From NCBI GenBank assembly GCA_024742395.1, contig JANSYO010000006.1:1-64000 (forward strand): a stretch of 64,000 nt of DNA. The letters are read 5' to 3'. A model generated the notes under the pieces. That model saw only the letters and a program-made list of their open reading frames with translations. It ran no database searches and was not told the origin of the DNA. The position numbers and the translations under genes were made by a program. Below are positions 1-64,000 of the stretch, piece by piece (within the stretch, counting starts at the first letter, position 1; each line of letters begins with the position of its first letter). This DNA is from Cytophagales bacterium (GTDB lineage Bacteria > Bacteroidota > Bacteroidia > Cytophagales > Spirosomataceae).

Positions 1-14
1 ATTCTTCATACTTA

Positions 15-53
15 CCCACCCCGCCCTACGGGCACCCCTCCCAAGAGGGGATT
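15..53 (+). repeat. GC-rich palindromic repeat, copy 1
   Basis: First of three related units in the gene-free left end. It contains two small hairpins, GCCC-TAC-GGGC at 23-33 and CCCCTC-CCAA-GAGGGG at 35-50, preceded by CCCACCCC. The architecture resembles REP-type interspersed repeats. Its role is not known from sequence. Confidence 0.75.
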
Positions 54-89
54 CAAATTCAAGCAAAAAGAAATCAGAAGTACAAGCAA

Positions 90-141
90 AATCCCCTACT
101 CGGAGGGGTGGCAGCCTGCCATAGGCGGATGACGGGGTGGG
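90..141 (-). repeat. GC-rich palindromic repeat, inverted copy 2
   Basis: Inverted relative to copies 1 and 3. Read on the minus strand it begins CCCACCCCG, carries a longer middle arm (GCCTATGGCAGGCTGCC) and ends in CCCCTCCGAGTAGGGG followed by ATT. With copy 1 it could form one long stem-loop in a transcript. Confidence 0.7.
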
Positions 142-181
142 CAATGGCCGAGAGATAGCAACATTTCAAAGTCTTGATATT

Positions 182-222
182 CACCCACCCCGCCCTTTGG
201 GCACCCCTCCCTAGAGGGGATT
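182..222 (+). repeat. GC-rich palindromic repeat, copy 3
   Basis: Direct copy of the first unit, with the same order of elements: CCCACCCC, hairpin GCCC-TTT-GGGC, hairpin CCCCTC-CCTA-GAGGGG. Only the loops differ, so the stems look conserved. It ends just downstream of the minus-strand gene at 246-704 and could serve as its terminator. Confidence 0.75.
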
Positions 223-245
223 CAGGTTCGACGCAACAGCAAACC

Positions 246-704
246 TTACTCAATGCCTACATAAATATCTACTTCGGCATTACCTCGGTCAGCTGAGCGA
301 GAGTCATAAACTTCATAATCGTTAGTATATCTTCTATCTAAGTCAGAATCCCATATCTTATACCAAGCCTCACCCACAACGCCTTGCATTAAATCGCCAG
401 CTGCATGGAATTTGACATAATCACCACCACCAATCTCAAGACCTTTCATACCCTCAGGTATATTTTCTAAGGAAGAAACCTCACAAGCTAAAACGGTGGT
501 ATAAGGTTTCGTGTGATCTCCTTCATAATCTGTGTAAATGCAATATACTGTATCGTTCACACGATTTGGAATCTGCTCTGGTATCGCCTCAGATATAAAT
601 CTACCCCAAAGTGCTTGAATATCACTCAGTGCCTGTGATTCATGATTTGTAGTCCTTACCCATATCCCAATAACCTTTCTTTTTTTTACAGTTTCTTTAG
701 TCAT
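246..704 (-). CDS. GyrI-like / AraC effector-binding domain protein
   Basis: A 152-residue soluble protein made of a single GyrI-like (SOUL-type, AraC_E_bind) small-molecule-binding domain. It shows the typical features: a W-x-R-T stretch near residue 16, an ALWGRF helix near 31, a central CIYTDYEGDHTKPYT strand near 55, and an acidic C-terminal strand (AEVDIYVGIE). No DNA-binding domain is present, so it is not itself a regulator of the AraC type. In this family stand-alone domains bind hydrophobic or cationic ligands or act as gyrase-inhibitor or detoxifying proteins. No operon partner is evident: the next gene upstream ends 69 bp away. Confidence 0.7.
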   Translation of the reverse strand: MTKETVKKRKVIGIWVRTTNHESQALSDIQALWGRFISEAIPEQIPNRVNDTVYCIYTDYEGDHTKPYTTVLACEVSSLENIPEGMKGLEIGGGDYVKFHAAGDLMQGVVGEAWYKIWDSDLDRRYTNDYEVYDSRSADRGNAEVDIYVGIE

Positions 705-773
705 TTGTTTTTATTTCAAAGAAACCTCCGGCAAGTGACAAAGGCATGTCAGCAGGAATCAATATCTTATGAT

Positions 774-1433
774 TTAAAGCCGTTTGATTCTTAGTTTTCT
801 GAACCAAACAGGGTCACTGTGATCTTGCAAGGCAATATGTCCTTCGGCATGCGGTGTAGCGTATGGCCATTCAGCAAACTTAGTTTCTGCTACCCTTTCT
901 TTCCACTTCTCATCTCCGTATATGTATTCCACCACAAGAGTTCCGTTAAGCCAGTGCTTGACTACATTGTTTTTGACTTGAATTTTGCCAGTGTTCCATT
1001 CACCGGGTGTTTTTGACAATCCTTTTTTTGACGGAGCTTGAAGGGCATAATTTGCACCGGTTTTCTGGCCTTCTTCCAGTTCTCCCGGATATCCTTCATC
1101 ATCTATTAGCTGATACTCTGGACCAGAGGCATATGTTTGAAAAAGGGCTTCATTTGACGGATCTTCTAAAACCTTGTAAACAATGCCGCTATTACCCTTT
1201 GGAGCAACTTTGAATTCAAACTCCAGCACAAAATCTGTATAACTTTCATTTGTTACCAAGTCTGAGTTTCCTCCACTTGTACTTAAAATTCCATCTTCAA
1301 AAGTCCACTTTTGAAAAGAGTCCGTTTTCCATAAATGCATTTTTTCCTGTGGGTTTTCCAGCAGATTATTCCATCCTTTATCTTGGGCATTTATGGCCAA
1401 AGGCAAAATCAATAGGGCTAGTATTTTCTTCAT
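774..1433 (-). CDS. DUF1080 (3-keto-disaccharide hydrolase-type) secreted protein
   Basis: A 219-residue protein with a Sec signal peptide (about residues 1-16, ending INAQ) and one concanavalin-like domain of the PF06439/DUF1080 family. Characteristic segments are GNSGIVYKV, PEYQLIDDEG, the EWN motif before a K-V-K-H-W-L-N-G strand, and the closing GHIALQDHSDPVWFRKLRI. Characterised relatives hydrolyse 3-keto-glycosides in the periplasm; others are uncharacterised. It is the last gene of the leftward carbohydrate operon, 5 bp behind the NagX-like gene. The likely role is release of a sugar from an oxidised glycoside brought in by the neighbouring SusCD pair. Family call is strong; substrate is inference. 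Confidence 0.85.
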   Translation of the reverse strand: MKKILALLILPLAINAQDKGWNNLLENPQEKMHLWKTDSFQKWTFEDGILSTSGGNSDLVTNESYTDFVLEFEFKVAPKGNSGIVYKVLEDPSNEALFQTYASGPEYQLIDDEGYPGELEEGQKTGANYALQAPSKKGLSKTPGEWNTGKIQVKNNVVKHWLNGTLVVEYIYGDEKWKERVAETKFAEWPYATPHAEGHIALQDHSDPVWFRKLRIKRL

Positions 1434-1438
1434 TTTAA

Positions 1439-2677
1439 TTAAACTTTTACAATAATTTTCTTTCTATAAAACCAAAGTAATATCAAAAACCAAAAGACAA
1501 GATACAAAATCGCCCAACTAAGAGAAGCCATTTTAGCGTTCTCAAATATTGAACTAAGCACATCTTTGTAAACGAACTCCTGAAAGCCCTTTCCCGAAAC
1601 TTTAATTGTAGACAAAACTCTTGGGATAATTCCTGAGAAAAAGAAAACAAGCATTGGGTTCACACCAAAAATGATAAAGGGTTTAGTCCACCCTTCCCAC
1701 TTTACGGTCTCCGTAAGATACTGAATTAAAGCTAAACTTAAACAAGCCAATCCTGCAGTATATACTACAAATGACGAGGTCCATAGAGCTTTATTAATAG
1801 GGAAAAGCTTGTTCCAGCCAAAACCTAAAAGAACCAGAGCCAGTCCACCGTAAATCAAAAGATCCCATCCATTCTGACTTCTTTTTTTAGTTAGAACTAA
1901 GCCTGCAAAGACGCCAAGTATGCCCGTTCCTACAGCTGGTATGGTACTAAACAAACCTTCAGGATCCCAGGTTTTACTTGAACTCCACATATGACCTTCC
2001 AAGAATACTCTATCTATCATGGCGGCTACATTTTCATTTGCAGCAAAATTGCCGGTTACTCCATTCACAGGAATTAAAGCCATGGCGGCCCAATAGCCCA
2101 ATAACAATACCACTCCAATTCCTGCCATTACTTTCAGGCTGACCTTATGATATATAAGAGCCACTATGAAATAAACTATAGCTATTCGCTGCAAAACACC
2201 CGGAATACGCACATCTGAAAAAGGTTCAGCCAAATAAGCCAGAAGGAGCATGATTATCAAAACTGCAAGCACAGCATAAAGCTGTTTTTGTCTGTCATAA
2301 TTGGTTAATAGTAAATAGGCAACTATACCTGTAATGACTAAACGTATGGCCAACAAACCATAGGACTCAAGCCCAAAAAGCTGAATCTTAGAGAAAAAGT
2401 TGAGAAACAAGCCCAAAGTAAATATCCTTAAAGACCTTACTAACAATTTCTTAAAGGAATCGTTTGTAAACTCTGGATTTGGCGAGGCCAATACTATTGA
2501 AACACCAACGATGAACAAGAAAAAGGGGAAAACCATGTCTGTTGGCGTAGCTCCGTGCCATTTTGCATGAAGCAGTGGCGGAAAAACATTCCCCCAGTCT
2601 CCCGGGTTATTAACAATGGTCATCAGCATAATGGTGATACCCCTGAAAATATCAACTGAGATCAGTCTCTCTTTCAT
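1439..2677 (-). CDS. NagX-like membrane acyltransferase (DUF5009 / COG4299)
   Basis: A 412-residue polytopic protein related to heparan-alpha-glucosaminide N-acetyltransferase and bacterial NagX. The N terminus carries the family hallmark: ERLISVDIFRGITIMLM, then NNPGDWG, then a conserved His in LLHAKWHGATPTDMVFPFFLF. About ten hydrophobic segments follow, with a late FGVNPMLVFFFSG motif. Relatives acylate amino sugars or other glycans across the inner membrane or are transport-associated. It sits between the FGGY kinase (39 bp upstream) and the DUF1080 gene (5 bp downstream), so it belongs to the same sugar operon. Which sugar it modifies cannot be read from sequence. Confidence 0.8.
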   Translation of the reverse strand: MKERLISVDIFRGITIMLMTIVNNPGDWGNVFPPLLHAKWHGATPTDMVFPFFLFIVGVSIVLASPNPEFTNDSFKKLLVRSLRIFTLGLFLNFFSKIQLFGLESYGLLAIRLVITGIVAYLLLTNYDRQKQLYAVLAVLIIMLLLAYLAEPFSDVRIPGVLQRIAIVYFIVALIYHKVSLKVMAGIGVVLLLGYWAAMALIPVNGVTGNFAANENVAAMIDRVFLEGHMWSSSKTWDPEGLFSTIPAVGTGILGVFAGLVLTKKRSQNGWDLLIYGGLALVLLGFGWNKLFPINKALWTSSFVVYTAGLACLSLALIQYLTETVKWEGWTKPFIIFGVNPMLVFFFSGIIPRVLSTIKVSGKGFQEFVYKDVLSSIFENAKMASLSWAILYLVFWFLILLWFYRKKIIVKV

Positions 2678-2716
2678 ATGAATTCCTTTTTTAAATGGTT
2701 AGCAATAGGTCAAAAC

Positions 2717-4246
2717 CTAATAATCGTTTTGCAATTTAGCTATCTCATCAAATTCAGGAGCCAATTTATCTGTGAGTTTTTGAAATATTGAGAAATACCT
2801 TTTATAAACCTCATTATCCCTTTCAGAAGGTTTTCTTTCTATCCCCGTTTGAGCAATCGTCAATGATTCCTCAAGACTTTCAAAAATGCCCAATGTGGTG
2901 AGTCCCAGCATAGCTGCCCCCAAATTTGCACTGTGTTTGTAGCCGCTTACTTTTACAGGCAAACCAAAAATATTACATATAATAGAAGACCACAAAGGTG
3001 TTGTGGCATAGGAGCCATTCAAATACAAAGAGTGTACTTCTCTGTGTTCTTCAATAGATTTGGCTATGCTGTACATTTCAAAAGCTACACCTTCTATAAC
3101 AGCCCGCATGATATGCCTGGGCTGATGTATAATATTTAACCCAAAAAAAGTACCTCGGGCATTGGAGTTCCAAATAGGAGCACGCTCGCCTTGTAAATAA
3201 GGAAGAAAAATTAAGCCTTCAGAACCACTAACTACCTTTGCTGCCTCGTTCTGAAACCTCATTAGCCTCTCTTCAAAAGAGAAGTCATTATCAAAACCTG
3301 CCAAGCCTCTTGCTACCCATTCAAAAGCCACCCCGCCATTATTGGTAGGCCCGCCACTGATAAATATGCCGTCTTTCAATATATAATTGAAAAAACGACC
3401 CTTTTCGTCATGTATGATACTTTCTCCAAAAACCCTTACCGCACCGCTACTGGTAACTGAAACCACAGCTTGCTTTTTATCCATGCTGCCTGAGCTGAGT
3501 GATTCCAGACAGCCATCTGAACTGCCAATTATTAATTTAACAGATCTGTCAAGACGAAGAGAATGTAGGTAAGGTTCCTTGAGTTTCAACTCGCAAAAAG
3601 AGGGCTCTACTGCCGTTGAAAAGTAAGATGGGTCAAGCTCAAGAAAGTCTAAGGCTGTTTGATCCCAAGCTTTGTCTTTTAGGTTAAATATCCCTGTTGC
3701 CGAGGCCAAACTATAATCAATATAATACTCACCGGTAAGCTGAAAAATAAGGTACTCCTTTAAGGAAATAAACTTCACCGCTTTTCTGAACTTCTCCCGG
3801 TCTTGCTCTTTAATCCATTTGATTTTAGAGATAGGTGCCATCGCATGAATGGGCGTGCCACAATTGGCATAAATAGTTTCTCCCATTTTAGAATGCTTAA
3901 GCTCATTGGCAATGTGGCACGCTCGGTTATCAGACCATATTATGGCATTCCCTAAAGCATTCCCTTGCCTATCTACAGCCAGCACACTGTGCATAGAAGA
4001 AGATAATACTATAGCACGTATATCATGTTTTCTGGTGTACTCCTGGTCATTTAAGATGCCCTTAAGTAAAAACAAAACAGTAATAAAGACCTGCTCAGGG
4101 TCTTGCTCACTCCAGTCTGGGTGAGGATGAAAAGTTGGGTACGATCCTGTTCTGTACACAGTTTCTTTGCCTGTGAAGTCAAAGGCTGCGATCTGAGCAG
4201 AAGACGTACCGATGTCAATGGTTAATATACAGGCTCTTTTAGCCAT
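2717..4246 (-). CDS. FGGY-family sugar kinase, gluconokinase-like
   Basis: A 509-residue two-domain kinase of the FGGY family. Residues 10-15 give the phosphate-1 loop DIGTSS; PDWSEQDPE near residue 43 is typical of gluconate/xylulose kinases; GSSDGCLESL holds the candidate catalytic Asp; GGPTNNGGVAFEW and GERAPIWNSNARGTFFGL match the adenosine-side and FGGY signature regions. Overall pattern is closest to FGGY-type gluconokinases, so the likely reaction is ATP-dependent phosphorylation of gluconate or a related sugar acid in the cytoplasm. It overlaps the upstream AraC gene by 8 bp, implying translational coupling. Xylulose or another polyol as substrate remains possible. Confidence 0.8.
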   Translation of the reverse strand: MAKRACILTIDIGTSSAQIAAFDFTGKETVYRTGSYPTFHPHPDWSEQDPEQVFITVLFLLKGILNDQEYTRKHDIRAIVLSSSMHSVLAVDRQGNALGNAIIWSDNRACHIANELKHSKMGETIYANCGTPIHAMAPISKIKWIKEQDREKFRKAVKFISLKEYLIFQLTGEYYIDYSLASATGIFNLKDKAWDQTALDFLELDPSYFSTAVEPSFCELKLKEPYLHSLRLDRSVKLIIGSSDGCLESLSSGSMDKKQAVVSVTSSGAVRVFGESIIHDEKGRFFNYILKDGIFISGGPTNNGGVAFEWVARGLAGFDNDFSFEERLMRFQNEAAKVVSGSEGLIFLPYLQGERAPIWNSNARGTFFGLNIIHQPRHIMRAVIEGVAFEMYSIAKSIEEHREVHSLYLNGSYATTPLWSSIICNIFGLPVKVSGYKHSANLGAAMLGLTTLGIFESLEESLTIAQTGIERKPSERDNEVYKRYFSIFQKLTDKLAPEFDEIAKLQNDY

Positions 4247-5105
4247 TTTCTCTGAAATTTTTAGGTGAAAAGCCGGTTAGCTTTTTAAAGGTGTATGAGA
4301 AATGCTGAGAACTATAAAAGCCCGTTTCAAAAGCAATCTTAGTCATGGAATAATCCGTGTTGCGTATGAGCCTCATAGCCTCCGCTACTCTTAGGTTAAT
4401 TAAATAGTTTATAGGTGCAAATCCCGTATAGAATTTGAGTTTTTCTGTAAATGCAGTGGTTTTTAAACCCACTATTCCTGCCATCTCTCCTACCGTCCAG
4501 GGATGAGAAAGGTTACTTCTCAAGAGCAAATCCAACTTCTCAAATGCAGTTGGGAAGTCACGTATATTCATTTCTTGCTTGCTTAAAGCTCTGGCAATCA
4601 TGACTATCAGGTTATCAATAAGCGAGTTTACCTTGGTTTTAAAACCCAGCTCTTGAGTTTCAAACTCACAAATGGTTTCCTCAAAAAAGGATTTACCATT
4701 TTTGAAGTTCTGGATCAATAAAGGAGTCTTCATTTTAAATAATCCATCAATTAAGGTTTTCTCTGCTCCCGATATTTGACTATACTTTTCAAGAAAATGC
4801 TCAACACTTTCTGCCTCAATACAAAGCATCTGAAACTTACCTTGTTCCAGTTTAGAAAGGCCGGTAGAAAATACATCTCCGGGTTTCATCAATATGAGGT
4901 CATTAGTCATCAAAGTAATGATAGAATTATTCACCTCCCAGTCAAACTTCCCCTCACATATATAGATAAAGGTTAGGTACTGTATCTCCGTCTCGCTTTC
5001 CTCAGAAAGAAGGTTTGATCTGTGCCTGACAGTTTCAAGACCCACTATGAACGGGAACTCCTTTAAAACTTCAGAAGCTCCTCTGATGAAAACATTTGTT
5101 GGCAT
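4239..5105 (-). CDS. AraC-family transcriptional regulator
   Basis: A 288-residue regulator with an N-terminal cupin-like sensory region (residues about 15-110, including GKFDWEVNNSIITLMTNDLI) and a C-terminal double helix-turn-helix (about 185-288). The C-terminal signature is clear: GFYSSQHFSYTFKKLTGFSP. It is divergent from susC with a 144-bp shared promoter region and heads the kinase/acyltransferase/DUF1080 operon. It is the obvious candidate regulator of both arms, responding to the sugar or an intermediate. Confidence 0.9.
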   Translation of the reverse strand: MPTNVFIRGASEVLKEFPFIVGLETVRHRSNLLSEESETEIQYLTFIYICEGKFDWEVNNSIITLMTNDLILMKPGDVFSTGLSKLEQGKFQMLCIEAESVEHFLEKYSQISGAEKTLIDGLFKMKTPLLIQNFKNGKSFFEETICEFETQELGFKTKVNSLIDNLIVMIARALSKQEMNIRDFPTAFEKLDLLLRSNLSHPWTVGEMAGIVGLKTTAFTEKLKFYTGFAPINYLINLRVAEAMRLIRNTDYSMTKIAFETGFYSSQHFSYTFKKLTGFSPKNFRENG

Positions 5106-5175
5106 GACAGGATTTGAGTAAGCAAGTTAAAACTACCCATCAAAAAAGCCTTTATAAAATCTTTCGTCGAAATAA

Positions 5176-5212
5176 TTTGAAAGTATTTGAAGATAAAATG
5201 TGAAACTTTTGA
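5176..5212 (+). promoter_or_regulatory. Possible regulator-binding direct repeats upstream of susC
   Basis: The intergenic region shared by the AraC gene and susC holds TTTGA at 5176-5180, 5186-5190 and 5208-5212, with TGTGA at 5199-5203. Spacings of 10, 13 and 9 bp are near one helical turn, as expected of AraC-type sites. The region is AT-rich, so chance is possible. Confidence 0.3.
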
Positions 5213-5249
5213 GATTCCTTAAATAATTCAACCAAAAATAACCTGTCCT

Positions 5250-8200
5250 ATGAAAAACAATTTAATGTACTTAATTGGCCTTTTGCTGGTCTCGTTTGGC
5301 TCATTTGCCCAACAAATCAGCGGAAAGGTCACTTCGGCACAAGACGATTCACCCTTGCCCGGTGTATCAGTTATTGTCAAAGGTACCACCTCTGGTACTA
5401 CTACAGATGCCAACGGAAATTACACATTAGCGAATGCATCCGGCTCTGTTCTCGTTTTTAGCTTTGTTGGTTACAACCCTCAGGAAGTAACCGTGGGTAA
5501 CAGAAGCACCATTAATGTACAGCTATCTGAAGACGCACAGAGTCTGCAAGAAGTGGTGGTTACCGCTTTAGGTATTAAAAAAGATGCCAAGAAACTGGGT
5601 TATGCCACCTCTACGGTAAATTCTGAAGCACTTACAGAAAACCGTCAGCCTAATTTCATGAATGCTTTACAAGGTAAAGTGGCCGGTGTGAATGTTCAAT
5701 CGCTGGGTACAGGCCCTGGCGGTAGTTCAAAAATAAGGATCAGGGGACAATCATCTATTTCTGGCCAAAACTCTCCACTAATTGTAATTAATGGTGTGCC
5801 CGTAGATAATACCAATTTTGGCACCAATCAAAACAACCAAGGCTCCGATAGCTCCATTGGTGTACGTGGTGGTGGCGTCTACTCTGATGGTGGTGATGGA
5901 CTGAGCTCCATTAACCCGGATGATATTGAAAGTATGACCATCCTTAAAGGTGCCACAGCAGCAGCACTTTACGGCTCCAGAGCAAAAGACGGTGTAATCA
6001 TGATTACAACCAAAACACGAGGAGCGGGCAAAGGCATAGGCGTTAGCTATAACTCAAACTACACCTACGAAAAGGCCCTAGATTTTACTGATTATCAATA
6101 CGAGTACGGACAGGGTGAAAATGGTGTAAGACCAACCTCTGCTAATCCTACTTCAGGTCAGTGGTCTTTCGGAGAGAAATTTCAGCCAGGTATGACGCAA
6201 GTGCTATTTGATGGCGTTACCGTGCCCTATGAGCCTATTAGAAACCGCTATGATATTTTCTACAGACCGGGTCAGAACTGGAGTAACTCTATCTCTCTTT
6301 CAGGTGGTGATACTAAAGGAGGCTTTAACCTCTCTGTTTCTAATATGGACAGCAAGGGAATTGTACCCAACAATAGCTTTAACAGAAAAACTATTAACCT
6401 GGGGGTAGCTTATGATTTATCAAAGAAACTTAGCTTTACCTCAAACATTAATTACTCAAACGAATACAATAAGAACCCGCCGAATATTGCAAACCAGGAC
6501 AACTCAATTCCTACCTCAGTAGCCATAATGGCTAACTCAATGCCTTGGGATTTGCTGGATGAAAAGAAATACGATGAGAACGGAAACGAATTCGTTTATT
6601 CAAGATTCAGAAACCGTACCAATCCTTATTTCACTTTAGCGGAGCAGTTTCACAATATCCGTCGTGATCGTATTTTCGGAAACATAGCGATGAAATACAA
6701 CTTCACCGACTGGTTGTTTGCACAAGTACGTGTGGGTCAGGATTATTGGTCAAGAGACGAGGATTACAATAACTTCCCTACCGGGCAAGCCTCAAGGGGC
6801 CCTGCACCGGCTGGTTTTGTGAACGGAATGTATACTCAAGAAGCCAGAAGGTTCAGAGAGATAAATAAGGACTTCCTGATCTCTGCAACGCGTGAGTTTG
6901 GTGATATTGGTCTTGACGTTAACCTTGGTGGTAATCAAATGTACAGAAGATCTGATCTGAATTCTGCTCAGGTTACTGACTTCGTGGTTCGTGACTTATA
7001 CACCATAGCCAATGGTCGTGTGAAAGACCCGTATTACGGATTATCAGAAAGATCAGTAAACTCACTTTATGGTTCTGCTGAGCTCTCTTATAAAGGATAC
7101 CTCTTTGTAAACGGAACTGCCAGAAATGATTGGTTCTCTACATTATCTGCGGCAAACAGAAGCATCCTTTACCCATCCGTTTCGGGTAGCTTTGTTTTCT
7201 CTCAGGCAATGAGCTCTGCACCTACCTGGTTATCCTTCGGAAAATTAAGATTAGCTTATGCTGAAGTGGGTTCTGATACAGACGTATCACCCTATTCAAA
7301 CGCTCTCTTTTATGGCATAAACGCCAACCTTTTTGGAGGCCAGCCAGTAGGATCTTCTCAAGGAACTACCGTTCCGAATGCTAATTTGAGACCTATGCGA
7401 TCAGCAGAAAAAGAAGCTGGTTTAGAGTTAAAGCTATTCAAAAACAGAGTAGGGCTTGATATCGCCGCCTATGAGAAGATAACCACCGATCAGATTGTGT
7501 CTGCTCAGGTTTCAGATGCCTCAGGGTTTGTGACCACTTTAATTAACAGTGGTGAAAGCCAAACCCGTGGTTTCGAATGGTTACTTTCATTAAATCCTGT
7601 TAGTACCGGAAATTTCAGATGGGACATCTTGTTTAACGGAACGTACAATAAAACGAAACTGCTTAGCCTGCTAACAGACACCCCTGGTGAACGAATCACT
7701 ACAGGAACCCACGTTTTCAATGGCGAGCTTCGCCAGGTGGTAGGAGAAGAGTTAGGCCAACTCTATGGCTTCGGCTTCAGAAGAGATGATCAGGGTCGCC
7801 AGATTTTTGGAGCAAACGGCATACCATTAAGAACCTCTGAATTAATCAGTTTTGGCTCTGCCTTGCCTAACTGGATTGGTGGAATTACGAATTCATTAAA
7901 CTATAAGGGCGTAAGCATCTCAGCCTTGGTTGATTTCAAGCTAGGCGGCAATATGATGTCTGGAACCAACTTTAACCTTACCCGTCATGGGCTGCATAAA
8001 CAAACCGTAGCCGGCAGAGATACAGGCATTATTGGTGAAGGTGTAAACGAGGCAGGAGAACCAAACACCGTGGCTGCTCCTGCTCAGCCGTATTGGGAAG
8101 TTATCAGATCTCAGGCTTTGATAGAGCCAATCATATACAATGCTGGCTTCTGGAAATTACGTCAGATTACTGCAGGTTATGATTTCACTAAACTGATCCC

Positions 8201-8387
8201 GAGTGATGTGCCTATTACCTCTGTGAAGCTAAGCTTGGTGGCCAATAACGTGGCCATGTTGAAAAAATGGGTACCCAATATAGACCCGGATTCCTTTGGA
8301 TATACTTCCGACAATATTGTTGGTCTTGAATCTACCGGTGTGCCTACTACCAGAAGTTTAGGTTTTAACCTCAATGTCAAATTCTAA
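5250..8387 (+). CDS. SusC/RagA-type TonB-linked outer-membrane transporter
   Basis: A 1045-residue TonB-dependent receptor. It has a Sec signal (residues 1-21, ending SFAQ), a CarboxypepD_reg-like barrel-plug extension (ISGKVTSAQDDSPLPGVSV onward, to about 95), a TonB-box-like LQEVVVTALG, the plug domain with the SusC signature SKIRIRGQSSISGQNSPL and DIESMTILKGATAAALYGS, and a long 22-strand barrel ending in FNLNVKF. No N-terminal STN domain, so no FecR/sigma signalling is expected. With the SusD gene 12 bp downstream it forms the outer-membrane uptake complex for a glycan or sugar acid. Confidence 0.95.
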   Translation: MKNNLMYLIGLLLVSFGSFAQQISGKVTSAQDDSPLPGVSVIVKGTTSGTTTDANGNYTLANASGSVLVFSFVGYNPQEVTVGNRSTINVQLSEDAQSLQEVVVTALGIKKDAKKLGYATSTVNSEALTENRQPNFMNALQGKVAGVNVQSLGTGPGGSSKIRIRGQSSISGQNSPLIVINGVPVDNTNFGTNQNNQGSDSSIGVRGGGVYSDGGDGLSSINPDDIESMTILKGATAAALYGSRAKDGVIMITTKTRGAGKGIGVSYNSNYTYEKALDFTDYQYEYGQGENGVRPTSANPTSGQWSFGEKFQPGMTQVLFDGVTVPYEPIRNRYDIFYRPGQNWSNSISLSGGDTKGGFNLSVSNMDSKGIVPNNSFNRKTINLGVAYDLSKKLSFTSNINYSNEYNKNPPNIANQDNSIPTSVAIMANSMPWDLLDEKKYDENGNEFVYSRFRNRTNPYFTLAEQFHNIRRDRIFGNIAMKYNFTDWLFAQVRVGQDYWSRDEDYNNFPTGQASRGPAPAGFVNGMYTQEARRFREINKDFLISATREFGDIGLDVNLGGNQMYRRSDLNSAQVTDFVVRDLYTIANGRVKDPYYGLSERSVNSLYGSAELSYKGYLFVNGTARNDWFSTLSAANRSILYPSVSGSFVFSQAMSSAPTWLSFGKLRLAYAEVGSDTDVSPYSNALFYGINANLFGGQPVGSSQGTTVPNANLRPMRSAEKEAGLELKLFKNRVGLDIAAYEKITTDQIVSAQVSDASGFVTTLINSGESQTRGFEWLLSLNPVSTGNFRWDILFNGTYNKTKLLSLLTDTPGERITTGTHVFNGELRQVVGEELGQLYGFGFRRDDQGRQIFGANGIPLRTSELISFGSALPNWIGGITNSLNYKGVSISALVDFKLGGNMMSGTNFNLTRHGLHKQTVAGRDTGIIGEGVNEAGEPNTVAAPAQPYWEVIRSQALIEPIIYNAGFWKLRQITAGYDFTKLIPSDVPITSVKLSLVANNVAMLKKWVPNIDPDSFGYTSDNIVGLESTGVPTTRSLGFNLNVKF

Positions 8388-8399
8388 AAGAGTATTAAC

Positions 8400-9917
8400 A
8401 TGAAAAACATATTTAAATACATATTTCTAACTATAGCGGTCATTTCGGTTAGCTCTTGCGATGATGGTTTTGACGAACTCAATACGAATAAAATTGCCGT
8501 AACTGAGATTGACCCCGCTTTCATTTTAAATCAAGCTTTGATCAGTTCATCTTTTCCTACAGAAACCGTCGTTTTTGATATGGGTGTGGTGCAGCAGATC
8601 ATTTCTCCAAACTCGGGGGTTTTGGCCGGAGCCAATTTTAATCAGGAAAACCGCTCGGTTTTTGGCCAATTGTGGCCACAGTATTACAGAGATGTAATTC
8701 GTAATGTTAAGGATGTGATTAACCAATCTACTGAAAGTGGAAATCGCAACAATCTCTTGCAAATGGCCCGTATTGTTCAGGCGAACGCCTTTATGGTTTT
8801 AACTGACAGGTACGGTGATATCCCTTACTCAGAGGCTGGAAAGGGCTTTTCTGACGGGGTGGTTCTTCCTAAATATGACAAGCAACAAGATATCTATAAG
8901 GATATTATCAAAGAGCTGACCGAAGCTTCTGCTGCTTTAAGTACCTCCGGAAAAACAGAAGCTGCTGATATCCTTTATGCGGGTGACGTAGTTAAATGGA
9001 AAAGATTAGGATACTCTCTCCTGCTAAGAGCCGGAATGAGATTAAGCGAGGCAGACGCCACTGCCGCCAAAGCTGCGGTAGCCGCAGCCATAGCCGGCGG
9101 CACCATGGCTTCTAATGACGACAATTTCAGAATTAAACATGATGCTAACTACCAGAACCCAATTGGCGGTATGCTTAACGCATCAGAAGCAAATAACTTC
9201 TATATGCCTAAGCCATTTGTAGATCATTTAAAAAACACCAATGATCCAAGGCTTCAGTCTATTGCTGTAAGATATGTGGGAGCTAAGTCTGGTCCGGGAC
9301 AAACGGCAGATGTAGCCAAAACAGACCCAAGCCTGCAAATAGGCATTCCAATGGGGAACGATAACGCAGGTGCTGTAGCTGCTGCAGCAGCCGATGGCCT
9401 GGCTAGTTTTTATGATTATTCGCAAATAGACAGAAGACGATTGGCCAACAATACCGCTCCAATGTTTTTTGCCACCTATGCTCAAACCCAACTTTTGATT
9501 GCAGAAGCAATAGTCAGAGGCTGGTCAACCGGCAATGCTCAGGAATATTATAAGTCTGGGATAAGAGCTCATATGGAGCAGATGGCTCTTTACAATGCCT
9601 CTGCTGCAGTGCCTGAAGCGAGCATTCAGGCCTATCTTGATGCCAATCCTTTAAGTGCAAACCCAATGAAAGACATTGGTACACAATATTGGATCGCCTC
9701 ATTGCTTAATGGCCCTGAAGCTTTTGCTAATTTCAGACGTACAGGTTACCCACAATTAGCCCCGAACCCATATCCACTTAAGGATATTACCGGCGATTTT
9801 ATCAATAGATTAACCTATCCTGACTCTGAGCTTTCTGTAAACAGCACCAATGTGCAGGCAGCTATTTCTCAGCAGGGAGCAGACAATCTTGACACCAAAG
9901 TATGGTGGGATAAGTAG
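8400..9917 (+). CDS. SusD/RagB-like substrate-binding lipoprotein (SusD-like_2 type)
   Basis: A 505-residue lipoprotein: hydrophobic leader, lipobox VSSC with Cys20, then acidic CDDGFDEL, consistent with a Bacteroidota surface-export signal. The mature part is helical and TPR-rich as in the SusD-like_2 family, with the typical motifs NTNKIAVTEIDPAFILNQAL, ANAFMVLTDRYGDIPYSEA and LLRAGMRLSEAD. It forms the lid of the SusC barrel and captures substrate at the cell surface. Co-transcribed with susC (12-bp gap); a terminator follows. Confidence 0.93.
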   Translation: MKNIFKYIFLTIAVISVSSCDDGFDELNTNKIAVTEIDPAFILNQALISSSFPTETVVFDMGVVQQIISPNSGVLAGANFNQENRSVFGQLWPQYYRDVIRNVKDVINQSTESGNRNNLLQMARIVQANAFMVLTDRYGDIPYSEAGKGFSDGVVLPKYDKQQDIYKDIIKELTEASAALSTSGKTEAADILYAGDVVKWKRLGYSLLLRAGMRLSEADATAAKAAVAAAIAGGTMASNDDNFRIKHDANYQNPIGGMLNASEANNFYMPKPFVDHLKNTNDPRLQSIAVRYVGAKSGPGQTADVAKTDPSLQIGIPMGNDNAGAVAAAAADGLASFYDYSQIDRRRLANNTAPMFFATYAQTQLLIAEAIVRGWSTGNAQEYYKSGIRAHMEQMALYNASAAVPEASIQAYLDANPLSANPMKDIGTQYWIASLLNGPEAFANFRRTGYPQLAPNPYPLKDITGDFINRLTYPDSELSVNSTNVQAAISQQGADNLDTKVWWDK

Positions 9918-9939
9918 TCTACCTTTTCCCAGTATACGG

Positions 9940-9976
9940 CAAAGCCTCCTGCCCATATAGGGTAGGAGCTTTGTTT
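9940..9976 (+). terminator. Intrinsic terminator after susCD
   Basis: Inverted repeat CAAAGCCTCCTGCCC / GGGTAGGAGCTTTG with a four-base loop, one bulge and one G-U pair, followed by TTTGTTTG. It separates susCD from the exported enzymes downstream, which would then need their own promoter or read-through. Confidence 0.7.
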
Positions 9977-10066
9977 GTCGATTCAATTAAGATAATGGTC
10001 TGTTCTCCAAAATATTTAAGGAAATATTTCGAATATTAGAATAGAGAATTCAACCCTATTGACTTT

Positions 10067-10993
10067 ATGAAAAAAAGAAACCTGTTGATTGCAGCGGCAA
10101 TCATACTATGCTTTAATGTGTCCAATGCTCAGCAAATACAATGGACCGCAGAGCAAATCAAAACTTTTACCAGCGACTATCAGGGAGCCCGATCTAATGA
10201 CGGCAGACCACATGTTTCTGACGCCCTTATTAAAAGACTGGCCAATGTCTCCACTGAAGAGGCATGGGGGTATTTGAGAAACAAAGGTTACCACAATCAG
10301 TTTGAAGCCGGCTGGACCATCATTGGTGACAAACCATTGGTAGGACGAGTAGTTACTGCTCAATACATGCCCTCAAGACCTGATATGGATAACAAAATCA
10401 AAGAAAAAGGAAAAGCAGAAGGTCGCTCCGGCTCACCTAATTCCTGGCCTATTGATGTGCTGTCAAATGGCGATGTCTATGTAGCAGACGGTTTTGGGAA
10501 AATCATTGACGGAACCTTAATTGGTGATAACCTAGCCAATGCTATTTATGCCAAGTCAGGTACAGGAGTCGTCTTTGATGCCGGAGCTCGTGATATAGAG
10601 GGTATCAGTAAAATTGATGGCTTTGTCGGTTTCGTCAGAGGACTTGACCCCTCCTATATTCAAGGTATGATGATGACTTGCATTAATTGCCCAATAAGAA
10701 TTGGCCGAGCCACAGTAATGCCGGGCGACCTGGTTCTGGGTAAACAAGAAGGTGTAATTTTTATTCCGGCCCAATTTGCCGAAGAGCTCATTATGAATGC
10801 TGAATTCACCGCACTTAGAGACGAGTTTGGCATCACCAGACTTAAAGAAGGCAAGTACACCCCGGGCGAAATAGACATGAGGTGGAATGACACAATCAAA
10901 AAAGATTTTCTGAATTGGGTAAAAGAAAACCCACAGAAACTTCAGATGACGCCAGCCGAATTTGATGAATACATGAAAGAAAGAAACTGGTAA
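10067..10993 (+). CDS. Exported RraA-family protein (aldolase/decarboxylase-like)
   Basis: A 308-residue protein with a Sec signal (about residues 1-22, ending SNAQ), then a helical extension and an RraA-like fold. The RraA/HMG-aldolase signature is present: GVVFDAGARDIEGI with the G-x-R-D motif, then GDLVLGKQEGVIFIPAQFAEEL. The family includes 4-hydroxy-4-methyl-2-oxoglutarate aldolases and oxaloacetate decarboxylases, which cleave 2-oxoacids with a divalent metal; others (RraA proper) inhibit RNase E. Canonical members are about 160 residues and cytoplasmic, so both the doubling in length and the signal peptide stand out. It precedes an enolase-superfamily gene by 57 bp; a dehydratase-aldolase pair on a sugar acid is the natural reading. 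Confidence 0.8.
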   Translation: MKKRNLLIAAAIILCFNVSNAQQIQWTAEQIKTFTSDYQGARSNDGRPHVSDALIKRLANVSTEEAWGYLRNKGYHNQFEAGWTIIGDKPLVGRVVTAQYMPSRPDMDNKIKEKGKAEGRSGSPNSWPIDVLSNGDVYVADGFGKIIDGTLIGDNLANAIYAKSGTGVVFDAGARDIEGISKIDGFVGFVRGLDPSYIQGMMMTCINCPIRIGRATVMPGDLVLGKQEGVIFIPAQFAEELIMNAEFTALRDEFGITRLKEGKYTPGEIDMRWNDTIKKDFLNWVKENPQKLQMTPAEFDEYMKERNW

Positions 10994-11050
10994 AAAAACA
11001 AAACAATTAACCCGGAAAAACCGGCTAACAATCCTATAAAAACTATTGAA

Positions 11051-12565
11051 ATGAAAACGAATTTATTAGACAGGTTTAAATACAAGGGGGCTATCCCTGA
11101 GGGCCCGGAGGTGCATGTCTCAGATGCAACAGCACATAAAATTGCCTCAGAAAAAGGAACTGATACAGGTGGAGACAACAGACGTGACTTTATCAGAAAA
11201 TCTGCTTTGGGCGGGCTCTCCCTTGGCATGCTCTTTAATGGTAGCCCGGATAAAGAAATAGAATTTCTCTCTCAAAAAGTAAAAAGAGCCAGCAGCCCTT
11301 CAGACCTTAAAATTACTGATTTAAGAATTGCAATTATTGCCGGTGCTCCCATGACCTGCCCCTTGATCAGAATTGATACCAACCAGGGCATTTCTGGCTA
11401 TGGTGAAATCAGGGATGGTGCCAGTGCTAAATACGGTCTTTTCCTAAAAAGCAGATTGCTCGGCAAAAATCCATGTACACCTGAAATGCTTTTTAAAGAA
11501 ATTAAGCAATTCGGAGGTCATGGACGTGCTGCAGGAGGTGTTTGCGGTGTAGAAATGGCTCTTATGGATCTGGCAGGAAAAGCCTATGGCGTACCGGCTT
11601 ATCAGATGCTTGGTGGAAAATACAGAGATTATGTACGAATTTATGGCGATACCCCTACAGTAGACGACCCCGTGCTTTTTGGTCAAAAAATGAAAGAACG
11701 TCAGGACCTGGGTTTAACCTTCCTGAAAATGGATTTCGGTGTGGGTTTATTGAAAAATCACCCTCATACAGTGGTGGGCGGTCTTAATACTGACTACACC
11801 AGACAATGGGGCACTCCGCCAGCCACAAAAGGAAACCCTAGAAGTTATGCCAATACAAAACACCCCTTTACCGGCATTCAAATAACAGATGAAGGCATTG
11901 AAATCATGGCAAATTACGTGCATGAAGTGCGTAAAGCCGTAGGGTATGATGTCCCGTTAGCCGCTGATCACTTCGGTCATTTTGGTGTCAATACCGCAAT
12001 AAGAATAGCTCATGCTGTAGAGAAATACCGTCTGGCCTGGCTCGAAGATATGGTGCCTTGGTTTTATACAGATCAGTGGAAACAAATAACAGAAGCGGTG
12101 AATACTCCAACATTAACCGGTGAAGATATCTTCTTAAAAGAGGAGTTTGTGAAACTTATTGATGCACGTGCCGTAGATATGGTACAGCCTGACCTTGCCA
12201 GCTCCGGAGGATTAATTGAAACAAAGAAAATTGGTGATTATGCCGAAGAGCGTGGTATCCCTATGGCTATGCACTTTGCCGGCACTCCGGTCTCATTTAT
12301 GGCCAATGTTCACTGTGCAGCAGCTACGGAGAACTTTATTGCTCTGGAGCACCACAGTTTTGATGTACCTTGGTGGGAAGACCTGGTAGGTGGAATAGAG
12401 AAGCCTATTTATAAGGACGGCTTTGTAAAAGTACCAGACACCCCGGGTTTGGGTATTGACCTTAACGAAAAAGTGGTCAAAGAACACCTGAAAAAAGGTA
12501 CTATGTATTTTGCTCCTACAGAAGAATGGAATGAGCTGGATAGCCATGACAGAACATGGAGCTAA
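11051..12565 (+). CDS. Tat-type mandelate racemase/muconate-lactonizing enzyme (sugar-acid dehydratase-like)
   Basis: A 504-residue enolase-superfamily protein. Residues 43-62 form a Tat-type signal (NRRDFIRKSALGGLSLGML) behind an unusually long 42-residue leader. Catalytic elements visible: K226-x-D228 on the second strand, metal ligands D306, E332 (AWLED) and E358 (TGED), the D381 of VQPDLASSGG and H408 of MAMHFAG. That set matches the mandelate-racemase subgroup, which contains many acid-sugar dehydratases. Likely reaction: dehydration of an aldonate to a 2-keto-3-deoxy acid outside the cytoplasm. No internal Met allows a start nearer the twin Arg. Substrate is unknown. Confidence 0.87.
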   Translation: MKTNLLDRFKYKGAIPEGPEVHVSDATAHKIASEKGTDTGGDNRRDFIRKSALGGLSLGMLFNGSPDKEIEFLSQKVKRASSPSDLKITDLRIAIIAGAPMTCPLIRIDTNQGISGYGEIRDGASAKYGLFLKSRLLGKNPCTPEMLFKEIKQFGGHGRAAGGVCGVEMALMDLAGKAYGVPAYQMLGGKYRDYVRIYGDTPTVDDPVLFGQKMKERQDLGLTFLKMDFGVGLLKNHPHTVVGGLNTDYTRQWGTPPATKGNPRSYANTKHPFTGIQITDEGIEIMANYVHEVRKAVGYDVPLAADHFGHFGVNTAIRIAHAVEKYRLAWLEDMVPWFYTDQWKQITEAVNTPTLTGEDIFLKEEFVKLIDARAVDMVQPDLASSGGLIETKKIGDYAEERGIPMAMHFAGTPVSFMANVHCAAATENFIALEHHSFDVPWWEDLVGGIEKPIYKDGFVKVPDTPGLGIDLNEKVVKEHLKKGTMYFAPTEEWNELDSHDRTWS

Positions 12566-12595
12566 ACTTTAACACGGCAGCGTAGCTTGCCATAA

Positions 12596-12661
12596 AAAGG
12601 TTGGATGTCAATAAAAGGGAAAATGTGTTTACATTTATCCTGATAAAAGCATCCAGCCTTT
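12596..12661 (+). other. Nested stem-loop between the dehydratase-like and transporter genes
   Basis: Outer stem AAAGGTTGGATG (12596-12607) pairs with CATCCAGCCTTT (12650-12661), one G-U pair. Its 42-base loop contains a second imperfect hairpin around AGGGAAAATGTGTTTACATT. A modest T-rich run follows. It may be a terminator or an RNA-stability element; I cannot tell which. Confidence 0.5.
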
Positions 12662-12690
12662 CTCTATTATTATAAAATACAAAACACCCT

Positions 12691-13617
12691 ATGAAGAATT
12701 ACGCCTACACCATTTTTATCATTGTAATGGTGATTTTAGCCTATAATTTCCCCTCTTATTTTATTGAAGTAGGAGGTATAAAACTCACCGCTTTAATTAT
12801 TCCTGTACTACAGATAATCATGTTTGGTATGGGTACCACTATAACTATTGATGATTTTATGGGGATTGTGAAAACCCCAAAACTAGTATTAATTGGTGTT
12901 GTTCTTCAGTTCATGATCATGCCAATTTGGGGATTTGGCTTAACTATTCTGTTTAATTTTCCGCCGGAAATAGCCGCCGGTCTTATCCTTATTGGAAGTA
13001 GCCCTAGTGGCCTTGCCTCTAATGTCATGGCTTTATTAGCCAAAGCTAACATTGCTCTCTCCATCACCTTAACCACTTTTGCCACTATGCTGGCTCCGGT
13101 TTTAACACCCACACTAATGCAGTGGCTGGGAGGTGAGTTTATAGATGTAGACTTCTGGGGTATGATGTGGAGCATGTGCAAAATTGTGATTATCCCTGTT
13201 GCCCTGGGTTTTGCTCTTAATAAGTTCCTGCCTAATATGATGATGGCTATCAAAAAGATACTGCCCTACTTCTCCATGGCGGGTATTGCCTATGTAATCA
13301 CGACTGTTACAGCAGCAGGCCAGGCCTCGCTGGCATCGGTAGGTGCTTTACTGCTGGTAGCCGTAATCCTTCATAATGTAGGTGGTTACTTATTTGGCTA
13401 CGGTGCCGCCAAGGCCTTTAAACTAAGCAACAGAGATGCCCGAACCATTTCTTTGGAAGTAGGTATGCAAAACGGTGGATTGGCTTCTGCTCTCGCCGTA
13501 GAAATGGGAAAAACAGGCACGGTGGGTCTGGCAGCCGCCATTTTTGGACCGCTTATGAATGTTACGGGTTCTCTTCTGGCCAGCTGGTGGGGAAAAACAG
13601 CAGACGACAATAAGTAA
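12691..13617 (+). CDS. BASS/SBF-family sodium symporter (PanS-like)
   Basis: A 308-residue inner-membrane protein with about nine to ten transmembrane helices, of the bile acid:sodium symporter superfamily. Key family segments: IIMFGMGTTITIDDF, GLILIGSSPSGLASNVMALLAKANIALSI split over helices 4-5, and EVGMQNGGLASALAVE near residue 257, the crossover region for sodium and substrate. Bacterial and plant relatives move organic acids including pyruvate and ketopantoate. Lying behind two exported enzymes of 2-oxoacid chemistry, it is a candidate importer of the product. No typical bile-acid context is present. Confidence 0.88.
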   Translation: MKNYAYTIFIIVMVILAYNFPSYFIEVGGIKLTALIIPVLQIIMFGMGTTITIDDFMGIVKTPKLVLIGVVLQFMIMPIWGFGLTILFNFPPEIAAGLILIGSSPSGLASNVMALLAKANIALSITLTTFATMLAPVLTPTLMQWLGGEFIDVDFWGMMWSMCKIVIIPVALGFALNKFLPNMMMAIKKILPYFSMAGIAYVITTVTAAGQASLASVGALLLVAVILHNVGGYLFGYGAAKAFKLSNRDARTISLEVGMQNGGLASALAVEMGKTGTVGLAAAIFGPLMNVTGSLLASWWGKTADDNK

Positions 13618-13623
13618 AGCAAA

Positions 13624-13660
13624 TAAAAAACCTCGGATAGCACAATGGCTATCCGAGGTT
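13624..13660 (-). terminator. Terminator between convergent genes
   Basis: A 12-bp perfect stem AACCTCGGATAG / CTATCCGAGGTT with an 8-base loop. The A-run at 13625-13630 gives a U-tract on the minus strand, so it terminates the priA/holin-like unit best and probably also stops the BASS gene. Confidence 0.85.
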
Positions 13661-13688
13661 ACAATAAGTAGCCTTATTCTTTTGCCAA

Positions 13689-14048
13689 TTAACTATCCAT
13701 AGCATCCATTTCTTTCTGGATTACCTCTTTGATTTGCTCTTTTACTTCGTCTCGTTTAAGGTGGAAGAAAAGCAAAATAAGCAACATGATAGCCAGAATG
13801 ATGACATAACCCCATGGCTCACCCAGCCACTGATTTACAGACCAGGCTATCAGAATCAGCATAAATACCATAGAGAAAGTGGCCACAATCAAAAAGATGA
13901 ACCTGTAAATAAGATCTGCCACGGCCCGCTCAGCCTTTTCCTGAATTTCTAACTTTTTGAGCTCAAATTTGGCTTCTATCAGCCCAATGACATTGTCTTT
14001 TATCTCTCCTATTTTTAGCAAATCTGAAAGGGAATTTTTCAAACCCAT
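13689..14048 (-). CDS. Phage-holin-X-like membrane protein
   Basis: A 119-residue protein with an amphipathic N-terminal helix (KFELKKLEIQEKAERA), two hydrophobic segments at roughly 48-70 and 78-97 and a charged C-terminal helix. This is the layout of the Hol_X / putative holin superfamily common in Bacteroidota chromosomes, usually not phage-linked. It follows priA by 22 bp on the same strand and is probably co-transcribed. Role unknown; envelope-associated scaffold is as likely as a holin. Confidence 0.65.
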   Translation of the reverse strand: MGLKNSLSDLLKIGEIKDNVIGLIEAKFELKKLEIQEKAERAVADLIYRFIFLIVATFSMVFMLILIAWSVNQWLGEPWGYVIILAIMLLILLFFHLKRDEVKEQIKEVIQKEMDAMDS

Positions 14049-14070
14049 GACTTCAATTTTTTAATTCTTA

Positions 14071-16557
14071 TCAAACTACGTCAACATTCACCACAAAACG
14101 GGCACTCTTAAACTCTTTCTCCGTATTCAGGTCGGTGATTTGTTCTCTAATATACTGTTTTACAGCTTTCATATTGAGCTTGTCTTTCTCCAGTTTTACC
14201 CATACCTCAAAAAGGTATTGATTTCTGATACGCTCTACCAGCGACTTCTCCGGACCTAAAATCCGCTCTTTTCCCAAGTATTTTTTGAGCCTCTCGGCCA
14301 ATAAACCTGCCGCCTTATGAGAAACATTTCTCATCACATGCTTAACGGTTATGCAAATAACCCTTGAAAATGGCGGGTAATTAAACCCTTCTCTTTCCAG
14401 AATCTCTTTTTCGTAAAAACCTATATAATCGTTCTCAATCACATACTGCAGTACGCTATGTCCCGGCCCGCCTGTTTGAATGAGCACTTTGCCGGGTTTT
14501 TCTTTTCTTCCTGCCCTGCCACTCACCTGAGTTATCATCTGAAAGGCCCTTTCTGCACTTCTGAAATCCGGAAAATAAATCATTTTATCGGCGTTAAACA
14601 CTCCTACCAAACTCACATTGTCAAAATCCAGCCCTTTCGAAATCATCTGGGTTCCTACCAGAATATCCACTTCGCCTTCTGCAAATTCTGAGATAATGTT
14701 CTGATAAGCATTTTTTGAGCGGGTGGTGTCAAGATCCATCCTCAGTATCCTTGACTCAGGGAAAATCTCTTGAAGATCATCTTCAATTTTCTCGGTTCCC
14801 ACTCCCATTGATTTGAGTTTGGTAGACTCACACACCGGGCATACTTTGGGAACGGTTTCGGTATAGCCGCAGTAATGACATACCAAGGTATTTTCATACA
14901 AGTGATGCGTCAGACTGACGGCACATTGATGGCATTCGCCTATCCAGTTACATTCTTCACAGTTTAGATAAGGAGCATAACCACGCCTGTTCTGAAAAAT
15001 GATTGACTGCTCTTTTTTCTTTATGTTTTCTTCTATGGCTGTCAGAAGCGTTTGACTAAAGCCATTTTTGACTCTTTCCTCTTTTCGCTCTTCTTTCATA
15101 TCAATCAGCACAAACTCAGGAAGTTTGGCCGAACCATAACGCTGATGCAGTTCTACCAAACCATATTTACCGTTTTTGGCTTGCCAATAAGACTCAAACG
15201 AAGGCGTGGCCGAGCCCAGCAATACTTTGGCGTGTTGTTTATAAGCCACCATAATGGCTACATCGCGGGCATGGTAACGTGGTGCCGGGTCAAACTGCTT
15301 ATAAGAGGTTTCATGCTCCTCATCTACAATGATAAGTCCCAGATTTGTAAAAGGCAGAAAAATAGATGACCGCACCCCTACCACAAACTGATATTGACCT
15401 CGCAGCACACCCATATAAACCTCCACTCGTTCATTGTCAGAGAATTTAGAGTGATATACGCCCATCTTATCACCAAAAACCTTTTGTAATCTGCCTACTA
15501 TCTGTGTAGTAAGGGCAATCTCCGGCAAAAGCATTAGCACCTGAGAGCCACTGGAGAGTACTTTCTCTATGAGGTCAATGTATATCTCGGTTTTACCGCT
15601 TCCGGTTATGCCATGAAAAAGCACTGCCTGAAAATCGGCAAAAATCTGCATAATGGAATCAGAAGCTTGCTGCTGCGGCTCTGTCAGTGTTATGGACATC
15701 AGGTCATCAGGGTCTATTTTATCAAAACGAGACACCGTGATTTCCAGCTCCTCCAGAATCTCATTTTTTATGAGTGTCTTAAGCGAGGAAGAAGAGGTTT
15801 CTTTGAAAAAAACCTTATCTATGCCATGCAGGTTTTTTGCCTCCAGCTCATCCATAGAGATATGACTAAAGTAATTCAGCAATACTTCCTGCTGTTTTGG
15901 CTTAGTCTCCAGCTCTTCTATTAAACCTAAAGCAGCAGCCTGAGAGGCGTACTTTTTAGTGAGCCTTATTTTCTTAATCTTTTTTGGTGTATAACGCTCT
16001 TTTACCTCTTCGTAAACAATGATAGCATGCTTGGCAATTAGTTTTTTGATCAGCTTATTAACATTTGCCTCATCCAGAAATTTGCTTAAATCGGCATAAG
16101 AAACCGAGCCCTTTTCTTCAATTGTGCTTAGAATATCCTGCTCAAAACCCTCCAGGTTTTCATGATCTTCAAAATCAGGATTGACCTCAATTCTTGACTC
16201 ACTGTTCACCTTCATACCCGAAGGCAAAGCCATGTTCATAACTTCTCCCGGGTAGCACATATAATACTCAGCCACCCACTGAAATAGCCAGAGCTGCTCA
16301 GTAGTAACCACCGGCTCCTCATCCATGAGTTCAGAAATGTACTTCGCCTTATATTTCTCCGGTGGTGTACCATGAACGGCAGAAATAATGCCCGTCAAAA
16401 CCCTGTTTTTGCCAAAAGGCACGATCACCCTGCAGCCCTCAGAAGCCAAAGCCGCCCAGTGCCGGGGCACGCGGTAAGTAAAAGACTGCCGGATAGGTAC
16501 CGGTAGCAGCACATCTACAAAGACGGTTTCAGAATCAAATAATTCGGCTGATTGCAA
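14071..16557 (-). CDS. priA: Primosomal protein N' (replication restart helicase PriA)
   Basis: An 828-residue superfamily 2 helicase of normal length. In order: N-terminal 3'-DNA-binding domain (VDVLLPVPIRQSFTYRVP), winged-helix region, Walker A GITGSGKTEIY, DEEH box (IIVDEEHETSYKQ), a zinc-binding insert with eight Cys (CEECNWIGECHQC, then CHYCGY and CPVCES), helicase motifs V/VI (GTQMISKGLDFDNVSLVGV, QVSGRAGR) and a C-terminal domain. It reloads the replisome at stalled forks. Full set of motifs is present. Confidence 0.97.
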   Translation of the reverse strand: MQSAELFDSETVFVDVLLPVPIRQSFTYRVPRHWAALASEGCRVIVPFGKNRVLTGIISAVHGTPPEKYKAKYISELMDEEPVVTTEQLWLFQWVAEYYMCYPGEVMNMALPSGMKVNSESRIEVNPDFEDHENLEGFEQDILSTIEEKGSVSYADLSKFLDEANVNKLIKKLIAKHAIIVYEEVKERYTPKKIKKIRLTKKYASQAAALGLIEELETKPKQQEVLLNYFSHISMDELEAKNLHGIDKVFFKETSSSSLKTLIKNEILEELEITVSRFDKIDPDDLMSITLTEPQQQASDSIMQIFADFQAVLFHGITGSGKTEIYIDLIEKVLSSGSQVLMLLPEIALTTQIVGRLQKVFGDKMGVYHSKFSDNERVEVYMGVLRGQYQFVVGVRSSIFLPFTNLGLIIVDEEHETSYKQFDPAPRYHARDVAIMVAYKQHAKVLLGSATPSFESYWQAKNGKYGLVELHQRYGSAKLPEFVLIDMKEERKEERVKNGFSQTLLTAIEENIKKKEQSIIFQNRRGYAPYLNCEECNWIGECHQCAVSLTHHLYENTLVCHYCGYTETVPKVCPVCESTKLKSMGVGTEKIEDDLQEIFPESRILRMDLDTTRSKNAYQNIISEFAEGEVDILVGTQMISKGLDFDNVSLVGVFNADKMIYFPDFRSAERAFQMITQVSGRAGRKEKPGKVLIQTGGPGHSVLQYVIENDYIGFYEKEILEREGFNYPPFSRVICITVKHVMRNVSHKAAGLLAERLKKYLGKERILGPEKSLVERIRNQYLFEVWVKLEKDKLNMKAVKQYIREQITDLNTEKEFKSARFVVNVDVV

Positions 16558-16579
16558 AGCGATGATTAAGAGGTTTTGA

Positions 16580-16587
16580 CAAAGATA
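16580..16587 (-). promoter_or_regulatory. -7 box upstream of priA
   Basis: Minus-strand TATCTTTG, an exact match to the Bacteroidota TAnnTTTG element, 22 nt before the priA start codon. No clear TTG at the usual -33 spacing. Confidence 0.5.
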
Positions 16588-16629
16588 CTTATTGCCTCAG
16601 AATGAAAGCAGATTTGCGTCAGCATCTGT

Positions 16630-17532
16630 CTATTTCTTTTTGGCCTGCCAGGAAATAATCACTCCTGATGTAATGACCAGAACAATCCCCACAAAGGCCA
16701 GAGTTCCCGGGCTTGGGTCGCCCAGGAAAACACCAAAAATGACCGAAAAAACGATATTGCTGAAACCAACTGCTGAGATTATTCCGGCTTTGCCGTAACT
16801 GAAAGCCTTGGTCAGGAATATTTGGCCCACCACCGCGGCTATGCCCAAAACAAGAACCCAAAGCCAATCTGAATTTTGCGGCTGCACATACTTTGCCACC
16901 AGAAAATCCAGCGATGGCAAATCGTAGAATTGTCCGATGAGCATTGAGATCAAAGGAAGTACAATGCCCGAAATCATGAAGGAGAGCACAATGCTACGCG
17001 TATCATAATAACCACTCAGCCCTCTGATACTCATATAAGCAAAGCCCGTTAAAATAGCGTTTGAGATACCAATGATGTGGTTTCGTGCCGAAAGCAGGCC
17101 GCCGTTCATCTGCGGCATAAATATGAAACAAATGCCACCAAAACCCAGTAAAACAGCTAGCCACTCATTTCTGCGTAAACCCTCACCTGCCACAAATATG
17201 GAAAACACTGCAATGAATATGGGGTACGTTTGCTGATAAGTAATGGCTTCTGCCAGGCCAATGGTGGTTATTGAGTAGAAGAAGGTATACAAAGCCACCG
17301 TGCCTATAACGCCTCTGAAAACTAAAAGTAATGGCTTTCCCCCTTTCTGTACTAAAGGCCTTTTGAATACTGAATAGCCAATAAACAGTACTCCGATAAG
17401 GTTTCTGAAAAAGACAATTTCTACCGAACTCACAGAATCTCTGAGTATACGCGTACAGGCACCTACCAGAGCAAAAGAGAAGGAAGCAATGAGCATGTAT
17501 AAAATGCCTTTGCGAAGAATAGATTGTTCCAT
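16630..17532 (-). CDS. EamA/DMT-superfamily transporter
   Basis: A 300-residue inner-membrane protein with ten predicted helices in two EamA repeats (about 8-140 and 155-295). FSFALVGACTRILRD, FRNLIGVLF and the second-half ALSYGKAG-like FSYGKAGIISAVGFSN are typical of the drug/metabolite transporter superfamily. Members export metabolites or amino acids; the substrate cannot be predicted here. It has its own promoter divergent from the esterase gene. Confidence 0.85.
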   Translation of the reverse strand: MEQSILRKGILYMLIASFSFALVGACTRILRDSVSSVEIVFFRNLIGVLFIGYSVFKRPLVQKGGKPLLLVFRGVIGTVALYTFFYSITTIGLAEAITYQQTYPIFIAVFSIFVAGEGLRRNEWLAVLLGFGGICFIFMPQMNGGLLSARNHIIGISNAILTGFAYMSIRGLSGYYDTRSIVLSFMISGIVLPLISMLIGQFYDLPSLDFLVAKYVQPQNSDWLWVLVLGIAAVVGQIFLTKAFSYGKAGIISAVGFSNIVFSVIFGVFLGDPSPGTLAFVGIVLVITSGVIISWQAKKK

Positions 17533-17540
17533 TTGAACTG

Positions 17541-17573
17541 CAAAAGTAAAAGATGTGGTCTCCGCAGAATCAA
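17541..17573 (-). promoter_or_regulatory. Promoter of the EamA transporter gene
   Basis: Minus-strand -7 box TACTTTTG (17541-17548) and TTG at 17571-17573 with a 22-bp spacer, fitting the Bacteroidota -33/-7 pattern. Confidence 0.5.
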
Positions 17574-17611
17574 AAATCGTACATAATATTCAAAATAAAC
17601 CGTTTAAGGCT

Positions 17612-17619
17612 TATTTTTG
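17612..17619 (+). promoter_or_regulatory. -7 box upstream of the SASA esterase gene
   Basis: TATTTTTG matches TAnnTTTG and lies only 9 nt before the ATG at 17629, which would give a very short or absent leader. It also covers the TTG at 17617 that could otherwise be read as an earlier start. Confidence 0.45.
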
Positions 17620-17628
17620 CCCCCGCTC

Positions 17629-19557
17629 ATGATGAAAAAGCTTACACTTCTGGCCTCTTTAACCTTGGCATGCCTTTCTGGATTGGCTCAGATTTCTATC
17701 TCTTTTCCAGTAGAACGTCAAATATTCCAAAGGAACAATTCGAATCAAGGTTACATCCATATCAGCGGTAACTTTACAGCTGATTATGACAGTATTACGG
17801 CAAAAGTTTTCCCCAGAGTAGTAGGTCAAGGTACCGCCAGTAATTGGCAAACCGTTGATTACAGAGACGGAAAACCCTATTTCTCCGGGAAGATTTTAGT
17901 TCAGGGCGGCTGGTACAAACTGGGCGTAAAAGCTTACAAAAACGGCGTACAAATTGACTCAGTAGGTAGAGAAAGAGTAGGCATGGGAGAGGTATTTGTC
18001 ATTGCTGGCCAATCAAATGCTACAGGTATTACTGAGCGTGTAGAAGGCGGGGTACCAACCGGACTTGGATATGATTCAAATGACGACAGGTCAAACGTTA
18101 TGCACTACTCAAATGGATATAATACCTACAATCCGTTACCCTTTGGGTTTTCTCAAATGAGTGCTGCTAATGTACCAAATGACACCCTTTTTATTGGCCC
18201 TTTTCATTCAGCACCGTGGTGCTGGGGAAAAGTCTCAGAGAATTTGGTTAGCATGCTTAACGTTCCGGTTTTGTTTTACGGAGCCGGATTTGGCGGAACA
18301 AAAGTTCAATGGTGGAAAGAATCTGCCAATGGTGAGCCCTTAACTTCTCCTTCTTATTTCATTTATGAAGAATATGATCACCCCTATGGAGCATTAGGAA
18401 TTGTCATGAGGCAGTATGCAGGGTTAACCGGTCTTAGATCAGTACTTTGGCACCAAGGGGAATCTGATCACGGAACCTCCTCTGGTGACTATCAAAGCTA
18501 TTTAACTCAAGTAATAGCTAAATCTCGTGAGCATTCGGAAATAGCAAATTTAACATGGATGGTAGCACGTGCCTCAAGATCTGTCAATACGGCATCCAAT
18601 GTGATACTTGGACAGCAAAACACCATTAATAATGATGCAAATGTCTTCAATGGTCCTGAAACTGACAATATTCTAACATCTGATGGCGGAACAACTTACA
18701 GGTCAGACGGAACGCACATGGATACTGATGCTGGTATTATTGAACATGCCAATTATTGGGTCAACTATATAACCAACGGATTCTTATCAAGCTCAACTCC
18801 CGTATTGGCAAATGATCTTTTAGAATTAAACTTTGCCTGCAACCCCGCTAACGCTTCAACTCCTATAACACTATCTGTTTCAGGAACCTATGATGACTAT
18901 GCCTGGTCAAATAGAGATAATACGGATTCAGAAGCTCGGGGACAATTTAATAATTGCTGTAAAACCCACACAGTTTTACCTGGGGCTACGTACCACCGCT
19001 TAAACTGGCAATACGATAGTACAAGCAGCATTACTGTGGGTCCGGGTCGTTATGCTTTAAATGTCAGAAAGCCTTCATCCGGAAAAATTCTTTTTAGTCC
19101 AATTGTAGACTTAAATTCATTTACGCTACCTACCAGTCCATCTTTCACCACTTCGGCGGCACAGATCAGACCTGGAGATTCAGTCACTCTTACGGGAGCA
19201 AACTGTAACGGTAGTTATTTATGGAATACCTCCGCCACAGCAAACCCTTTAGTCATTAGTCCGGCCTCTACGGCCTCTTACAGTGTTCAGTGTAAAACTT
19301 TACATTGTCTGAGTGCAGCCACAGCTGCTCAGCAGGTGGTGGTTTCTTCCTGTTTTGGTTCACCTCTTACCTTAAGCGGTACGGTGAGTACAGCTCAGTC
19401 ATATTATGGCAGCCTTCAGAACATTGGTAGTACGCAGCAAATCACCTCGCCTAATGGTAAAATAGATTACAAGGCCAGCGACAATATCACCCTTAGTCCG
19501 GGTTTCAAGGCTGAAAGCGGAACCGTTTTCAAAGCCACCATAGAAGACTGCAATTAG
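17629..19557 (+). CDS. Secreted SASA-type esterase with conserved Cys C-terminal domain
   Basis: A 642-residue exoprotein. I take the ATG at 17629 (or 17632) rather than the upstream TTG, because a clean Sec signal MMKKLTLLASLTLACLSGLAQ follows. Residues about 20-115 form a beta-rich domain; about 120-375 is a sialate O-acetylesterase/SGNH-like domain with the catalytic block VFVIAGQSNATG and the later WHQGESDHG. An Ig-like segment (ITLSVSG... and GDSVTLTGANCNG) precedes a roughly 65-residue C-terminal domain ending SPGFKAESGTVFKATIEDCN. That last domain recurs in the genes at 26487 and 50831. Probable action: removal of acyl groups from extracellular glycans. Confidence 0.83.
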   Translation: MMKKLTLLASLTLACLSGLAQISISFPVERQIFQRNNSNQGYIHISGNFTADYDSITAKVFPRVVGQGTASNWQTVDYRDGKPYFSGKILVQGGWYKLGVKAYKNGVQIDSVGRERVGMGEVFVIAGQSNATGITERVEGGVPTGLGYDSNDDRSNVMHYSNGYNTYNPLPFGFSQMSAANVPNDTLFIGPFHSAPWCWGKVSENLVSMLNVPVLFYGAGFGGTKVQWWKESANGEPLTSPSYFIYEEYDHPYGALGIVMRQYAGLTGLRSVLWHQGESDHGTSSGDYQSYLTQVIAKSREHSEIANLTWMVARASRSVNTASNVILGQQNTINNDANVFNGPETDNILTSDGGTTYRSDGTHMDTDAGIIEHANYWVNYITNGFLSSSTPVLANDLLELNFACNPANASTPITLSVSGTYDDYAWSNRDNTDSEARGQFNNCCKTHTVLPGATYHRLNWQYDSTSSITVGPGRYALNVRKPSSGKILFSPIVDLNSFTLPTSPSFTTSAAQIRPGDSVTLTGANCNGSYLWNTSATANPLVISPASTASYSVQCKTLHCLSAATAAQQVVVSSCFGSPLTLSGTVSTAQSYYGSLQNIGSTQQITSPNGKIDYKASDNITLSPGFKAESGTVFKATIEDCN

Positions 19558-19583
19558 TCGTAAATTTTCCTGAAAAATTCATA

Positions 19584-19643
19584 TAGTATGCTTGCATAAC
19601 ATTCTTTTATTGGCTTTATTTGTAATGGTATGCAAGCATACTA
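19584..19643 (+). promoter_or_regulatory. Paired palindromic operator upstream of acyl-CoA dehydrogenase
   Basis: Two copies of the palindrome TATGC-NN-GCATA: TATGCTTGCATA (19587-19598) and TATGCAAGCATA (19629-19640). The centres lie 42 bp apart, four helical turns. With flanks they form an exact 15-bp inverted repeat (19584-19598 and 19629-19643). The layout is that of a TetR- or FadR-type operator bound by two dimers on one DNA face. No regulator gene is adjacent. Confidence 0.75.
19592..19622 (+). promoter_or_regulatory. Probable promoter of acyl-CoA dehydrogenase
   Basis: TTG at 19592-19594 and TTTATTTG at 19615-19622 (one mismatch to TAnnTTTG) with a 20-bp spacer. The TTG lies in the first palindrome and the second palindrome covers the expected start of transcription, so binding there should repress. 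Confidence 0.45.
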
Positions 19644-19674
19644 ATTTCACTAACAATATTATATTCCAATAGAT

Positions 19675-21471
19675 ATGTCAGCCGTAGCCGAAAATGAAGC
19701 CTTAAAAGGCGGAGAATTCCTGATCAAAGAGACTCAGGCACAAGATATTTTCATTCCTGAAGAGTTTAATGAAGAGCAGCAAATGATCGCTGATACTTGC
19801 CGCGACTTCCTAAAAACTGAGGTTCATCCTATTTTGGATAAAATTGACAAAGCAGAGACACCTGAGCTAATGTCTTCTCTAATGGACAAAGCAGGTGAAT
19901 TAGGTCTGCTTGGTACTGCTGTTCCTGAAGAGTATGAGGGTTTTGGAATGAACTTTAACACCTCTATGCTGGTAGCCGAAGTTCTGGGAGCTGGTTACTC
20001 CTTTTCTGTGGCACAGTCTGCCCATACAGGAATTGGTACATTACCTATTCTATATTACGGAAACGAAGATCAAAAACAAAAATACTTGCCTAAGCTGGCT
20101 TCAGGCGAGTGGAAAGCAGCCTACTGTTTAACCGAGCCAGACAGCGGATCAGATGCCAACTCAGGCAAAACCAAAGCTGAACTGACAGCAGATGGCAAGC
20201 ATTACAAAATAAACGGGCAAAAAATGTGGATCACTAATGGTGGTTTTGCCGACGTGTTTATTGTTTTTGCTAAAATAGAAGACGATAAAAATCTAACTGC
20301 CTTTATAGTAGAAAAAGATTTTGGTGGCATCACCATGAATGAGCCAGAGCATAAAATGGGGATTAAAGGATCTGATACCCGTCAGGTCTTTTTCAATGAT
20401 TGCATGGTACCTTCAGAAAACATGTTGTCAGATCGTGGAATGGGCTTTAAAATAGCCGTAAACATTCTGAATGTAGGCCGAATTAAATTAGGGGTAGCCG
20501 CAGTAGGCGGCTCAAAAGGAGTAGCTACACAAGCTGTAAATTATGCCAACGAACGTAAGCAGTTCGGAATCTCTATAGGTCGATTTGGTGCTATCAAACA
20601 TAAATTAGGTGAAATGGCTACCCGAATCTGGGTGTGTGAGTCTGCCTGTTATCGTGCCGGTCAAAACATAGACGATCTCATAGAGAAACTGAAAGCAGAA
20701 GGCAAGTCTGACGCTTCGGCCAAGTTAAAAGCTTTGGAGCAGTTTGCTATAGAATGTGCCATCATGAAAGTGCACGGATCTGAAGTACTCGATTATGTGG
20801 TAGATGAAGGTGTACAAGTTTATGGTGGTATGGGTTACTCTGCAGATGCCCCTATGGACAGGGCTTATCGCGACTCCAGAATCAACAGGATATTTGAAGG
20901 TACGAATGAAATCAACCGCCTGCTGATTGTAGACATGCTTCTTAAAAGAGCCATGAAAGGCGAAATGGACCTGATGGGTCCTGCAGGAGAGGTAGCCAAA
21001 GAGATCATGTCCATTCCATCTTTCGGAAATGATGACGAAGGTCTCTTTAGTGCAGAAAAGAAAGTATTGAAAAATCTCAAAAAAGCGGTTCTGATGGTGG
21101 CAGGTGCGGCTGTACAGAAATTTATGATGAAACTTTCTCATGAGCAGGAGATTCTGATGAACTGTGCCGATATGATTATTGAGGTTTACACTGCCGAGTC
21201 TGCCTTGTTAAGATTAGAGAAATTAATTGGAATCAAAGGTGAAGAGGCTATGTCTTTACAAAAAGATATGATGATGATTAACCTTCATAATGCTGTAGCC
21301 AAAGCCACTGCTGCCGGCAGAGAGGCAATTCAGTCTTTTGCTGAAGGAGATGAACTTCGTGTTATGCTTATGGGACTAAAAAGGTTTACTAAAATTGAGC
21401 CTTTTAATACCAAAGATGCCCGCAGAAGGGTGGCAGATGCCATGCTGGAAGAAAGTAAATATGTATTCTAA
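19675..21471 (+). CDS. Acyl-CoA dehydrogenase
   Basis: A 598-residue flavoenzyme of the long Bacteroidota type: the usual ~380-residue core plus a ~200-residue C-terminal helical extension. Signatures: AYCLTEPDSGSDANSGKT (FAD/substrate motif), KMWITNGGFADVFIVFA, GIKGSDTRQVFFNDC, and the QVYGGMGYSADAPMDRAYRDSRINRIFEGTNEI region split over the C-terminal helices, where the catalytic base is expected. It oxidises acyl-CoA in the first step of beta-oxidation. It stands alone, with its own regulated promoter and a terminator. Confidence 0.95.
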   Translation: MSAVAENEALKGGEFLIKETQAQDIFIPEEFNEEQQMIADTCRDFLKTEVHPILDKIDKAETPELMSSLMDKAGELGLLGTAVPEEYEGFGMNFNTSMLVAEVLGAGYSFSVAQSAHTGIGTLPILYYGNEDQKQKYLPKLASGEWKAAYCLTEPDSGSDANSGKTKAELTADGKHYKINGQKMWITNGGFADVFIVFAKIEDDKNLTAFIVEKDFGGITMNEPEHKMGIKGSDTRQVFFNDCMVPSENMLSDRGMGFKIAVNILNVGRIKLGVAAVGGSKGVATQAVNYANERKQFGISIGRFGAIKHKLGEMATRIWVCESACYRAGQNIDDLIEKLKAEGKSDASAKLKALEQFAIECAIMKVHGSEVLDYVVDEGVQVYGGMGYSADAPMDRAYRDSRINRIFEGTNEINRLLIVDMLLKRAMKGEMDLMGPAGEVAKEIMSIPSFGNDDEGLFSAEKKVLKNLKKAVLMVAGAAVQKFMMKLSHEQEILMNCADMIIEVYTAESALLRLEKLIGIKGEEAMSLQKDMMMINLHNAVAKATAAGREAIQSFAEGDELRVMLMGLKRFTKIEPFNTKDARRRVADAMLEESKYVF

Positions 21472-21513
21472 GCAAATGGGTCAATTTTTGATCTTTAGAA
21501 GATAAACTGTAAC

Positions 21514-21547
21514 AAAACCGTCTTGCACTTGTAAGGCGGTTTTTTTC
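21514..21547 (+). terminator. Intrinsic terminator after acyl-CoA dehydrogenase
   Basis: Stem AAAACCGTCTT / AAGGCGGTTTT with one G-U pair and an 8-base loop, followed by a run of eight or more T. Confidence 0.9.
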
Positions 21548-21594
21548 TTGATTTATTGCTACTCAAAAGAAAATCTGAGTAGAATAACAAAACC

Positions 21595-23577
21595 ATGCCC
21601 TCCTCTATAGAGTTAGTGCTTCCTTTTGTCAATGACCTTGATAAGGCTTTCAGCCAAAAGCTGGAAGACAAGAGGCAAACTGTCTTTTTTAATAAAGGAG
21701 AAGTAATCACCACTCAATATGACCTTGGCGAAGACTTCTATATTCTTCTGGAAGGAGGTATAGATTTTTCTATCAAAGTAGAACAAGAGCTGGAAGAACT
21801 CATCGTAGGCTCAAGCCACCGGAAATTTACGCCCATAGGCTGGTCAGGTTTTAAAGAACCGTACAGGTATGCCACCACTGTAACGGCTACCGCTAATTCA
21901 GAATTGTTGTCTTGGTCGCATGCAGATTTGAGAGAACTCTTTGAGGAGTTCCCGGCCTCCGGAATGCGTTTTCTGGAGTTTGTGGCTCAGCAAAGTCAGA
22001 GCATGCTTCTGGAAATAAGAAAGGTGCTGGCTCAACTGGTACCCGTCTCAGAGCAAAGTTTTCTTGACTTAACTACCACTCAAAGTGTAGAACCCGGCAT
22101 AAGCCTAGAACCAATTGACATCTTAAGAAGATCTCCTTTTTTTGAGGTATTTCAGGAAAATGAATTGGAAGATTTTCAGGAAATGGGTGTGAAACATCAA
22201 ATAGACCGAGGTGAAAAACTCTTCAGGCAAAATCAGCCGGCAGAGAGTTTTGATATGTTCATGAGTGGACGTGTGGCTTTGGTTTATGCCTTAGATGAGG
22301 ACAATACTCAATTAGACCGTCGAATAGTCTCACAAGAAGGTTATCTGGTGAGTACCGGTGCGTTTACTCCTTCGGGGCTCAATTACCTTACTTGTGTCTC
22401 GCTATCTCCCAGTACTATTTTCAGAATAGACGCCAGTATACTCAAAGCCTATTTTGAAAGAAAGCCCGAAACCGGCCTGAGGTTTTATCTTAGATTATTA
22501 TGGTACTACAGTAACAGGCTGCGGTCTGCCAGAGCCAAACTCATCCGTATTAAATATGACGGTGAAATAAGTTCTGTTAAAAACCTGATTGAGCAAAATT
22601 GCACTCAGCTCGATGTTCTTTCTGAACTTCATAAGGTGCCGCATCTTTTAAGAAGTACATTTACCCTTCAGGATGCCCTGCTGAAGCTAAAAGATCTTTC
22701 AATTAACGGACAGTCTTTAGAGAGAAGGTTAGCATTCTTAGCACTGGATATACTTACCGAGGTAGTAAGGGAAAACGAGTTTTATAATGGCTTATCAAAA
22801 ACATACTCAGCGGTAGTGAATGCTCCCAAAAACCTAAGCGAAAAGGATGTCAGAGCCTTGTGTGCCGATTCGTTTATCGAGGTTTTTGAGAAAACTAACT
22901 ACTCACTGAGCGGATTGGAGAATCTGCCGGACGAGCCCGCCATTTTTATTTATAACCATTTACAGAATCATCCCTTTAATACACTGCCCAATAACTTTCA
23001 GCTAACCTTAGATTCACACTTTATATCTTCGGTTATCTTGCATAAGAAGTATGGAAACCCCGGAGTACGTGTGGTAAGAGTGCCAAGAGGAGAAGAATAC
23101 GGCCATCAATATTATTACGAAAGACTGGGGCACATTCCGGTGTATACTTTCGAGTCTGGCAGCCGATTTGACTCTCCTGAATATCGGAAAAAGCAACGCC
23201 AATCCTTTTATGATCAGGCAGCTTCTTATTTAGAAAACAATACGCCGATTATGCTGGCTCCTGAGGGCACCAGTTCTACTACTGAGAATTCTCCGGGAGC
23301 ATTTAAAGCGGGAGCATTTTTATTGGCCGCTAAAATGAAAAAAGAGCCTTTAATAGTACCTGTGGCCGTGGCTAATTTCGATAAAAGGCTTAACCGAACC
23401 ACCTTTAGTGCGGTGGTTAAAAAGCCCTTCAGGATTTCTGAAAAAGTAAAAGATGTAAACAATAGAGAGGAGTTAACTGCCTTTTTAATAGAGTATCAGA
23501 AGACTTTTAAAACCTATATAGAAGAAGCAAGCGAACAAGCGAAGTCAAACCCCTGGTCAGACTTACTAAATTCATAA
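21595..23577 (+). CDS. Double cNMP-binding-domain / PlsC-like acyltransferase fusion
   Basis: A 660-residue soluble-looking protein. Residues about 15-145 and 172-320 each have the cyclic-nucleotide-binding (CAP effector) fold: the first includes FFNKGEVITTQYDLGEDFYILLEGG, the second RGEKLFRQNQPAESFDMFMSGRVAL. Residues about 425-640 resemble the lysophospholipid acyltransferase family, with NH at 454-455 and the PEGTSS motif at 556-561. The motif I Asp of NHx4D is replaced (Pro460), so catalysis is uncertain. A helical linker (320-410) joins the parts. Stop is followed after 2 bp by the SGNH hydrolase gene. Suggested role: ligand-gated lipid or acyl-chain transfer; inference only. Confidence 0.75.
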   Translation: MPSSIELVLPFVNDLDKAFSQKLEDKRQTVFFNKGEVITTQYDLGEDFYILLEGGIDFSIKVEQELEELIVGSSHRKFTPIGWSGFKEPYRYATTVTATANSELLSWSHADLRELFEEFPASGMRFLEFVAQQSQSMLLEIRKVLAQLVPVSEQSFLDLTTTQSVEPGISLEPIDILRRSPFFEVFQENELEDFQEMGVKHQIDRGEKLFRQNQPAESFDMFMSGRVALVYALDEDNTQLDRRIVSQEGYLVSTGAFTPSGLNYLTCVSLSPSTIFRIDASILKAYFERKPETGLRFYLRLLWYYSNRLRSARAKLIRIKYDGEISSVKNLIEQNCTQLDVLSELHKVPHLLRSTFTLQDALLKLKDLSINGQSLERRLAFLALDILTEVVRENEFYNGLSKTYSAVVNAPKNLSEKDVRALCADSFIEVFEKTNYSLSGLENLPDEPAIFIYNHLQNHPFNTLPNNFQLTLDSHFISSVILHKKYGNPGVRVVRVPRGEEYGHQYYYERLGHIPVYTFESGSRFDSPEYRKKQRQSFYDQAASYLENNTPIMLAPEGTSSTTENSPGAFKAGAFLLAAKMKKEPLIVPVAVANFDKRLNRTTFSAVVKKPFRISEKVKDVNNREELTAFLIEYQKTFKTYIEEASEQAKSNPWSDLLNS

Positions 23578-23579
23578 AT

Positions 23580-24170
23580 ATGCACGAAGAGTTTAAAGAA
23601 GAGGTGGCCGTTCTGGCTCACACAAGACTAAAAGATGTAAGAGAAAATCAAGTGGTTTTTTATGGAAGCAGTTCTTTCAGACTTTGGGAAACTCTTTCTG
23701 AAGATTTCCCTGAACTGGATGTCATTAACCTGGCTTTTGGGGGCTCCAAAATTATCGATTGCTCCTATTATTATGATTCATTGTTAGGGCAAACCAAGCC
23801 TTCAAAAATCATTTTCTATGCCGGAGATAATGACATAGCTGATGAAGCCTCCGCAGAAACTATTTTACAGCGTTTCAAGGACTTTTTGCAGAAGGTTGAC
23901 AGCCAATTTGCGGAAGTACCTTTGACATTTTTGAGCATAAAACCAAGCCCTATCAGAGCTCAAATGCTTCCTACAATTCAGAAGACCAATGAGCTGATCA
24001 AAGCCTTTTTAGAGGCACGGAATAACCGAACGTATCTTGATATTCATTTTGCTATGCTTTCAGAAGGTAATGTCAGACCAGAACTCTTCACAGAAGATGA
24101 GCTTCACATGAACCCTGACGGTTATTCTATCTGGACAGCCATACTCAGAAAACACCTTCTTTTAGATTAG
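23580..24170 (+). CDS. SGNH/GDSL-family hydrolase
   Basis: A 196-residue single-domain hydrolase. Block I is YGSSSFRLW near residue 30 (nucleophile Ser in GSSS), block II has Gly in LAFGGSKI, block III is AGDND with Asn, and block V is EDELHMNPDGY with the Asp/His pair. No signal peptide, so cytoplasmic. It starts 2 bp after the acyltransferase fusion, so the two are surely one operon and likely act on the same acyl ester or lysolipid. Confidence 0.88.
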   Translation: MHEEFKEEVAVLAHTRLKDVRENQVVFYGSSSFRLWETLSEDFPELDVINLAFGGSKIIDCSYYYDSLLGQTKPSKIIFYAGDNDIADEASAETILQRFKDFLQKVDSQFAEVPLTFLSIKPSPIRAQMLPTIQKTNELIKAFLEARNNRTYLDIHFAMLSEGNVRPELFTEDELHMNPDGYSIWTAILRKHLLLD

Positions 24171-24242
24171 ATCAAAGACAATTTCAGAGGTTCTTAATTT
24201 GTTAAAATTATTACCTTACTTTACATCTATTTAAAGAAGCAA

Positions 24243-24974
24243 ATGTCTATTTCTATTCACAATCTTACCAAAGTTTATGGTTCACAAAAGGCCATAGACT
24301 CCTTAAGCTTTGATATCCCAAAGGGTCAAATTGTCGGTTTTTTAGGGCCAAATGGAGCTGGAAAAAGCACTACCATGAAGATTTTGACCGGCTACCTTGA
24401 AGCCACTTCGGGTACCGCCAGCGTGAATGGTTTTGATGTACAAAAAGAAGATATGCAGGCCAAAAACAGCATTGGTTATTTGCCTGAGCATAATCCACTC
24501 TATCTTGAAATGTACGTCAAAGAATTTCTGGAATTTGCAGGTTCACTTTATAAAATGAAAGGTGCTGCATTAAAAAACCGTGTGGCTGAAATCATTGAAC
24601 AGGTAGGCCTGAGTAGAGAAAGCCACAAGAAAATAGGACAGTTATCTAAAGGTTACAGACAGAGGGTAGGCCTGGCCCAAGCCCTCATTCATGACCCTGA
24701 AGTGCTTATTCTAGATGAACCCACCACGGGTCTTGACCCAAACCAGCTCGCTGAAATACGGGCTCTGATAAAAGAGGTAGGAAAGGACAAGACCGTTATT
24801 TTAAGTACGCATATCATGCAGGAGGTAGAGTCTATTTGCGAACGAGCCATCATCATTAACCTGGGTAAGATAGTGGCCGATAAAAGCATTAAAGAACTTA
24901 AGTCAGCCGGACAGAGTATGGAAGAGGTTTTCAGGGAATTAACAGGAAAGCATAACGAAGCCAACAATGCCTGA
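24243..24974 (+). CDS. ABC transporter ATP-binding protein, GldA-like
   Basis: A 243-residue ABC ATPase: Walker A GFLGPNGAGKSTTMK, Q-loop region IGYLPEHNPLYLEMYV, signature LSKGYRQRVGLAQAL, Walker B VLILDEPTTGLDP and H-loop STHIMQEVE. The YLPEHNPLY variant and the LTGYLEATSGTASVNG pattern resemble GldA of Bacteroidota gliding machinery, but GldA is usually near 300 residues and this lacks about 55 at the C terminus. No permease gene follows. Its last 8 bp overlap the HipA-like gene. Other ABC-2 type exporters remain possible partners. Confidence 0.8.
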   Translation: MSISIHNLTKVYGSQKAIDSLSFDIPKGQIVGFLGPNGAGKSTTMKILTGYLEATSGTASVNGFDVQKEDMQAKNSIGYLPEHNPLYLEMYVKEFLEFAGSLYKMKGAALKNRVAEIIEQVGLSRESHKKIGQLSKGYRQRVGLAQALIHDPEVLILDEPTTGLDPNQLAEIRALIKEVGKDKTVILSTHIMQEVESICERAIIINLGKIVADKSIKELKSAGQSMEEVFRELTGKHNEANNA

Positions 24975-25725
24975 AATAAGGACTGTACATATTGACAGAT
25001 ACGTAACGCCGCTTAGAGAAGGGGGCTCACTCCCCGCCATAGTAGATGCAGATGATGGTTTCATGTATGTCCTGAAGTTCAGAGGAGCCGGACAAGGATG
25101 CAAGGCACTTATAGCGGACCTCATAGGTGGTGAACTTGCCCGAGCAGCCGGATTAAAAATCCCTGAAATAGTCTTCGGTGAACTGCCCGAAGGCTATGGC
25201 CGCACTGAACCGGATGAAGAAATTCAGGATCTCTTAAAATGGAGCACCGGTTTAAATCTGGGTATTCATTACCTGCAAGGCTCTATCACATTTGACCCTG
25301 TGGCTCACAGTGTAGAGCCAGAGCTGGCCTCCAAAATCGTTTGGTTAGATGCCTTCTTGATGAATATTGACCGTACGCCCAGAAATACAAATATGCTTTT
25401 CTGGAAAAGTGAACTCTGGCTGATTGATCATGGGGCTTCCCTTTACTTTCACCACCAGCCAGAAAACTGGAAAGAGCAAAGCCAAAAGCCTTTTGTGCAA
25501 ATAAAAGAACACGTTTTACTCAAAAGTGCCTCCATGTTAGAGGCCGTTCATAGCCAAATGCTCGAACTGCTGAATCCTGAGCTTATTGAGAGTATTGTGG
25601 CTTTAATACCAGAGGACTGGTTACTTTCAGACCCCAGCCTGAGCAAAGAACTTTATCTGAATTTTTTACTGGAACGCAGATCTCATGCCGACCTGTTTTT
25701 AAAGGAAGCGATCCATGCCAGATAA
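24967..25725 (+). CDS. HipA-like kinase
   Basis: A 252-residue protein with a HipA-like (PF20613-type) kinase fold. K37 in YVLKFRG is the likely ATP Lys; the catalytic loop reads NIDRTPRNTN with D135 and N140; the metal-binding Asp is D154 in LIDHG. It lacks the HipB-interaction N-terminal domain and is about half the size of E. coli HipA. The ATG overlaps the ABC gene stop by 8 bp, and its own end overlaps the DUF3037 gene by 11 bp. A Ser/Thr kinase activity is inferred; the substrate is unknown. The partner is probably the DUF3037 protein. Confidence 0.78.
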   Translation: MPEIRTVHIDRYVTPLREGGSLPAIVDADDGFMYVLKFRGAGQGCKALIADLIGGELARAAGLKIPEIVFGELPEGYGRTEPDEEIQDLLKWSTGLNLGIHYLQGSITFDPVAHSVEPELASKIVWLDAFLMNIDRTPRNTNMLFWKSELWLIDHGASLYFHHQPENWKEQSQKPFVQIKEHVLLKSASMLEAVHSQMLELLNPELIESIVALIPEDWLLSDPSLSKELYLNFLLERRSHADLFLKEAIHAR

Positions 25726-26098
25726 ACACGTTTACGAATACGCCATTTTACGCTTAGTCCCTCGGGTAGACCGTGGCGAGTGTATCAATGTGGGTGTGGT
25801 GCTTTTTTCTAAATCGTTACGTTTTCTGGGTTTCAAATATATATTAGATGAAGCCAGAGTGGCAGCTTTTAGCCCCGAAACAGACATTAAAGAAGTAAGA
25901 GAGCATCTTTTTTCGTTTCAGAAAATTTGTGATGCCAGCAAAGACTCAGGTCTTATAGGCCAGCAAGACCAAGCTTCACGTTTCAGATGGCTTACCGCCA
26001 AAAGAAGCACCATTCTGCAAGCCTCCGAAATACATCCGGGCTATACAGAAAACCCTCAAGAAGCTCTCAATTGTATTTTTGAGAAAATGGTCTCATAA
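25715..26098 (+). CDS. DUF3037 protein, HipA-like kinase partner
   Basis: A 127-residue protein of the DUF3037 family. Recognisable core: YEYAILRLVPRVDRGECINVGVVLF, then a charged helical half and a conserved RFRWLTAKRSTILQASE. No DNA-binding motif is visible, so it is not a HipB homologue. It overlaps the HipA-like kinase gene by 11 bp, a pairing I recall as recurrent, suggesting an obligate partner or substrate. Function unknown. Confidence 0.8.
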   Translation: MPDKHVYEYAILRLVPRVDRGECINVGVVLFSKSLRFLGFKYILDEARVAAFSPETDIKEVREHLFSFQKICDASKDSGLIGQQDQASRFRWLTAKRSTILQASEIHPGYTENPQEALNCIFEKMVS

Positions 26099-26486
26099 CT
26101 GACTCTTCAATGTTTAAAATTAAGCATGAAATTTTGGCATTGTAATATCATATTTTACTGTTTATTTAAAAGTACTATTGATAAAGGCTATTTCATCTGT
26201 TCTTGATAAATCTCATCAATCATTAGAATTTTATAAGATCTAACTTAAAATATATTTGTCAATTAAATAGAATAATAATTGTGAATCTTTTGAGATCGAT
26301 TTGATTGTGTTTACTTGCTGATTTGTAAAATCCTGCGACGGATCAAAGGGAAAATATTTAGACTTACAATAGATTTTCTGAACAATGCGGACTAAGTATT
26401 ATTTTAAAGGAACCTAAAACAAATTGAAAGCCAATTTGATAAATTTTATTGCTTCACGAAAGTATATTTTACACTTTTATATGTAG
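26099..26486. other. 388-bp AT-rich intergenic region
   Basis: No ORF with coding features, tRNA or strong terminator. A TATATTTG box on the plus strand at 26251-26258 lies 228 bp before the next gene with no -33 partner. TATATTTT at 26463-26470, 16 bp before the ATG at 26487 with TTTG 24 bp upstream, is the more likely promoter. Confidence 0.4.
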
Positions 26487-27827
26487 ATGAATCTGAATCA
26501 ACTTAAAATTATCGTATTAAGCTTTCTTCTTATGGTTTCTGCCCAAACCAGAGGGCAGATAATTTATCCCAACGATTCAGGAATAGTTTGGTCAAGCGGA
26601 AGTACTTACCCGATTATCTGGAATCTCCCGGAGATTGCTTCAACCGATACATTGGTGATTAATATACAAGTCTCTTCTAGAAAAAATAACTCAACTTTCT
26701 TAGAGTTGAGCAGATCCGTTAATTCTGGTTTTGAGATTATTCAACTTCCTGAATTATTTAATTCTCTAGATGAAACTAAATTAATTTTTACTACTCTAAA
26801 TGACTCAGTAATATTTACATCTCAAGAGCCCTTTAGAATAAAAGGATTTAGCAAAGATCTTTGGATTACGAATGAAGACTCTCTGGTGATATCGGAAAAT
26901 AAGTTCATTCCAAATTCTTATTTCAACCTCGGCTTTTTTAATGAAATAAAGGTTTGGGATGTTACAGGTGATTATAACAGCTCTCAACAGCATATATTTT
27001 ATAAAAACCCTGATATGAGCTTAAGCTGCTATGAAAAACAAATACTAAATCAGGATTATTTAATTTTTCAGACATTTAAATCTGGTTACCATTTTTTCAT
27101 AAGAGACAACTATAGGGATTTCAGCCTTTATAATAGCCCTTTTACAGGATGTAATTCATTTATATATTCATCAACCATAAAATTTGATGACTTTTTCTTT
27201 CCTACAGCCGCCATTCGCTCATTTATACCGGCTTCAAGGTTAAATACGAATCAGCTCTATAAAGCAGTCATAGGTGATCAAAATTACTTTACAGATTCTA
27301 TAAAATTTGGTCTTTTGCAGTGGAATGATGACACTATTTCAGTATTTGAGCCAGTCTTTAATGATATGTATGGTTACAATAACTTCTACGTTATTGTAGA
27401 TTCCATAGGTAAAATATCGAAGTCGTCAGAACAACTTTATAATCTTAATTTGCCAATTGGTAACTATATAATTTATGGAATTAGGGCTAAGCTTTATGAA
27501 GGAAGAGAACTACATTTTGATACGAGTAGGTTGATAAATAAAAAGTTTAGCCAATTGCTGAGTATGATGCCGCAAGAGGGTTTTCTAATTTCTCAAAACC
27601 TTGGAATATTAGTGGTGACAAAAAGTTGTCGAAACATTCAAATACCGAAATCAAATTATGCGTCTACTTGGCAGCTTGATGAGCAATCAATAAATGATAG
27701 CAATATTCACTTTTTTGGAGCAAAAACCTTATACTCTGCCAGCAAAATTGTAGAACTATTGCCAGGTTTTCAAGCCGTTAAAGGGTCCTTATTTGAAGCT
27801 AAAATTGAAGAGGGCTGTGAAAAATAA
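26487..27827 (+). CDS. Secreted protein with Kre9-like N terminus and conserved Cys C-terminal domain
   Basis: A 446-residue exoprotein with a Sec signal (about residues 1-24, ending TRGQ). The first mature domain (about 25-118) follows the pattern YPNDSGIVWSSGSTYPIIW, as in the Kre9/KNH Ser-Thr-rich fold family. The middle (about 120-370) is unassigned and aromatic-rich. The last ~65 residues form the domain shared with the genes at 17629 and 50831 (SASKIVELLPGFQAVKGSLF then EEGCEK). Its base composition is more AT-rich than neighbours. Function unknown; surface display is the best guess. Confidence 0.7.
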   Translation: MNLNQLKIIVLSFLLMVSAQTRGQIIYPNDSGIVWSSGSTYPIIWNLPEIASTDTLVINIQVSSRKNNSTFLELSRSVNSGFEIIQLPELFNSLDETKLIFTTLNDSVIFTSQEPFRIKGFSKDLWITNEDSLVISENKFIPNSYFNLGFFNEIKVWDVTGDYNSSQQHIFYKNPDMSLSCYEKQILNQDYLIFQTFKSGYHFFIRDNYRDFSLYNSPFTGCNSFIYSSTIKFDDFFFPTAAIRSFIPASRLNTNQLYKAVIGDQNYFTDSIKFGLLQWNDDTISVFEPVFNDMYGYNNFYVIVDSIGKISKSSEQLYNLNLPIGNYIIYGIRAKLYEGRELHFDTSRLINKKFSQLLSMMPQEGFLISQNLGILVVTKSCRNIQIPKSNYASTWQLDEQSINDSNIHFFGAKTLYSASKIVELLPGFQAVKGSLFEAKIEEGCEK

Positions 27828-27855
27828 GATTTTTGAAATGGCCTAGATTACTAAA

Positions 27856-28821
27856 TCACCAATCCCTGTCAAACAAATAATCAGCGAAGGCTTTTAACGT
27901 GGCCTTCCTTTCTACGGGTACGTTTAGTTTGGCTATGCCATCAAAACCTTTAACAAAATAGGCAGTCATGGCTTGCTCAGCCAGTTCTTTAATTCCCAAG
28001 TCTGTAAAAATCGCTCTAACCGCTTTCACCTTTTCCTCCGGGTCAAAGGACTCTTTTGCCACCCAGCGATGAAGCTCAGAGTCTGGCTCAGACATTTCCA
28101 GTGCCTTTAACATCAGCCAGGTCTTTTTATTCTCAATAATATCACCACCTACCTGCTTGCCAAACTTTTCCGGATCACCATAAACATCCAGGATATCGTC
28201 TTTTAGCTGAAACCCTATGCCTAAATTGACTCCGATATCATACAAGTGATTTACTACCCCTTCTGGTTGCTCTGCCAGCCTGCCGCCCAATTCTAAGGAA
28301 AAACCCAACAACACGGAGGTTTTGAGCTTAATCATAGTAATATACTCCTCTTCTGACACCGAACCCCTTTCTTCGAAGTTCATGTCAATTTGCTGACCCT
28401 CACACACTTCTGCCGCGGTTCTGTTAAAACGCTTGAAAATCTTTTTAAAATTTCCGGCTTCTGCTTCTGCCAGAAGATCATAGGCAGCCACAAGCATCAC
28501 ATCTCCACTAAGAATAGCCACATCCCGGTTCCATTTTATATGCACCGTAGGCTGGCCCCGTCTTAAGGGGGCTTCATCCATGATGTCGTCATGCATTAAG
28601 GTAAAATTATGGAATACCTCTATTGCCATGGCGGGTTTCAGGGCAGATTGCCAGTCATCTTTAAAAAGGTGATAAGCCATCAAAACCAGAGCTGGCCTCA
28701 GTCTCTTACCTCCTAAATTCATGAGATAAGTGATTGGCTCGTAAAGCTCTTTGGGCTCATTGCCGTAAGAATATTCGTTTAATTCATGCTGCAAGGCAGC
28801 CAGATATTTATCTAATGACAT
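27856..28821 (-). CDS. Polyprenyl (geranylgeranyl/farnesyl-type) diphosphate synthase
   Basis: A 321-residue trans-isoprenyl diphosphate synthase. First Asp-rich motif LMHDDIMDEAPLRRG, preceded by GGKRLRPALVL; second Asp-rich motif FQLKDDILDVYGD; KTS in IKLKTSVL. It condenses isopentenyl diphosphate onto allylic primers. Product length cannot be fixed from sequence; short chains (C15-C20) are likely. The start codon directly abuts the permease stop (28822), implying one transcript. The dxs gene elsewhere in the window would feed it. Confidence 0.92.
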   Translation of the reverse strand: MSLDKYLAALQHELNEYSYGNEPKELYEPITYLMNLGGKRLRPALVLMAYHLFKDDWQSALKPAMAIEVFHNFTLMHDDIMDEAPLRRGQPTVHIKWNRDVAILSGDVMLVAAYDLLAEAEAGNFKKIFKRFNRTAAEVCEGQQIDMNFEERGSVSEEEYITMIKLKTSVLLGFSLELGGRLAEQPEGVVNHLYDIGVNLGIGFQLKDDILDVYGDPEKFGKQVGGDIIENKKTWLMLKALEMSEPDSELHRWVAKESFDPEEKVKAVRAIFTDLGIKELAEQAMTAYFVKGFDGIAKLNVPVERKATLKAFADYLFDRDW

Positions 28822-30150
28822 CTAAGAAATGCGTTTGAGCAGCAAATAAAGCGGATAGGTAAGACAAAGAAAAATGATGGCCAATTTACTATTTCCCCAG
28901 TCACTTATGACTGTGCCTATCAAAAATAAAGTAGAGCATATAAGCATAAACCAGGGAAGAAAGGGGTATAGTGGCACTTTAAAAGGTCTTTCTAATTCGG
29001 GCTCCGTCTTACGCAGCCGAATCAAGGAGGCAAAACCCATGGTGTACGACATCACAAAGAAAAAGGTAGCGATATCTGAAAGCCTGCCGGAAGTCTCCTT
29101 TCCTAAAATCACCAACACAATGGAAAGACAGCCTGTTAGCAGAAGAGCTATTGCGGGCGTCCCTACTTTATTCACCATAAAAACCTGCTTGAAAAACAAT
29201 TTATCACGGCTCATTGAGAACAACACCCTGGGTGCAAACATCACTTGTGCATTCATCAATCCCAGAATGGAAACCAATAAAAACAAGGTAACCACCTTAC
29301 CAAATTGCTCCCCGGCCAACATCGTTACAGCATCTGCAGCGGCTAGTTTACTTTGAACCAGCTGCTCCATGGGTAAAATATACAGAATGGCCAGATTGAC
29401 TAAAAGGTAAATAACAATAATGGTGAGAACGCCCCCTATCATGGCTTTGGGCAGATTCCTGGTGCTGTCTGTATTTTCTTCGGCAAAATATGCCGCCGTA
29501 TGCCAACCATCAAATGTGTAAAAAATGGCTTGCATAGCTCCAAGAATAGCCACAAATAGCCCTGACTTTGCTACTGTATTAACCTGCTCTGCACTATCCC
29601 AGGCAGCCTCTCCTTTGAGAAAGCAAAAGGCTACAAAGGCAAACAGGGCAATGGCTTTTATTGCAGAAACGGCTTCCTGTGATTTTCCCCCAATCCTGGT
29701 TCCCAACATATGAAAAGCAGTAAGGACGATTAAGATACTCACAGACCACATAGTCAAATGATTATTCACCTCAGGAAATAACAAGCCCAGATACTCGCTG
29801 ATAGTGAATGCCCCAAAGCCTAATGAGGTAACTGTTCCTAGCCAACTGGTGATGCCTGTAAAAAAGCCTACATAAGGCCCAAAGGCTCTTTTTGCATAAA
29901 CGTACCAAGCCCCCGCTTTTGGAATAGCAACACCCAGCTCTATCGCACATAAAACACCCAAAAAGGCATATAAACTAATAGCCACCCAAATTCCCATAAT
30001 TAACCAGGGATCTCCTAATTGAGCTGCTACCGGACCAGGTTTCCGTAAAATCCCTGTTCCTATTGTCCCTCCAATAGTCACGGCTATTCCAAAACCTACA
30101 CCAAGAAGTTTGAGGAGTTGATTAGAAGAGGATGAGGGTGTATTGGCCAT
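28822..30150 (-). CDS. APC-family amino acid permease
   Basis: A 442-residue permease with about twelve transmembrane helices. I choose the ATG at 30150 (MANTPSSSS) because the family motif GFGIAVTIGGTIGTGILRKPG follows about 20 residues in; the upstream in-frame extension to 30288 overlaps the crcB coding start and lacks homology features. Other landmarks: YVYAKRAFGPYVGFFTG, FYTFDGWHTAAYFAEE and NLPKAMIGG. Substrate unknown, probably a neutral amino acid. It is upstream of the prenyl synthase and divergent from crcB, 40 bp away. Confidence 0.9.
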   Translation of the reverse strand: MANTPSSSSNQLLKLLGVGFGIAVTIGGTIGTGILRKPGPVAAQLGDPWLIMGIWVAISLYAFLGVLCAIELGVAIPKAGAWYVYAKRAFGPYVGFFTGITSWLGTVTSLGFGAFTISEYLGLLFPEVNNHLTMWSVSILIVLTAFHMLGTRIGGKSQEAVSAIKAIALFAFVAFCFLKGEAAWDSAEQVNTVAKSGLFVAILGAMQAIFYTFDGWHTAAYFAEENTDSTRNLPKAMIGGVLTIIVIYLLVNLAILYILPMEQLVQSKLAAADAVTMLAGEQFGKVVTLFLLVSILGLMNAQVMFAPRVLFSMSRDKLFFKQVFMVNKVGTPAIALLLTGCLSIVLVILGKETSGRLSDIATFFFVMSYTMGFASLIRLRKTEPELERPFKVPLYPFLPWFMLICSTLFLIGTVISDWGNSKLAIIFLCLTYPLYLLLKRIS

Positions 30151-30190
30151 TTTCACGTAGTTTTGAGCAAATAACAAAGAAATCTCTGTT

Positions 30191-30550
30191 TTGAAAACGC
30201 TCTTGTTTATTTTCATTGGCGGCGGGGCCGGCAGTGTTACCAGATATCTTCTGACTAAATACTCGCACTTGGTGCTAGGCAATATCATGCCCTATGGTAC
30301 CCTTTTCTCTAATATTGCGGCCAGTATTCTACTGGGATACCTGACAGTCAAGACTTTCCAGTCAGAGGAAATATGGAAGCCTATCTTGGCGATAGGCTTC
30401 TGTGGTGGATTTAGTACCTTTTCTACTTTCTCCAACGATACCTTCAAACTTTTGCAAGACGGCCTTTATGGCGATGCAGCCCTTAACATAGGAATGAATG
30501 TCATCCTTTGCCTGCTGGCCATTTGGGCGGGAATGATCCTTGGGAAGTAG
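30191..30550 (+). CDS. crcB: Fluoride channel CrcB/Fluc
   Basis: A 119-residue protein with four transmembrane helices. Landmarks: IFIGGGAGSVTRYLL, the TLFSNIAAS segment with the pore Asn, and GFCGGFSTFSTFSNDTF, the phenylalanine box and central sodium region. It forms a dual-topology dimer exporting fluoride. The start is TTG at 30191; a stop lies in frame 9 codons upstream and no ATG is available. No fluoride riboswitch is visible in the short 40-bp gap. Confidence 0.93.
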   Translation: MKTLLFIFIGGGAGSVTRYLLTKYSHLVLGNIMPYGTLFSNIAASILLGYLTVKTFQSEEIWKPILAIGFCGGFSTFSTFSNDTFKLLQDGLYGDAALNIGMNVILCLLAIWAGMILGK

Positions 30551-30555
30551 TCAAA

Positions 30556-30590
30556 CAGACGCCAAAGCCTTTTAAGGACTTCGGCGTCTG
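30556..30590. terminator. Stem-loop between convergent genes
   Basis: Perfect 8-bp stem CAGACGCC / GGCGTCTG, extended by weak inner pairs, between crcB and the TonB receptor. No long U-tract on either side, so a bidirectional but weak terminator. Confidence 0.6.
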
Positions 30591-30605
30591 AGAAATTTCA
30601 CGTTT

Positions 30606-32876
30606 CTAAAACTTCAGCTTAACAGCGGCCAGGAAGTTTGTGCCTGCTTGAGGATAAAGGAAATTTTCTGTGATTTGACCATAATACAAATAACTATAAG
30701 TATAGCCATTTGACTCATACTCCGTATTGAAGAGATTGTTCACCAAAAAGCTGAAACCAATCTCCTTTGCCCATGATGGATTCAGAGTATAATTGAATCG
30801 GAGGTCATTCACAAAGAATGGATCAATAACCCGGTTCTCATTAGATGTATTATCTAAATACTGCTTACCTACATATTTGGGAAGCAAAGCAATTTCCAAA
30901 CCATTGGCCGGCATAAAACTCACAGACCCTCCTGCAATAACAGACGGAGAGAAAGCTATGTCTGTATCCTGGTATTGATTAACGGCGTTCGGTGTTTCGC
31001 CATCGTAACTTACCACTACCTCTGTAAAGTTTTTAATCTTGTTTTGACTTAAGGTAAGGTTAGCATTTATCAGAAGTTTAGAACCCAACTGCTGGGCAGC
31101 CTGAAACTCCACTCCCGCTCTGTAGCTTTCAGGAACGTTAACTCTGATAGACTCCCCTACATTATTGATAGCCCCTGTAAGTACCAATTGATCCTTATAA
31201 TTCATAAAGTAACCGTTAATTTGTACCTGAGTGGCTTTACTCAAATAACGATACCCTAGTTCAAAATCCTGAAGGTTTTCGGGTCTTGGCCCCTGCTGAG
31301 CACAATCTGCCAGGTCTGGGCAAGGAGCCAATGAGGTGGCATCCACAATATCTTGTCTGCTTGGTTCCTTATTGCCTACTGCAAAGGAAGCATAAGCCGA
31401 TGAAGATTTATTGATATCAAGATTAACACCAACTTTAGGATTGAAGAAATTGAATTGATCAGAGGTTTTTACAGTTTGCAGGGCATCGGCTGTGCCATCA
31501 ATATCAAGACCCACTGTTCTGTATTGTAAATCTAAATAGCCATTAAAAGCAGAGGTGAATTGATAAAAGCCCTTTGCATATACATTAAAGTCTGTTTTGA
31601 TTCCTTTATTCTCATACCATCTGTCGCGAATAGAGCTATTGGATACAAACTGAGCCCATATAATTTCACCAAAATGATCGCCTTCATACCTGTTCCAGCC
31701 TCCACCCACCGAGCCGGTAAGTTTAGAATTGCCTTCGTAATCTAAAGACCATACCGCACCATAAAAATGATTATTGAGCCACTTTCTTCTGATGAGGTCT
31801 GTTTCATCAATGACGGTCTCTCCTATTGATACGTCTTCTAAGCCATAGTCAGCAAAAGCTTCTCCATCCTTAAATTGTTCGTAATAACCTCTCCCATACG
31901 TGTAATGAAGTGTAGGATTAAAACGCCAGTTTTGACCAAGTTTAAAGGAAGAAACCAACTGATAATTGTCTTGCTGATAGTTATCTACTTCATTATCGTA
32001 TTGATACCAATTATAAGTTCTTCCGGCTGTCCAGAGATCGTTGGCAAAAGACTCGTCATAGTAATTTCGGTCAATAAATTCGTCGAAACCAGCCCTGTCT
32101 CCTTTTGCCAGACTTTCAGGCACACCGTACCAGGATTGGTAGGTTACTTCTTTACCTGAGAAAACATTCAGTCTCACGAAATTCTCTTTGTCATAAAACC
32201 CTCCTGAAACATAAAAGGATTTCAAATCAGAAGAGGCTCTGTCTACAAAACCATCTGAAGCTATTCTGGAGAGGCGAGCATCTAAAACAAAATGCTTGTT
32301 CATTAAACCAGTAGAAGCCATCACATTAGTTTTTAATGTACTGAAAGAACCTACCGAAGTATTTATTTCAGCAAAAGGCTCATCGCTGTATTTGAGTGTA
32401 TTCACATTTACAGAGGCACCGAAAGCACCGGCTCCGTTTGTGGAAGTTCCTACACCACGCTGTACCTGGATACTGCTTACTGAAGAGGCAAAGTCTGGCA
32501 TGTTTACCCAGTACACCCCTTGAGATTCAGAATCATTATAGGGCACTCCGTTAATGGTTACATTTACACGGGTGGCATCAGAGCCTCGTACTCTTATTCC
32601 TGTATAACCCACACCGGCACCGGCATCTGAAGTGACAACTACTGAGGGCATTTGGTTTAAAAGAAAGGGGATGTCTTGTCCAAGATTCTGCTTTTTAAGT
32701 TCTTTCTCTCGAATGGTAGAGAAAGCCATCCCGGTTTTGTTGGTAGCTCGGGTAGACCGTACCACTACCTCGCTTAAATCAACAGATGAAAGACTGTCTT
32801 CCTGAGCATGTACTTGCATAGCCAGAAGAAGAAATACGGCAAATTTGGTCTTGTTGTAAATAAATTTCATGTTCAT
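30606..32876 (-). CDS. TonB-dependent receptor, probable thiamine transporter
   Basis: A 756-residue TonB-dependent receptor: Sec signal (ending VHAQ), TonB-box region LSEVVVRSTRATN, plug (FLLNQMPSVVVTSDAGAG, IRVRGSDATRVNVTINGVPYND) and a 22-strand barrel closing with NFLAAVKLKF. No carboxypeptidase-like extension, so it is of the small-ligand class rather than SusC. The leader carries a TPP riboswitch, which is the basis for predicting uptake of thiamine or a thiamine precursor; TPP-regulated receptors of this sort are known in Bacteroidota. No thiamine biosynthesis or inner-membrane transporter gene is next to it. Confidence 0.9.
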   Translation of the reverse strand: MNMKFIYNKTKFAVFLLLAMQVHAQEDSLSSVDLSEVVVRSTRATNKTGMAFSTIREKELKKQNLGQDIPFLLNQMPSVVVTSDAGAGVGYTGIRVRGSDATRVNVTINGVPYNDSESQGVYWVNMPDFASSVSSIQVQRGVGTSTNGAGAFGASVNVNTLKYSDEPFAEINTSVGSFSTLKTNVMASTGLMNKHFVLDARLSRIASDGFVDRASSDLKSFYVSGGFYDKENFVRLNVFSGKEVTYQSWYGVPESLAKGDRAGFDEFIDRNYYDESFANDLWTAGRTYNWYQYDNEVDNYQQDNYQLVSSFKLGQNWRFNPTLHYTYGRGYYEQFKDGEAFADYGLEDVSIGETVIDETDLIRRKWLNNHFYGAVWSLDYEGNSKLTGSVGGGWNRYEGDHFGEIIWAQFVSNSSIRDRWYENKGIKTDFNVYAKGFYQFTSAFNGYLDLQYRTVGLDIDGTADALQTVKTSDQFNFFNPKVGVNLDINKSSSAYASFAVGNKEPSRQDIVDATSLAPCPDLADCAQQGPRPENLQDFELGYRYLSKATQVQINGYFMNYKDQLVLTGAINNVGESIRVNVPESYRAGVEFQAAQQLGSKLLINANLTLSQNKIKNFTEVVVSYDGETPNAVNQYQDTDIAFSPSVIAGGSVSFMPANGLEIALLPKYVGKQYLDNTSNENRVIDPFFVNDLRFNYTLNPSWAKEIGFSFLVNNLFNTEYESNGYTYSYLYYGQITENFLYPQAGTNFLAAVKLKF

Positions 32877-32994
32877 AACAATCTAAAAATAAGATGTATT
32901 ACGAAGCAGATTAAGGAGCAAAATCGCTGTCGTTTGTTTGACAATAATTTTGATTAAATAGTCCATCGAGAGGCCAATGCGTCCATTGTCCTTT

Positions 32995-33076
32995 CTCAAA
33001 TCCCTGCGTCGGTGCTAACCGCATCAGGTTCTATGGGTATGATCTCAGCCAGTTATATTAAGGCACCCCTTTGAGA
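32995..33076 (-). promoter_or_regulatory. TPP (THI-box) riboswitch
   Basis: On the minus strand the conserved elements come in the right order: GGGGTGCC (33062-33069), CTGAGA (33043-33048), ACCC, then ACCTGAT (33023-33029), a variable P3-like arm and GACGCAGGGA closing the aptamer. Ends pair as CTCAAA / TTTGAG (P1). It lies about 118 nt before the receptor start. A short hairpin (CAATG-GACG-CATTG) follows without a U-tract, so control is probably at translation. Confidence 0.93.
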
Positions 33077-33084
33077 TTTCTTTG

Positions 33085-33092
33085 CAAAGATA
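33085..33092 (-). promoter_or_regulatory. -7 box driving the TPP riboswitch transcript
   Basis: Minus-strand TATCTTTG, exact TAnnTTTG, placed so transcription would begin within a few bases of the aptamer's 5' stem. A CAA (TTG on the minus strand) lies at 33108-33110, slightly close for -33. Confidence 0.6.
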
Positions 33093-33169
33093 AACCTAAA
33101 CTAAACTCAAATCGTTAATATTGGTAAAGAAAATGGTTCAGACCCCTTAGGCTATTAAAATTTTGGCAA

Positions 33170-33177
33170 TAAGTTTG
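33170..33177 (+). promoter_or_regulatory. -7 box upstream of the MIase/barnase/barstar unit
   Basis: TAAGTTTG, exact TAnnTTTG, 16 nt before the ATG at 33194. No clear -33 element. Confidence 0.45.
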
Positions 33178-33193
33178 ACTATTTAAAGATATT

Positions 33194-33490
33194 ATGACGC
33201 ATTTCATGGTTGAGTTTGATCTACCCACTCCTTATTCAGAAGAATTTCTGGCTAAGATTCCACTTCAAAAGATGGTGGTAGACGAACTTATGGAAGAAGG
33301 CAAGATAATTTCTTATGCTCTTTCAATGGACAGAGGCAGACTTTGGATGGTGGTAGATGCTTCCAACGATTTTGAAGTTTTAGACGTCATCAATGAGTTT
33401 CCATTGATAAATGATATGCACTATTCCATAACAGAACTCATGTTTAATCATGCCGGGGCCATTCAAGTGCCTGCTTTCTCTCTGAACTAG
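33194..33490 (+). CDS. Muconolactone isomerase-like small protein
   Basis: A 98-residue alpha/beta protein of the dimeric ferredoxin-like class, matching muconolactone delta-isomerase-like sequences: THFMVEFDLP at the start, GRLWMVVDASNDFEVLDVI in the middle, and SITELMFNH at the end. No aromatic-degradation genes are near, so the catabolic role of the family is unlikely to hold here. It is followed after 2 bp by the barnase-like gene and seems to be the first gene of that unit. Function in this setting unknown. Confidence 0.65.
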   Translation: MTHFMVEFDLPTPYSEEFLAKIPLQKMVVDELMEEGKIISYALSMDRGRLWMVVDASNDFEVLDVINEFPLINDMHYSITELMFNHAGAIQVPAFSLN

Positions 33491-33492
33491 CC

Positions 33493-33858
33493 ATGTCACG
33501 TTTTCTCCTATTACTTCTTTTCTCTTTCTCAGTTATCAGCTGCAGATATGTAGAAAACAATGCAGATGCTTTCAATGCCCGGCAATCAGAAATACCACAG
33601 GCCGCTTACGATACCTGGAACTATGTAAAAAAGCATAATAAAGCCCCTGAAGGCTACGTGGGTGGCCGAAGGTTCGGCAATTATGAAAATTTATTGCCCA
33701 AAAAGGGGGCTGATAACAAGCCCCTGCGTTATAAAGAATGGGATATTTACCCAAAAAAGAAAGGGCAGAACAGGGGGGCCGAAAGAATAGTGACCAGCTC
33801 TGACGGCAAAGGGTATTATACCGCAGATCATTACAATAGTTTTGTCTTAATGAATTAA
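33493..33858 (+). CDS. Barnase/RNase Sa-type guanyl-specific ribonuclease, predicted lipoprotein
   Basis: A 121-residue protein: hydrophobic leader with lipobox VISC (Cys17), then a microbial ribonuclease domain (about 33-121). Active-site residues align well with the family: E82 in YKEWDI, R94 and R98 in NRGAER, H113 in TADHY; R79 also fits. The VGGRRFGNYENLLP segment matches the guanine-binding side. The barnase Lys27 segment is absent, as in RNase Sa. The Cys is followed by RYVE, not the acidic signature of surface lipoproteins, so the enzyme probably faces the periplasm. The barstar-like inhibitor follows 31 bp downstream. Confidence 0.87.
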   Translation: MSRFLLLLLFSFSVISCRYVENNADAFNARQSEIPQAAYDTWNYVKKHNKAPEGYVGGRRFGNYENLLPKKGADNKPLRYKEWDIYPKKKGQNRGAERIVTSSDGKGYYTADHYNSFVLMN

Positions 33859-33889
33859 TAACAATATAAACAATGACTCTTTTACACTG

Positions 33890-34339
33890 ATGAATAATCT
33901 CTTTATCACTGACAGTCCAAAGCAATTTGATGACTATTCACTCATCGAGATTAATAGTAAAAACTGCAAAACGCTTAAAGATTTCTACGAAACGTTAGCA
34001 GAGGTTCTTCATTTTCCCGAGTATTTCGGATTTAACATGGATTCTTTTGATGAGATGATCAATGATCTCTCGTGGATAGAGGATGAACGTATCATGCTCT
34101 ATTTTTATAATTCATCAGACTTCTTATTGAATGAAAGAAACGACCAGAAAGTTATATCTCTTCTGGAACTGATAGACGCCACTTGCGAAGACTGGAAATT
34201 CATGGATGTAGACGCAGAAATGGAGCAAGTGTCTGATGGCTCAAAAGAGGAAGAAGATTATTTTATTCCTAAGAAAGAGTTAGTTGTTGGCTTCTCTGAA
34301 AGCCAAAGAATGGAAGATTTTCTGGCAGAATTGTTTTAA
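33890..34339 (+). CDS. Barstar-family ribonuclease inhibitor
   Basis: A 149-residue cytoplasmic acidic protein with a barstar core: NCKTLKDFYETLAEVLHFP, then EYFGFNMDSFDEMINDLSWI, the helix that plugs the barnase active site, then strand LYFYNSSDFLL. About 50 acidic residues extend it beyond the usual ~90 (EEEDYFIPKKELVV region unassigned). Directly downstream of the barnase-like gene, it is the immunity partner: it protects against enzyme that fails to leave the cytoplasm. Confidence 0.85.
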   Translation: MNNLFITDSPKQFDDYSLIEINSKNCKTLKDFYETLAEVLHFPEYFGFNMDSFDEMINDLSWIEDERIMLYFYNSSDFLLNERNDQKVISLLELIDATCEDWKFMDVDAEMEQVSDGSKEEEDYFIPKKELVVGFSESQRMEDFLAELF

Positions 34340-34343
34340 AAAA

Positions 34344-34376
34344 ATGCGGTTTGCTTTTAAAAAAAGCAAACCGCAT
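34344..34376. terminator. Strong bidirectional terminator
   Basis: Perfect 14-bp stem ATGCGGTTTGCTTT / AAAGCAAACCGCAT with a 5-base loop between the convergent barstar and DUF2911 genes. An A-run precedes it, favouring the minus direction. Confidence 0.85.
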
Positions 34377-34383
34377 ACCTGTC

Positions 34384-34908
34384 TTATTTTATCGGAACCT
34401 GCACACTGGTTTTATCCCAGTTTAAATTCATCAGGATTTCTTCTTCAGAACCCTGTTCCATTGAGATGGTGAAAAGTTCTGTAACGCCTGACTTTTGAAC
34501 AGAGGGCACCTCTACTCTGAGCACATCGTCTGATTCATCGTAATTTGTTCCCCACTGACCTGTCTGCTTGTTAATGATGATGGTCCAGTCGTCTGGAGTA
34601 GGGATAGTCCACAAAGTATACTTACCCGCAGCCAGACTTTCTCCTGCAATGCTTACATCTCGGCTAAATTCAATAATCGTGGCCTCATTTGCACCTGTAC
34701 GCCATACCACATTGTAGGGAACAAGCTCACCAAAAATAACTCGGTTTTTGACAGCAGGCTGACAGTACTCTACTTTTACAGTAAGATCTCCTGTCGTTAT
34801 TTCTGCAACGGCCTCTGGGCTGTTACTTTTGGTCCAACTTTTTAGAACAAAGAAAAGAGCAACCAGAACAGCTATCACAATAAGAATAATACGGCCAAAT
34901 TTTTTCAT
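34384..34908 (-). CDS. DUF2911 protein, membrane-anchored
   Basis: A 174-residue protein with an N-terminal transmembrane or signal segment (residues 5-24) and a DUF2911 beta domain. Typical motifs: VKVEYCQPAVKNRVIFGELVPYNVVWRTGANEAT, split here at family-conserved turns, then GKYTLWTIP and WDKTSVQVPI. The family is widespread in Bacteroidota and periplasmic; function unknown. It is 44 bp downstream of the large exoprotein gene and could be its third operon member. Confidence 0.82.
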   Translation of the reverse strand: MKKFGRIILIVIAVLVALFFVLKSWTKSNSPEAVAEITTGDLTVKVEYCQPAVKNRVIFGELVPYNVVWRTGANEATIIEFSRDVSIAGESLAAGKYTLWTIPTPDDWTIIINKQTGQWGTNYDESDDVLRVEVPSVQKSGVTELFTISMEQGSEEEILMNLNWDKTSVQVPIK

Positions 34909-34952
34909 TTTTTTGATTTGATGATAGACTTCTAAACGTAAATATAAGCTAA

Positions 34953-37900
34953 TTAATTCACCATAAAGTCAAAAGAGTTAGTGGTGCCTACTGATGGGCT
35001 TCCTTGAGCTGAATTAACAGAAATTCCATCTACAAAGATATTTATCGTATAGGTTCCTCCACCTCCACCATCTACCAGGACTGTTATAGACGCTGTATAG
35101 TTTCCTGAAGGCAACTGTAAGGGATAGGTTCTTAAGCCTCCTTCTGGAGTAGTGCCCAGATCACCCACTCCACTTACATTAAGAGAGAAAACATCGTCCT
35201 TTGCAGAACCTGAATCGTAAATAACAATAGTCACGTTATAACCTAGCTCAGCAGTGACTGGAAGCTCATCTTCCTGTCCATCTCCATCATTGTCCTTCCC
35301 ATCACCTGCTAATTCAATTCCTGTACCTCCCATGCTAATCAATTCAGGATCTTTGTCTTTATCCACTATAGTGCGGCCAATATCCCCTAAGTCTTCCTCA
35401 TTACAGCCATTTTCTTTGATTCTGCTGTTCATTTCCTGCAATAGACCTTCCTGATAACTGGCCTGGTCCAGTAGGGAACCTAAATCATAGGCTCCAAGAT
35501 TGTATTGCCCTATTTCTGATGCATAATTTGGGCACCCAGACATAAAGTCAAGCTCAAAATAGGTATCTCTGCTTATTTGAATAACATCGGTTAATCTCTG
35601 ATGCCATGTAAGGGACTGAGCATAGGTAAAGGCTGCCACCTGGTTTTGACATAAATCTGCTGCCCTGTCATTAACTTCCTTAAAGAAACGATCGCTAGAA
35701 GATTTAAAATCTGCATTAAAACGATTCATTTGACTAATCAATGAAGAATACTCTGCCGCTAATGCCGGCAAATTTTCGCAGTCCTCCATAACCTCCTCCT
35801 CTAACTCCTCAAGGATTTCATCTTCTGAAATACACATCCCCCCTTGGGGCCTGAAAAAACCTTGTTTACAATCACACTCTCCCGTTACAATATTTAGCTC
35901 TGAATTGGAATCTGCACATTCATTCACCAATACTTTTGCTTCGCTCTGTTGTCCTTGATAGTTAGCAGAAATAGTGAATACACCAGAAATATCTCCAACT
36001 CCGACCAGGCCGGAAATGGTGCAAAGATTTGTAATATCAAGGGTTTCTCCTAAAGCATTTACACCAAAAACTGAAATAACGGGGTCTTGACCAACACCTA
36101 TGGATTGAGACTCAGGTTCTATTTTTATGACACTAAAAACAGCTGATGCTTCAAGGCAATTTCCTTGATAATCCTTTACATACCCGTCTTTGCACTGGCA
36201 TTCTCCATTCACTTCAACGGCATTGGGGTCTGCACAGCCACCTACAGTAATTACAGCCGTTGCTGATAAGCCCAAATAATTGACCGTTTTTTCATGTACT
36301 CCTTCTTTCCCAGGAAAAAACGGAGAAGGAGCCGTCTCTAATGTAACATCAAGTCTTTTCCCACTGGAATCGGTGTAAAATACCTGAAATATTACCTCAT
36401 CTTCTATACCAATAGTTTTAGAAGAGGGCTCTATTTCTAAAATTGCCACATCCTTTTCTTCCTTCTCGCAGTTGCCACTTATGCTCATTATATAACCTGA
36501 TATACAATCACAAGTGTCTTTATCTGCATTATATGTCATATATTCTCCAGTACAGTTCTTCTCACCTGACTCCTCTTCTTTTTGCTGATCTATCGACAAG
36601 CACAAAGTTCTGTCTTCATTCCATTTATTAGGGCTAAAACAGTCACATATATACGCAGTTTTATTCTCATTAATTACCCGTACAGTATTGGCAATTTCTT
36701 CACAGCTGATTGCGGGTAGGCAGACTTCATTCTCCTCATCCCATGTGTACCCTTCCTTTTCTGCACACTTTTCTTTATCAGACAGCTCCTCCTCTATTTC
36801 TACATCCAGAAAGATATTAAACTCATAAAAAGTACTTTGATTAACGTTAATTTCAAACTCAGGAGCAGACCTAATGCCTTCATAATTTGCCTGAATAGCC
36901 ACTTTCTTGTTTCCAATAAAAGGCATACGCATATAGAATATATATTCACCGTTTTCATCTGTTGTTAGTTTTTGGCAGCTTTCTCCCTCAAGAATAACTT
37001 GTGTAGCAAAAGGGGGTGTCACTTTAGCTCCGGCAATTGGCTTAGAATTTAGTCTGCTAATCACTCTTCCAGTAAATTGTACCGGCACATTATCCCTTAA
37101 GTTTGAAACAATATTGGACAAATTATTCAAGTTTGCTTTTCCCCTTTTAAAGTATCTGTTCTCAAGCATTTTCTCTTCAATTTGACCCGCCAATCCATCA
37201 TCAAAAACCCTGGCTCTGGAAATGTCTAATTGATCATTGCCTATCAATTTCCTTATCCAGTTTAAGTCAATGGTATTAAATAAATACTTCTCTAAATCTT
37301 TCTCTTCGCAATAGCCCACATTCGTCAGATTTTTCCTGACACCATTTTGAACATCTTTAACCAGATCATTTATCTGTTTTCTAAAACTTAAAAAACCTGG
37401 TTCTTTGGTATAGATTTCATAGATGGTTGCCAAATCATTGTACTTGTCATTGCCAATTTTCCTTAGCCATTGAATAATACCCTGAATATCTTCTCTACCC
37501 TTGTTCGTGCCTGTATTTGGTGCAGAATGCCATGACTTATCGTAATAAAAAAAGAGATTTCCGTTCTCTTCATAAATGTGATAATATGGGCCATGACTTA
37601 TAGAATAAGACAAAGGGCAGGCTGAAACAACTTTAGGAAATTTATCTCTGAATTTTTTCTTTTTTGAAGTAAGTGCATTGTATTCTCCCTGGTTATTCAG
37701 GCAGCCCTGTCCGTAGTTTTGCTCCAATATCCCACCTGCTCTTTTTGCCGCCTTTAATAACTCCTGACCTACCTTAAATAAGTTTGAAACAATATCTCCT
37801 AGGACAGGAATCTCTCCACCGTAGTCTGCCCCAAACGCAAACATAGCCTCTATTCTATTGGTAGGATCATCTTCATTAAGAAGGTTAACCAGGCTACCGG

Positions 37901-38570
37901 CCATTTCCATTTGAGAACCGTAGGAGTCATTGACTTTGGTATAAATTTCATCAAAATCTCGAATATAGTCTGCCAAGGGGCCCTTTATACCCCATGACCT
38001 TATTTCTTCCTCAAGTTTAGATTGAAACTCTTCCTCGTCTTCATCCCATTCTCCAATCTTATTTAAACCCTCAAGGATTTTCGTGATTTTATTGTTTGCC
38101 TCTGTATAAAGACCTTGCAATTCTTCTGCAATCTGACGGCTCTCTTCATCAATTACACTCTCATAAAATTGGCTAATCTCCGTTTCAACTCTGGCTTGTA
38201 ACATCCCCTTCATGCTGCCTAAAGCAGCAGCTTGGGGATCATAATTAGGATCATTTTTTATACTGGTATAAAGATCAATAGCCTTATTATAGTACTCATC
38301 GCCGTTAGGGTCAATGCCATATGCTTCATACTCTTTAAGCATGTCTTTCCAATGGACCTTGTCTAATACGGCAGATTCTCCTTGCTTAAGCCAGTCTTCA
38401 ATCTGAGAAGCAATTTTATCATTTAGTTCGCTTACCCCTTTGCTTTTGAAGGTCTCTGCGTCAAAATTGTTGTGCACTGTAGTTTGAGCATACAATGGGC
38501 AATACACCATGCTAATAATGAAAATGCAGCAGATATAAAGTAAACTCTTTTTTCTTTTTTGCATGACCAT
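34953..38570 (-). CDS. Large multidomain exoprotein with EGF-like/Ig-like repeats
   Basis: A 1205-residue exported protein I cannot assign. Layout: Sec signal 1-29; a long, mostly helical, acidic region 40-490; a carboxypeptidase-regulatory-like beta domain 497-585; Cys-rich EGF-like modules near 602-657, 673-701, 779-805 and 885-913; two Ig-like domains (708-777, 810-882) between the last three; a second helical stretch 915-1060; an Asp-rich calcium-type loop DGKDNDGDGQED at 1090-1101; and a closing beta domain 1105-1205. EGF plus Ig repeat as a unit, clearly by duplication. It follows the OM-barrel gene by 5 bp. Likely surface adhesin or scaffold. Confidence 0.7.
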   Translation of the reverse strand: MVMQKRKKSLLYICCIFIISMVYCPLYAQTTVHNNFDAETFKSKGVSELNDKIASQIEDWLKQGESAVLDKVHWKDMLKEYEAYGIDPNGDEYYNKAIDLYTSIKNDPNYDPQAAALGSMKGMLQARVETEISQFYESVIDEESRQIAEELQGLYTEANNKITKILEGLNKIGEWDEDEEEFQSKLEEEIRSWGIKGPLADYIRDFDEIYTKVNDSYGSQMEMAGSLVNLLNEDDPTNRIEAMFAFGADYGGEIPVLGDIVSNLFKVGQELLKAAKRAGGILEQNYGQGCLNNQGEYNALTSKKKKFRDKFPKVVSACPLSYSISHGPYYHIYEENGNLFFYYDKSWHSAPNTGTNKGREDIQGIIQWLRKIGNDKYNDLATIYEIYTKEPGFLSFRKQINDLVKDVQNGVRKNLTNVGYCEEKDLEKYLFNTIDLNWIRKLIGNDQLDISRARVFDDGLAGQIEEKMLENRYFKRGKANLNNLSNIVSNLRDNVPVQFTGRVISRLNSKPIAGAKVTPPFATQVILEGESCQKLTTDENGEYIFYMRMPFIGNKKVAIQANYEGIRSAPEFEINVNQSTFYEFNIFLDVEIEEELSDKEKCAEKEGYTWDEENEVCLPAISCEEIANTVRVINENKTAYICDCFSPNKWNEDRTLCLSIDQQKEEESGEKNCTGEYMTYNADKDTCDCISGYIMSISGNCEKEEKDVAILEIEPSSKTIGIEDEVIFQVFYTDSSGKRLDVTLETAPSPFFPGKEGVHEKTVNYLGLSATAVITVGGCADPNAVEVNGECQCKDGYVKDYQGNCLEASAVFSVIKIEPESQSIGVGQDPVISVFGVNALGETLDITNLCTISGLVGVGDISGVFTISANYQGQQSEAKVLVNECADSNSELNIVTGECDCKQGFFRPQGGMCISEDEILEELEEEVMEDCENLPALAAEYSSLISQMNRFNADFKSSSDRFFKEVNDRAADLCQNQVAAFTYAQSLTWHQRLTDVIQISRDTYFELDFMSGCPNYASEIGQYNLGAYDLGSLLDQASYQEGLLQEMNSRIKENGCNEEDLGDIGRTIVDKDKDPELISMGGTGIELAGDGKDNDGDGQEDELPVTAELGYNVTIVIYDSGSAKDDVFSLNVSGVGDLGTTPEGGLRTYPLQLPSGNYTASITVLVDGGGGGTYTINIFVDGISVNSAQGSPSVGTTNSFDFMVN

Positions 38571-38575
38571 TTCTA

Positions 38576-40651
38576 TTAATTATACCTAAACCTTAAGCCT
38601 AGCTGAGCCGTTACTCTGTCATTGCCAATGACAGGCGTTCTAGTAAACTCACTGCTTAGGTCTGTGTTAAAAGTGAAGTACCTGAAACTGCCGAAAAGCT
38701 CTGTGCTTTTATGAACTTTAGCCGAGAGGTCAGTTTGTAACTGCAGGCTATTGGGGTTTCTTTGTATTATTTCGCCAAATACAATCTCTCCTAAACTTCC
38801 TATAGATTCAACTGAGGCATTGTTTACAAAACCATACTCATAAGCCCCTCTAAAAGACCATCTTAGTACTTTGGCAATCAAAACCTCCCCACGAGCCTCT
38901 AAGCCAGCTCGAAGGTTATTCTTATCACTTTTTAAGGTGATTTTTTCTGCCCTCAGATCAATATTATTATGTAGCCCAATCAAGGGCGAGATACTGAATG
39001 TTTTAACCTTAATTCCAACTTTCGCGTATAAATCAGTAGTCAAATAGTTGGTTTCTCCAGGATACCAATACCTGAAATTACTGGTGATACTATAATATGT
39101 TTTACTATTAGACTGGTAATCTAAGTGCAGATCTGCATGTGAAAAGTTTTGGTTATCAGGGAAATACCTTGCTACTAACTGCGTGTTCAAGTTCTTGTTT
39201 CCTTGGGAGTAACTATTGTAGCCTTTCCCGAAATTTACCTGATAGAAATTCGTAATAGGGTTATTTGGAAACTGTCTGAATAGAAAGGCCGAGGTCGTAG
39301 ACCTGGTAGAGTTTTCTTTTTCGCCGGCTTTAGTCTTTCTCAGTCCAATATAATATTTGTTATTACTACGTAAAGGGACCAAATCAAAGGTAAATAATTC
39401 TGCATAAGCAATGATTTTGTTTGACTTCTTATCCATGCCCTTCGTCTCAAAATTAAGTTGAGGTTTAATTCTGGAATATTTAAAAAAGGACGTCTCTGAA
39501 TGACTAAAATCCGCATTGGCAACAAACCTAATATTACTGTTTAAACCAGCATTAAACTTAGAGTTAAACTCTACTGCATGCCTTGAGTAATTACTGGTAA
39601 TTCTATTCGCAAAAGCATTGTTGAGATACTGGTACCTAAAGCCAAGATCAATATTTTCAGATACCTTTTCCTTTAGATCGGCAAATAGGTTTATCCTTTT
39701 ATAGTCATTTAAGGCTCTAAACTCATCATTATAATTATTGTATTTTAATCCTGTCCTGAAGCTTCTACGGGTAGAATTATGATGAAAGCCTAAGCCAGCA
39801 AATCCATTGCTATAGATACTTTGCAAGGCTTCTTTTCTTCTTCCACCTTCTAAAGTTATTTTACTCTCAGCTGTAAGCATATAAGAAAGTTTCAAATCTA
39901 CATTCGTGTTGCCCGCTTTGCTTTTATTATTATCAAACTCAGAGTATGATCTGGAAAATGAGGATGTTCCCAATGCCAACTGACCATTAACGGAGAGTCT
40001 TTCTATAGCACCTTTGGTGATATCAGATGACGTTTCATAACCTTGAAAATTACGAAGGAAGACGGCATCTGCCAATGCCTTTTTCCTTTCAATTGATTTG
40101 TAAAGAGATTGAACTTTAGTATTACTTGTAGAGGCGACCTTCTTAACCTTGCCAGCTAGTTCGTATTCATTAAGAAGTGTGGAGTAAGTTTCATTTGCCA
40201 AACTTAAAAGCAAAGCCTTCGTAGAACCCGGCGGTATGCTTAGATCCAATTTACTTTCATCTTTTACTACCCCAAATTTCTCTACGTAAAGTTCAGATAA
40301 CCAACCCCGTTGACCTGAGCTGGTTTCTATTTGATAGTACCTGTTTTCGTAATCAATTATTTTATACTCTTGATTTCTCAGGATTTCATCCGGTAGAGTA
40401 ACCGGATTGGCAGGATCATTTATCAATACCGCCGCATCAGAAACCACCCGTATCATTTCTTCAGAAACAGCTATTGGGGATGGTGCATTCCATTCTTTAG
40501 AAATCTTTATGAGAGCATACAAACGACTGCTTATTTTCTTGTCAATCTGCTCCAGCCTTAATAGTTCTGAGCTTTGACCAAAGGATTCTGGACTATAATA
40601 TATTAAACATATAGCAAGAATAGTTCTCATCAAGTAACACCTTCGTTTCAT
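38576..40651 (-). CDS. SH3-domain / beta-barrel outer-membrane protein
   Basis: A 691-residue protein with a signal peptide (first 25 residues; start could be Met1 or Met8). An SH3-like domain lies at about 70-128 (EYKIIDYENRYYQIETSSG, QRGWLSELYVEKFG), then a helical linker (about 150-205), then a ~470-residue C-terminal region of alternating amphipathic strands with aromatic ends (QLGLRFRYN at the terminus), typical of an outer-membrane barrel. The SH3 could bind peptidoglycan. It is translated 5 bp ahead of the 1205-residue exoprotein. A partner or transporter for it is a reasonable guess, not shown. Confidence 0.7.
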   Translation of the reverse strand: MKRRCYLMRTILAICLIYYSPESFGQSSELLRLEQIDKKISSRLYALIKISKEWNAPSPIAVSEEMIRVVSDAAVLINDPANPVTLPDEILRNQEYKIIDYENRYYQIETSSGQRGWLSELYVEKFGVVKDESKLDLSIPPGSTKALLLSLANETYSTLLNEYELAGKVKKVASTSNTKVQSLYKSIERKKALADAVFLRNFQGYETSSDITKGAIERLSVNGQLALGTSSFSRSYSEFDNNKSKAGNTNVDLKLSYMLTAESKITLEGGRRKEALQSIYSNGFAGLGFHHNSTRRSFRTGLKYNNYNDEFRALNDYKRINLFADLKEKVSENIDLGFRYQYLNNAFANRITSNYSRHAVEFNSKFNAGLNSNIRFVANADFSHSETSFFKYSRIKPQLNFETKGMDKKSNKIIAYAELFTFDLVPLRSNNKYYIGLRKTKAGEKENSTRSTTSAFLFRQFPNNPITNFYQVNFGKGYNSYSQGNKNLNTQLVARYFPDNQNFSHADLHLDYQSNSKTYYSITSNFRYWYPGETNYLTTDLYAKVGIKVKTFSISPLIGLHNNIDLRAEKITLKSDKNNLRAGLEARGEVLIAKVLRWSFRGAYEYGFVNNASVESIGSLGEIVFGEIIQRNPNSLQLQTDLSAKVHKSTELFGSFRYFTFNTDLSSEFTRTPVIGNDRVTAQLGLRFRYN

Positions 40652-40860
40652 GGCATAGGGTGTTCTTATAATAATGGTTCTGGATCAATGAAACAAGTTT
40701 AGTGATTTCATAATCCATTCATAATGAGTACTTAAGATACAAATAAATAATCTTTAAAGAAATTTTCAACATCTTTTTTGTCCTTTGTTCATAAAAAAAA
40801 CCAGTTCTCATACCGATTTCTTTCGAGACTCCGCACCTTTGTATTCATCGTTTTTTTCCT

Positions 40861-42705
40861 ATGGATATCATACATCTTTTATCAGATAACATTGCCAACC
40901 AAATTGCCGCAGGTGAAGTGGTACAGCGGCCCGCATCTGTGGTAAAAGAGCTTCTTGAAAATGCCGTAGATGCAGAGTCATCAGAGATAAAACTTATCAT
41001 TAAAGACTCTGGGAAAACGCTGGTACAGGTTATTGATAATGGAAAGGGAATGTCTGTTACAGATGCCCGAATGAGTTTTGAACGCCATGCTACTTCCAAA
41101 ATCAGCAAGTCTGAAGATCTCTTCGCTATAAGAACGATGGGTTTCAGAGGTGAGGCTCTGGCATCTATTGCCGCGGTGGCACAGGTAGAAGTAAAAACCA
41201 GAAGAGAAGAAGATGAGCTGGGCTCAGCGATTCAAATTGAAGGCTCAGAATACAAATCTCAGGAGCCGGTATCTACTCCAAAAGGTACGAATATAGCCGT
41301 GAAGAACCTTTTCTTTAACGTACCCGCAAGAAGAAAGTTTCTGAAAACCAATCCTGTAGAAATGAAACACATACTGGATGAATTTCAGCGGGTTTCTTTG
41401 GCACATCCTGAAATTGCCTTTGAACTTTATCATAATGATATCGAAATTTACAGATTGCCAGAGGCAAAATTAGCCAAACGCATTGTAGATATGTTTGGCA
41501 AAAACTACAGAACTCAACTGGCTCAATGTGAAGAAGAAACCCCTTACGTAAACATCAGCGGATATGTGGGAAAACCGGAAGCTGCAAAAAAGACCCGGGG
41601 AGATCAGTACTTTTTTATCAATCACCGATTCATAAAAAGCCCATACCTGCATCATGCAGTATCAGCGGCTTTTGAGGGTACTATACCAGAAGGGCATCAT
41701 CCTTTTTATGTATTAAACATAGAAATAGATCCCTCTCATGTCGATATCAATATTCATCCGCAAAAAACAGAGATTAAGTTTGATGACGAAAAGGCCGTGT
41801 ACAGTATTTTAAGGTCTGCCGTAAGACAAGCCGTAGGCGTATATAATTTGACGCCCAGTATAGATTTTGAGTCTGATATCAACTTTGGAAACCTCACTAA
41901 CTTTCCTTTACCCGAGAAAAAGCCTTCAGCTTTTGAGAAATCAGGTTCTTCAATCGGCAATTTTGAGAAAAGTAAAAAACCTGACCAACCTGGTGACTGG
42001 AAAAAGCTTTATGAAGGCTTGGAGAGTGCCGCTAATTTCAGGCAGTCTGAGGAGTCTATCTCCATGACCTCAAAGGCCAATAACATTGATCAGGATCAGA
42101 AAGAGCAACCCATTGATTTAAGTAAGGAAGACATAGAAGCTCTGCAAATACATCAGAAGTATCTGGTAGTACAGGTAAAAAGTGGTATGATGCTTATTAA
42201 TCAAAAGGCTGCCTGGGAACGGATTCTTTTTGAGCAATATGAAAAGAACCTTGCCAATAAAACCGGAGCTTCTCAGCAATTGCTCTTTCAAAAAACACTT
42301 AATCTCAGACCTGATGAGTATGCTATAGCTATTGAACTTAGAGATGAAATTCATTCTCTTGGTTTTGGATTTGAAGTCTTTGGGCAGTCTAGTTTGATTA
42401 TTAACGGAATTCCGGCAGAACTTGGAGACGATGAGGGTTCGACCCTCTTGCAAGAACTGATAGCTGAATACAAAGAAAACGAGACTAAATTAAAACTGGA
42501 TAAAACCACCAACCTGGCCAGATCAATGGCTAAGCGTACCGCAGGAAAAGCCCTTAAAAACATGGATAAGCCAGAAATAAGAAGTATGATTAACAGGCTT
42601 TTTGAATGCTCTATGCCCACTTATACGCCAGATGGCACGAAAGTGATGAAAATAGTCTCAATGGAAGAAATTGGCGAACTCATTTCTGAAAGCGGTGGTT
42701 TTTAA
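40861..42705 (+). CDS. mutL: DNA mismatch repair protein MutL
   Basis: A 614-residue MutL. The GHKL ATPase part is intact: LSDNIANQIAAGEVVQRPASVV, DNGKGM, RHATSKI, TMGFRGEAL. The linker is acidic and followed by the MutL_C dimerisation domain. The endonuclease motif DQHAx2Ex4E is degenerate (N447-Q-K-A-A-W-E453), and the CPHGRP metal site is CSMPTYTPDG (Cys583), so nicking activity is improbable. It acts with MutS; the nicking nuclease must then be another protein. Preceded by a 209-bp divergent gap. Confidence 0.96.
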   Translation: MDIIHLLSDNIANQIAAGEVVQRPASVVKELLENAVDAESSEIKLIIKDSGKTLVQVIDNGKGMSVTDARMSFERHATSKISKSEDLFAIRTMGFRGEALASIAAVAQVEVKTRREEDELGSAIQIEGSEYKSQEPVSTPKGTNIAVKNLFFNVPARRKFLKTNPVEMKHILDEFQRVSLAHPEIAFELYHNDIEIYRLPEAKLAKRIVDMFGKNYRTQLAQCEEETPYVNISGYVGKPEAAKKTRGDQYFFINHRFIKSPYLHHAVSAAFEGTIPEGHHPFYVLNIEIDPSHVDINIHPQKTEIKFDDEKAVYSILRSAVRQAVGVYNLTPSIDFESDINFGNLTNFPLPEKKPSAFEKSGSSIGNFEKSKKPDQPGDWKKLYEGLESAANFRQSEESISMTSKANNIDQDQKEQPIDLSKEDIEALQIHQKYLVVQVKSGMMLINQKAAWERILFEQYEKNLANKTGASQQLLFQKTLNLRPDEYAIAIELRDEIHSLGFGFEVFGQSSLIINGIPAELGDDEGSTLLQELIAEYKENETKLKLDKTTNLARSMAKRTAGKALKNMDKPEIRSMINRLFECSMPTYTPDGTKVMKIVSMEEIGELISESGGF

Positions 42706-42722
42706 ATTCTAAATGAAAAACT

Positions 42723-43394
42723 ATGTTTGATCGTATGACCCCGATGGTAAAAAACTTGCTGATAGCCAATATCGCAATCTTTTTACTTTCGATGCTCTCA
42801 AGGCAATTCTTCTTTTCTCAATTTGCCTTCTTTAATCCCATATTGCCAGGGGGAGAGCAACTCATAAATCCCAACTTCAAAATTTGGCAGGTTATCTCCT
42901 ATATGTTCCTTCATGGGGGAATTGGCCACCTGTTTAGCAATATGTTTGGTCTTTTTATTTTTGGCTCAACTCTGGAGACTTACATGGGATCAAAGAAATT
43001 CCTGACTTACTATATGATCACAGGTATAGGGGCTGCTCTTTTAAATTCGCTTTTGAACACCTATGAAATGTCTCAGATGATCGTAGAATCTGAGCCCTAT
43101 TGGAGACAAGCTGTAACACCAATGGTAGGAGCTTCCGGTGCCATCTTTGGTATCCTTGTGGCCTTTGGCGTACTATTCCCAAATGTGGAATTAATGCTTT
43201 TATTTTTTCCTGTGCCTATTAAAGCCAAATATTTTGTAATTTTATATGGACTCTATGAATTGTACGCCGGTACAGCAGGATTACAGCAGGGTGTAGCTCA
43301 CTTTGCTCACATTGGTGGACTAATCACAGGGTTTATATTACTGAAATTTTTTGGGTTTGATCAACGAATCGGCCCTACTTTTCGTAGATGGTAG
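42723..43394 (+). CDS. Rhomboid-family intramembrane serine protease
   Basis: A 223-residue six-helix rhomboid. Catalytic dyad is visible: S138 in GASGA and H196 in HFAHIGG; the TM2 His/Asn motif is HGGIGHLFSN. It cleaves transmembrane substrates in the bilayer. It is 17 bp after mutL and 15 bp before a second rhomboid-like gene, with which it is probably co-transcribed. Confidence 0.93.
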   Translation: MFDRMTPMVKNLLIANIAIFLLSMLSRQFFFSQFAFFNPILPGGEQLINPNFKIWQVISYMFLHGGIGHLFSNMFGLFIFGSTLETYMGSKKFLTYYMITGIGAALLNSLLNTYEMSQMIVESEPYWRQAVTPMVGASGAIFGILVAFGVLFPNVELMLLFFPVPIKAKYFVILYGLYELYAGTAGLQQGVAHFAHIGGLITGFILLKFFGFDQRIGPTFRRW

Positions 43395-43409
43395 TGATGA
43401 TAAATAATT

Positions 43410-44324
43410 ATGGGAAGCATTGGAGATGATATAAAGCAGGCGTTTAGCAGAGGAAACAGTTCGAGTATTCAATTAATACTCGTCAATCTTTTTGTTTTCA
43501 TTGGTCTTTTTATACTCAAACTCAGCCTTTCTATTTCGTCAGAAACTGCCCCAATTGCAGCAGCAATTAATGAGAATATTCTCTTTAATGTAGATATTCC
43601 GGGTTTTCTGGTTCACCCTTGGACACTCCTTACTTACGGTTTTACCAATACCTCTGTACTCAGTCTGCTGTTTAACTCTATAGCCTTATACTGGTTTGGG
43701 CTTCTAATTCAGGATTTCATTGGAAGCAGAAAAGTTATCAATATCTACACTCTAGGCTATATTTTTGCCGGCATTTTTTACTTTCTGGCTTACCATTTAA
43801 TTGCATTTACGAATGCCACAATTACATTAAGTGCCTTAGTCAGTGGGGCTACGGCAGCCGTGTATGCCGTTATGTTTGCTACAGTAACACTAATTCCTGA
43901 TTATGAATTTTACTTTCTCAGGAGGTTTTACATCAAAATAAAATATGTAGCACTGGCCTTCCTGGTTTTCTCTTTCATTAATCCGGCCTTTGGTTTGCTA
44001 AATTTAGGCGGAGCCTTTCTAGGCTATCTTTACATTAAGCTTTTGAGGCTAGGCATTGATTTGGGATCACCTATAGATGCTTTCCAGGATTGGATAGACA
44101 GACTTAGGGATCCAAAGCCTAAAAAAGGGTTTAAAGCAAAGAAATTCAGTCATTCTACTGTTGGTAAGAATCAAAGTTACCAAACTCAGGAAGAGAGAGA
44201 CTTTCTTCCCGACCAGGAAGAAGTAGACGCTCTATTGGATAAAATCAGTATTTCAGGATACGAAAGCCTGACCAAAAAAGAGAAGGAAAGGCTTTTTCAA
44301 GCTTCAAAAAGTGAAAAACTTTAG
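43410..44324 (+). CDS. Inactive-looking rhomboid-like protein (pseudo-rhomboid)
   Basis: A 304-residue rhomboid-fold protein with a cytoplasmic tail of ~80 residues. Ser145 of VSGA aligns with the catalytic Ser, but the His of HxGG is N198 (LLNLGGAF) and the TM2 His is missing (TNTSVLSLLFNS, Asn kept). The tail ends with DQEEVDALLDKISISGYESL, a segment common after Bacteroidota rhomboids. Without the His base it is probably not a protease, and may bind substrates or the adjacent active rhomboid, as iRhoms do. The tandem placement supports that. Confidence 0.8.
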   Translation: MGSIGDDIKQAFSRGNSSSIQLILVNLFVFIGLFILKLSLSISSETAPIAAAINENILFNVDIPGFLVHPWTLLTYGFTNTSVLSLLFNSIALYWFGLLIQDFIGSRKVINIYTLGYIFAGIFYFLAYHLIAFTNATITLSALVSGATAAVYAVMFATVTLIPDYEFYFLRRFYIKIKYVALAFLVFSFINPAFGLLNLGGAFLGYLYIKLLRLGIDLGSPIDAFQDWIDRLRDPKPKKGFKAKKFSHSTVGKNQSYQTQEERDFLPDQEEVDALLDKISISGYESLTKKEKERLFQASKSEKL

Positions 44325-44364
44325 CTTTTTTATTTTTCGGAAACTTAAACAGGCTCATTATTTG

Positions 44365-44372
44365 TAGATTTG
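44365..44372 (+). promoter_or_regulatory. -7 box upstream of dxs
   Basis: TAGATTTG, exact TAnnTTTG, 55 nt before the dxs ATG. No clear -33 element at the usual distance. Confidence 0.5.
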
Positions 44373-44427
44373 TCGTAAATAATAGGCTATACGGAGTTTA
44401 TCTGCGTATGTCTGAAAAATAAAAATC

Positions 44428-46359
44428 ATGCTCGTAACTCCGGGGAAATTATTAGCTCAAGTTAACTCACCAGAAGATCTGAGAAGATTATCAAAGGACA
44501 GTTTACCACAGCTTTGTGACGAATTAAGACAATACATCATAGATACCGTTTCTATTAATGGTGGGCATTTTGGAGCCAGTCTTGGTGTAGTAGAACTTAC
44601 CACAGCTCTTCATTACGTTTTTAATACACCGGCAGATAGCCTAATCTGGGATGTGGGTCATCAGGCCTACGGTCACAAAATCTTAACCGAGAGACGCGAA
44701 CAATTTTACACCAACCGAGTTTATGGAGGGCTTTCCGGCTTTCCTAAACGTTCAGAAAGTAAATACGATGCCTTTGGCGTAGGTCACTCTTCTACTTCTA
44801 TCTCTGCTGCTCTCGGAATGGCCGTCGGTGCCAGACACAATAATGATAACCAGTCGCAACACATTGCAGTAATTGGTGATGGTGCCATGACTGCCGGCTT
44901 GGCTTTTGAAGGAATGAATCATGCAGGATCATTAAAAGATGCCAATTTGCTGATTATCCTTAATGACAATTGCATGTCTATTGACCCTAACGTAGGGGCA
45001 TTAAGAGAATATTTGACAGACATAACCACATCTAAGTCTTATAATAAAGTTAAGGATGAGGTGTGGAACCTGCTTGGCAAAATGAGCAGCTTTGGCAAAA
45101 ATGCCAGAGAAGTGGTTTCTAAAATTGAAACGTCCTTAAAAGGAGCTGTAACCGGAAACAGCAATTTCTTTGAGGCACTTAACCTACGATACTTTGGACC
45201 TATAGATGGTCATGATATTGATCACCTCGTACATGTTCTTGAAGATTTAAAGAATATTCCGGGGCCTAAAATTCTCCATTGTCTTACAAAAAAAGGCAAA
45301 GGATATGGCCCGGCTGAAAAAGATCAAACCAAATGGCACGCACCGGGACTTTTCGACAAGGTAACCGGCGAAATAAAGAAAAGTAACAATCCTAAACCTC
45401 AGCCACCTAAGTACCAGATCGTCTTTGGTGAAACCATAGTAGAACTGGCAGAACAGAATGAGAAAATTGTAGGGGTTACACCTGCCATGCCTTCAGGCTC
45501 CTCTTTAAATATTATGATGAAGGCTATGCCTGATAGAGCCTTTGATGTGGCAATTGCTGAGCAGCATGCTGTTACTTTTTCTGCCGGTATGGCCACAAAA
45601 GGTCTGACAGTTTTCTGCAATATCTATTCTACCTTTATGCAGAGAGCCTACGATCAGGTTATACATGACGTTTGTCTTCAAAAACTTCCGGTTATTTTCT
45701 GTCTGGACAGAGCAGGCTTTGCCGGAGCTGATGGCCCTACACATCATGGTGCCTATGATTTGGCCTTTATGAGATGTATCCCTAATATGATTGTCTCAGC
45801 TCCAATGAACGAAGAAGAGCTAAGAAATCTCATGTTTACGGCTCAGTCAGATGCCATTCAGCAAGGTACAGATGCCTTTACCATTCGTTACCCGCGTGGC
45901 AATGGTGTGATGATAGATTGGAAAACAGAATTTGAGCTTATTGAAATAGGCAAAGGCCGAAAACTTAAGGAAGGGAAAGATCTGGCTATATTGACCATTG
46001 GTCATGTAGGAAATTACGCCACTGAAGCTTGTGAAGAATTAGCAAAAGAAGGTGTAGACGCTGCTCACTATGACTTGCGTTTTGTAAAGCCACTAGACGA
46101 AGAAATGCTTCATGAGGTCTTCGGGTCTTTTGAGAAAATAATAACCGTAGAAGATGGTTGTCTGCAAGGTGGCATGGGTTCTGCCGTTCTGGAATTCATG
46201 GCGGAAAATGGTTATGCCTCTAAAGTAAAAAGACTGGGTATCCCTGACAGACTGGTAGAGCATGGCGAACAACTGGAGCTTCAAGCCGAGTGTGGTTTTG
46301 ATGTAGACGGTATAGTAGCGGCAGCTTTAGCAATGAGCACTGAGAAAATTACCGCTTAA
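44428..46359 (+). CDS. dxs: 1-deoxy-D-xylulose-5-phosphate synthase
   Basis: A 643-residue thiamine-diphosphate enzyme, full length. Landmarks: GGHFGASLGVVELTTALHYV, WDVGHQAYGHKILTERR, TPP motif GDGAMTAGLAFEGMNHAG through NDNCMSID, and the transketolase-type FCNIYSTFMQRAYDQVIHDV, RAGFAGADGPTHHGAYD. It condenses pyruvate and glyceraldehyde-3-phosphate, the first step of the non-mevalonate isoprenoid pathway. It needs TPP, linking it in function to the thiamine receptor in this window. The AAA ATPase gene follows by 5 bp. Confidence 0.98.
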   Translation: MLVTPGKLLAQVNSPEDLRRLSKDSLPQLCDELRQYIIDTVSINGGHFGASLGVVELTTALHYVFNTPADSLIWDVGHQAYGHKILTERREQFYTNRVYGGLSGFPKRSESKYDAFGVGHSSTSISAALGMAVGARHNNDNQSQHIAVIGDGAMTAGLAFEGMNHAGSLKDANLLIILNDNCMSIDPNVGALREYLTDITTSKSYNKVKDEVWNLLGKMSSFGKNAREVVSKIETSLKGAVTGNSNFFEALNLRYFGPIDGHDIDHLVHVLEDLKNIPGPKILHCLTKKGKGYGPAEKDQTKWHAPGLFDKVTGEIKKSNNPKPQPPKYQIVFGETIVELAEQNEKIVGVTPAMPSGSSLNIMMKAMPDRAFDVAIAEQHAVTFSAGMATKGLTVFCNIYSTFMQRAYDQVIHDVCLQKLPVIFCLDRAGFAGADGPTHHGAYDLAFMRCIPNMIVSAPMNEEELRNLMFTAQSDAIQQGTDAFTIRYPRGNGVMIDWKTEFELIEIGKGRKLKEGKDLAILTIGHVGNYATEACEELAKEGVDAAHYDLRFVKPLDEEMLHEVFGSFEKIITVEDGCLQGGMGSAVLEFMAENGYASKVKRLGIPDRLVEHGEQLELQAECGFDVDGIVAAALAMSTEKITA

Positions 46360-46364
46360 GAAAC

Positions 46365-47159
46365 ATGCCTCTTCTTTCTTCTGTAAGCCTCAGAAATTTG
46401 CCTGAAACAGAAGAGTTTCCTTTTACATTGCCTTTAATTAAGGAGCTTGAGCCCATAATTTTCAACAAAAACATCACCTTTTTTGTAGGTGAAAATGGTG
46501 CAGGCAAATCAACCATTTTAGAGGGTATAGCCACCAAACTTAATTTACCCCTTGCCGGTACGGCCAGCTCAGAGCTAGATCCTGCTTTAGAAAGTGCCAG
46601 AAGACTTGCCCAATACCTTAGCTTAAGACAAACTACTAAAACCACCCAGGGCTTCTTTACACGTGCAGAAGACTTCATAGGTTTTGTGAAAAGCATTCAA
46701 AGACAGATAGCCGAACTAAGCTTCGAAATAAAAGAAATTGAAGAAACATGGACTGGCGGGGATATTAATCTCGCTACCAAATACATTAAAGCAGAAAGGC
46801 AAGAGCTATTTAATCGTTACGGTAAGGACTTAGATGCCATGAGCCACGGGGAAGGTTTTCTGAAATTCTTCCTTTCCAGAATTACCGGAAAGGGCATTTA
46901 TTTAATAGATGAACCCGAAGCTGCTCTCTCACCTACCCGACAACTATCCTTAATTTCATTAATCAGATCAAAGGCAAAAGATGTAGACGCACAGTTTATC
47001 ATTGCCACCCACAGTCCCATCATTCTCTCTATCCCGGAAGCTGAAATTCTGGAATTCAAAGAGGGCAAAATCAATCCCATCTCCTATCACGAAACAGAAC
47101 ATTACCAAATCACCAAAGCCTTTCTGGATAATCCTGAGGTGTTTTTGAGGGAGTTGTAA
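46365..47159 (+). CDS. AAA/ABC-type ATPase (SMC-like family)
   Basis: A 264-residue soluble ATPase. Walker A VGENGAGKSTILEGIA, an ABC-like signature MSHGEGFLKFF, Walker B IYLIDEPEAALSP and a switch His in IATHSPIIL. This is the single-domain predicted ATPase class (COG3910-like), without the long coiled coil of SMC proteins. It starts 5 bp after dxs, probably one operon. Function unknown; relatives occur both as stand-alone housekeeping genes and in defence contexts, but no nuclease gene is near. Confidence 0.82.
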   Translation: MPLLSSVSLRNLPETEEFPFTLPLIKELEPIIFNKNITFFVGENGAGKSTILEGIATKLNLPLAGTASSELDPALESARRLAQYLSLRQTTKTTQGFFTRAEDFIGFVKSIQRQIAELSFEIKEIEETWTGGDINLATKYIKAERQELFNRYGKDLDAMSHGEGFLKFFLSRITGKGIYLIDEPEAALSPTRQLSLISLIRSKAKDVDAQFIIATHSPIILSIPEAEILEFKEGKINPISYHETEHYQITKAFLDNPEVFLREL

Positions 47160-47308
47160 TTAGGAAGAATCTTTATTCATTTAGGAAGGCCTTTTTAATT
47201 ACTAAGGCACTATTGCACTTTTATACTTTTCTGCTGCTAAATTCTGATTATCCCATTGAATAGTTGGCATATTAGCATAACTTCCAATATAATATACGTC
47301 AAAGATTT

Positions 47309-48598
47309 ATGAATTCCAGGAGATCATTCATCAGAAAGGCAGCAGCCTTAGGAACTACACCCATTCTTAGCTCCTTTATTAATCTATCAGAGCCCCGACT
47401 ACAGGAAATACGACAAGAAGCATTAAAAAAGTCACCGGAAGAACTAGCTGCCGATGAAGATTTCTGGGCTCAGATAAAGCAGTCGTACACGGTATCTCCG
47501 CAGATTATCAATCTTAATAATGGAGGTGTCAGTCCTTCCAGTAAACCAGTTCAGGAATCTCTTGAAAGACTAAATCATTATGCCAATGAGTGTCCCTCAT
47601 ACTACATGTGGGGTATAATGGATCAGGGAAGAGAACCCCTCCGAGAGAATATTGCTCAGTATGCAGGGGTTTCACCTGAAGAAATCGCCTTTAATCGCAA
47701 TACTACGGAGGCCTTGGATACCATTATTTTAGGAATGCCTCTTGAAAAAGGCGATGAGGTTATAGTATGTGAATATGACTATCCAAATATGCTGAATGCT
47801 TGGCAGCAAAGAGAAATGAGAGACGGAATTGTCCTGAAATGGATTGACCTTAAACTGCCTTCCGAGGATAAGGAAACGCTAATAAAACCATATCTTGAAG
47901 CTATTGGTCCAAAAACGAAGGTTATACACTTAACCCACATGATTAACTACAACGGACAAATACTGCCCATTAAAGAAATTGCTGAAGCGGCACACAAAAA
48001 GGGAATAGAAGTTGTGTGCGATGGAGCTCACACTTTTGCTCATATAGACTTTAAAATTCCTGAACTGGGCTGTGATTACTTTGGGACAAGTCTACATAAA
48101 TGGCTTGGAGCCCCCATTGGCTCCGGCTTGCTATGGATGAAAAAAGAGAAGATTGCAAATGTTTATCCTCTATTGCCAAATCCGGAGCCTAAAAGTGACA
48201 ACATCAGAAAATTTGAAAATCTGGGCACCAGATCATTCATGATAGAACAAGCTATTGGCGAAGCTCTAAATTTCCAATATGCCATGGGAAATAAAAGAAA
48301 AGAGGCCCGACTACGCTATTTAAGAAATTACTGGGCAGAAAACGCTAAGAAATTAAGCGGCAGAATAAGTATTCAGACACCCTTTAAGGATGATCTTTCC
48401 TGTGCATTAGCAGTAGTAGGAATAGATGGTTACAAAGGTGGAGAAATAGCCAAGACACTGTTTAGCAAATTTAAAGTCCACACTACCGGGAGGGTTAAAG
48501 TTGATATAAACGGAACTCGAGTTACCCCACATGTTTATACCAGCCTCAGAGACCTTGACCGACTACTAACCGGACTTGACTATATGCTAAAAATCTGA
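47309..48598 (+). CDS. Tat-type class V aminotransferase / cysteine desulfurase-like enzyme
   Basis: A 429-residue fold-type I PLP enzyme with an N-terminal Tat signal (SRRSFIRKAAALG). LNNGGVSPSS near the start and CDGAHTFAHID fit the isopenicillin-N-epimerase-like branch; the PLP Lys lies in GTSLHKWLGAPIGSG. Export in folded form with its cofactor explains Tat use. The substrate is unknown. Gene stands alone, 149 bp after the ATPase, and converges on yjdM. Confidence 0.88.
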   Translation: MNSRRSFIRKAAALGTTPILSSFINLSEPRLQEIRQEALKKSPEELAADEDFWAQIKQSYTVSPQIINLNNGGVSPSSKPVQESLERLNHYANECPSYYMWGIMDQGREPLRENIAQYAGVSPEEIAFNRNTTEALDTIILGMPLEKGDEVIVCEYDYPNMLNAWQQREMRDGIVLKWIDLKLPSEDKETLIKPYLEAIGPKTKVIHLTHMINYNGQILPIKEIAEAAHKKGIEVVCDGAHTFAHIDFKIPELGCDYFGTSLHKWLGAPIGSGLLWMKKEKIANVYPLLPNPEPKSDNIRKFENLGTRSFMIEQAIGEALNFQYAMGNKRKEARLRYLRNYWAENAKKLSGRISIQTPFKDDLSCALAVVGIDGYKGGEIAKTLFSKFKVHTTGRVKVDINGTRVTPHVYTSLRDLDRLLTGLDYMLKI

Positions 48599-48625
48599 GA
48601 TATACCCCTCTACCTCTGAAGGCAA

Positions 48626-48964
48626 TTAGGCCTTTCTTACAAATTCTGACTTTAAGCCCATTGTGCCAAAACCAGGTATTTTGCAATCAATATTATGATC
48701 GCCATCGGTAAGTCTGATGTTTTTAACCTTAGTCCCCGCTTTTACTGGTTTAGGAGCTCCCTTTACAGGAAGATCTTTAATAACTACCACGTCGTCCCCG
48801 TCTTGTAAGACATTGCCATTTGAATCCAATATTTGCGAAGCTAATTCTTCCTCTGTCATTTCAGTAGGATTCCATTCGTGAAAACATTCAGGACAGACTA
48901 ACAGACTGTCCATTGGGTAAGTGTATTCACTATTACATTTAGGACAAGGAGGAAATTCACTCAT
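48626..48964 (-). CDS. yjdM: YjdM/PhnA zinc-ribbon protein
   Basis: A 112-residue protein with a start at 48964 ([10 protein letters not shown]); the 10-residue upstream extension reads through the -7 region and is rejected. The N-terminal zinc ribbon has CPKC and CPEC; the C-terminal SH3-like part carries [15 protein letters not shown] and GLKSEFVRK. It is the family once annotated as alkylphosphonate-utilisation protein, but no phn genes are present and the function remains uncertain. Confidence 0.93.
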
Positions 48965-48991
48965 GAAGATTTTGACAGGTTTTTGTGGGCA

Positions 48992-48999
48992 CAAAGATA
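48992..48999 (-). promoter_or_regulatory. -7 box upstream of yjdM
   Basis: Minus-strand TATCTTTG, exact TAnnTTTG, 27 nt before the yjdM ATG. Confidence 0.5.
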
Positions 49000-49147
49000 A
49001 CCATTCTTTCCGCTATAATAACTGACAACATGCCTTTCAGGGGAAAATCTCCTATTGCAGTGGCTTTGATTAATATTATATTAAGTCAATCTCTTCTACA
49101 TTATTTTACTCACATCATATAGTATCTTCGCCGCAAATATTCCTAAA

Positions 49148-50728
49148 ATGAAATCAAACGTATTCATAGGTCTCTTGTTTTTCATCGCAATAGGCACTTC
49201 TGCTCAAACTCAATTTCTGATAAAACCCTATCTTCAGGATGCAGAGCCCCATTCAGTAAAGATCAAGTGGGAAACATCAGAAGGTGAAGAAAGTGTGGTA
49301 GAATGGGGACTTACACCCCAGTTTGGTCATTTGTCAAAAGGGTCTTCTTCAGAGGTCTATTATGGCGGAGGCATTATCCATGAAGTTAAACTACATTCAC
49401 TGAAGCGTTTTACCGTCTACTACTATAGAGTTAAAACAGGTACTTTATTCTCAGATACCTATCAATTCAAAACACCTCCATTCGCTGAAGACAGGGAGTC
49501 TTTTAGTCTTATTGCTATGAGTGATATGCAAAAGGATCACAACAACCCTGATAAATTCAGTGAGGTGGTGAACGAAGGTATCCTCAAATACATGACCGAG
49601 AAATTTGACGGCAAATTGCCAGACAATTTGGCAATGGTTCTTGTGCCGGGAGACCTGGTAGAGAACGGTCTGGAATACGGCCAATGGCAAAAGGACTTTT
49701 TCTCTCCGGGCGAAAAGCTCTTTTCTGAGGTTCCTGTGTATCCTGTTTTAGGAAATCATGAAAAAAACTCTACTTACTATTTCAAATATTTCAGTCTTCC
49801 AAGAAACGGATCACCTTCATTTAAAGAACATTGGTGGTATAAGGATTATGGAAATACACGAATCATTGGTCTCAACTCCAATGAAGGCTTCAGAGATGCT
49901 AAACAACAGTACAATTGGCTCAAACAAACCTTAAGAAATACCGCCCGAGACAAGTCCATAGACTTTGTTTTTGCAGAACTGCACCATCCATTTAAGTCTG
50001 AATTATGGATACCGGGAGAGGAGGAGTTTACCGGCCAAGTCATTAAGTTGCTGGAAGATTTCTCAGAAAAATCAGGGAAACCTAGTATACACTTTTTTGG
50101 CCATACCCATGGCTATTCCAGGGGTCAGTCTAAAGACCACAAACACCTGTGGATCAATGTTGCTTCAGCGGGTGGAGCACTAGATAATTGGGGAGAATTT
50201 GAAGGTAAAGATTATGATGAGTTTTCTGTCACTCAAGACGAATACGGTTTTGTTATGGTTCAGATAGATGCCAACGAAGAAGACCCAAAGTTTACAATCA
50301 AGAGAATTAGCAGAGGCAATGAAGAAAACCCTAAAGATAATGTACTGTCTGACAGTTTAACCATTTATAAACATGAACGAAAGCCTTTAAAACCTTCCGG
50401 ACTTTACCCAATAAATGAAACGGTCGAGATTTCAGGGACGGTTTTAAAGGCTAACGACTTCAATAGCACGTTCCCATCTGCAATGCATGCAGCTTCAAAC
50501 TGGCAAATAGATACAAACAAAGAATTTAGTTCACCCATTGTAGACAGTTGGAAACAGTCTGAGAATTGGTATTTCAATGAAAACCGCCAAAAGGACGATG
50601 ATTTAACAGATGAACCTACCGGAGGGCTACAGCCAAATACCACCTATTACTGGAGAGTACGATACAGAGACCAAAATTTAAACTGGAGCGACTGGTCTGA
50701 GGTACTTTCTTTTAAAACCGCAGAATAA
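49148..50728 (+). CDS. Secreted purple-acid-phosphatase-like metallophosphoesterase
   Basis: A 526-residue exoprotein with a Sec signal (ending TSAQ). An N-terminal FnIII-like purple-acid-phosphatase domain (PYLQDAEPHSVKIKW, about 22-110) is followed by the metallophosphoesterase core with AMSDMQKDH, VPGDLVENG, VLGNHEKN, LHHPF and FFGHTHGYSRG, all metal-binding motifs in order. A last FnIII domain (about 415-525) ends YWRVRYRDQNLNWSDWSEV. It likely hydrolyses phosphoesters outside the cell. No lipobox or sorting domain. Confidence 0.9.
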   Translation: MKSNVFIGLLFFIAIGTSAQTQFLIKPYLQDAEPHSVKIKWETSEGEESVVEWGLTPQFGHLSKGSSSEVYYGGGIIHEVKLHSLKRFTVYYYRVKTGTLFSDTYQFKTPPFAEDRESFSLIAMSDMQKDHNNPDKFSEVVNEGILKYMTEKFDGKLPDNLAMVLVPGDLVENGLEYGQWQKDFFSPGEKLFSEVPVYPVLGNHEKNSTYYFKYFSLPRNGSPSFKEHWWYKDYGNTRIIGLNSNEGFRDAKQQYNWLKQTLRNTARDKSIDFVFAELHHPFKSELWIPGEEEFTGQVIKLLEDFSEKSGKPSIHFFGHTHGYSRGQSKDHKHLWINVASAGGALDNWGEFEGKDYDEFSVTQDEYGFVMVQIDANEEDPKFTIKRISRGNEENPKDNVLSDSLTIYKHERKPLKPSGLYPINETVEISGTVLKANDFNSTFPSAMHAASNWQIDTNKEFSSPIVDSWKQSENWYFNENRQKDDDLTDEPTGGLQPNTTYYWRVRYRDQNLNWSDWSEVLSFKTAE

Positions 50729-50830
50729 GAATATCCGAAAAGATAGTTTCTGTAACTTCAGAAGGTTGGATAAAAGGTTGGTTTACTTTAATTTAGATTC
50801 AGGCTAATATTCTGTCAACTTTAGGAAACC

Positions 50831-53587
50831 ATGCAAAAAACAATCTTTACCACTCTGCTTCTTTTCATTACTTTCCTGTCTGGACACGCACAGTTACCAG
50901 ATAATTTGGTTCTTAATCTTGACTTTAATAATGACTTTCAGGATAGCCAAAATGCACATACAGTAACGGCTACAAACCTCACATTTGCTCAAGATCGGTT
51001 TGGCAATGCGGAGTCAGCAGTAAACTTTCCGGGCTGGTGTGGAGGTAACCCGGGTCATTTAAAAATTGACAATGCTCCATACTTACAATTCACTTCCGGC
51101 TTTACAGCTAATTTTTGGGCTTCTGTTGATTTATCACAAGGAATGGATCCGTCAACAGGCACATGCTCCGCAAATGGCCACCATATGCTTTTTGCCAAAG
51201 GTGGTGATGGCTTTGGCGGCTCACCAAACGGCATATACTTTAAATATACAAATCTGGGAGAACATGTAATGGGCACTTCTCCTGGCAGCTCAGATCTTTA
51301 TAACAGTGTTAATGTGCCAAATTCAGCAGATTGGCACATGTACACCTACACCGTAACACCCAGCGAATACCAATTTTACTTAGATGGCGTACTCGTTCAG
51401 TCTGCCAGTCATACATTAAACTTTAATGAATTAAATGCGGAAGACATTTATCTTGGCATTTTGGGGCCCAAATCAAGCCCTGCATTAGGAATAACAGATT
51501 GGTTTCCTCTGACTGGCCAACTTGATGACTTTCTTCTTTTTAATAAGCCCCTAAGCTCGTCAGAAATATCTTCTTTACTAACATTTACTAATTCTGCTCC
51601 TTCTATTTCCAGAATAGAACGTATCAATCAAGATGTTGTTCTTAGTGGTGGACGACGATACCTTTGGAGCAATACATTGCATGATTTCAGCGAAAATTTA
51701 ATTGTTTCTTCTTACAATCCTGGCTTAAATAATGCCCAGATGAATCCAAAAGTGTATCTAAGCAAGGTAGGCAAAGACTCTCTTTCACACTCTATTGAAG
51801 TTACTTATCAGAAAGCCAATCCTAGCTATTCACAAATTGATAATTTCCGGGTAGAAAAGCTTGACAATATTTATGTACTATTATTTGACTATCCTGCAAG
51901 TTATGATACCGACAGCCTACTTATTTTTGACAGCCAATTGACCTTTTTGAGCGGCCTTTCCTTGACAAACAAAAAAATCAGACAGTCTTTCGTATGGGAC
52001 AATAAGTTTGTCATTGTATCTGAAAGTACTTCTCCAGAACAGACTTTTGTTCAATTCTTTGACATGAACCTTAACTTTTTAAACGAGTCAATCATAAATC
52101 AAAAAATAACAAAAGTGGATTTTAACTCTGACGAGATAGTTTTGTCAAACAATGCCAGCTTCTTCGTCTACAATTCAACTTCCCTAAGTTTTGCAGAAAA
52201 TTCCATCGCCTCTGATAATCTTTTCCTCACAAAAGAAAACATCCTGCTTAGAACAGACACAAAAATCGTTTTAAAGAGCTTAAATAACTTAGCAAGTGCT
52301 ACAGAAGTAAATGTAAACTCTGATTCTCTTTATATAGATACAGATTCCTCTCATTTCTATATCTTACTGGGAAGCAGAATATCAAAATACGACAGCCAGT
52401 TTCAGCTTGTCACCTTTTTTGACCTACCCACTACTTATGACCAGGTGGGCTTTTCAGGTGGTCTGTTTATCTGCAAAAACAACTTGGGAATTAGTGAGGG
52501 GATAAAATATTTTATCTTCACAAATAATGGGACTCTAATTTCTGAGCAAAACAGCGATTACTTCGAAAATACAGACCTCAACTACGCACTATATAAATTA
52601 AATAGTGGCACCTATCTTTCAAAAATCGGAAATTCATTGACTCATTTCAGTGAATCTGGCTTGGTATACTGGACAAAAAACATTACAGGAAATGACATTT
52701 TTATCGAGCAAGATGACAGCTTCTGGATGCTCACAAAAGGAGGAAACAGAGAGAATCTTTTAGTTAAAATTAATAAAGACACCCAAAGGTGCAATTACCC
52801 ATCTTTAAATCCCTTTAGTGAAAGCTATTGCCCACCTTCAAACGAAATACTACACACCTTGGAGCCCAGATTCTCAGGAACTTTTAGTTCTTATAGCTAT
52901 GCCGCTCCCCCTCTTTCTTCACTTATCAAAAACTATCTGAATTTAGGAATATCTTTCGCCTGGAAAAAGGATGGTCAGGTCTATTCCAATGAATACTTTG
53001 GTGAATTTAGTGGCAATGGAAATTACTCTTTAGTCACCCTTCAGGGAGACTGTGCGGTAGAAAGCCCGCAAAAACCTATTGCCTATTCCAACAGTAAGAA
53101 TCCCGTCTCTCCTTCTCTTACTGCTAGTAAAGAGTTTATTTGTGATGGTGAGTCTGTAACGCTCACAGCCATTTGTGAGGGTGGAAGCTTTAATAGCTGG
53201 ATTGACGACCCCATGTATCAATTGTCATATGAAAGAAATGAGACATTAAGCAGCACTACCAGCTATTCTGCGTATTGCCGTACTGAATATTCAAGGCTGG
53301 ATGAAATTAGTTATGGAGGTCAAACCGTTAATAAGGCAATCTGTGTTTCAGATAACTCAAATGTCACAATTGAAGTACTTCAGCGATCAGCCACCTTAAA
53401 TTTAACTGAAGCTCTTTCAGAATCTAAAAACTATCACTCGGGTAAAATCATAAGTTCCCAAAAACTTTCGGGCCTAAATAGCCAGGTAAATTACCTTTCT
53501 GCAAAGTCCGTAAGTCTAATGCCTGGGTTTGAAGCCGGAAATAACATCCACTTTCTCAGTTCGATCTATACGGGCTGTCAAAACTAA
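50831..53587 (+). CDS. LamG exoprotein with conserved Cys C-terminal domain
   Basis: A 918-residue exoprotein with a Sec signal (ending GHAQ). Residues about 25-250 form a LamG/concanavalin domain (LVLNLDFNNDFQDSQN at the start, GQLDDFLLFNKPLSSSEI at the end). Residues about 265-640 look like repeated beta strands, possibly a propeller, unassigned. A Cys-containing Ig-like region (CDGESVTLTAICEGG) precedes the C-terminal domain shared with the genes at 17629 and 26487 (AKSVSLMPGFEAGNNIHF, GCQN). Expected to bind glycans at the surface. Confidence 0.78.
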   Translation: MQKTIFTTLLLFITFLSGHAQLPDNLVLNLDFNNDFQDSQNAHTVTATNLTFAQDRFGNAESAVNFPGWCGGNPGHLKIDNAPYLQFTSGFTANFWASVDLSQGMDPSTGTCSANGHHMLFAKGGDGFGGSPNGIYFKYTNLGEHVMGTSPGSSDLYNSVNVPNSADWHMYTYTVTPSEYQFYLDGVLVQSASHTLNFNELNAEDIYLGILGPKSSPALGITDWFPLTGQLDDFLLFNKPLSSSEISSLLTFTNSAPSISRIERINQDVVLSGGRRYLWSNTLHDFSENLIVSSYNPGLNNAQMNPKVYLSKVGKDSLSHSIEVTYQKANPSYSQIDNFRVEKLDNIYVLLFDYPASYDTDSLLIFDSQLTFLSGLSLTNKKIRQSFVWDNKFVIVSESTSPEQTFVQFFDMNLNFLNESIINQKITKVDFNSDEIVLSNNASFFVYNSTSLSFAENSIASDNLFLTKENILLRTDTKIVLKSLNNLASATEVNVNSDSLYIDTDSSHFYILLGSRISKYDSQFQLVTFFDLPTTYDQVGFSGGLFICKNNLGISEGIKYFIFTNNGTLISEQNSDYFENTDLNYALYKLNSGTYLSKIGNSLTHFSESGLVYWTKNITGNDIFIEQDDSFWMLTKGGNRENLLVKINKDTQRCNYPSLNPFSESYCPPSNEILHTLEPRFSGTFSSYSYAAPPLSSLIKNYLNLGISFAWKKDGQVYSNEYFGEFSGNGNYSLVTLQGDCAVESPQKPIAYSNSKNPVSPSLTASKEFICDGESVTLTAICEGGSFNSWIDDPMYQLSYERNETLSSTTSYSAYCRTEYSRLDEISYGGQTVNKAICVSDNSNVTIEVLQRSATLNLTEALSESKNYHSGKIISSQKLSGLNSQVNYLSAKSVSLMPGFEAGNNIHFLSSIYTGCQN

Positions 53588-53620
53588 GAATGTAGCTTTT
53601 CTTCTACAATTTTATTTCTT

Positions 53621-53656
53621 TTTGCATAAGGAACATAGTTTTAATCTTAGCCTTTG
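53621..53656 (+). promoter_or_regulatory. Possible promoter of the PorT-like gene
   Basis: TTTG at 53621-53624 and TAGCCTTTG at 53648-53656 (TA-N3-TTTG, one extra base). Spacer 23 bp. The TTG of the -7 element at 53654 is the falsely early start codon of the ORF. Confidence 0.35.
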
Positions 53657-53674
53657 TACAAAACACAAATTAAG

Positions 53675-54280
53675 ATGAAAAAGCTATTAACATTTACAGT
53701 CCTTAGTATATGCCTATTGGCATTTAGTCAAAAAACCTATGCTCAAGATACCTCATGGGGGCCAATGGCTGGCATAAACGGCTCAACCATCACGGGCGAT
53801 TTTCCACTAAACACATACAAGCCAGGGGTAACGCTTGGTGCGTTTTTAAATCACTCTACCAGAGAACGAACCGGGCTAAAAGTGGAGGCTCTTTACTCTC
53901 AAATGGGCACTAACTTTGACGGTTTTCAAGACAAAATTGAAATGCATTATTTCCAGGTACCTGTTTATGGTGTATGGTATTTAAATGACCGCGGAAATGA
54001 CTTTCGCCCGAAATTAATGATTGGGCCCTACATTGGAATACTCGTTAAAGGGTCAGGAAGTAATACCAGCGACAATACCTTTACAACTGAGAATTTCAAC
54101 TCCGTAGATTTTGGCGGAAAAGCCGCAGCCGGTTTCAATTGGAAAGTGAGCCCGAATATCTGGCTAAACTCTGAGTTATTTATCGGCTCCAGTTTTGCTA
54201 ATATTTACAAAACAGATATTGTTAACATTAAAAATCAGAACTTTGGTTTAAACATGGGTTTAAGCTTCCCTTTAAACTAA
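53675..54280 (+). CDS. PorT-like outer-membrane beta-barrel protein
   Basis: A 201-residue protein starting at ATG 53675 (MKKLLTFTV), with a Sec signal ending TYAQ. The mature chain is an eight-strand-type barrel of the PorT/OmpA-like superfamily: GPMAGINGSTITGDF, LKVEALYSQMGTNF, PVYGVWYLN, LMIGPYIGILVKG, and a terminal FGLNMGLSFPLN ending in the expected aromatic/hydrophobic strand. Function unknown. A terminator follows directly. Confidence 0.85.
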   Translation: MKKLLTFTVLSICLLAFSQKTYAQDTSWGPMAGINGSTITGDFPLNTYKPGVTLGAFLNHSTRERTGLKVEALYSQMGTNFDGFQDKIEMHYFQVPVYGVWYLNDRGNDFRPKLMIGPYIGILVKGSGSNTSDNTFTTENFNSVDFGGKAAAGFNWKVSPNIWLNSELFIGSSFANIYKTDIVNIKNQNFGLNMGLSFPLN

Positions 54281-54298
54281 GTATAAATAGATTAAGCT

Positions 54299-54333
54299 AA
54301 AAGCTCCTTTGAGTTCTTTCAAAGGAGCTTTTT
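54299..54333 (+). terminator. Intrinsic terminator after the PorT-like gene
   Basis: Perfect 14-bp stem AAAAGCTCCTTTGA / TCAAAGGAGCTTTT, 6-base loop, ending in five T. Confidence 0.9.
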
Positions 54334-54380
54334 CAGTTTTGAAGCATTTCTAAAGAGGTACAGAAAGAAGAATTTCAACC

Positions 54381-54400
54381 TTGTCCATGCTTTGTCCATG
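54381..54400 (+). repeat. Tandem 9-bp direct repeat upstream of the LamG lipoprotein
   Basis: TTGTCCATG at 54381-54389 and again at 54392-54400, 11-bp period, 84 bp before the ATG. Direct repeats at one helical turn are typical of response-regulator or LytTR sites. Identity unknown. Confidence 0.5.
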
Positions 54401-54483
54401 GAGGGTTTATGGAATCATGATCCAAAGCCCTGAATTTTGAAGAGGTAAGGCATAAGCCTTTTTTAATCTTAATTCTCATAATC

Positions 54484-55206
54484 ATGAAAACCATCTCTCT
54501 TCTTTCAATGCTACTATTATGTTTAACTCTTGTTACATCCTGCATTAAGGATGATCCATCTGCAGAACTCGAGCCAACTTCTTTAAAAATTGGACTCGTG
54601 GCTCATTTCCCATTAAATGGAAACGCTGACGACATTGGAACCAGCGGATTAAAAGGCACTGTGACTGGCACTACAATTGATTCTGACCGTTTTGGTAAAC
54701 CTGCGGGAGCCTATTACTTTGACGGCGAAGACGACATAATCCTTTATGATAAGCCAGAATTATTAGGCCTGGGTGGCCGCAATCCATATACGATGTCTGT
54801 ATGGGTAAAACCCGAATACCAAGACAAAACAAGTCATATAATATCAAAATTTAACGGAGGTATTTCAGCTGGATGGTACGTTGGAATCAATAAAGACTCT
54901 GTTTCACAGTCTTACAGAAATGCCGAACCTTGGGCCACTTATGGCACTACGCAAATAAACTTTGATAAATATGTGCACCTTTTGACCATATATGATGGCG
55001 TAAACCTGATGACCTATGTAAATGGTGAGTTAGACTCCAGCACGGCTTTCTTCAGTCACCCAAATGATGTCAAAACCCGCATTGTTATTGGCGGCCTCTA
55101 TTCCAGAAATGTTATCAATGCTACTTTTAAAGGTAGTATTGACGATATCCGTATTTATAACAGAGTCCTAGAAGCCGAGGAGATTGAGTGGTTAGTGGAA
55201 CATTGA
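54484..55206 (+). CDS. LamG-domain lipoprotein
   Basis: A 240-residue lipoprotein: lipobox VTSC (Cys20) followed by IKDD, which fits the lysine-acidic export signal described for Bacteroidota surface lipoproteins. The rest is one LamG/concanavalin domain: LVAHFPLNGNADD, PYTMSVWVKPE, VNGELDSS and GSIDDIRIYNRVLEAEEI, all typical. Probably a surface glycan-binding protein. Its own promoter region carries the 9-bp direct repeat. Confidence 0.88.
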   Translation: MKTISLLSMLLLCLTLVTSCIKDDPSAELEPTSLKIGLVAHFPLNGNADDIGTSGLKGTVTGTTIDSDRFGKPAGAYYFDGEDDIILYDKPELLGLGGRNPYTMSVWVKPEYQDKTSHIISKFNGGISAGWYVGINKDSVSQSYRNAEPWATYGTTQINFDKYVHLLTIYDGVNLMTYVNGELDSSTAFFSHPNDVKTRIVIGGLYSRNVINATFKGSIDDIRIYNRVLEAEEIEWLVEH

Positions 55207-55232
55207 AACAGCAGATTCTTCTCTATAAAACA

Positions 55233-55258
55233 AAAGCCCTCGCCATTTCTGGCGAGGG
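55233..55258. terminator. Bidirectional terminator
   Basis: Perfect 11-bp stem AGCCCTCGCCA / TGGCGAGGGCT with a 4-base loop between the convergent LamG and secDF genes. A-rich flank on the left favours termination of secDF. Confidence 0.88.
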
Positions 55259-55283
55259 CTCAAGCTATTTAAAATGTCAGCTC

Positions 55284-58265
55284 TTACGCTTTTGCTGCAT
55301 TAGCAGCAGCCTTAAGACCTTCTTCCTTTTCTTTAGTTAGCTGTCTTTGCATTGCGTCAACTACAATAGGAGCCGCAATATAAAGAGAGGAGTATGTACC
55401 TACAATTACCCCTAAGAACATCGCAAAGATGAAACCTCTAATAGTTTCTCCTCCAAAGATCAAAAGAATTAGGAGAACCAATAAGGTAGCAATACCCGTC
55501 ACCGCCGTACGGCTCAAAGTACTGTTCAAGGCATTATTAATAACCTGAGCAATGCTCTCATTTGCTTTACGCTTGTCATTCAGGTATTCACGTACACGGT
55601 CAAAGACTACCACAGTATCATTCATAGAGTAACCCATTAATGTCAATACCGCACCTACAAAAGCCTGATCTACATCTAATGAGAATGGAAGGATACCATT
55701 GAATAAGGAGAAGATACCGAGTATCACCAATACATCATGGAAAACCGCTACTACTGCACCAAAACTAAAGGCCACACTACGGAATCTGATAAAGATATAA
55801 ATGAACGTAACAATTAATGAATAGAAAATGGCTTTCAATGAAGACCAGATGGTGTCATTGGCAATGGTAGGACCCACCTTAGATGAGCTTACTACTTCAC
55901 CAGGGTTACCGTCTAAGCTGGAAACTACTCCATTAATTTTCTCCTGAATCTCTAGTTCTACTTCAGGATTGGTATTGTCAATCTCATAGGCGGTAGTAAT
56001 TTTTACCTGATCAAATCCACCAAACGTTTTTACTTCAGCATTGAAGCCAGCTTGCTCCATTGCATTTCTTACATCTTCTGTAGCTACAGTATTCTCAAAC
56101 TTGGCAACATAGGTACGACCACCTTTAAAGTCTACACCCAAACCAAAGCCCTTAATACCAATAGAGATAGCACCTGCAATAATGATTCCCGCAGATACCA
56201 TATAAAACTTCTTACGATTATCTACGAAGTTAATATTGGTGTTATTAAACAGTCTTTCTGTCCACTGCATCATGAAAGAGATCGTCTTACCCTTTTTGAT
56301 GTAATGCTCGAAAATCAAACGAGAAATGAAAATGGCACAGAAAAGTGAAGTGAAAATACCAATCAATAGAGTGGTAGCAAAACCAAGAACCAGACCCGTT
56401 CCGAATATGAATAAGATAATACCCGTAATTAAAGTAGTCACGTTAGAGTCAATAATTGACGGCATTGCAAATTTGAAACCGTTTCTTACTGCTGTAGCAA
56501 ATGGTTTTCCCTCTGCCAGTTCTTCTTTAATTCTTTCATAAATCAGTACGTTTGCATCTACCGACATACCTACTGAAAGTACCATACCGGCAATACCAGG
56601 CAAGGTTAAAGTAGCACCAAATGAAGCCATAACCCCAAGCAATAAAACTAGGTTAACCAAGAGAGCAATGTTAGCGATCCAGCCGGCTCTGTTGTAGTAT
56701 ATCAATACAAATACCAAAACCGCTAATAAACCTACAAGAGATGAAATTACACCGGCTCTAACAGCACTGCTACCTACGGAGGCTCCAACTACCGCCTCCT
56801 CAATGATGTTGGTAGGAGCAGGAAGCTTACCCGCCTTAAGTACGTTAGCAAGGTCACTTGCTTCCTCGAGCGTAAAATTTCCGGAGATACTGGAGTTTCC
56901 ACCTGTAATTTCCTGATTAACATTTGGAGCAGAGTACACATAATTATCTAAAACTATAGCTACTCTTTGACCCACATTTGCAGCCGTCAGATCTCTCCAT
57001 TTTCTGGAGCCTGTAGCATTCATTTGCATACTCACGTCTGGTCTGCCCGTTGTAGGGTCATAATCCTGACGAGCATTTGTAATTACATCACCTTCTAAAG
57101 GAGCATTGCCCAGATCTTTAACAAAGTAAAGATTTACCAGCTCTTCATTATTTGTGGTGTTTAAGAAAGGCTTAACATCGTAAACAAAACTTAAATCTGC
57201 CGGGAACAATTGCTTTACAGCGGTTCTCTTCAGAATTTCATTAACTCTTGATGTATCTTTACTTCTAACAGCAAGACCATACCCCGTATTTACAAAAAGG
57301 TTACTGAAAGCATTATTGTTGTTCAGCAATGAATCACCGACAGACGTTGAGTCTGAAGTGCCGGCAAGTTGAGAAGCCAAGTCATTTGAAGCAGTTTTAG
57401 CTGTATCAGCAGAGCTAGCATTATTGATTTTATTCTCGAGAGAGCTTAATCTAGAATCGGCGTCTAATTGACCTAAATAATTAGAAAAGGCATCTAAAGA
57501 TGGTCCTATTTCCTGCATTTCATACACTTCTACAAACTCAAGCTTCGCCGCTCCAGAAAGTAGTTTACGCACACGCTGAGGGTTATCAATACCCGGAAGC
57601 TCTACCTGTATTCTGTTTGTTCCCGGTAATTTTTGAAGGTTCGGGTTGGCCACACCAAACTTATCAACACGTGTTTGAATAATATTAAAGGCTCTGTCAA
57701 ACGCTCCGTCTACCTCTGTTTTTAAGTACGAAATTACCTCAACATCAGAAGAGTTTAGGCTAAGTTCTCCTCTGTTAGAAGAATTGGCAAACACTCTGGA
57801 AAGAGATGTATTTGGGGCCAGCTTTTTAAACTCATCGGCAAAAAGATCGACGAAATGATCTGTACTGGTTACTGATCTTTCAGCAGCATTAGTAATGGCC
57901 TGATTGATTCTTGGATCACGAGAAGAGCTTGCCAATGACTTAACGATATCGTTTGGCGATACCTCAAGAATTACGTGCATTCCACCTTGAAGGTCAAGAC
58001 CTAATCCAAGTTCTTGTTTTGTAAGGTCTTCAAGAGTAGTTCCTAAGAAAACAGGCTGTTTCCATAGTGAATCTAAATACCTCTGTTTTTTCTGAGGATC
58101 AATGTTGCCATCAACGGTCATGGCAAAGGCTTCTGCATCCTTACGAATACTATTCGCTTTTAACGTTCTGATTAGGTAATAGGCACTCACGGAAAGCAAT
58201 ATGACGATCAGTGCTATTATTCCACCTCTATTTCTCATAATGAAATGGTGTCTTCTGTCCCACAA
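55284..58265 (-). CDS. secDF: Protein translocase subunit SecDF (fused)
   Basis: A 993-residue fusion of SecD and SecF with twelve predicted membrane helices. SecD part: LGLDLQGGMHVILEV, IQTRVDKFGVANPNLQ, IRVELPGID-like RIQVELPGIDNPQRV, GMVLSVGMSVDANVLIYERIKEE. SecF part: GLGVDFKGGRTYVA and GYSMNDTVVVFDRVRE. A low-complexity Ser/Asn/Ala insert lies near 280-330 of the first periplasmic domain. It uses the proton gradient to complete Sec export. The fusion is normal in Bacteroidota. Confidence 0.97.
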   Translation of the reverse strand: MWDRRHHFIMRNRGGIIALIVILLSVSAYYLIRTLKANSIRKDAEAFAMTVDGNIDPQKKQRYLDSLWKQPVFLGTTLEDLTKQELGLGLDLQGGMHVILEVSPNDIVKSLASSSRDPRINQAITNAAERSVTSTDHFVDLFADEFKKLAPNTSLSRVFANSSNRGELSLNSSDVEVISYLKTEVDGAFDRAFNIIQTRVDKFGVANPNLQKLPGTNRIQVELPGIDNPQRVRKLLSGAAKLEFVEVYEMQEIGPSLDAFSNYLGQLDADSRLSSLENKINNASSADTAKTASNDLASQLAGTSDSTSVGDSLLNNNNAFSNLFVNTGYGLAVRSKDTSRVNEILKRTAVKQLFPADLSFVYDVKPFLNTTNNEELVNLYFVKDLGNAPLEGDVITNARQDYDPTTGRPDVSMQMNATGSRKWRDLTAANVGQRVAIVLDNYVYSAPNVNQEITGGNSSISGNFTLEEASDLANVLKAGKLPAPTNIIEEAVVGASVGSSAVRAGVISSLVGLLAVLVFVLIYYNRAGWIANIALLVNLVLLLGVMASFGATLTLPGIAGMVLSVGMSVDANVLIYERIKEELAEGKPFATAVRNGFKFAMPSIIDSNVTTLITGIILFIFGTGLVLGFATTLLIGIFTSLFCAIFISRLIFEHYIKKGKTISFMMQWTERLFNNTNINFVDNRKKFYMVSAGIIIAGAISIGIKGFGLGVDFKGGRTYVAKFENTVATEDVRNAMEQAGFNAEVKTFGGFDQVKITTAYEIDNTNPEVELEIQEKINGVVSSLDGNPGEVVSSSKVGPTIANDTIWSSLKAIFYSLIVTFIYIFIRFRSVAFSFGAVVAVFHDVLVILGIFSLFNGILPFSLDVDQAFVGAVLTLMGYSMNDTVVVFDRVREYLNDKRKANESIAQVINNALNSTLSRTAVTGIATLLVLLILLIFGGETIRGFIFAMFLGVIVGTYSSLYIAAPIVVDAMQRQLTKEKEEGLKAAANAAKA

Positions 58266-58368
58266 AGACGTTTTATATGTGTTAAATCAACTGGGGACAC
58301 AGTTAATGATAAAATTTTATTGAAATGTAATGGAGTATTTAGCCGTAATGAGGCTGTGTATCCCTGAA

Positions 58369-58716
58369 TCAGGGTGCATTTATAGCAATATGATGCTCAA
58401 AAAGCTTTTCGAAATAAGAAATCCGAAAAACAGGTTTTGTCACTACTTTGAAGATATTCTCTGCAACAGCAACCGTAAGTGTTAATGCCGGCAAGAGTTC
58501 AAAATCTGAACCAAAGTCAAAGGCAAAAGAAGGGATAACGTAATCAGAAGAGAGCTCAGAATACACAGCATTCTGCCCTTCTTCATCACCATCAGCATGA
58601 ACAGGAACTTCCTGACTTGCAGGAATTTCAGTTAAGTCTTTACTGAAAACTATTCCAAGCATGAATATGCTCAGGAAAAATCCTAGACCTCTGAATATGT
58701 AGTTCTGATGCTTCAT
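58369..58716 (-). CDS. Small hypothetical exported protein
   Basis: A 115-residue protein of unknown function. An N-terminal hydrophobic segment (residues 8-25) is followed by an acidic middle (ADGDEEGQN) and a C-terminal block rich in aromatics (FRISYFEKLFEHHIAINAP). It has a well-placed promoter upstream, so it is probably a real gene. I recall similar short proteins in Cytophagales but no function. Confidence 0.6.
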   Translation of the reverse strand: MKHQNYIFRGLGFFLSIFMLGIVFSKDLTEIPASQEVPVHADGDEEGQNAVYSELSSDYVIPSFAFDFGSDFELLPALTLTVAVAENIFKVVTKPVFRISYFEKLFEHHIAINAP

Positions 58717-58726
58717 AACAAGGCCG

Positions 58727-58758
58727 CAAATCTACAATGATTTCTAAGAAAATGTCAA
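58727..58758 (-). promoter_or_regulatory. Promoter of the small exported protein gene
   Basis: Minus-strand -7 box TAGATTTG (58727-58734) and TTG at 58756-58758 with a 21-bp spacer. This is the best -33/-7 pair in the window. Confidence 0.6.
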
Positions 58759-58808
58759 GTATAAACTAAATTTGTTAAATCAAATTGCTCTGAATCAAGT
58801 GCTTATTG

Positions 58809-59330
58809 CTATTTCGAGAGTGCCTGAATGAGCTTAGTCTTACTGACTTGCATACGCCAAATAAGGGGTTCTTCCTTTTCAGAAAGGCATTCATCGTGCT
58901 CTTTGAAGCTAAAATAATAGCCATAAACCTCCTCTGTAAGTTTTTGAGGGGTTGGATCAAAACTTTTGCCTTGATTCAACTCATAAGCTAAGGCTTTCAA
59001 AATTTGGCTCTCCTTCTCAAAGGCAGATTTGAAGGAATTTGGATTTACAGCATTCAATTCTAACTCAAAATTAGCTTCTACAGAATCTATAGCCTCTTCT
59101 CTGGCATTACAATCAGCCATATAAACCACTTTAGCTACCCCATTGCCTAAGCTTGATAAAGAAGATTGAATTTCTGCCTCGGTTACTTTCTGTATCTTGT
59201 AAGCCCCCATGTTTTCTTTAATGGCACTGGTATCAAGCTTTTCAACATTTGTACATGAAAAAGACAGGACAGCCAAAGAAAAAAAAACAAGCAGACTATA
59301 TTTGATAGTTTGAAACGAATACATCTTCAT
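58809..59330 (-). CDS. Hypothetical lipoprotein
   Basis: A 173-residue lipoprotein: leader to FSC (Cys26, residues just after are TNVEK, without the acidic surface signal) and a mature domain without recognised family. It contains a conserved-looking CNAREEAIDSVEANFELELNA-type helix region (two Cys in the mature part). The start codon (59328-59330) overlaps the ATG of the divergent serine hydrolase (59329-59331). Function unknown. Confidence 0.65.
   Translation of the reverse strand: MKMYSFQTIKYSLLVFFSLAVLSFSCTNVEKLDTSAIKENMGAYKIQKVTEAEIQSSLSSLGNGVAKVVYMADCNAREEAIDSVEANFELELNAVNPNSFKSAFEKESQILKALAYELNQGKSFDPTPQKLTEEVYGYYFSFKEHDECLSEKEEPLIWRMQVSKTKLIQALSK
59297..59304 (+). promoter_or_regulatory. 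-7 box for the serine hydrolase, inside the lipoprotein gene
   Basis: TATATTTG, exact TAnnTTTG, 24 nt before the ATG at 59329 and within the first codons of the opposite-strand lipoprotein gene. No -33 TTG at the normal distance. Confidence 0.5.
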
Positions 59331-60459
59331 GAGAATTAAGCTTTTGACTCTTCTTACCTTCTGTTCACTTGTGGCCTTTGCTCAGCAAACAAACAAAAAA
59401 TTTAAAAAGAGTCTTTTCAAAAATGAAAAATTGAAACCTCTCCTAAAAGAGGCCCAAAAATACCGAATACAAATCGTTTATACGCCTATAGATAAATGGA
59501 ATAATCCCGGAAAGACTCAATTCTTCAATTATGATCCTGAAGAATACTTTTATCCTGCCAGTACTGTTAAATTTCCGGCAGCCTTGTTGTCTCTACAAAA
59601 GCTAAAAGAACTGAACATTGATCGAAAAGCTAAATACACGAGCAATTCGACTATACCCTCTTATTCATCCGTTTCGGCAGACTCAACTGACTTAAGCATT
59701 GAGAAATTTATCCAATCTATTTTCTTGGTTAGTAGTAATGATGCCTTTAACAGACTCTATGATTTCCTGGGGACAGACCATTTTAATAGTCAACTTGTTT
59801 CCAAAGGATATCTGAACACAAGAATTAATCATAGATTATCTATCACTCTAAGCCAGGTGGCCAATCAAACTACCCCTGAAATAAACCTTGGTGGCCTTTA
59901 CAAGCAAGCAAGTACTACTTCCAATAAAAGCTATGAATCAGCAGAAAGCATACCCATTGGCAAGGCCCATATATCAAATGGTGAAAGAATAAATAAGCCC
60001 ATGGATTTCTCCGCAAAAAATCAGTTTGATTTGTTAGATCAGCATCGAATGCTCCAGAAGATGTACTTCCCTGAGACCTTACCAGATATTGAGGCATTTG
60101 ATCTACGGCCCGAAGACCTTGAATTTATCAAAGACTATATGAGCCGAGTGCCAAGAAATGCCGGACACAATGAAAGCCACTACCCTGATAATTTTGGTAA
60201 GTTTCTGTTGTATGGTGACAAAGCCGGAAGAATTCCGGAGCACATTAAAATCTATAACAAAATAGGCGGAGCATACGGATTTCTTATTGATAACGCCCTA
60301 ATACATGACGAAAAAAGCGGAATCAAATTCTTGCTTTCTGCGGCAATTTATACCAATGAAAACGAAACACTGAATGACGATACCTATGAATATAGCCAAA
60401 TTGGCTTACCCTTCTTAGGGGAGCTGGGAAGGCATATTTATGAATTGAATTCTAAATAA
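59329..60459 (+). CDS. Class A beta-lactamase-like serine hydrolase
   Basis: A 376-residue protein with a Sec signal (ending AFAQ). Serine-enzyme motifs: SxxK at S78-T-V-K81, an SxN-type SSND at 135-138 and KIGG (KTG-like) near residue 310. Family match is PF13354 (beta-lactamase 2), which includes non-lactamase hydrolases; no resistance role can be claimed. Its 3' end overlaps the convergent GDP-mannose gene by 8 bp. Likely a periplasmic hydrolase or cell-wall enzyme. Confidence 0.82.
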   Translation: MRIKLLTLLTFCSLVAFAQQTNKKFKKSLFKNEKLKPLLKEAQKYRIQIVYTPIDKWNNPGKTQFFNYDPEEYFYPASTVKFPAALLSLQKLKELNIDRKAKYTSNSTIPSYSSVSADSTDLSIEKFIQSIFLVSSNDAFNRLYDFLGTDHFNSQLVSKGYLNTRINHRLSITLSQVANQTTPEINLGGLYKQASTTSNKSYESAESIPIGKAHISNGERINKPMDFSAKNQFDLLDQHRMLQKMYFPETLPDIEAFDLRPEDLEFIKDYMSRVPRNAGHNESHYPDNFGKFLLYGDKAGRIPEHIKIYNKIGGAYGFLIDNALIHDEKSGIKFLLSAAIYTNENETLNDDTYEYSQIGLPFLGELGRHIYELNSK

Positions 60460-61522
60460 ATTCGCCGCCTTTCTTCTCTGCATCTGCCACAAACTGTTTA
60501 ACCTTTTGTTCGTCTTCCAGCTTACAAATCATGAGCACATTGTCGAATTCAGAGACTATATAGCCCTCAAGACCACTTAAAACTACCAACTTATCTTTTG
60601 GCGTCTTCACCACGCAATTGGTAGTATCGTAAATCATAACGGTAGCATCAATAGCATTTTCATTCTCATCCTTGTCAGAATTATCGTAGACTGAACGCCA
60701 GGTACCCAAATCAGACCAGCCGATATCACTTTTAACCACATAAACATTTTCCGCTTTCTCCATAAGACCGTTGTCAATTGAGATAGATCGGCATCTGGTA
60801 TACGCTGCTCTTAATGCCTCCTTCTCATCAGGAGTATAGAAGCTTTTTTGTGCCTGATTAAACGCGTCAGCCTCTTCAGGGAGGTATTTTGAAAAAGCAA
60901 ATGTCAATGAGGAAGCTGACCAAACAAAAATTCCTGCGTTCCAGGTATAATCTCCACTGGCTAAGAACATATTGGCAAGCTCCAAATTAGGCTTCTCTGT
61001 AAAGGTTTTAACCTTCTTCACTTCACCATCAGAACTTTCTTCAAACTGAATATAGCCATAACCTGTATTGGCGTGTGTCGGTTCTATGCCTAAAGTAACC
61101 AGAGCATTGTTCTTAGAGGCATAGTCAATTGCAATATTAATTTTCTTTTTAAACTCCTCTTCTTTTAAAATAATATGATCGGCAGGAGCCACCACAATAT
61201 TGGCATTCGGGTTTTGTTTTTGAATTTTATAACAAGCATAGCCAATACAAGGCCCGGTGTTTCTTCTACCAGGCTCACATAGAACCTGATCATCTGTCAT
61301 GAAGGGCAGTTGTTTTTGGGTAAGTTCTTTGTATTCCCCTCCGGTAACTACGTAGATATTTTCTTTAGGACAGATTCCTTCAAAACGATCAGCAGTTTGC
61401 TGTATCAATGTTCTTCCTGTGCCTAAGACATCATGAAACTGTTTAGGAAACGACTGTCTGCTGAAAGGCCAAAACCTGCTGCCGATTCCGCCAGCCATGA
61501 TAACTACATAATTATTTTCCAT
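60452..61522 (-). CDS. manC: Mannose-1-phosphate guanylyltransferase
   Basis: A 356-residue nucleotidyltransferase without the isomerase domain. Signature MAGGIGSRFWPFSRQSFPKQ near the start, then CEPGRRNTGPCIGYA, VAPADHIIL, FTEKPNLELA and YTWNAGIFVW. It makes GDP-mannose from mannose-1-phosphate for surface glycans. It is translated 11 bp overlapping the DUF3089 gene upstream, so co-transcribed. Confidence 0.95.
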   Translation of the reverse strand: MENNYVVIMAGGIGSRFWPFSRQSFPKQFHDVLGTGRTLIQQTADRFEGICPKENIYVVTGGEYKELTQKQLPFMTDDQVLCEPGRRNTGPCIGYACYKIQKQNPNANIVVAPADHIILKEEEFKKKINIAIDYASKNNALVTLGIEPTHANTGYGYIQFEESSDGEVKKVKTFTEKPNLELANMFLASGDYTWNAGIFVWSASSLTFAFSKYLPEEADAFNQAQKSFYTPDEKEALRAAYTRCRSISIDNGLMEKAENVYVVKSDIGWSDLGTWRSVYDNSDKDENENAIDATVMIYDTTNCVVKTPKDKLVVLSGLEGYIVSEFDNVLMICKLEDEQKVKQFVADAEKKGGEFI

Positions 61523-62564
61523 GAATATTATTTTGAGTAAGAAAAGTGGACAACCGCAAAGCTACATTTTCTCGGATATTCATCCAATATAAATTGATGT
61601 CTGCCCTATGCCATATTTTAGTGTTGATAAATATTCGCCCTCTTACATGCGGTTTTGATATCCAAAGCATGCCATCACAGACCTTCGCGTCTACCGGGTT
61701 TTCAATAAATTTAAACTTTAATCCCACCCCTCCCTTGTTCAAGGTTCGGTCGGCATACTCCTCATCTATTCGCCATGTAAGCGGATTGGTACAAACAGCC
61801 TCATCCAGTCCGTCTTCATAATAAGGCGGATAAAAGCCTTCTGCAAAAGTATTCCAGCTGACAAATCCACCTATGTCATTCGGTGAGTTACTAGGCTCAA
61901 TATTCTTAAAAACATCTGGTTTCGTAGCTATACCAATCAAATAAGCCTCTACCAATTGACTTTGCCTCTCGGTGCCATCAAAAAACTCTTTTATTAAACG
62001 CTTGGCATGTACGGTGCCTTGAGAATGTGAGGCGATTACAATGGGGCGGCCATCGTTGTACTCCTGGAGATAAAACTCAAATGCAGACTTAACATCAGAA
62101 TAGGCTAAATCTAAAGCTGCTTTTGCTGAGGCTTTATCAGAGGTTGTAAATGCCGAATAGTGTGCCTGTCGATATCTTGGTGCATAAACTTTACATGAGC
62201 CATTAAAAGCGGTAGCCTGATTCATTATTGTACTCTTATCTACTTTTCTGTTTAGATCCTCATCATAAACATCGGCATTCCATAAAAAGCTGTTACTGGG
62301 TTCATATGTAAAGATTGTGGGGTGGATAAAAAAGACATCTCCCTTGGCTTCATTTTGTAAATCTGACAAGCCTGAGTTAACCGGAATTGTATCTGCCAAA
62401 TCTTGCATTTGCGGTAACGCCGCCCAGCTTTTTGATGTAGAATAATCAGGCGGAACAGGCCTCTCACTTGCTGAGAAAGGTATCTCAATTTCAAAAAACT
62501 GCTGTGCTGAAGCATTTAAAATCACCAAAATGAGCCAAAATGCTCCCCTAACACCCCTTTTCAT
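61512..62564 (-). CDS. DUF3089 secreted alpha/beta hydrolase
   Basis: A 350-residue protein with a Sec signal (ending SAQ). DUF3089 landmarks: GDVFFIHPTIF, ALDLAYSDVKSAFEFYL, nucleophile elbow ASHSQGTVHA and the late HVRGRIFINTK. It is probably an esterase or lipase outside the cytoplasm. Overlap of 11 bp with manC suggests translational coupling, though no functional link is obvious. Confidence 0.85.
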   Translation of the reverse strand: MKRGVRGAFWLILVILNASAQQFFEIEIPFSASERPVPPDYSTSKSWAALPQMQDLADTIPVNSGLSDLQNEAKGDVFFIHPTIFTYEPSNSFLWNADVYDEDLNRKVDKSTIMNQATAFNGSCKVYAPRYRQAHYSAFTTSDKASAKAALDLAYSDVKSAFEFYLQEYNDGRPIVIASHSQGTVHAKRLIKEFFDGTERQSQLVEAYLIGIATKPDVFKNIEPSNSPNDIGGFVSWNTFAEGFYPPYYEDGLDEAVCTNPLTWRIDEEYADRTLNKGGVGLKFKFIENPVDAKVCDGMLWISKPHVRGRIFINTKIWHRADINLYWMNIRENVALRLSTFLTQNNIHGK

Positions 62565-62665
62565 TTATTTATCACTATTTTTTGTTTGAATATTACAATA
62601 ATACCATTTCTTTTGTTAAACTATATAGCCCCCTACAAGCAGTTTAACCTTAATCATTATACTTT

Positions 62666-64000
62666 ATGAACAAACTTCAACTAAAAAAGTTGGTCGGAGC
62701 TCTTATAATGCTGCTCCTATCTACTACACTTACTTATTCACAAACCAGAATATCAGGAACAATTTCTGACTCTGAAACTAAAGAACCTTTAATTGGTGTA
62801 AGCATTCAGGTAAAAAATAAAATAATTGGTACTATTACCGACATCAAAGGTGAGTTTGAGTTGAGTACTTCTACTCCTCTACCTTTTGACCTTGTTATTT
62901 CCTACATCGGTTATCAAACGCAGGAAATTCAGGTAACGTCTGATAATTCTGTTCTAAATATTTCATTAGACGAACAATCTATCATGGGTCAGGAGGTTGT
63001 AGTGGCTGCTTCCAGAGTAGAGGAAAGTGTCATGAAATCTCCTGTAGCAGTAGAAAAAATGGACTTGAGACAGATTCAACAAAACGCTACTTCTTCTTTT
63101 TATGATGGCCTTGCCAATCTGAAAGGAGTGGGAATGACCACACAAGGTCTGCTATTCAAATCTGTCAATATGAGAGGATTTGGTGCCACGGGTAACCCCA
63201 GAACAGTACAAATGATTGACGGAATGGATAACTCTGCTCCGGGCTTAAACTTCCCTATTGATAATATTGTGGGAATGCCCGAGTTAGATGTTGAAAGTGT
63301 AGAGGTCTTGCCTGGTGCAGCTTCGGCACTATACGGACCAAACGCTCTGAATGGTCTTATTTTGATGAATTCAAAAAGTCCTTTCCTTTATCAAGGTTTA
63401 AGTGCTAATGTGAAAACAGGGGTTATGTCTGCCAGTAACAGAGATAAGGTGACAACTCCTTTTTATGATGTCTCTGTACGATACGCTAAGGCAATTAACG
63501 ATAAGTTCGCCTTTAAGATTAACCTTTCATATATAGGTGCTGATGATTGGCAGGCCACAGATTACTCAAACCTAAACGTAGGTGGTGTACAAGACGGTAG
63601 CAGAGGCCCGGGTGTAAACTATGATTATGACGGAATGAACACGTATGGTGATGAAGTGCAGACCAATATGACCGGTGTGGCCAACTCCCTGATTAGTGCA
63701 GGCCTTTTACCGGCAGCTGCCAAGGGGCTGATACCGGATCAGATTGTAAGCAGAACCGGTTTTTATGAGAAAGACCTCGTAGATTATGATACCAAATCTT
63801 TCAAAACCAACATTGCCTTACACTACAGATTAAACGAAAAAATTGAGGCTGTAGGGCAGTTTAATTACGGCTACGGAACATCTGTTTACACCGGAACAGG
63901 TAGATACTCTTTGAGAAATTTTAATCTGAGTCAGACGAAGCTTGAACTTAGAGGAGACAATTTCACGGTGAGAGGTTATACTACACAAGAAAACTCCGGA
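62666..64000 (+). CDS. TonB-dependent receptor with carboxypeptidase-like domain (3' end outside window)
   Basis: The first 445 residues of a receptor whose 3' part lies beyond the window. Signal peptide (about 1-26, ending TYSQ), CarboxypepD_reg-like domain (ISGTISDSETKEPLIGVSI to about 105), TonB-box region MGQEVVVAASRVEE, plug with NMRGFGATGNPRTVQMIDGMDN and VEVLPGAASALYGPNAL, then the first barrel strands. It differs from the SusC at 5250 in plug sequence and may be a non-Sus receptor. No SusD is visible yet. Confidence 0.9.
   Translation, partial: MNKLQLKKLVGALIMLLLSTTLTYSQTRISGTISDSETKEPLIGVSIQVKNKIIGTITDIKGEFELSTSTPLPFDLVISYIGYQTQEIQVTSDNSVLNISLDEQSIMGQEVVVAASRVEESVMKSPVAVEKMDLRQIQQNATSSFYDGLANLKGVGMTTQGLLFKSVNMRGFGATGNPRTVQMIDGMDNSAPGLNFPIDNIVGMPELDVESVEVLPGAASALYGPNALNGLILMNSKSPFLYQGLSANVKTGVMSASNRDKVTTPFYDVSVRYAKAINDKFAFKINLSYIGADDWQATDYSNLNVGGVQDGSRGPGVNYDYDGMNTYGDEVQTNMTGVANSLISAGLLPAAAKGLIPDQIVSRTGFYEKDLVDYDTKSFKTNIALHYRLNEKIEAVGQFNYGYGTSVYTGTGRYSLRNFNLSQTKLELRGDNFTVRGYTTQENSG

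Follow-up and report, generated by a model that had tools for sequence, protein, structure and literature searches.

Why do three exported proteins with unrelated upstream parts end in the same short tail? The question arises in a stretch of 64,000 nucleotides from a Cytophagales bacterium, referred to in the following as the window, in which an esterase, a 446-residue protein and a LamG protein share a C-terminal pattern with a cysteine close to the end. The original prediction took this tail for a sorting or anchoring module distinct from the usual sorting domain of the type IX secretion system (T9SS), and pointed to a Gly-Cys-X class of Bacteroidota. This class exists as the NCBIfam family GCX_COOH (NF045639; in the following, GCX). 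It is thus already catalogued by NCBI, but a literature search by family name found no published function, so that its role is, as far as we found, apparently unpublished. What we add here concerns its fold, its use as a C-terminal module, its amplification, its exchange with the type A tail of the T9SS and the covariation of its cysteines.

Three tails of one family

The first tail belongs to an exported SASA-family esterase of 646 residues (positions 17617–19557, forward strand; PF03629 at residues 125–372), which begins with a signal peptide whose last residues are LAQ. Its tail (19351–19554, forward; NF045639 match at residues 601–646) has one cysteine at its start (codon 19351–19353) and one at its end (codon 19549–19551), and closes on DCN, with a single asparagine after the cysteine. 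The closest named relative of this esterase, at 72% identity, is from Jiulongibacter sediminis, which NCBI places in the Leadbetterellaceae; the window's bacterium probably belongs to the same genus. The second tail (27627–27824, forward; start cysteine codon 27627–27629, end cysteine codon 27816–27818) terminates in GCEK and is carried by an exported protein of 446 residues (26487–27827, forward), which has a signal peptide and matches no Pfam family at an E value of 0.1; its earlier label, ‘Kre9-like’, thus finds no support in Pfam at this threshold. The third tail (53432–53584, forward; end cysteine codon 53576–53578) has no start cysteine, terminates in GCQN and follows an Ig-like domain in an exported LamG protein of 918 residues (50831–53587, forward; PF13385 at residues 73–247, NF045639 at 868–916). 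The LamG gene adjoins that of an exported purple-acid-phosphatase-like enzyme (49148–50728), which has an Ig-like end and, unlike tailed relatives elsewhere, neither a GCX nor a T9SS tail.

All three tails exceed the curated cut-off of NF045639 (26 bits), with 54.3 bits for the esterase, 42.3 for the 446-residue protein and 29.5 for the LamG protein, corresponding to E values of 1.1e-15, 2.2e-11 and 1.5e-7 in their own genome; even the weakest match, that of the LamG protein, is clearly a member of the family. The same genome contains 34 GCX matches, of which 32 lie above the cut-off. Since none was found in 14 control genomes, the family stands far above chance. A Pfam model for the domain was not found.

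In its essentials, the tail is as first described: the pattern is legible in all three proteins (19351–19557, 27621–27827 and 53381–53587), and it stands as a module behind unrelated upstream parts, namely a SASA esterase domain, a region without Pfam match and a LamG domain. The cysteine, expected two to three residues from the end, lies two residues from it in the second and third tail and slightly nearer, at one residue, in the first. The proposed distinction from the usual T9SS domain likewise stood, as none of the three proteins matches the type A model (TIGR04183) or, in whole-library scans, the type B models (TIGR04131/PF13585) or any other tail model; a type C (ChiA) match was also absent from the NCBIfam and Pfam scans, which may contain no type C model.

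Hosts, distribution and predicted fold

Most GCX copies in the window's genome form the end of their protein, with one to three residues beyond the cysteine. Among 44 complete GCX-tailed proteins, a script recognized a signal peptide in 40, and at least three of the remaining four seem by eye to have one; 38 of these 40 have a glutamine near the cleavage site, a feature described as the Q-rule of Bacteroidetes (PMC5837995). Their upstream domains are very varied, including M12B, S8 and M43 peptidases, SASA esterases, FG-GAP, sortilin propeller and LamG domains, and are of the kind usually found in T9SS cargo. In several proteins, an Ig_7 ‘CHU_C associated’ domain precedes the GCX tail, which thus takes a position that a type B tail could occupy.

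Across the phylum, 25 of 198 sampled genomes have any GCX match, and outside the window's family these are mostly one or two copies. Within that family, the distribution over 61 genomes is two-peaked: 16 genomes have 13–73 copies, and 45 have 0–7. Where GCX-poor genomes have a copy at all, it is in most cases a single one, in a protein of about 180–220 residues, built of a signal peptide, a GCX domain and a T9SS type A tail. Proteins of this build (L028/L246 and their relatives L068–L086 and L247–L270) usually occur once per genome, and the window's own genome is the only GCX-rich one in which our search gave a clear full-length relative (L028).

Other copies lie within the protein. Some precede a T9SS type A or type A-like tail (L090, L105, L074), and others (L118, L126, L060, L063, L024) are followed, with no known T9SS tail, by regions that are LamG, sorbosone-dehydrogenase-like or unnamed. 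In four of the latter, L118, L126 (2|2286), L060 and L063, the typical terminal endings GGCEN, GGCQN, EGCTN and EGCSN are kept, yet the protein continues with a LamG or dehydrogenase-like domain, as though two genes had been fused. In other families, RHS-like proteins are also among the hosts (L037, L039, L043, L056).

Modeled with AlphaFold2 (mean pLDDT 90.8), the 75 C-terminal residues of the esterase have strands at residues 13–15, 23–28, 32–34, 44–49, 53–55 and 66–71, a repeating pattern that, in this prediction, fits three stacked repeats, or coathangers. The GCX tail is thus predicted with high confidence to be a three-coil beta-solenoid. Beta-solenoids head the list of weak structural alignments, with a best Z score of 4.5. 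Homology to a solved structure was considered and dropped, as no PDB sequence match fell below an E value of 0.28 and no Foldseek match below 0.001. The 165 C-terminal residues of the LamG protein, modeled with a mean pLDDT of 87.9, have Ig/PKD-like matches in the PDB.

Exchange with type IX secretion tails

The window's genome encodes a T9SS, with genes for SprA and PorV and with 35 type A tails. In the phylum sample, type A tails occur in all 21 genomes with GCX matches above the cut-off, compared with 155 of 198 genomes overall; simple counting gives this a chance of about 0.4%, but the co-occurrence is weak evidence, because the T9SS-negative genomes come mostly from one family. A genome-wide replacement of type A tails by GCX can be dismissed, as their density is unchanged, with 6.4 per Mb in GCX-rich genomes versus 6.8 (p = 0.26); overall, GCX therefore adds to the type A tails. 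Nor is a PorV paralog its dedicated partner, given that the number of PorV genes does not track that of GCX copies; this comparison yielded no partner gene. Near a GCX-tailed gene (C95:60119) lies L242 (G000:C95:63670-64386), whose product of roughly 270 residues is weakly similar to PorV, and proteins like it are present in both GCX-rich and GCX-poor genomes.

At the level of individual protein families, the two tails do replace one another. A purple-acid-phosphatase-like metallophosphoesterase ends in GCX in genome G256 and in a type A tail in G000, G211 and G216, with 43–45% identity up to the tail junction. Likewise, among the relatives of the window's LamG protein, one in G241 ends in GCX and one in G216 in a T9SS tail. 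GCX-tailed esterases 50–75% identical to that of the window occur in seven other GCX-rich genomes, and other SASA esterases have either a type A tail or a third, unnamed one. A tree built from 54 SASA catalytic domains takes four changes to explain GCX; well-supported branches force three of them, so that at least three tail switches are required. Every protein retained in this tree has one of the three tails and no complete one is tail-less. The sample was chosen by similarity to the window's esterase and excludes proteins truncated at the 3' end; nine tails that escaped the script were classified by eye, and one of the nine was then dropped. It is well supported that the GCX tail takes the position of a secretion domain; an equivalent function is what we infer.

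The third tail has a single origin in the esterase tree. It comprises about 60 residues, roughly of the form S-x-x-W-x-x-x-x-T-W-x-C-x-R-x-P ... D-x-V-x-I-x-x-x-H-x-V, and occurs on two unrelated kinds of exported proteins, namely esterases (L137, L144, L146, L147, L154, L155) and LamG proteins (L164, L165, L167, L176). Scans of three of these esterases gave matches to SASA and Ig models alone, so that the tail itself has no Pfam or NCBIfam model.

Cysteines, candidate functions and known systems

To describe the two cysteines, we classed 108 GCX domains, correcting by hand for cysteines of signal peptides and Ig domains, and regarded copies as internal when at least 90 residues follow the domain. 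Internal copies have both cysteines in 19 cases, neither in 18, only the end cysteine in three and only the start cysteine in none (Fisher 1.2e-8), in a count that includes some genes twice, as a partial and a full locus; when clustered at 60% identity, the numbers are 13, 14, two and none (p = 1.8e-6). Among the short proteins with a T9SS tail (n = 24), six have both and 18 neither. Terminal copies, for which position is confounded with lineage in the comparison with internal ones, have both in 41 cases, the end cysteine only in 26 and neither in one; the end cysteine is hence present in 67 of 68, and in 26 of the 27 without a start cysteine. This covariation is the pattern of a disulfide and suggests that the start and end cysteines often form one. 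As they co-occur in many members, and are the sole two cysteines of the entire protein in L119 0|1954 and L090 1|1055, a disulfide is also a simpler reading than a cysteine anchor. If they lie at opposite ends of the stack, a direct bond would require the flanking residues to fold back. End cysteines without a start cysteine, which are also found in internal copies of the GCX-rich genomes (L118, L126), may pair with a different cysteine, such as one in the domain before the tail, or act independently. Where an Ig-like domain precedes GCX (for example at 53087–53380 in the window and in L008, L089, L067 and L087), the first of the four Ig cysteines is, by eye, missing if the tail has a start cysteine and present if it has none.

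From these observations, the following picture can be drawn. GCX is a domain of about 65–75 residues that closes the C-terminus of Sec-exported proteins with what is predicted to be a short three-coil beta-solenoid, probably often held by a disulfide between its start and end cysteines. It has multiplied in part of the window's family, the Jiulongibacter family, as an exchangeable tail in the slot of the T9SS C-terminal domain, and would there act as an alternative domain for export across the outer membrane or location at the surface, probably read by the T9SS and a candidate class beside A, B and C. The tail swaps favor such a sorting role, one half of the original prediction, and we regard an export or surface-location domain that is probably served by the T9SS as the likeliest, though still tentative, reading. 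A bolder version, in which GCX is a further T9SS signal class (‘type D’), a beta-solenoid unrelated to the Ig-like type A, which began as a T9SS cargo domain, took on the role of a signal and expanded within one family through the swapping of tails, appears conceivable, if rather doubtful.

The main rival to an export role holds that GCX serves only structure or binding, for example as an end cap or adhesion module, and takes no part in sorting; its proteins would be periplasmic or use another route, and its terminal place would result from domain shuffling. As a pure sorting signal is unlikely to sit internally, the copies ahead of type A tails and other regions count against the export reading, and together with the undiminished type A tails they keep this rival alive. 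The RHS-like hosts in other families also speak for it, and in the roughly 200-residue proteins of GCX-poor relatives, GCX itself is the cargo. By contrast, the copies in GCX-rich genomes are mostly terminal, without a T9SS tail, and sit on enzyme families that are type A-tailed elsewhere, and the esterase tree retained no complete tail-less protein. We consider a purely structural or binding role possible, albeit with some skepticism. The other half of the original prediction, anchoring, fares less well. Here, the near-terminal cysteine would be a processing or attachment site for a thiol-linked lipid, glycan or protein, and the tail a sortase-like anchor. The near-constant end cysteine of terminal copies leaves room for this, even where the start cysteine is absent, as do the 61 of 67 cases in which only one to three residues follow it or separate it from the terminus, the 42 in which a glycine precedes it, and the distance of about 150–250 residues to the next cysteine upstream in L121 and L117. 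Yet some members have 9–17 residues beyond the cysteine, the start cysteine tends to co-occur, up to being the only other one in two proteins, and 18 of the 21 internal copies without a start cysteine also have no end cysteine, though here, too, position and lineage are confounded. Moreover, the tail has neither the motif nor the transmembrane helix nor the basic cluster at the end that mark sortase-type anchors. A disulfide is thus the more probable role of the cysteine, an attachment site a less likely possibility, and the anchor as a whole seems improbable.

If GCX is a secretion signal, current lists of T9SS substrates miss tens of exported proteins per genome in this lineage, and the range of folds that the T9SS reads would include one more that is very unlike the others. 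Homologous enzyme pairs ready for a direct test are at hand in the tail swaps.

Among known systems, the closest is NF045639 itself (‘3-coathanger stack domain-containing protein’), with which the three tails share the C-terminal place, the near-terminal cysteine and the three repeats, which appear as three solenoid coils in the predicted model; the third tail differs in having no start cysteine, which many members possess. The beta-solenoids CsgA, FapC, CcmM and bactofilin resemble it in the way their coils are stacked, as the top structural alignments show, but the Z scores are too low for kinship, and they have no sequence match to GCX. Sortase-type anchors (LPXTG, PEP-CTERM) differ from the GCX tail, which is all beta in the model and has polar or acidic ends. 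The T9SS reads several unrelated C-terminal domains, types A, B and C (PMC10202324), and types B (CHU_C) and C offer a precedent for a further one; GCX often follows the domain associated with type B, but GCX-tailed proteins match neither type B nor type C in our scans, which may contain no type C model. With type A (TIGR04183/PF18962), finally, GCX has in common that it is a small, beta-rich C-terminal module of Sec-exported exoproteins with unrelated upstream domains, which occurs in tens of copies per genome and on some of the same enzyme families. It differs from type A in sequence, without a match between them, and in fold: the type A domain is a seven-stranded Ig-like sandwich (PMC10202324, PMC12618676), whereas GCX is a predicted beta-solenoid that ends in a cysteine.
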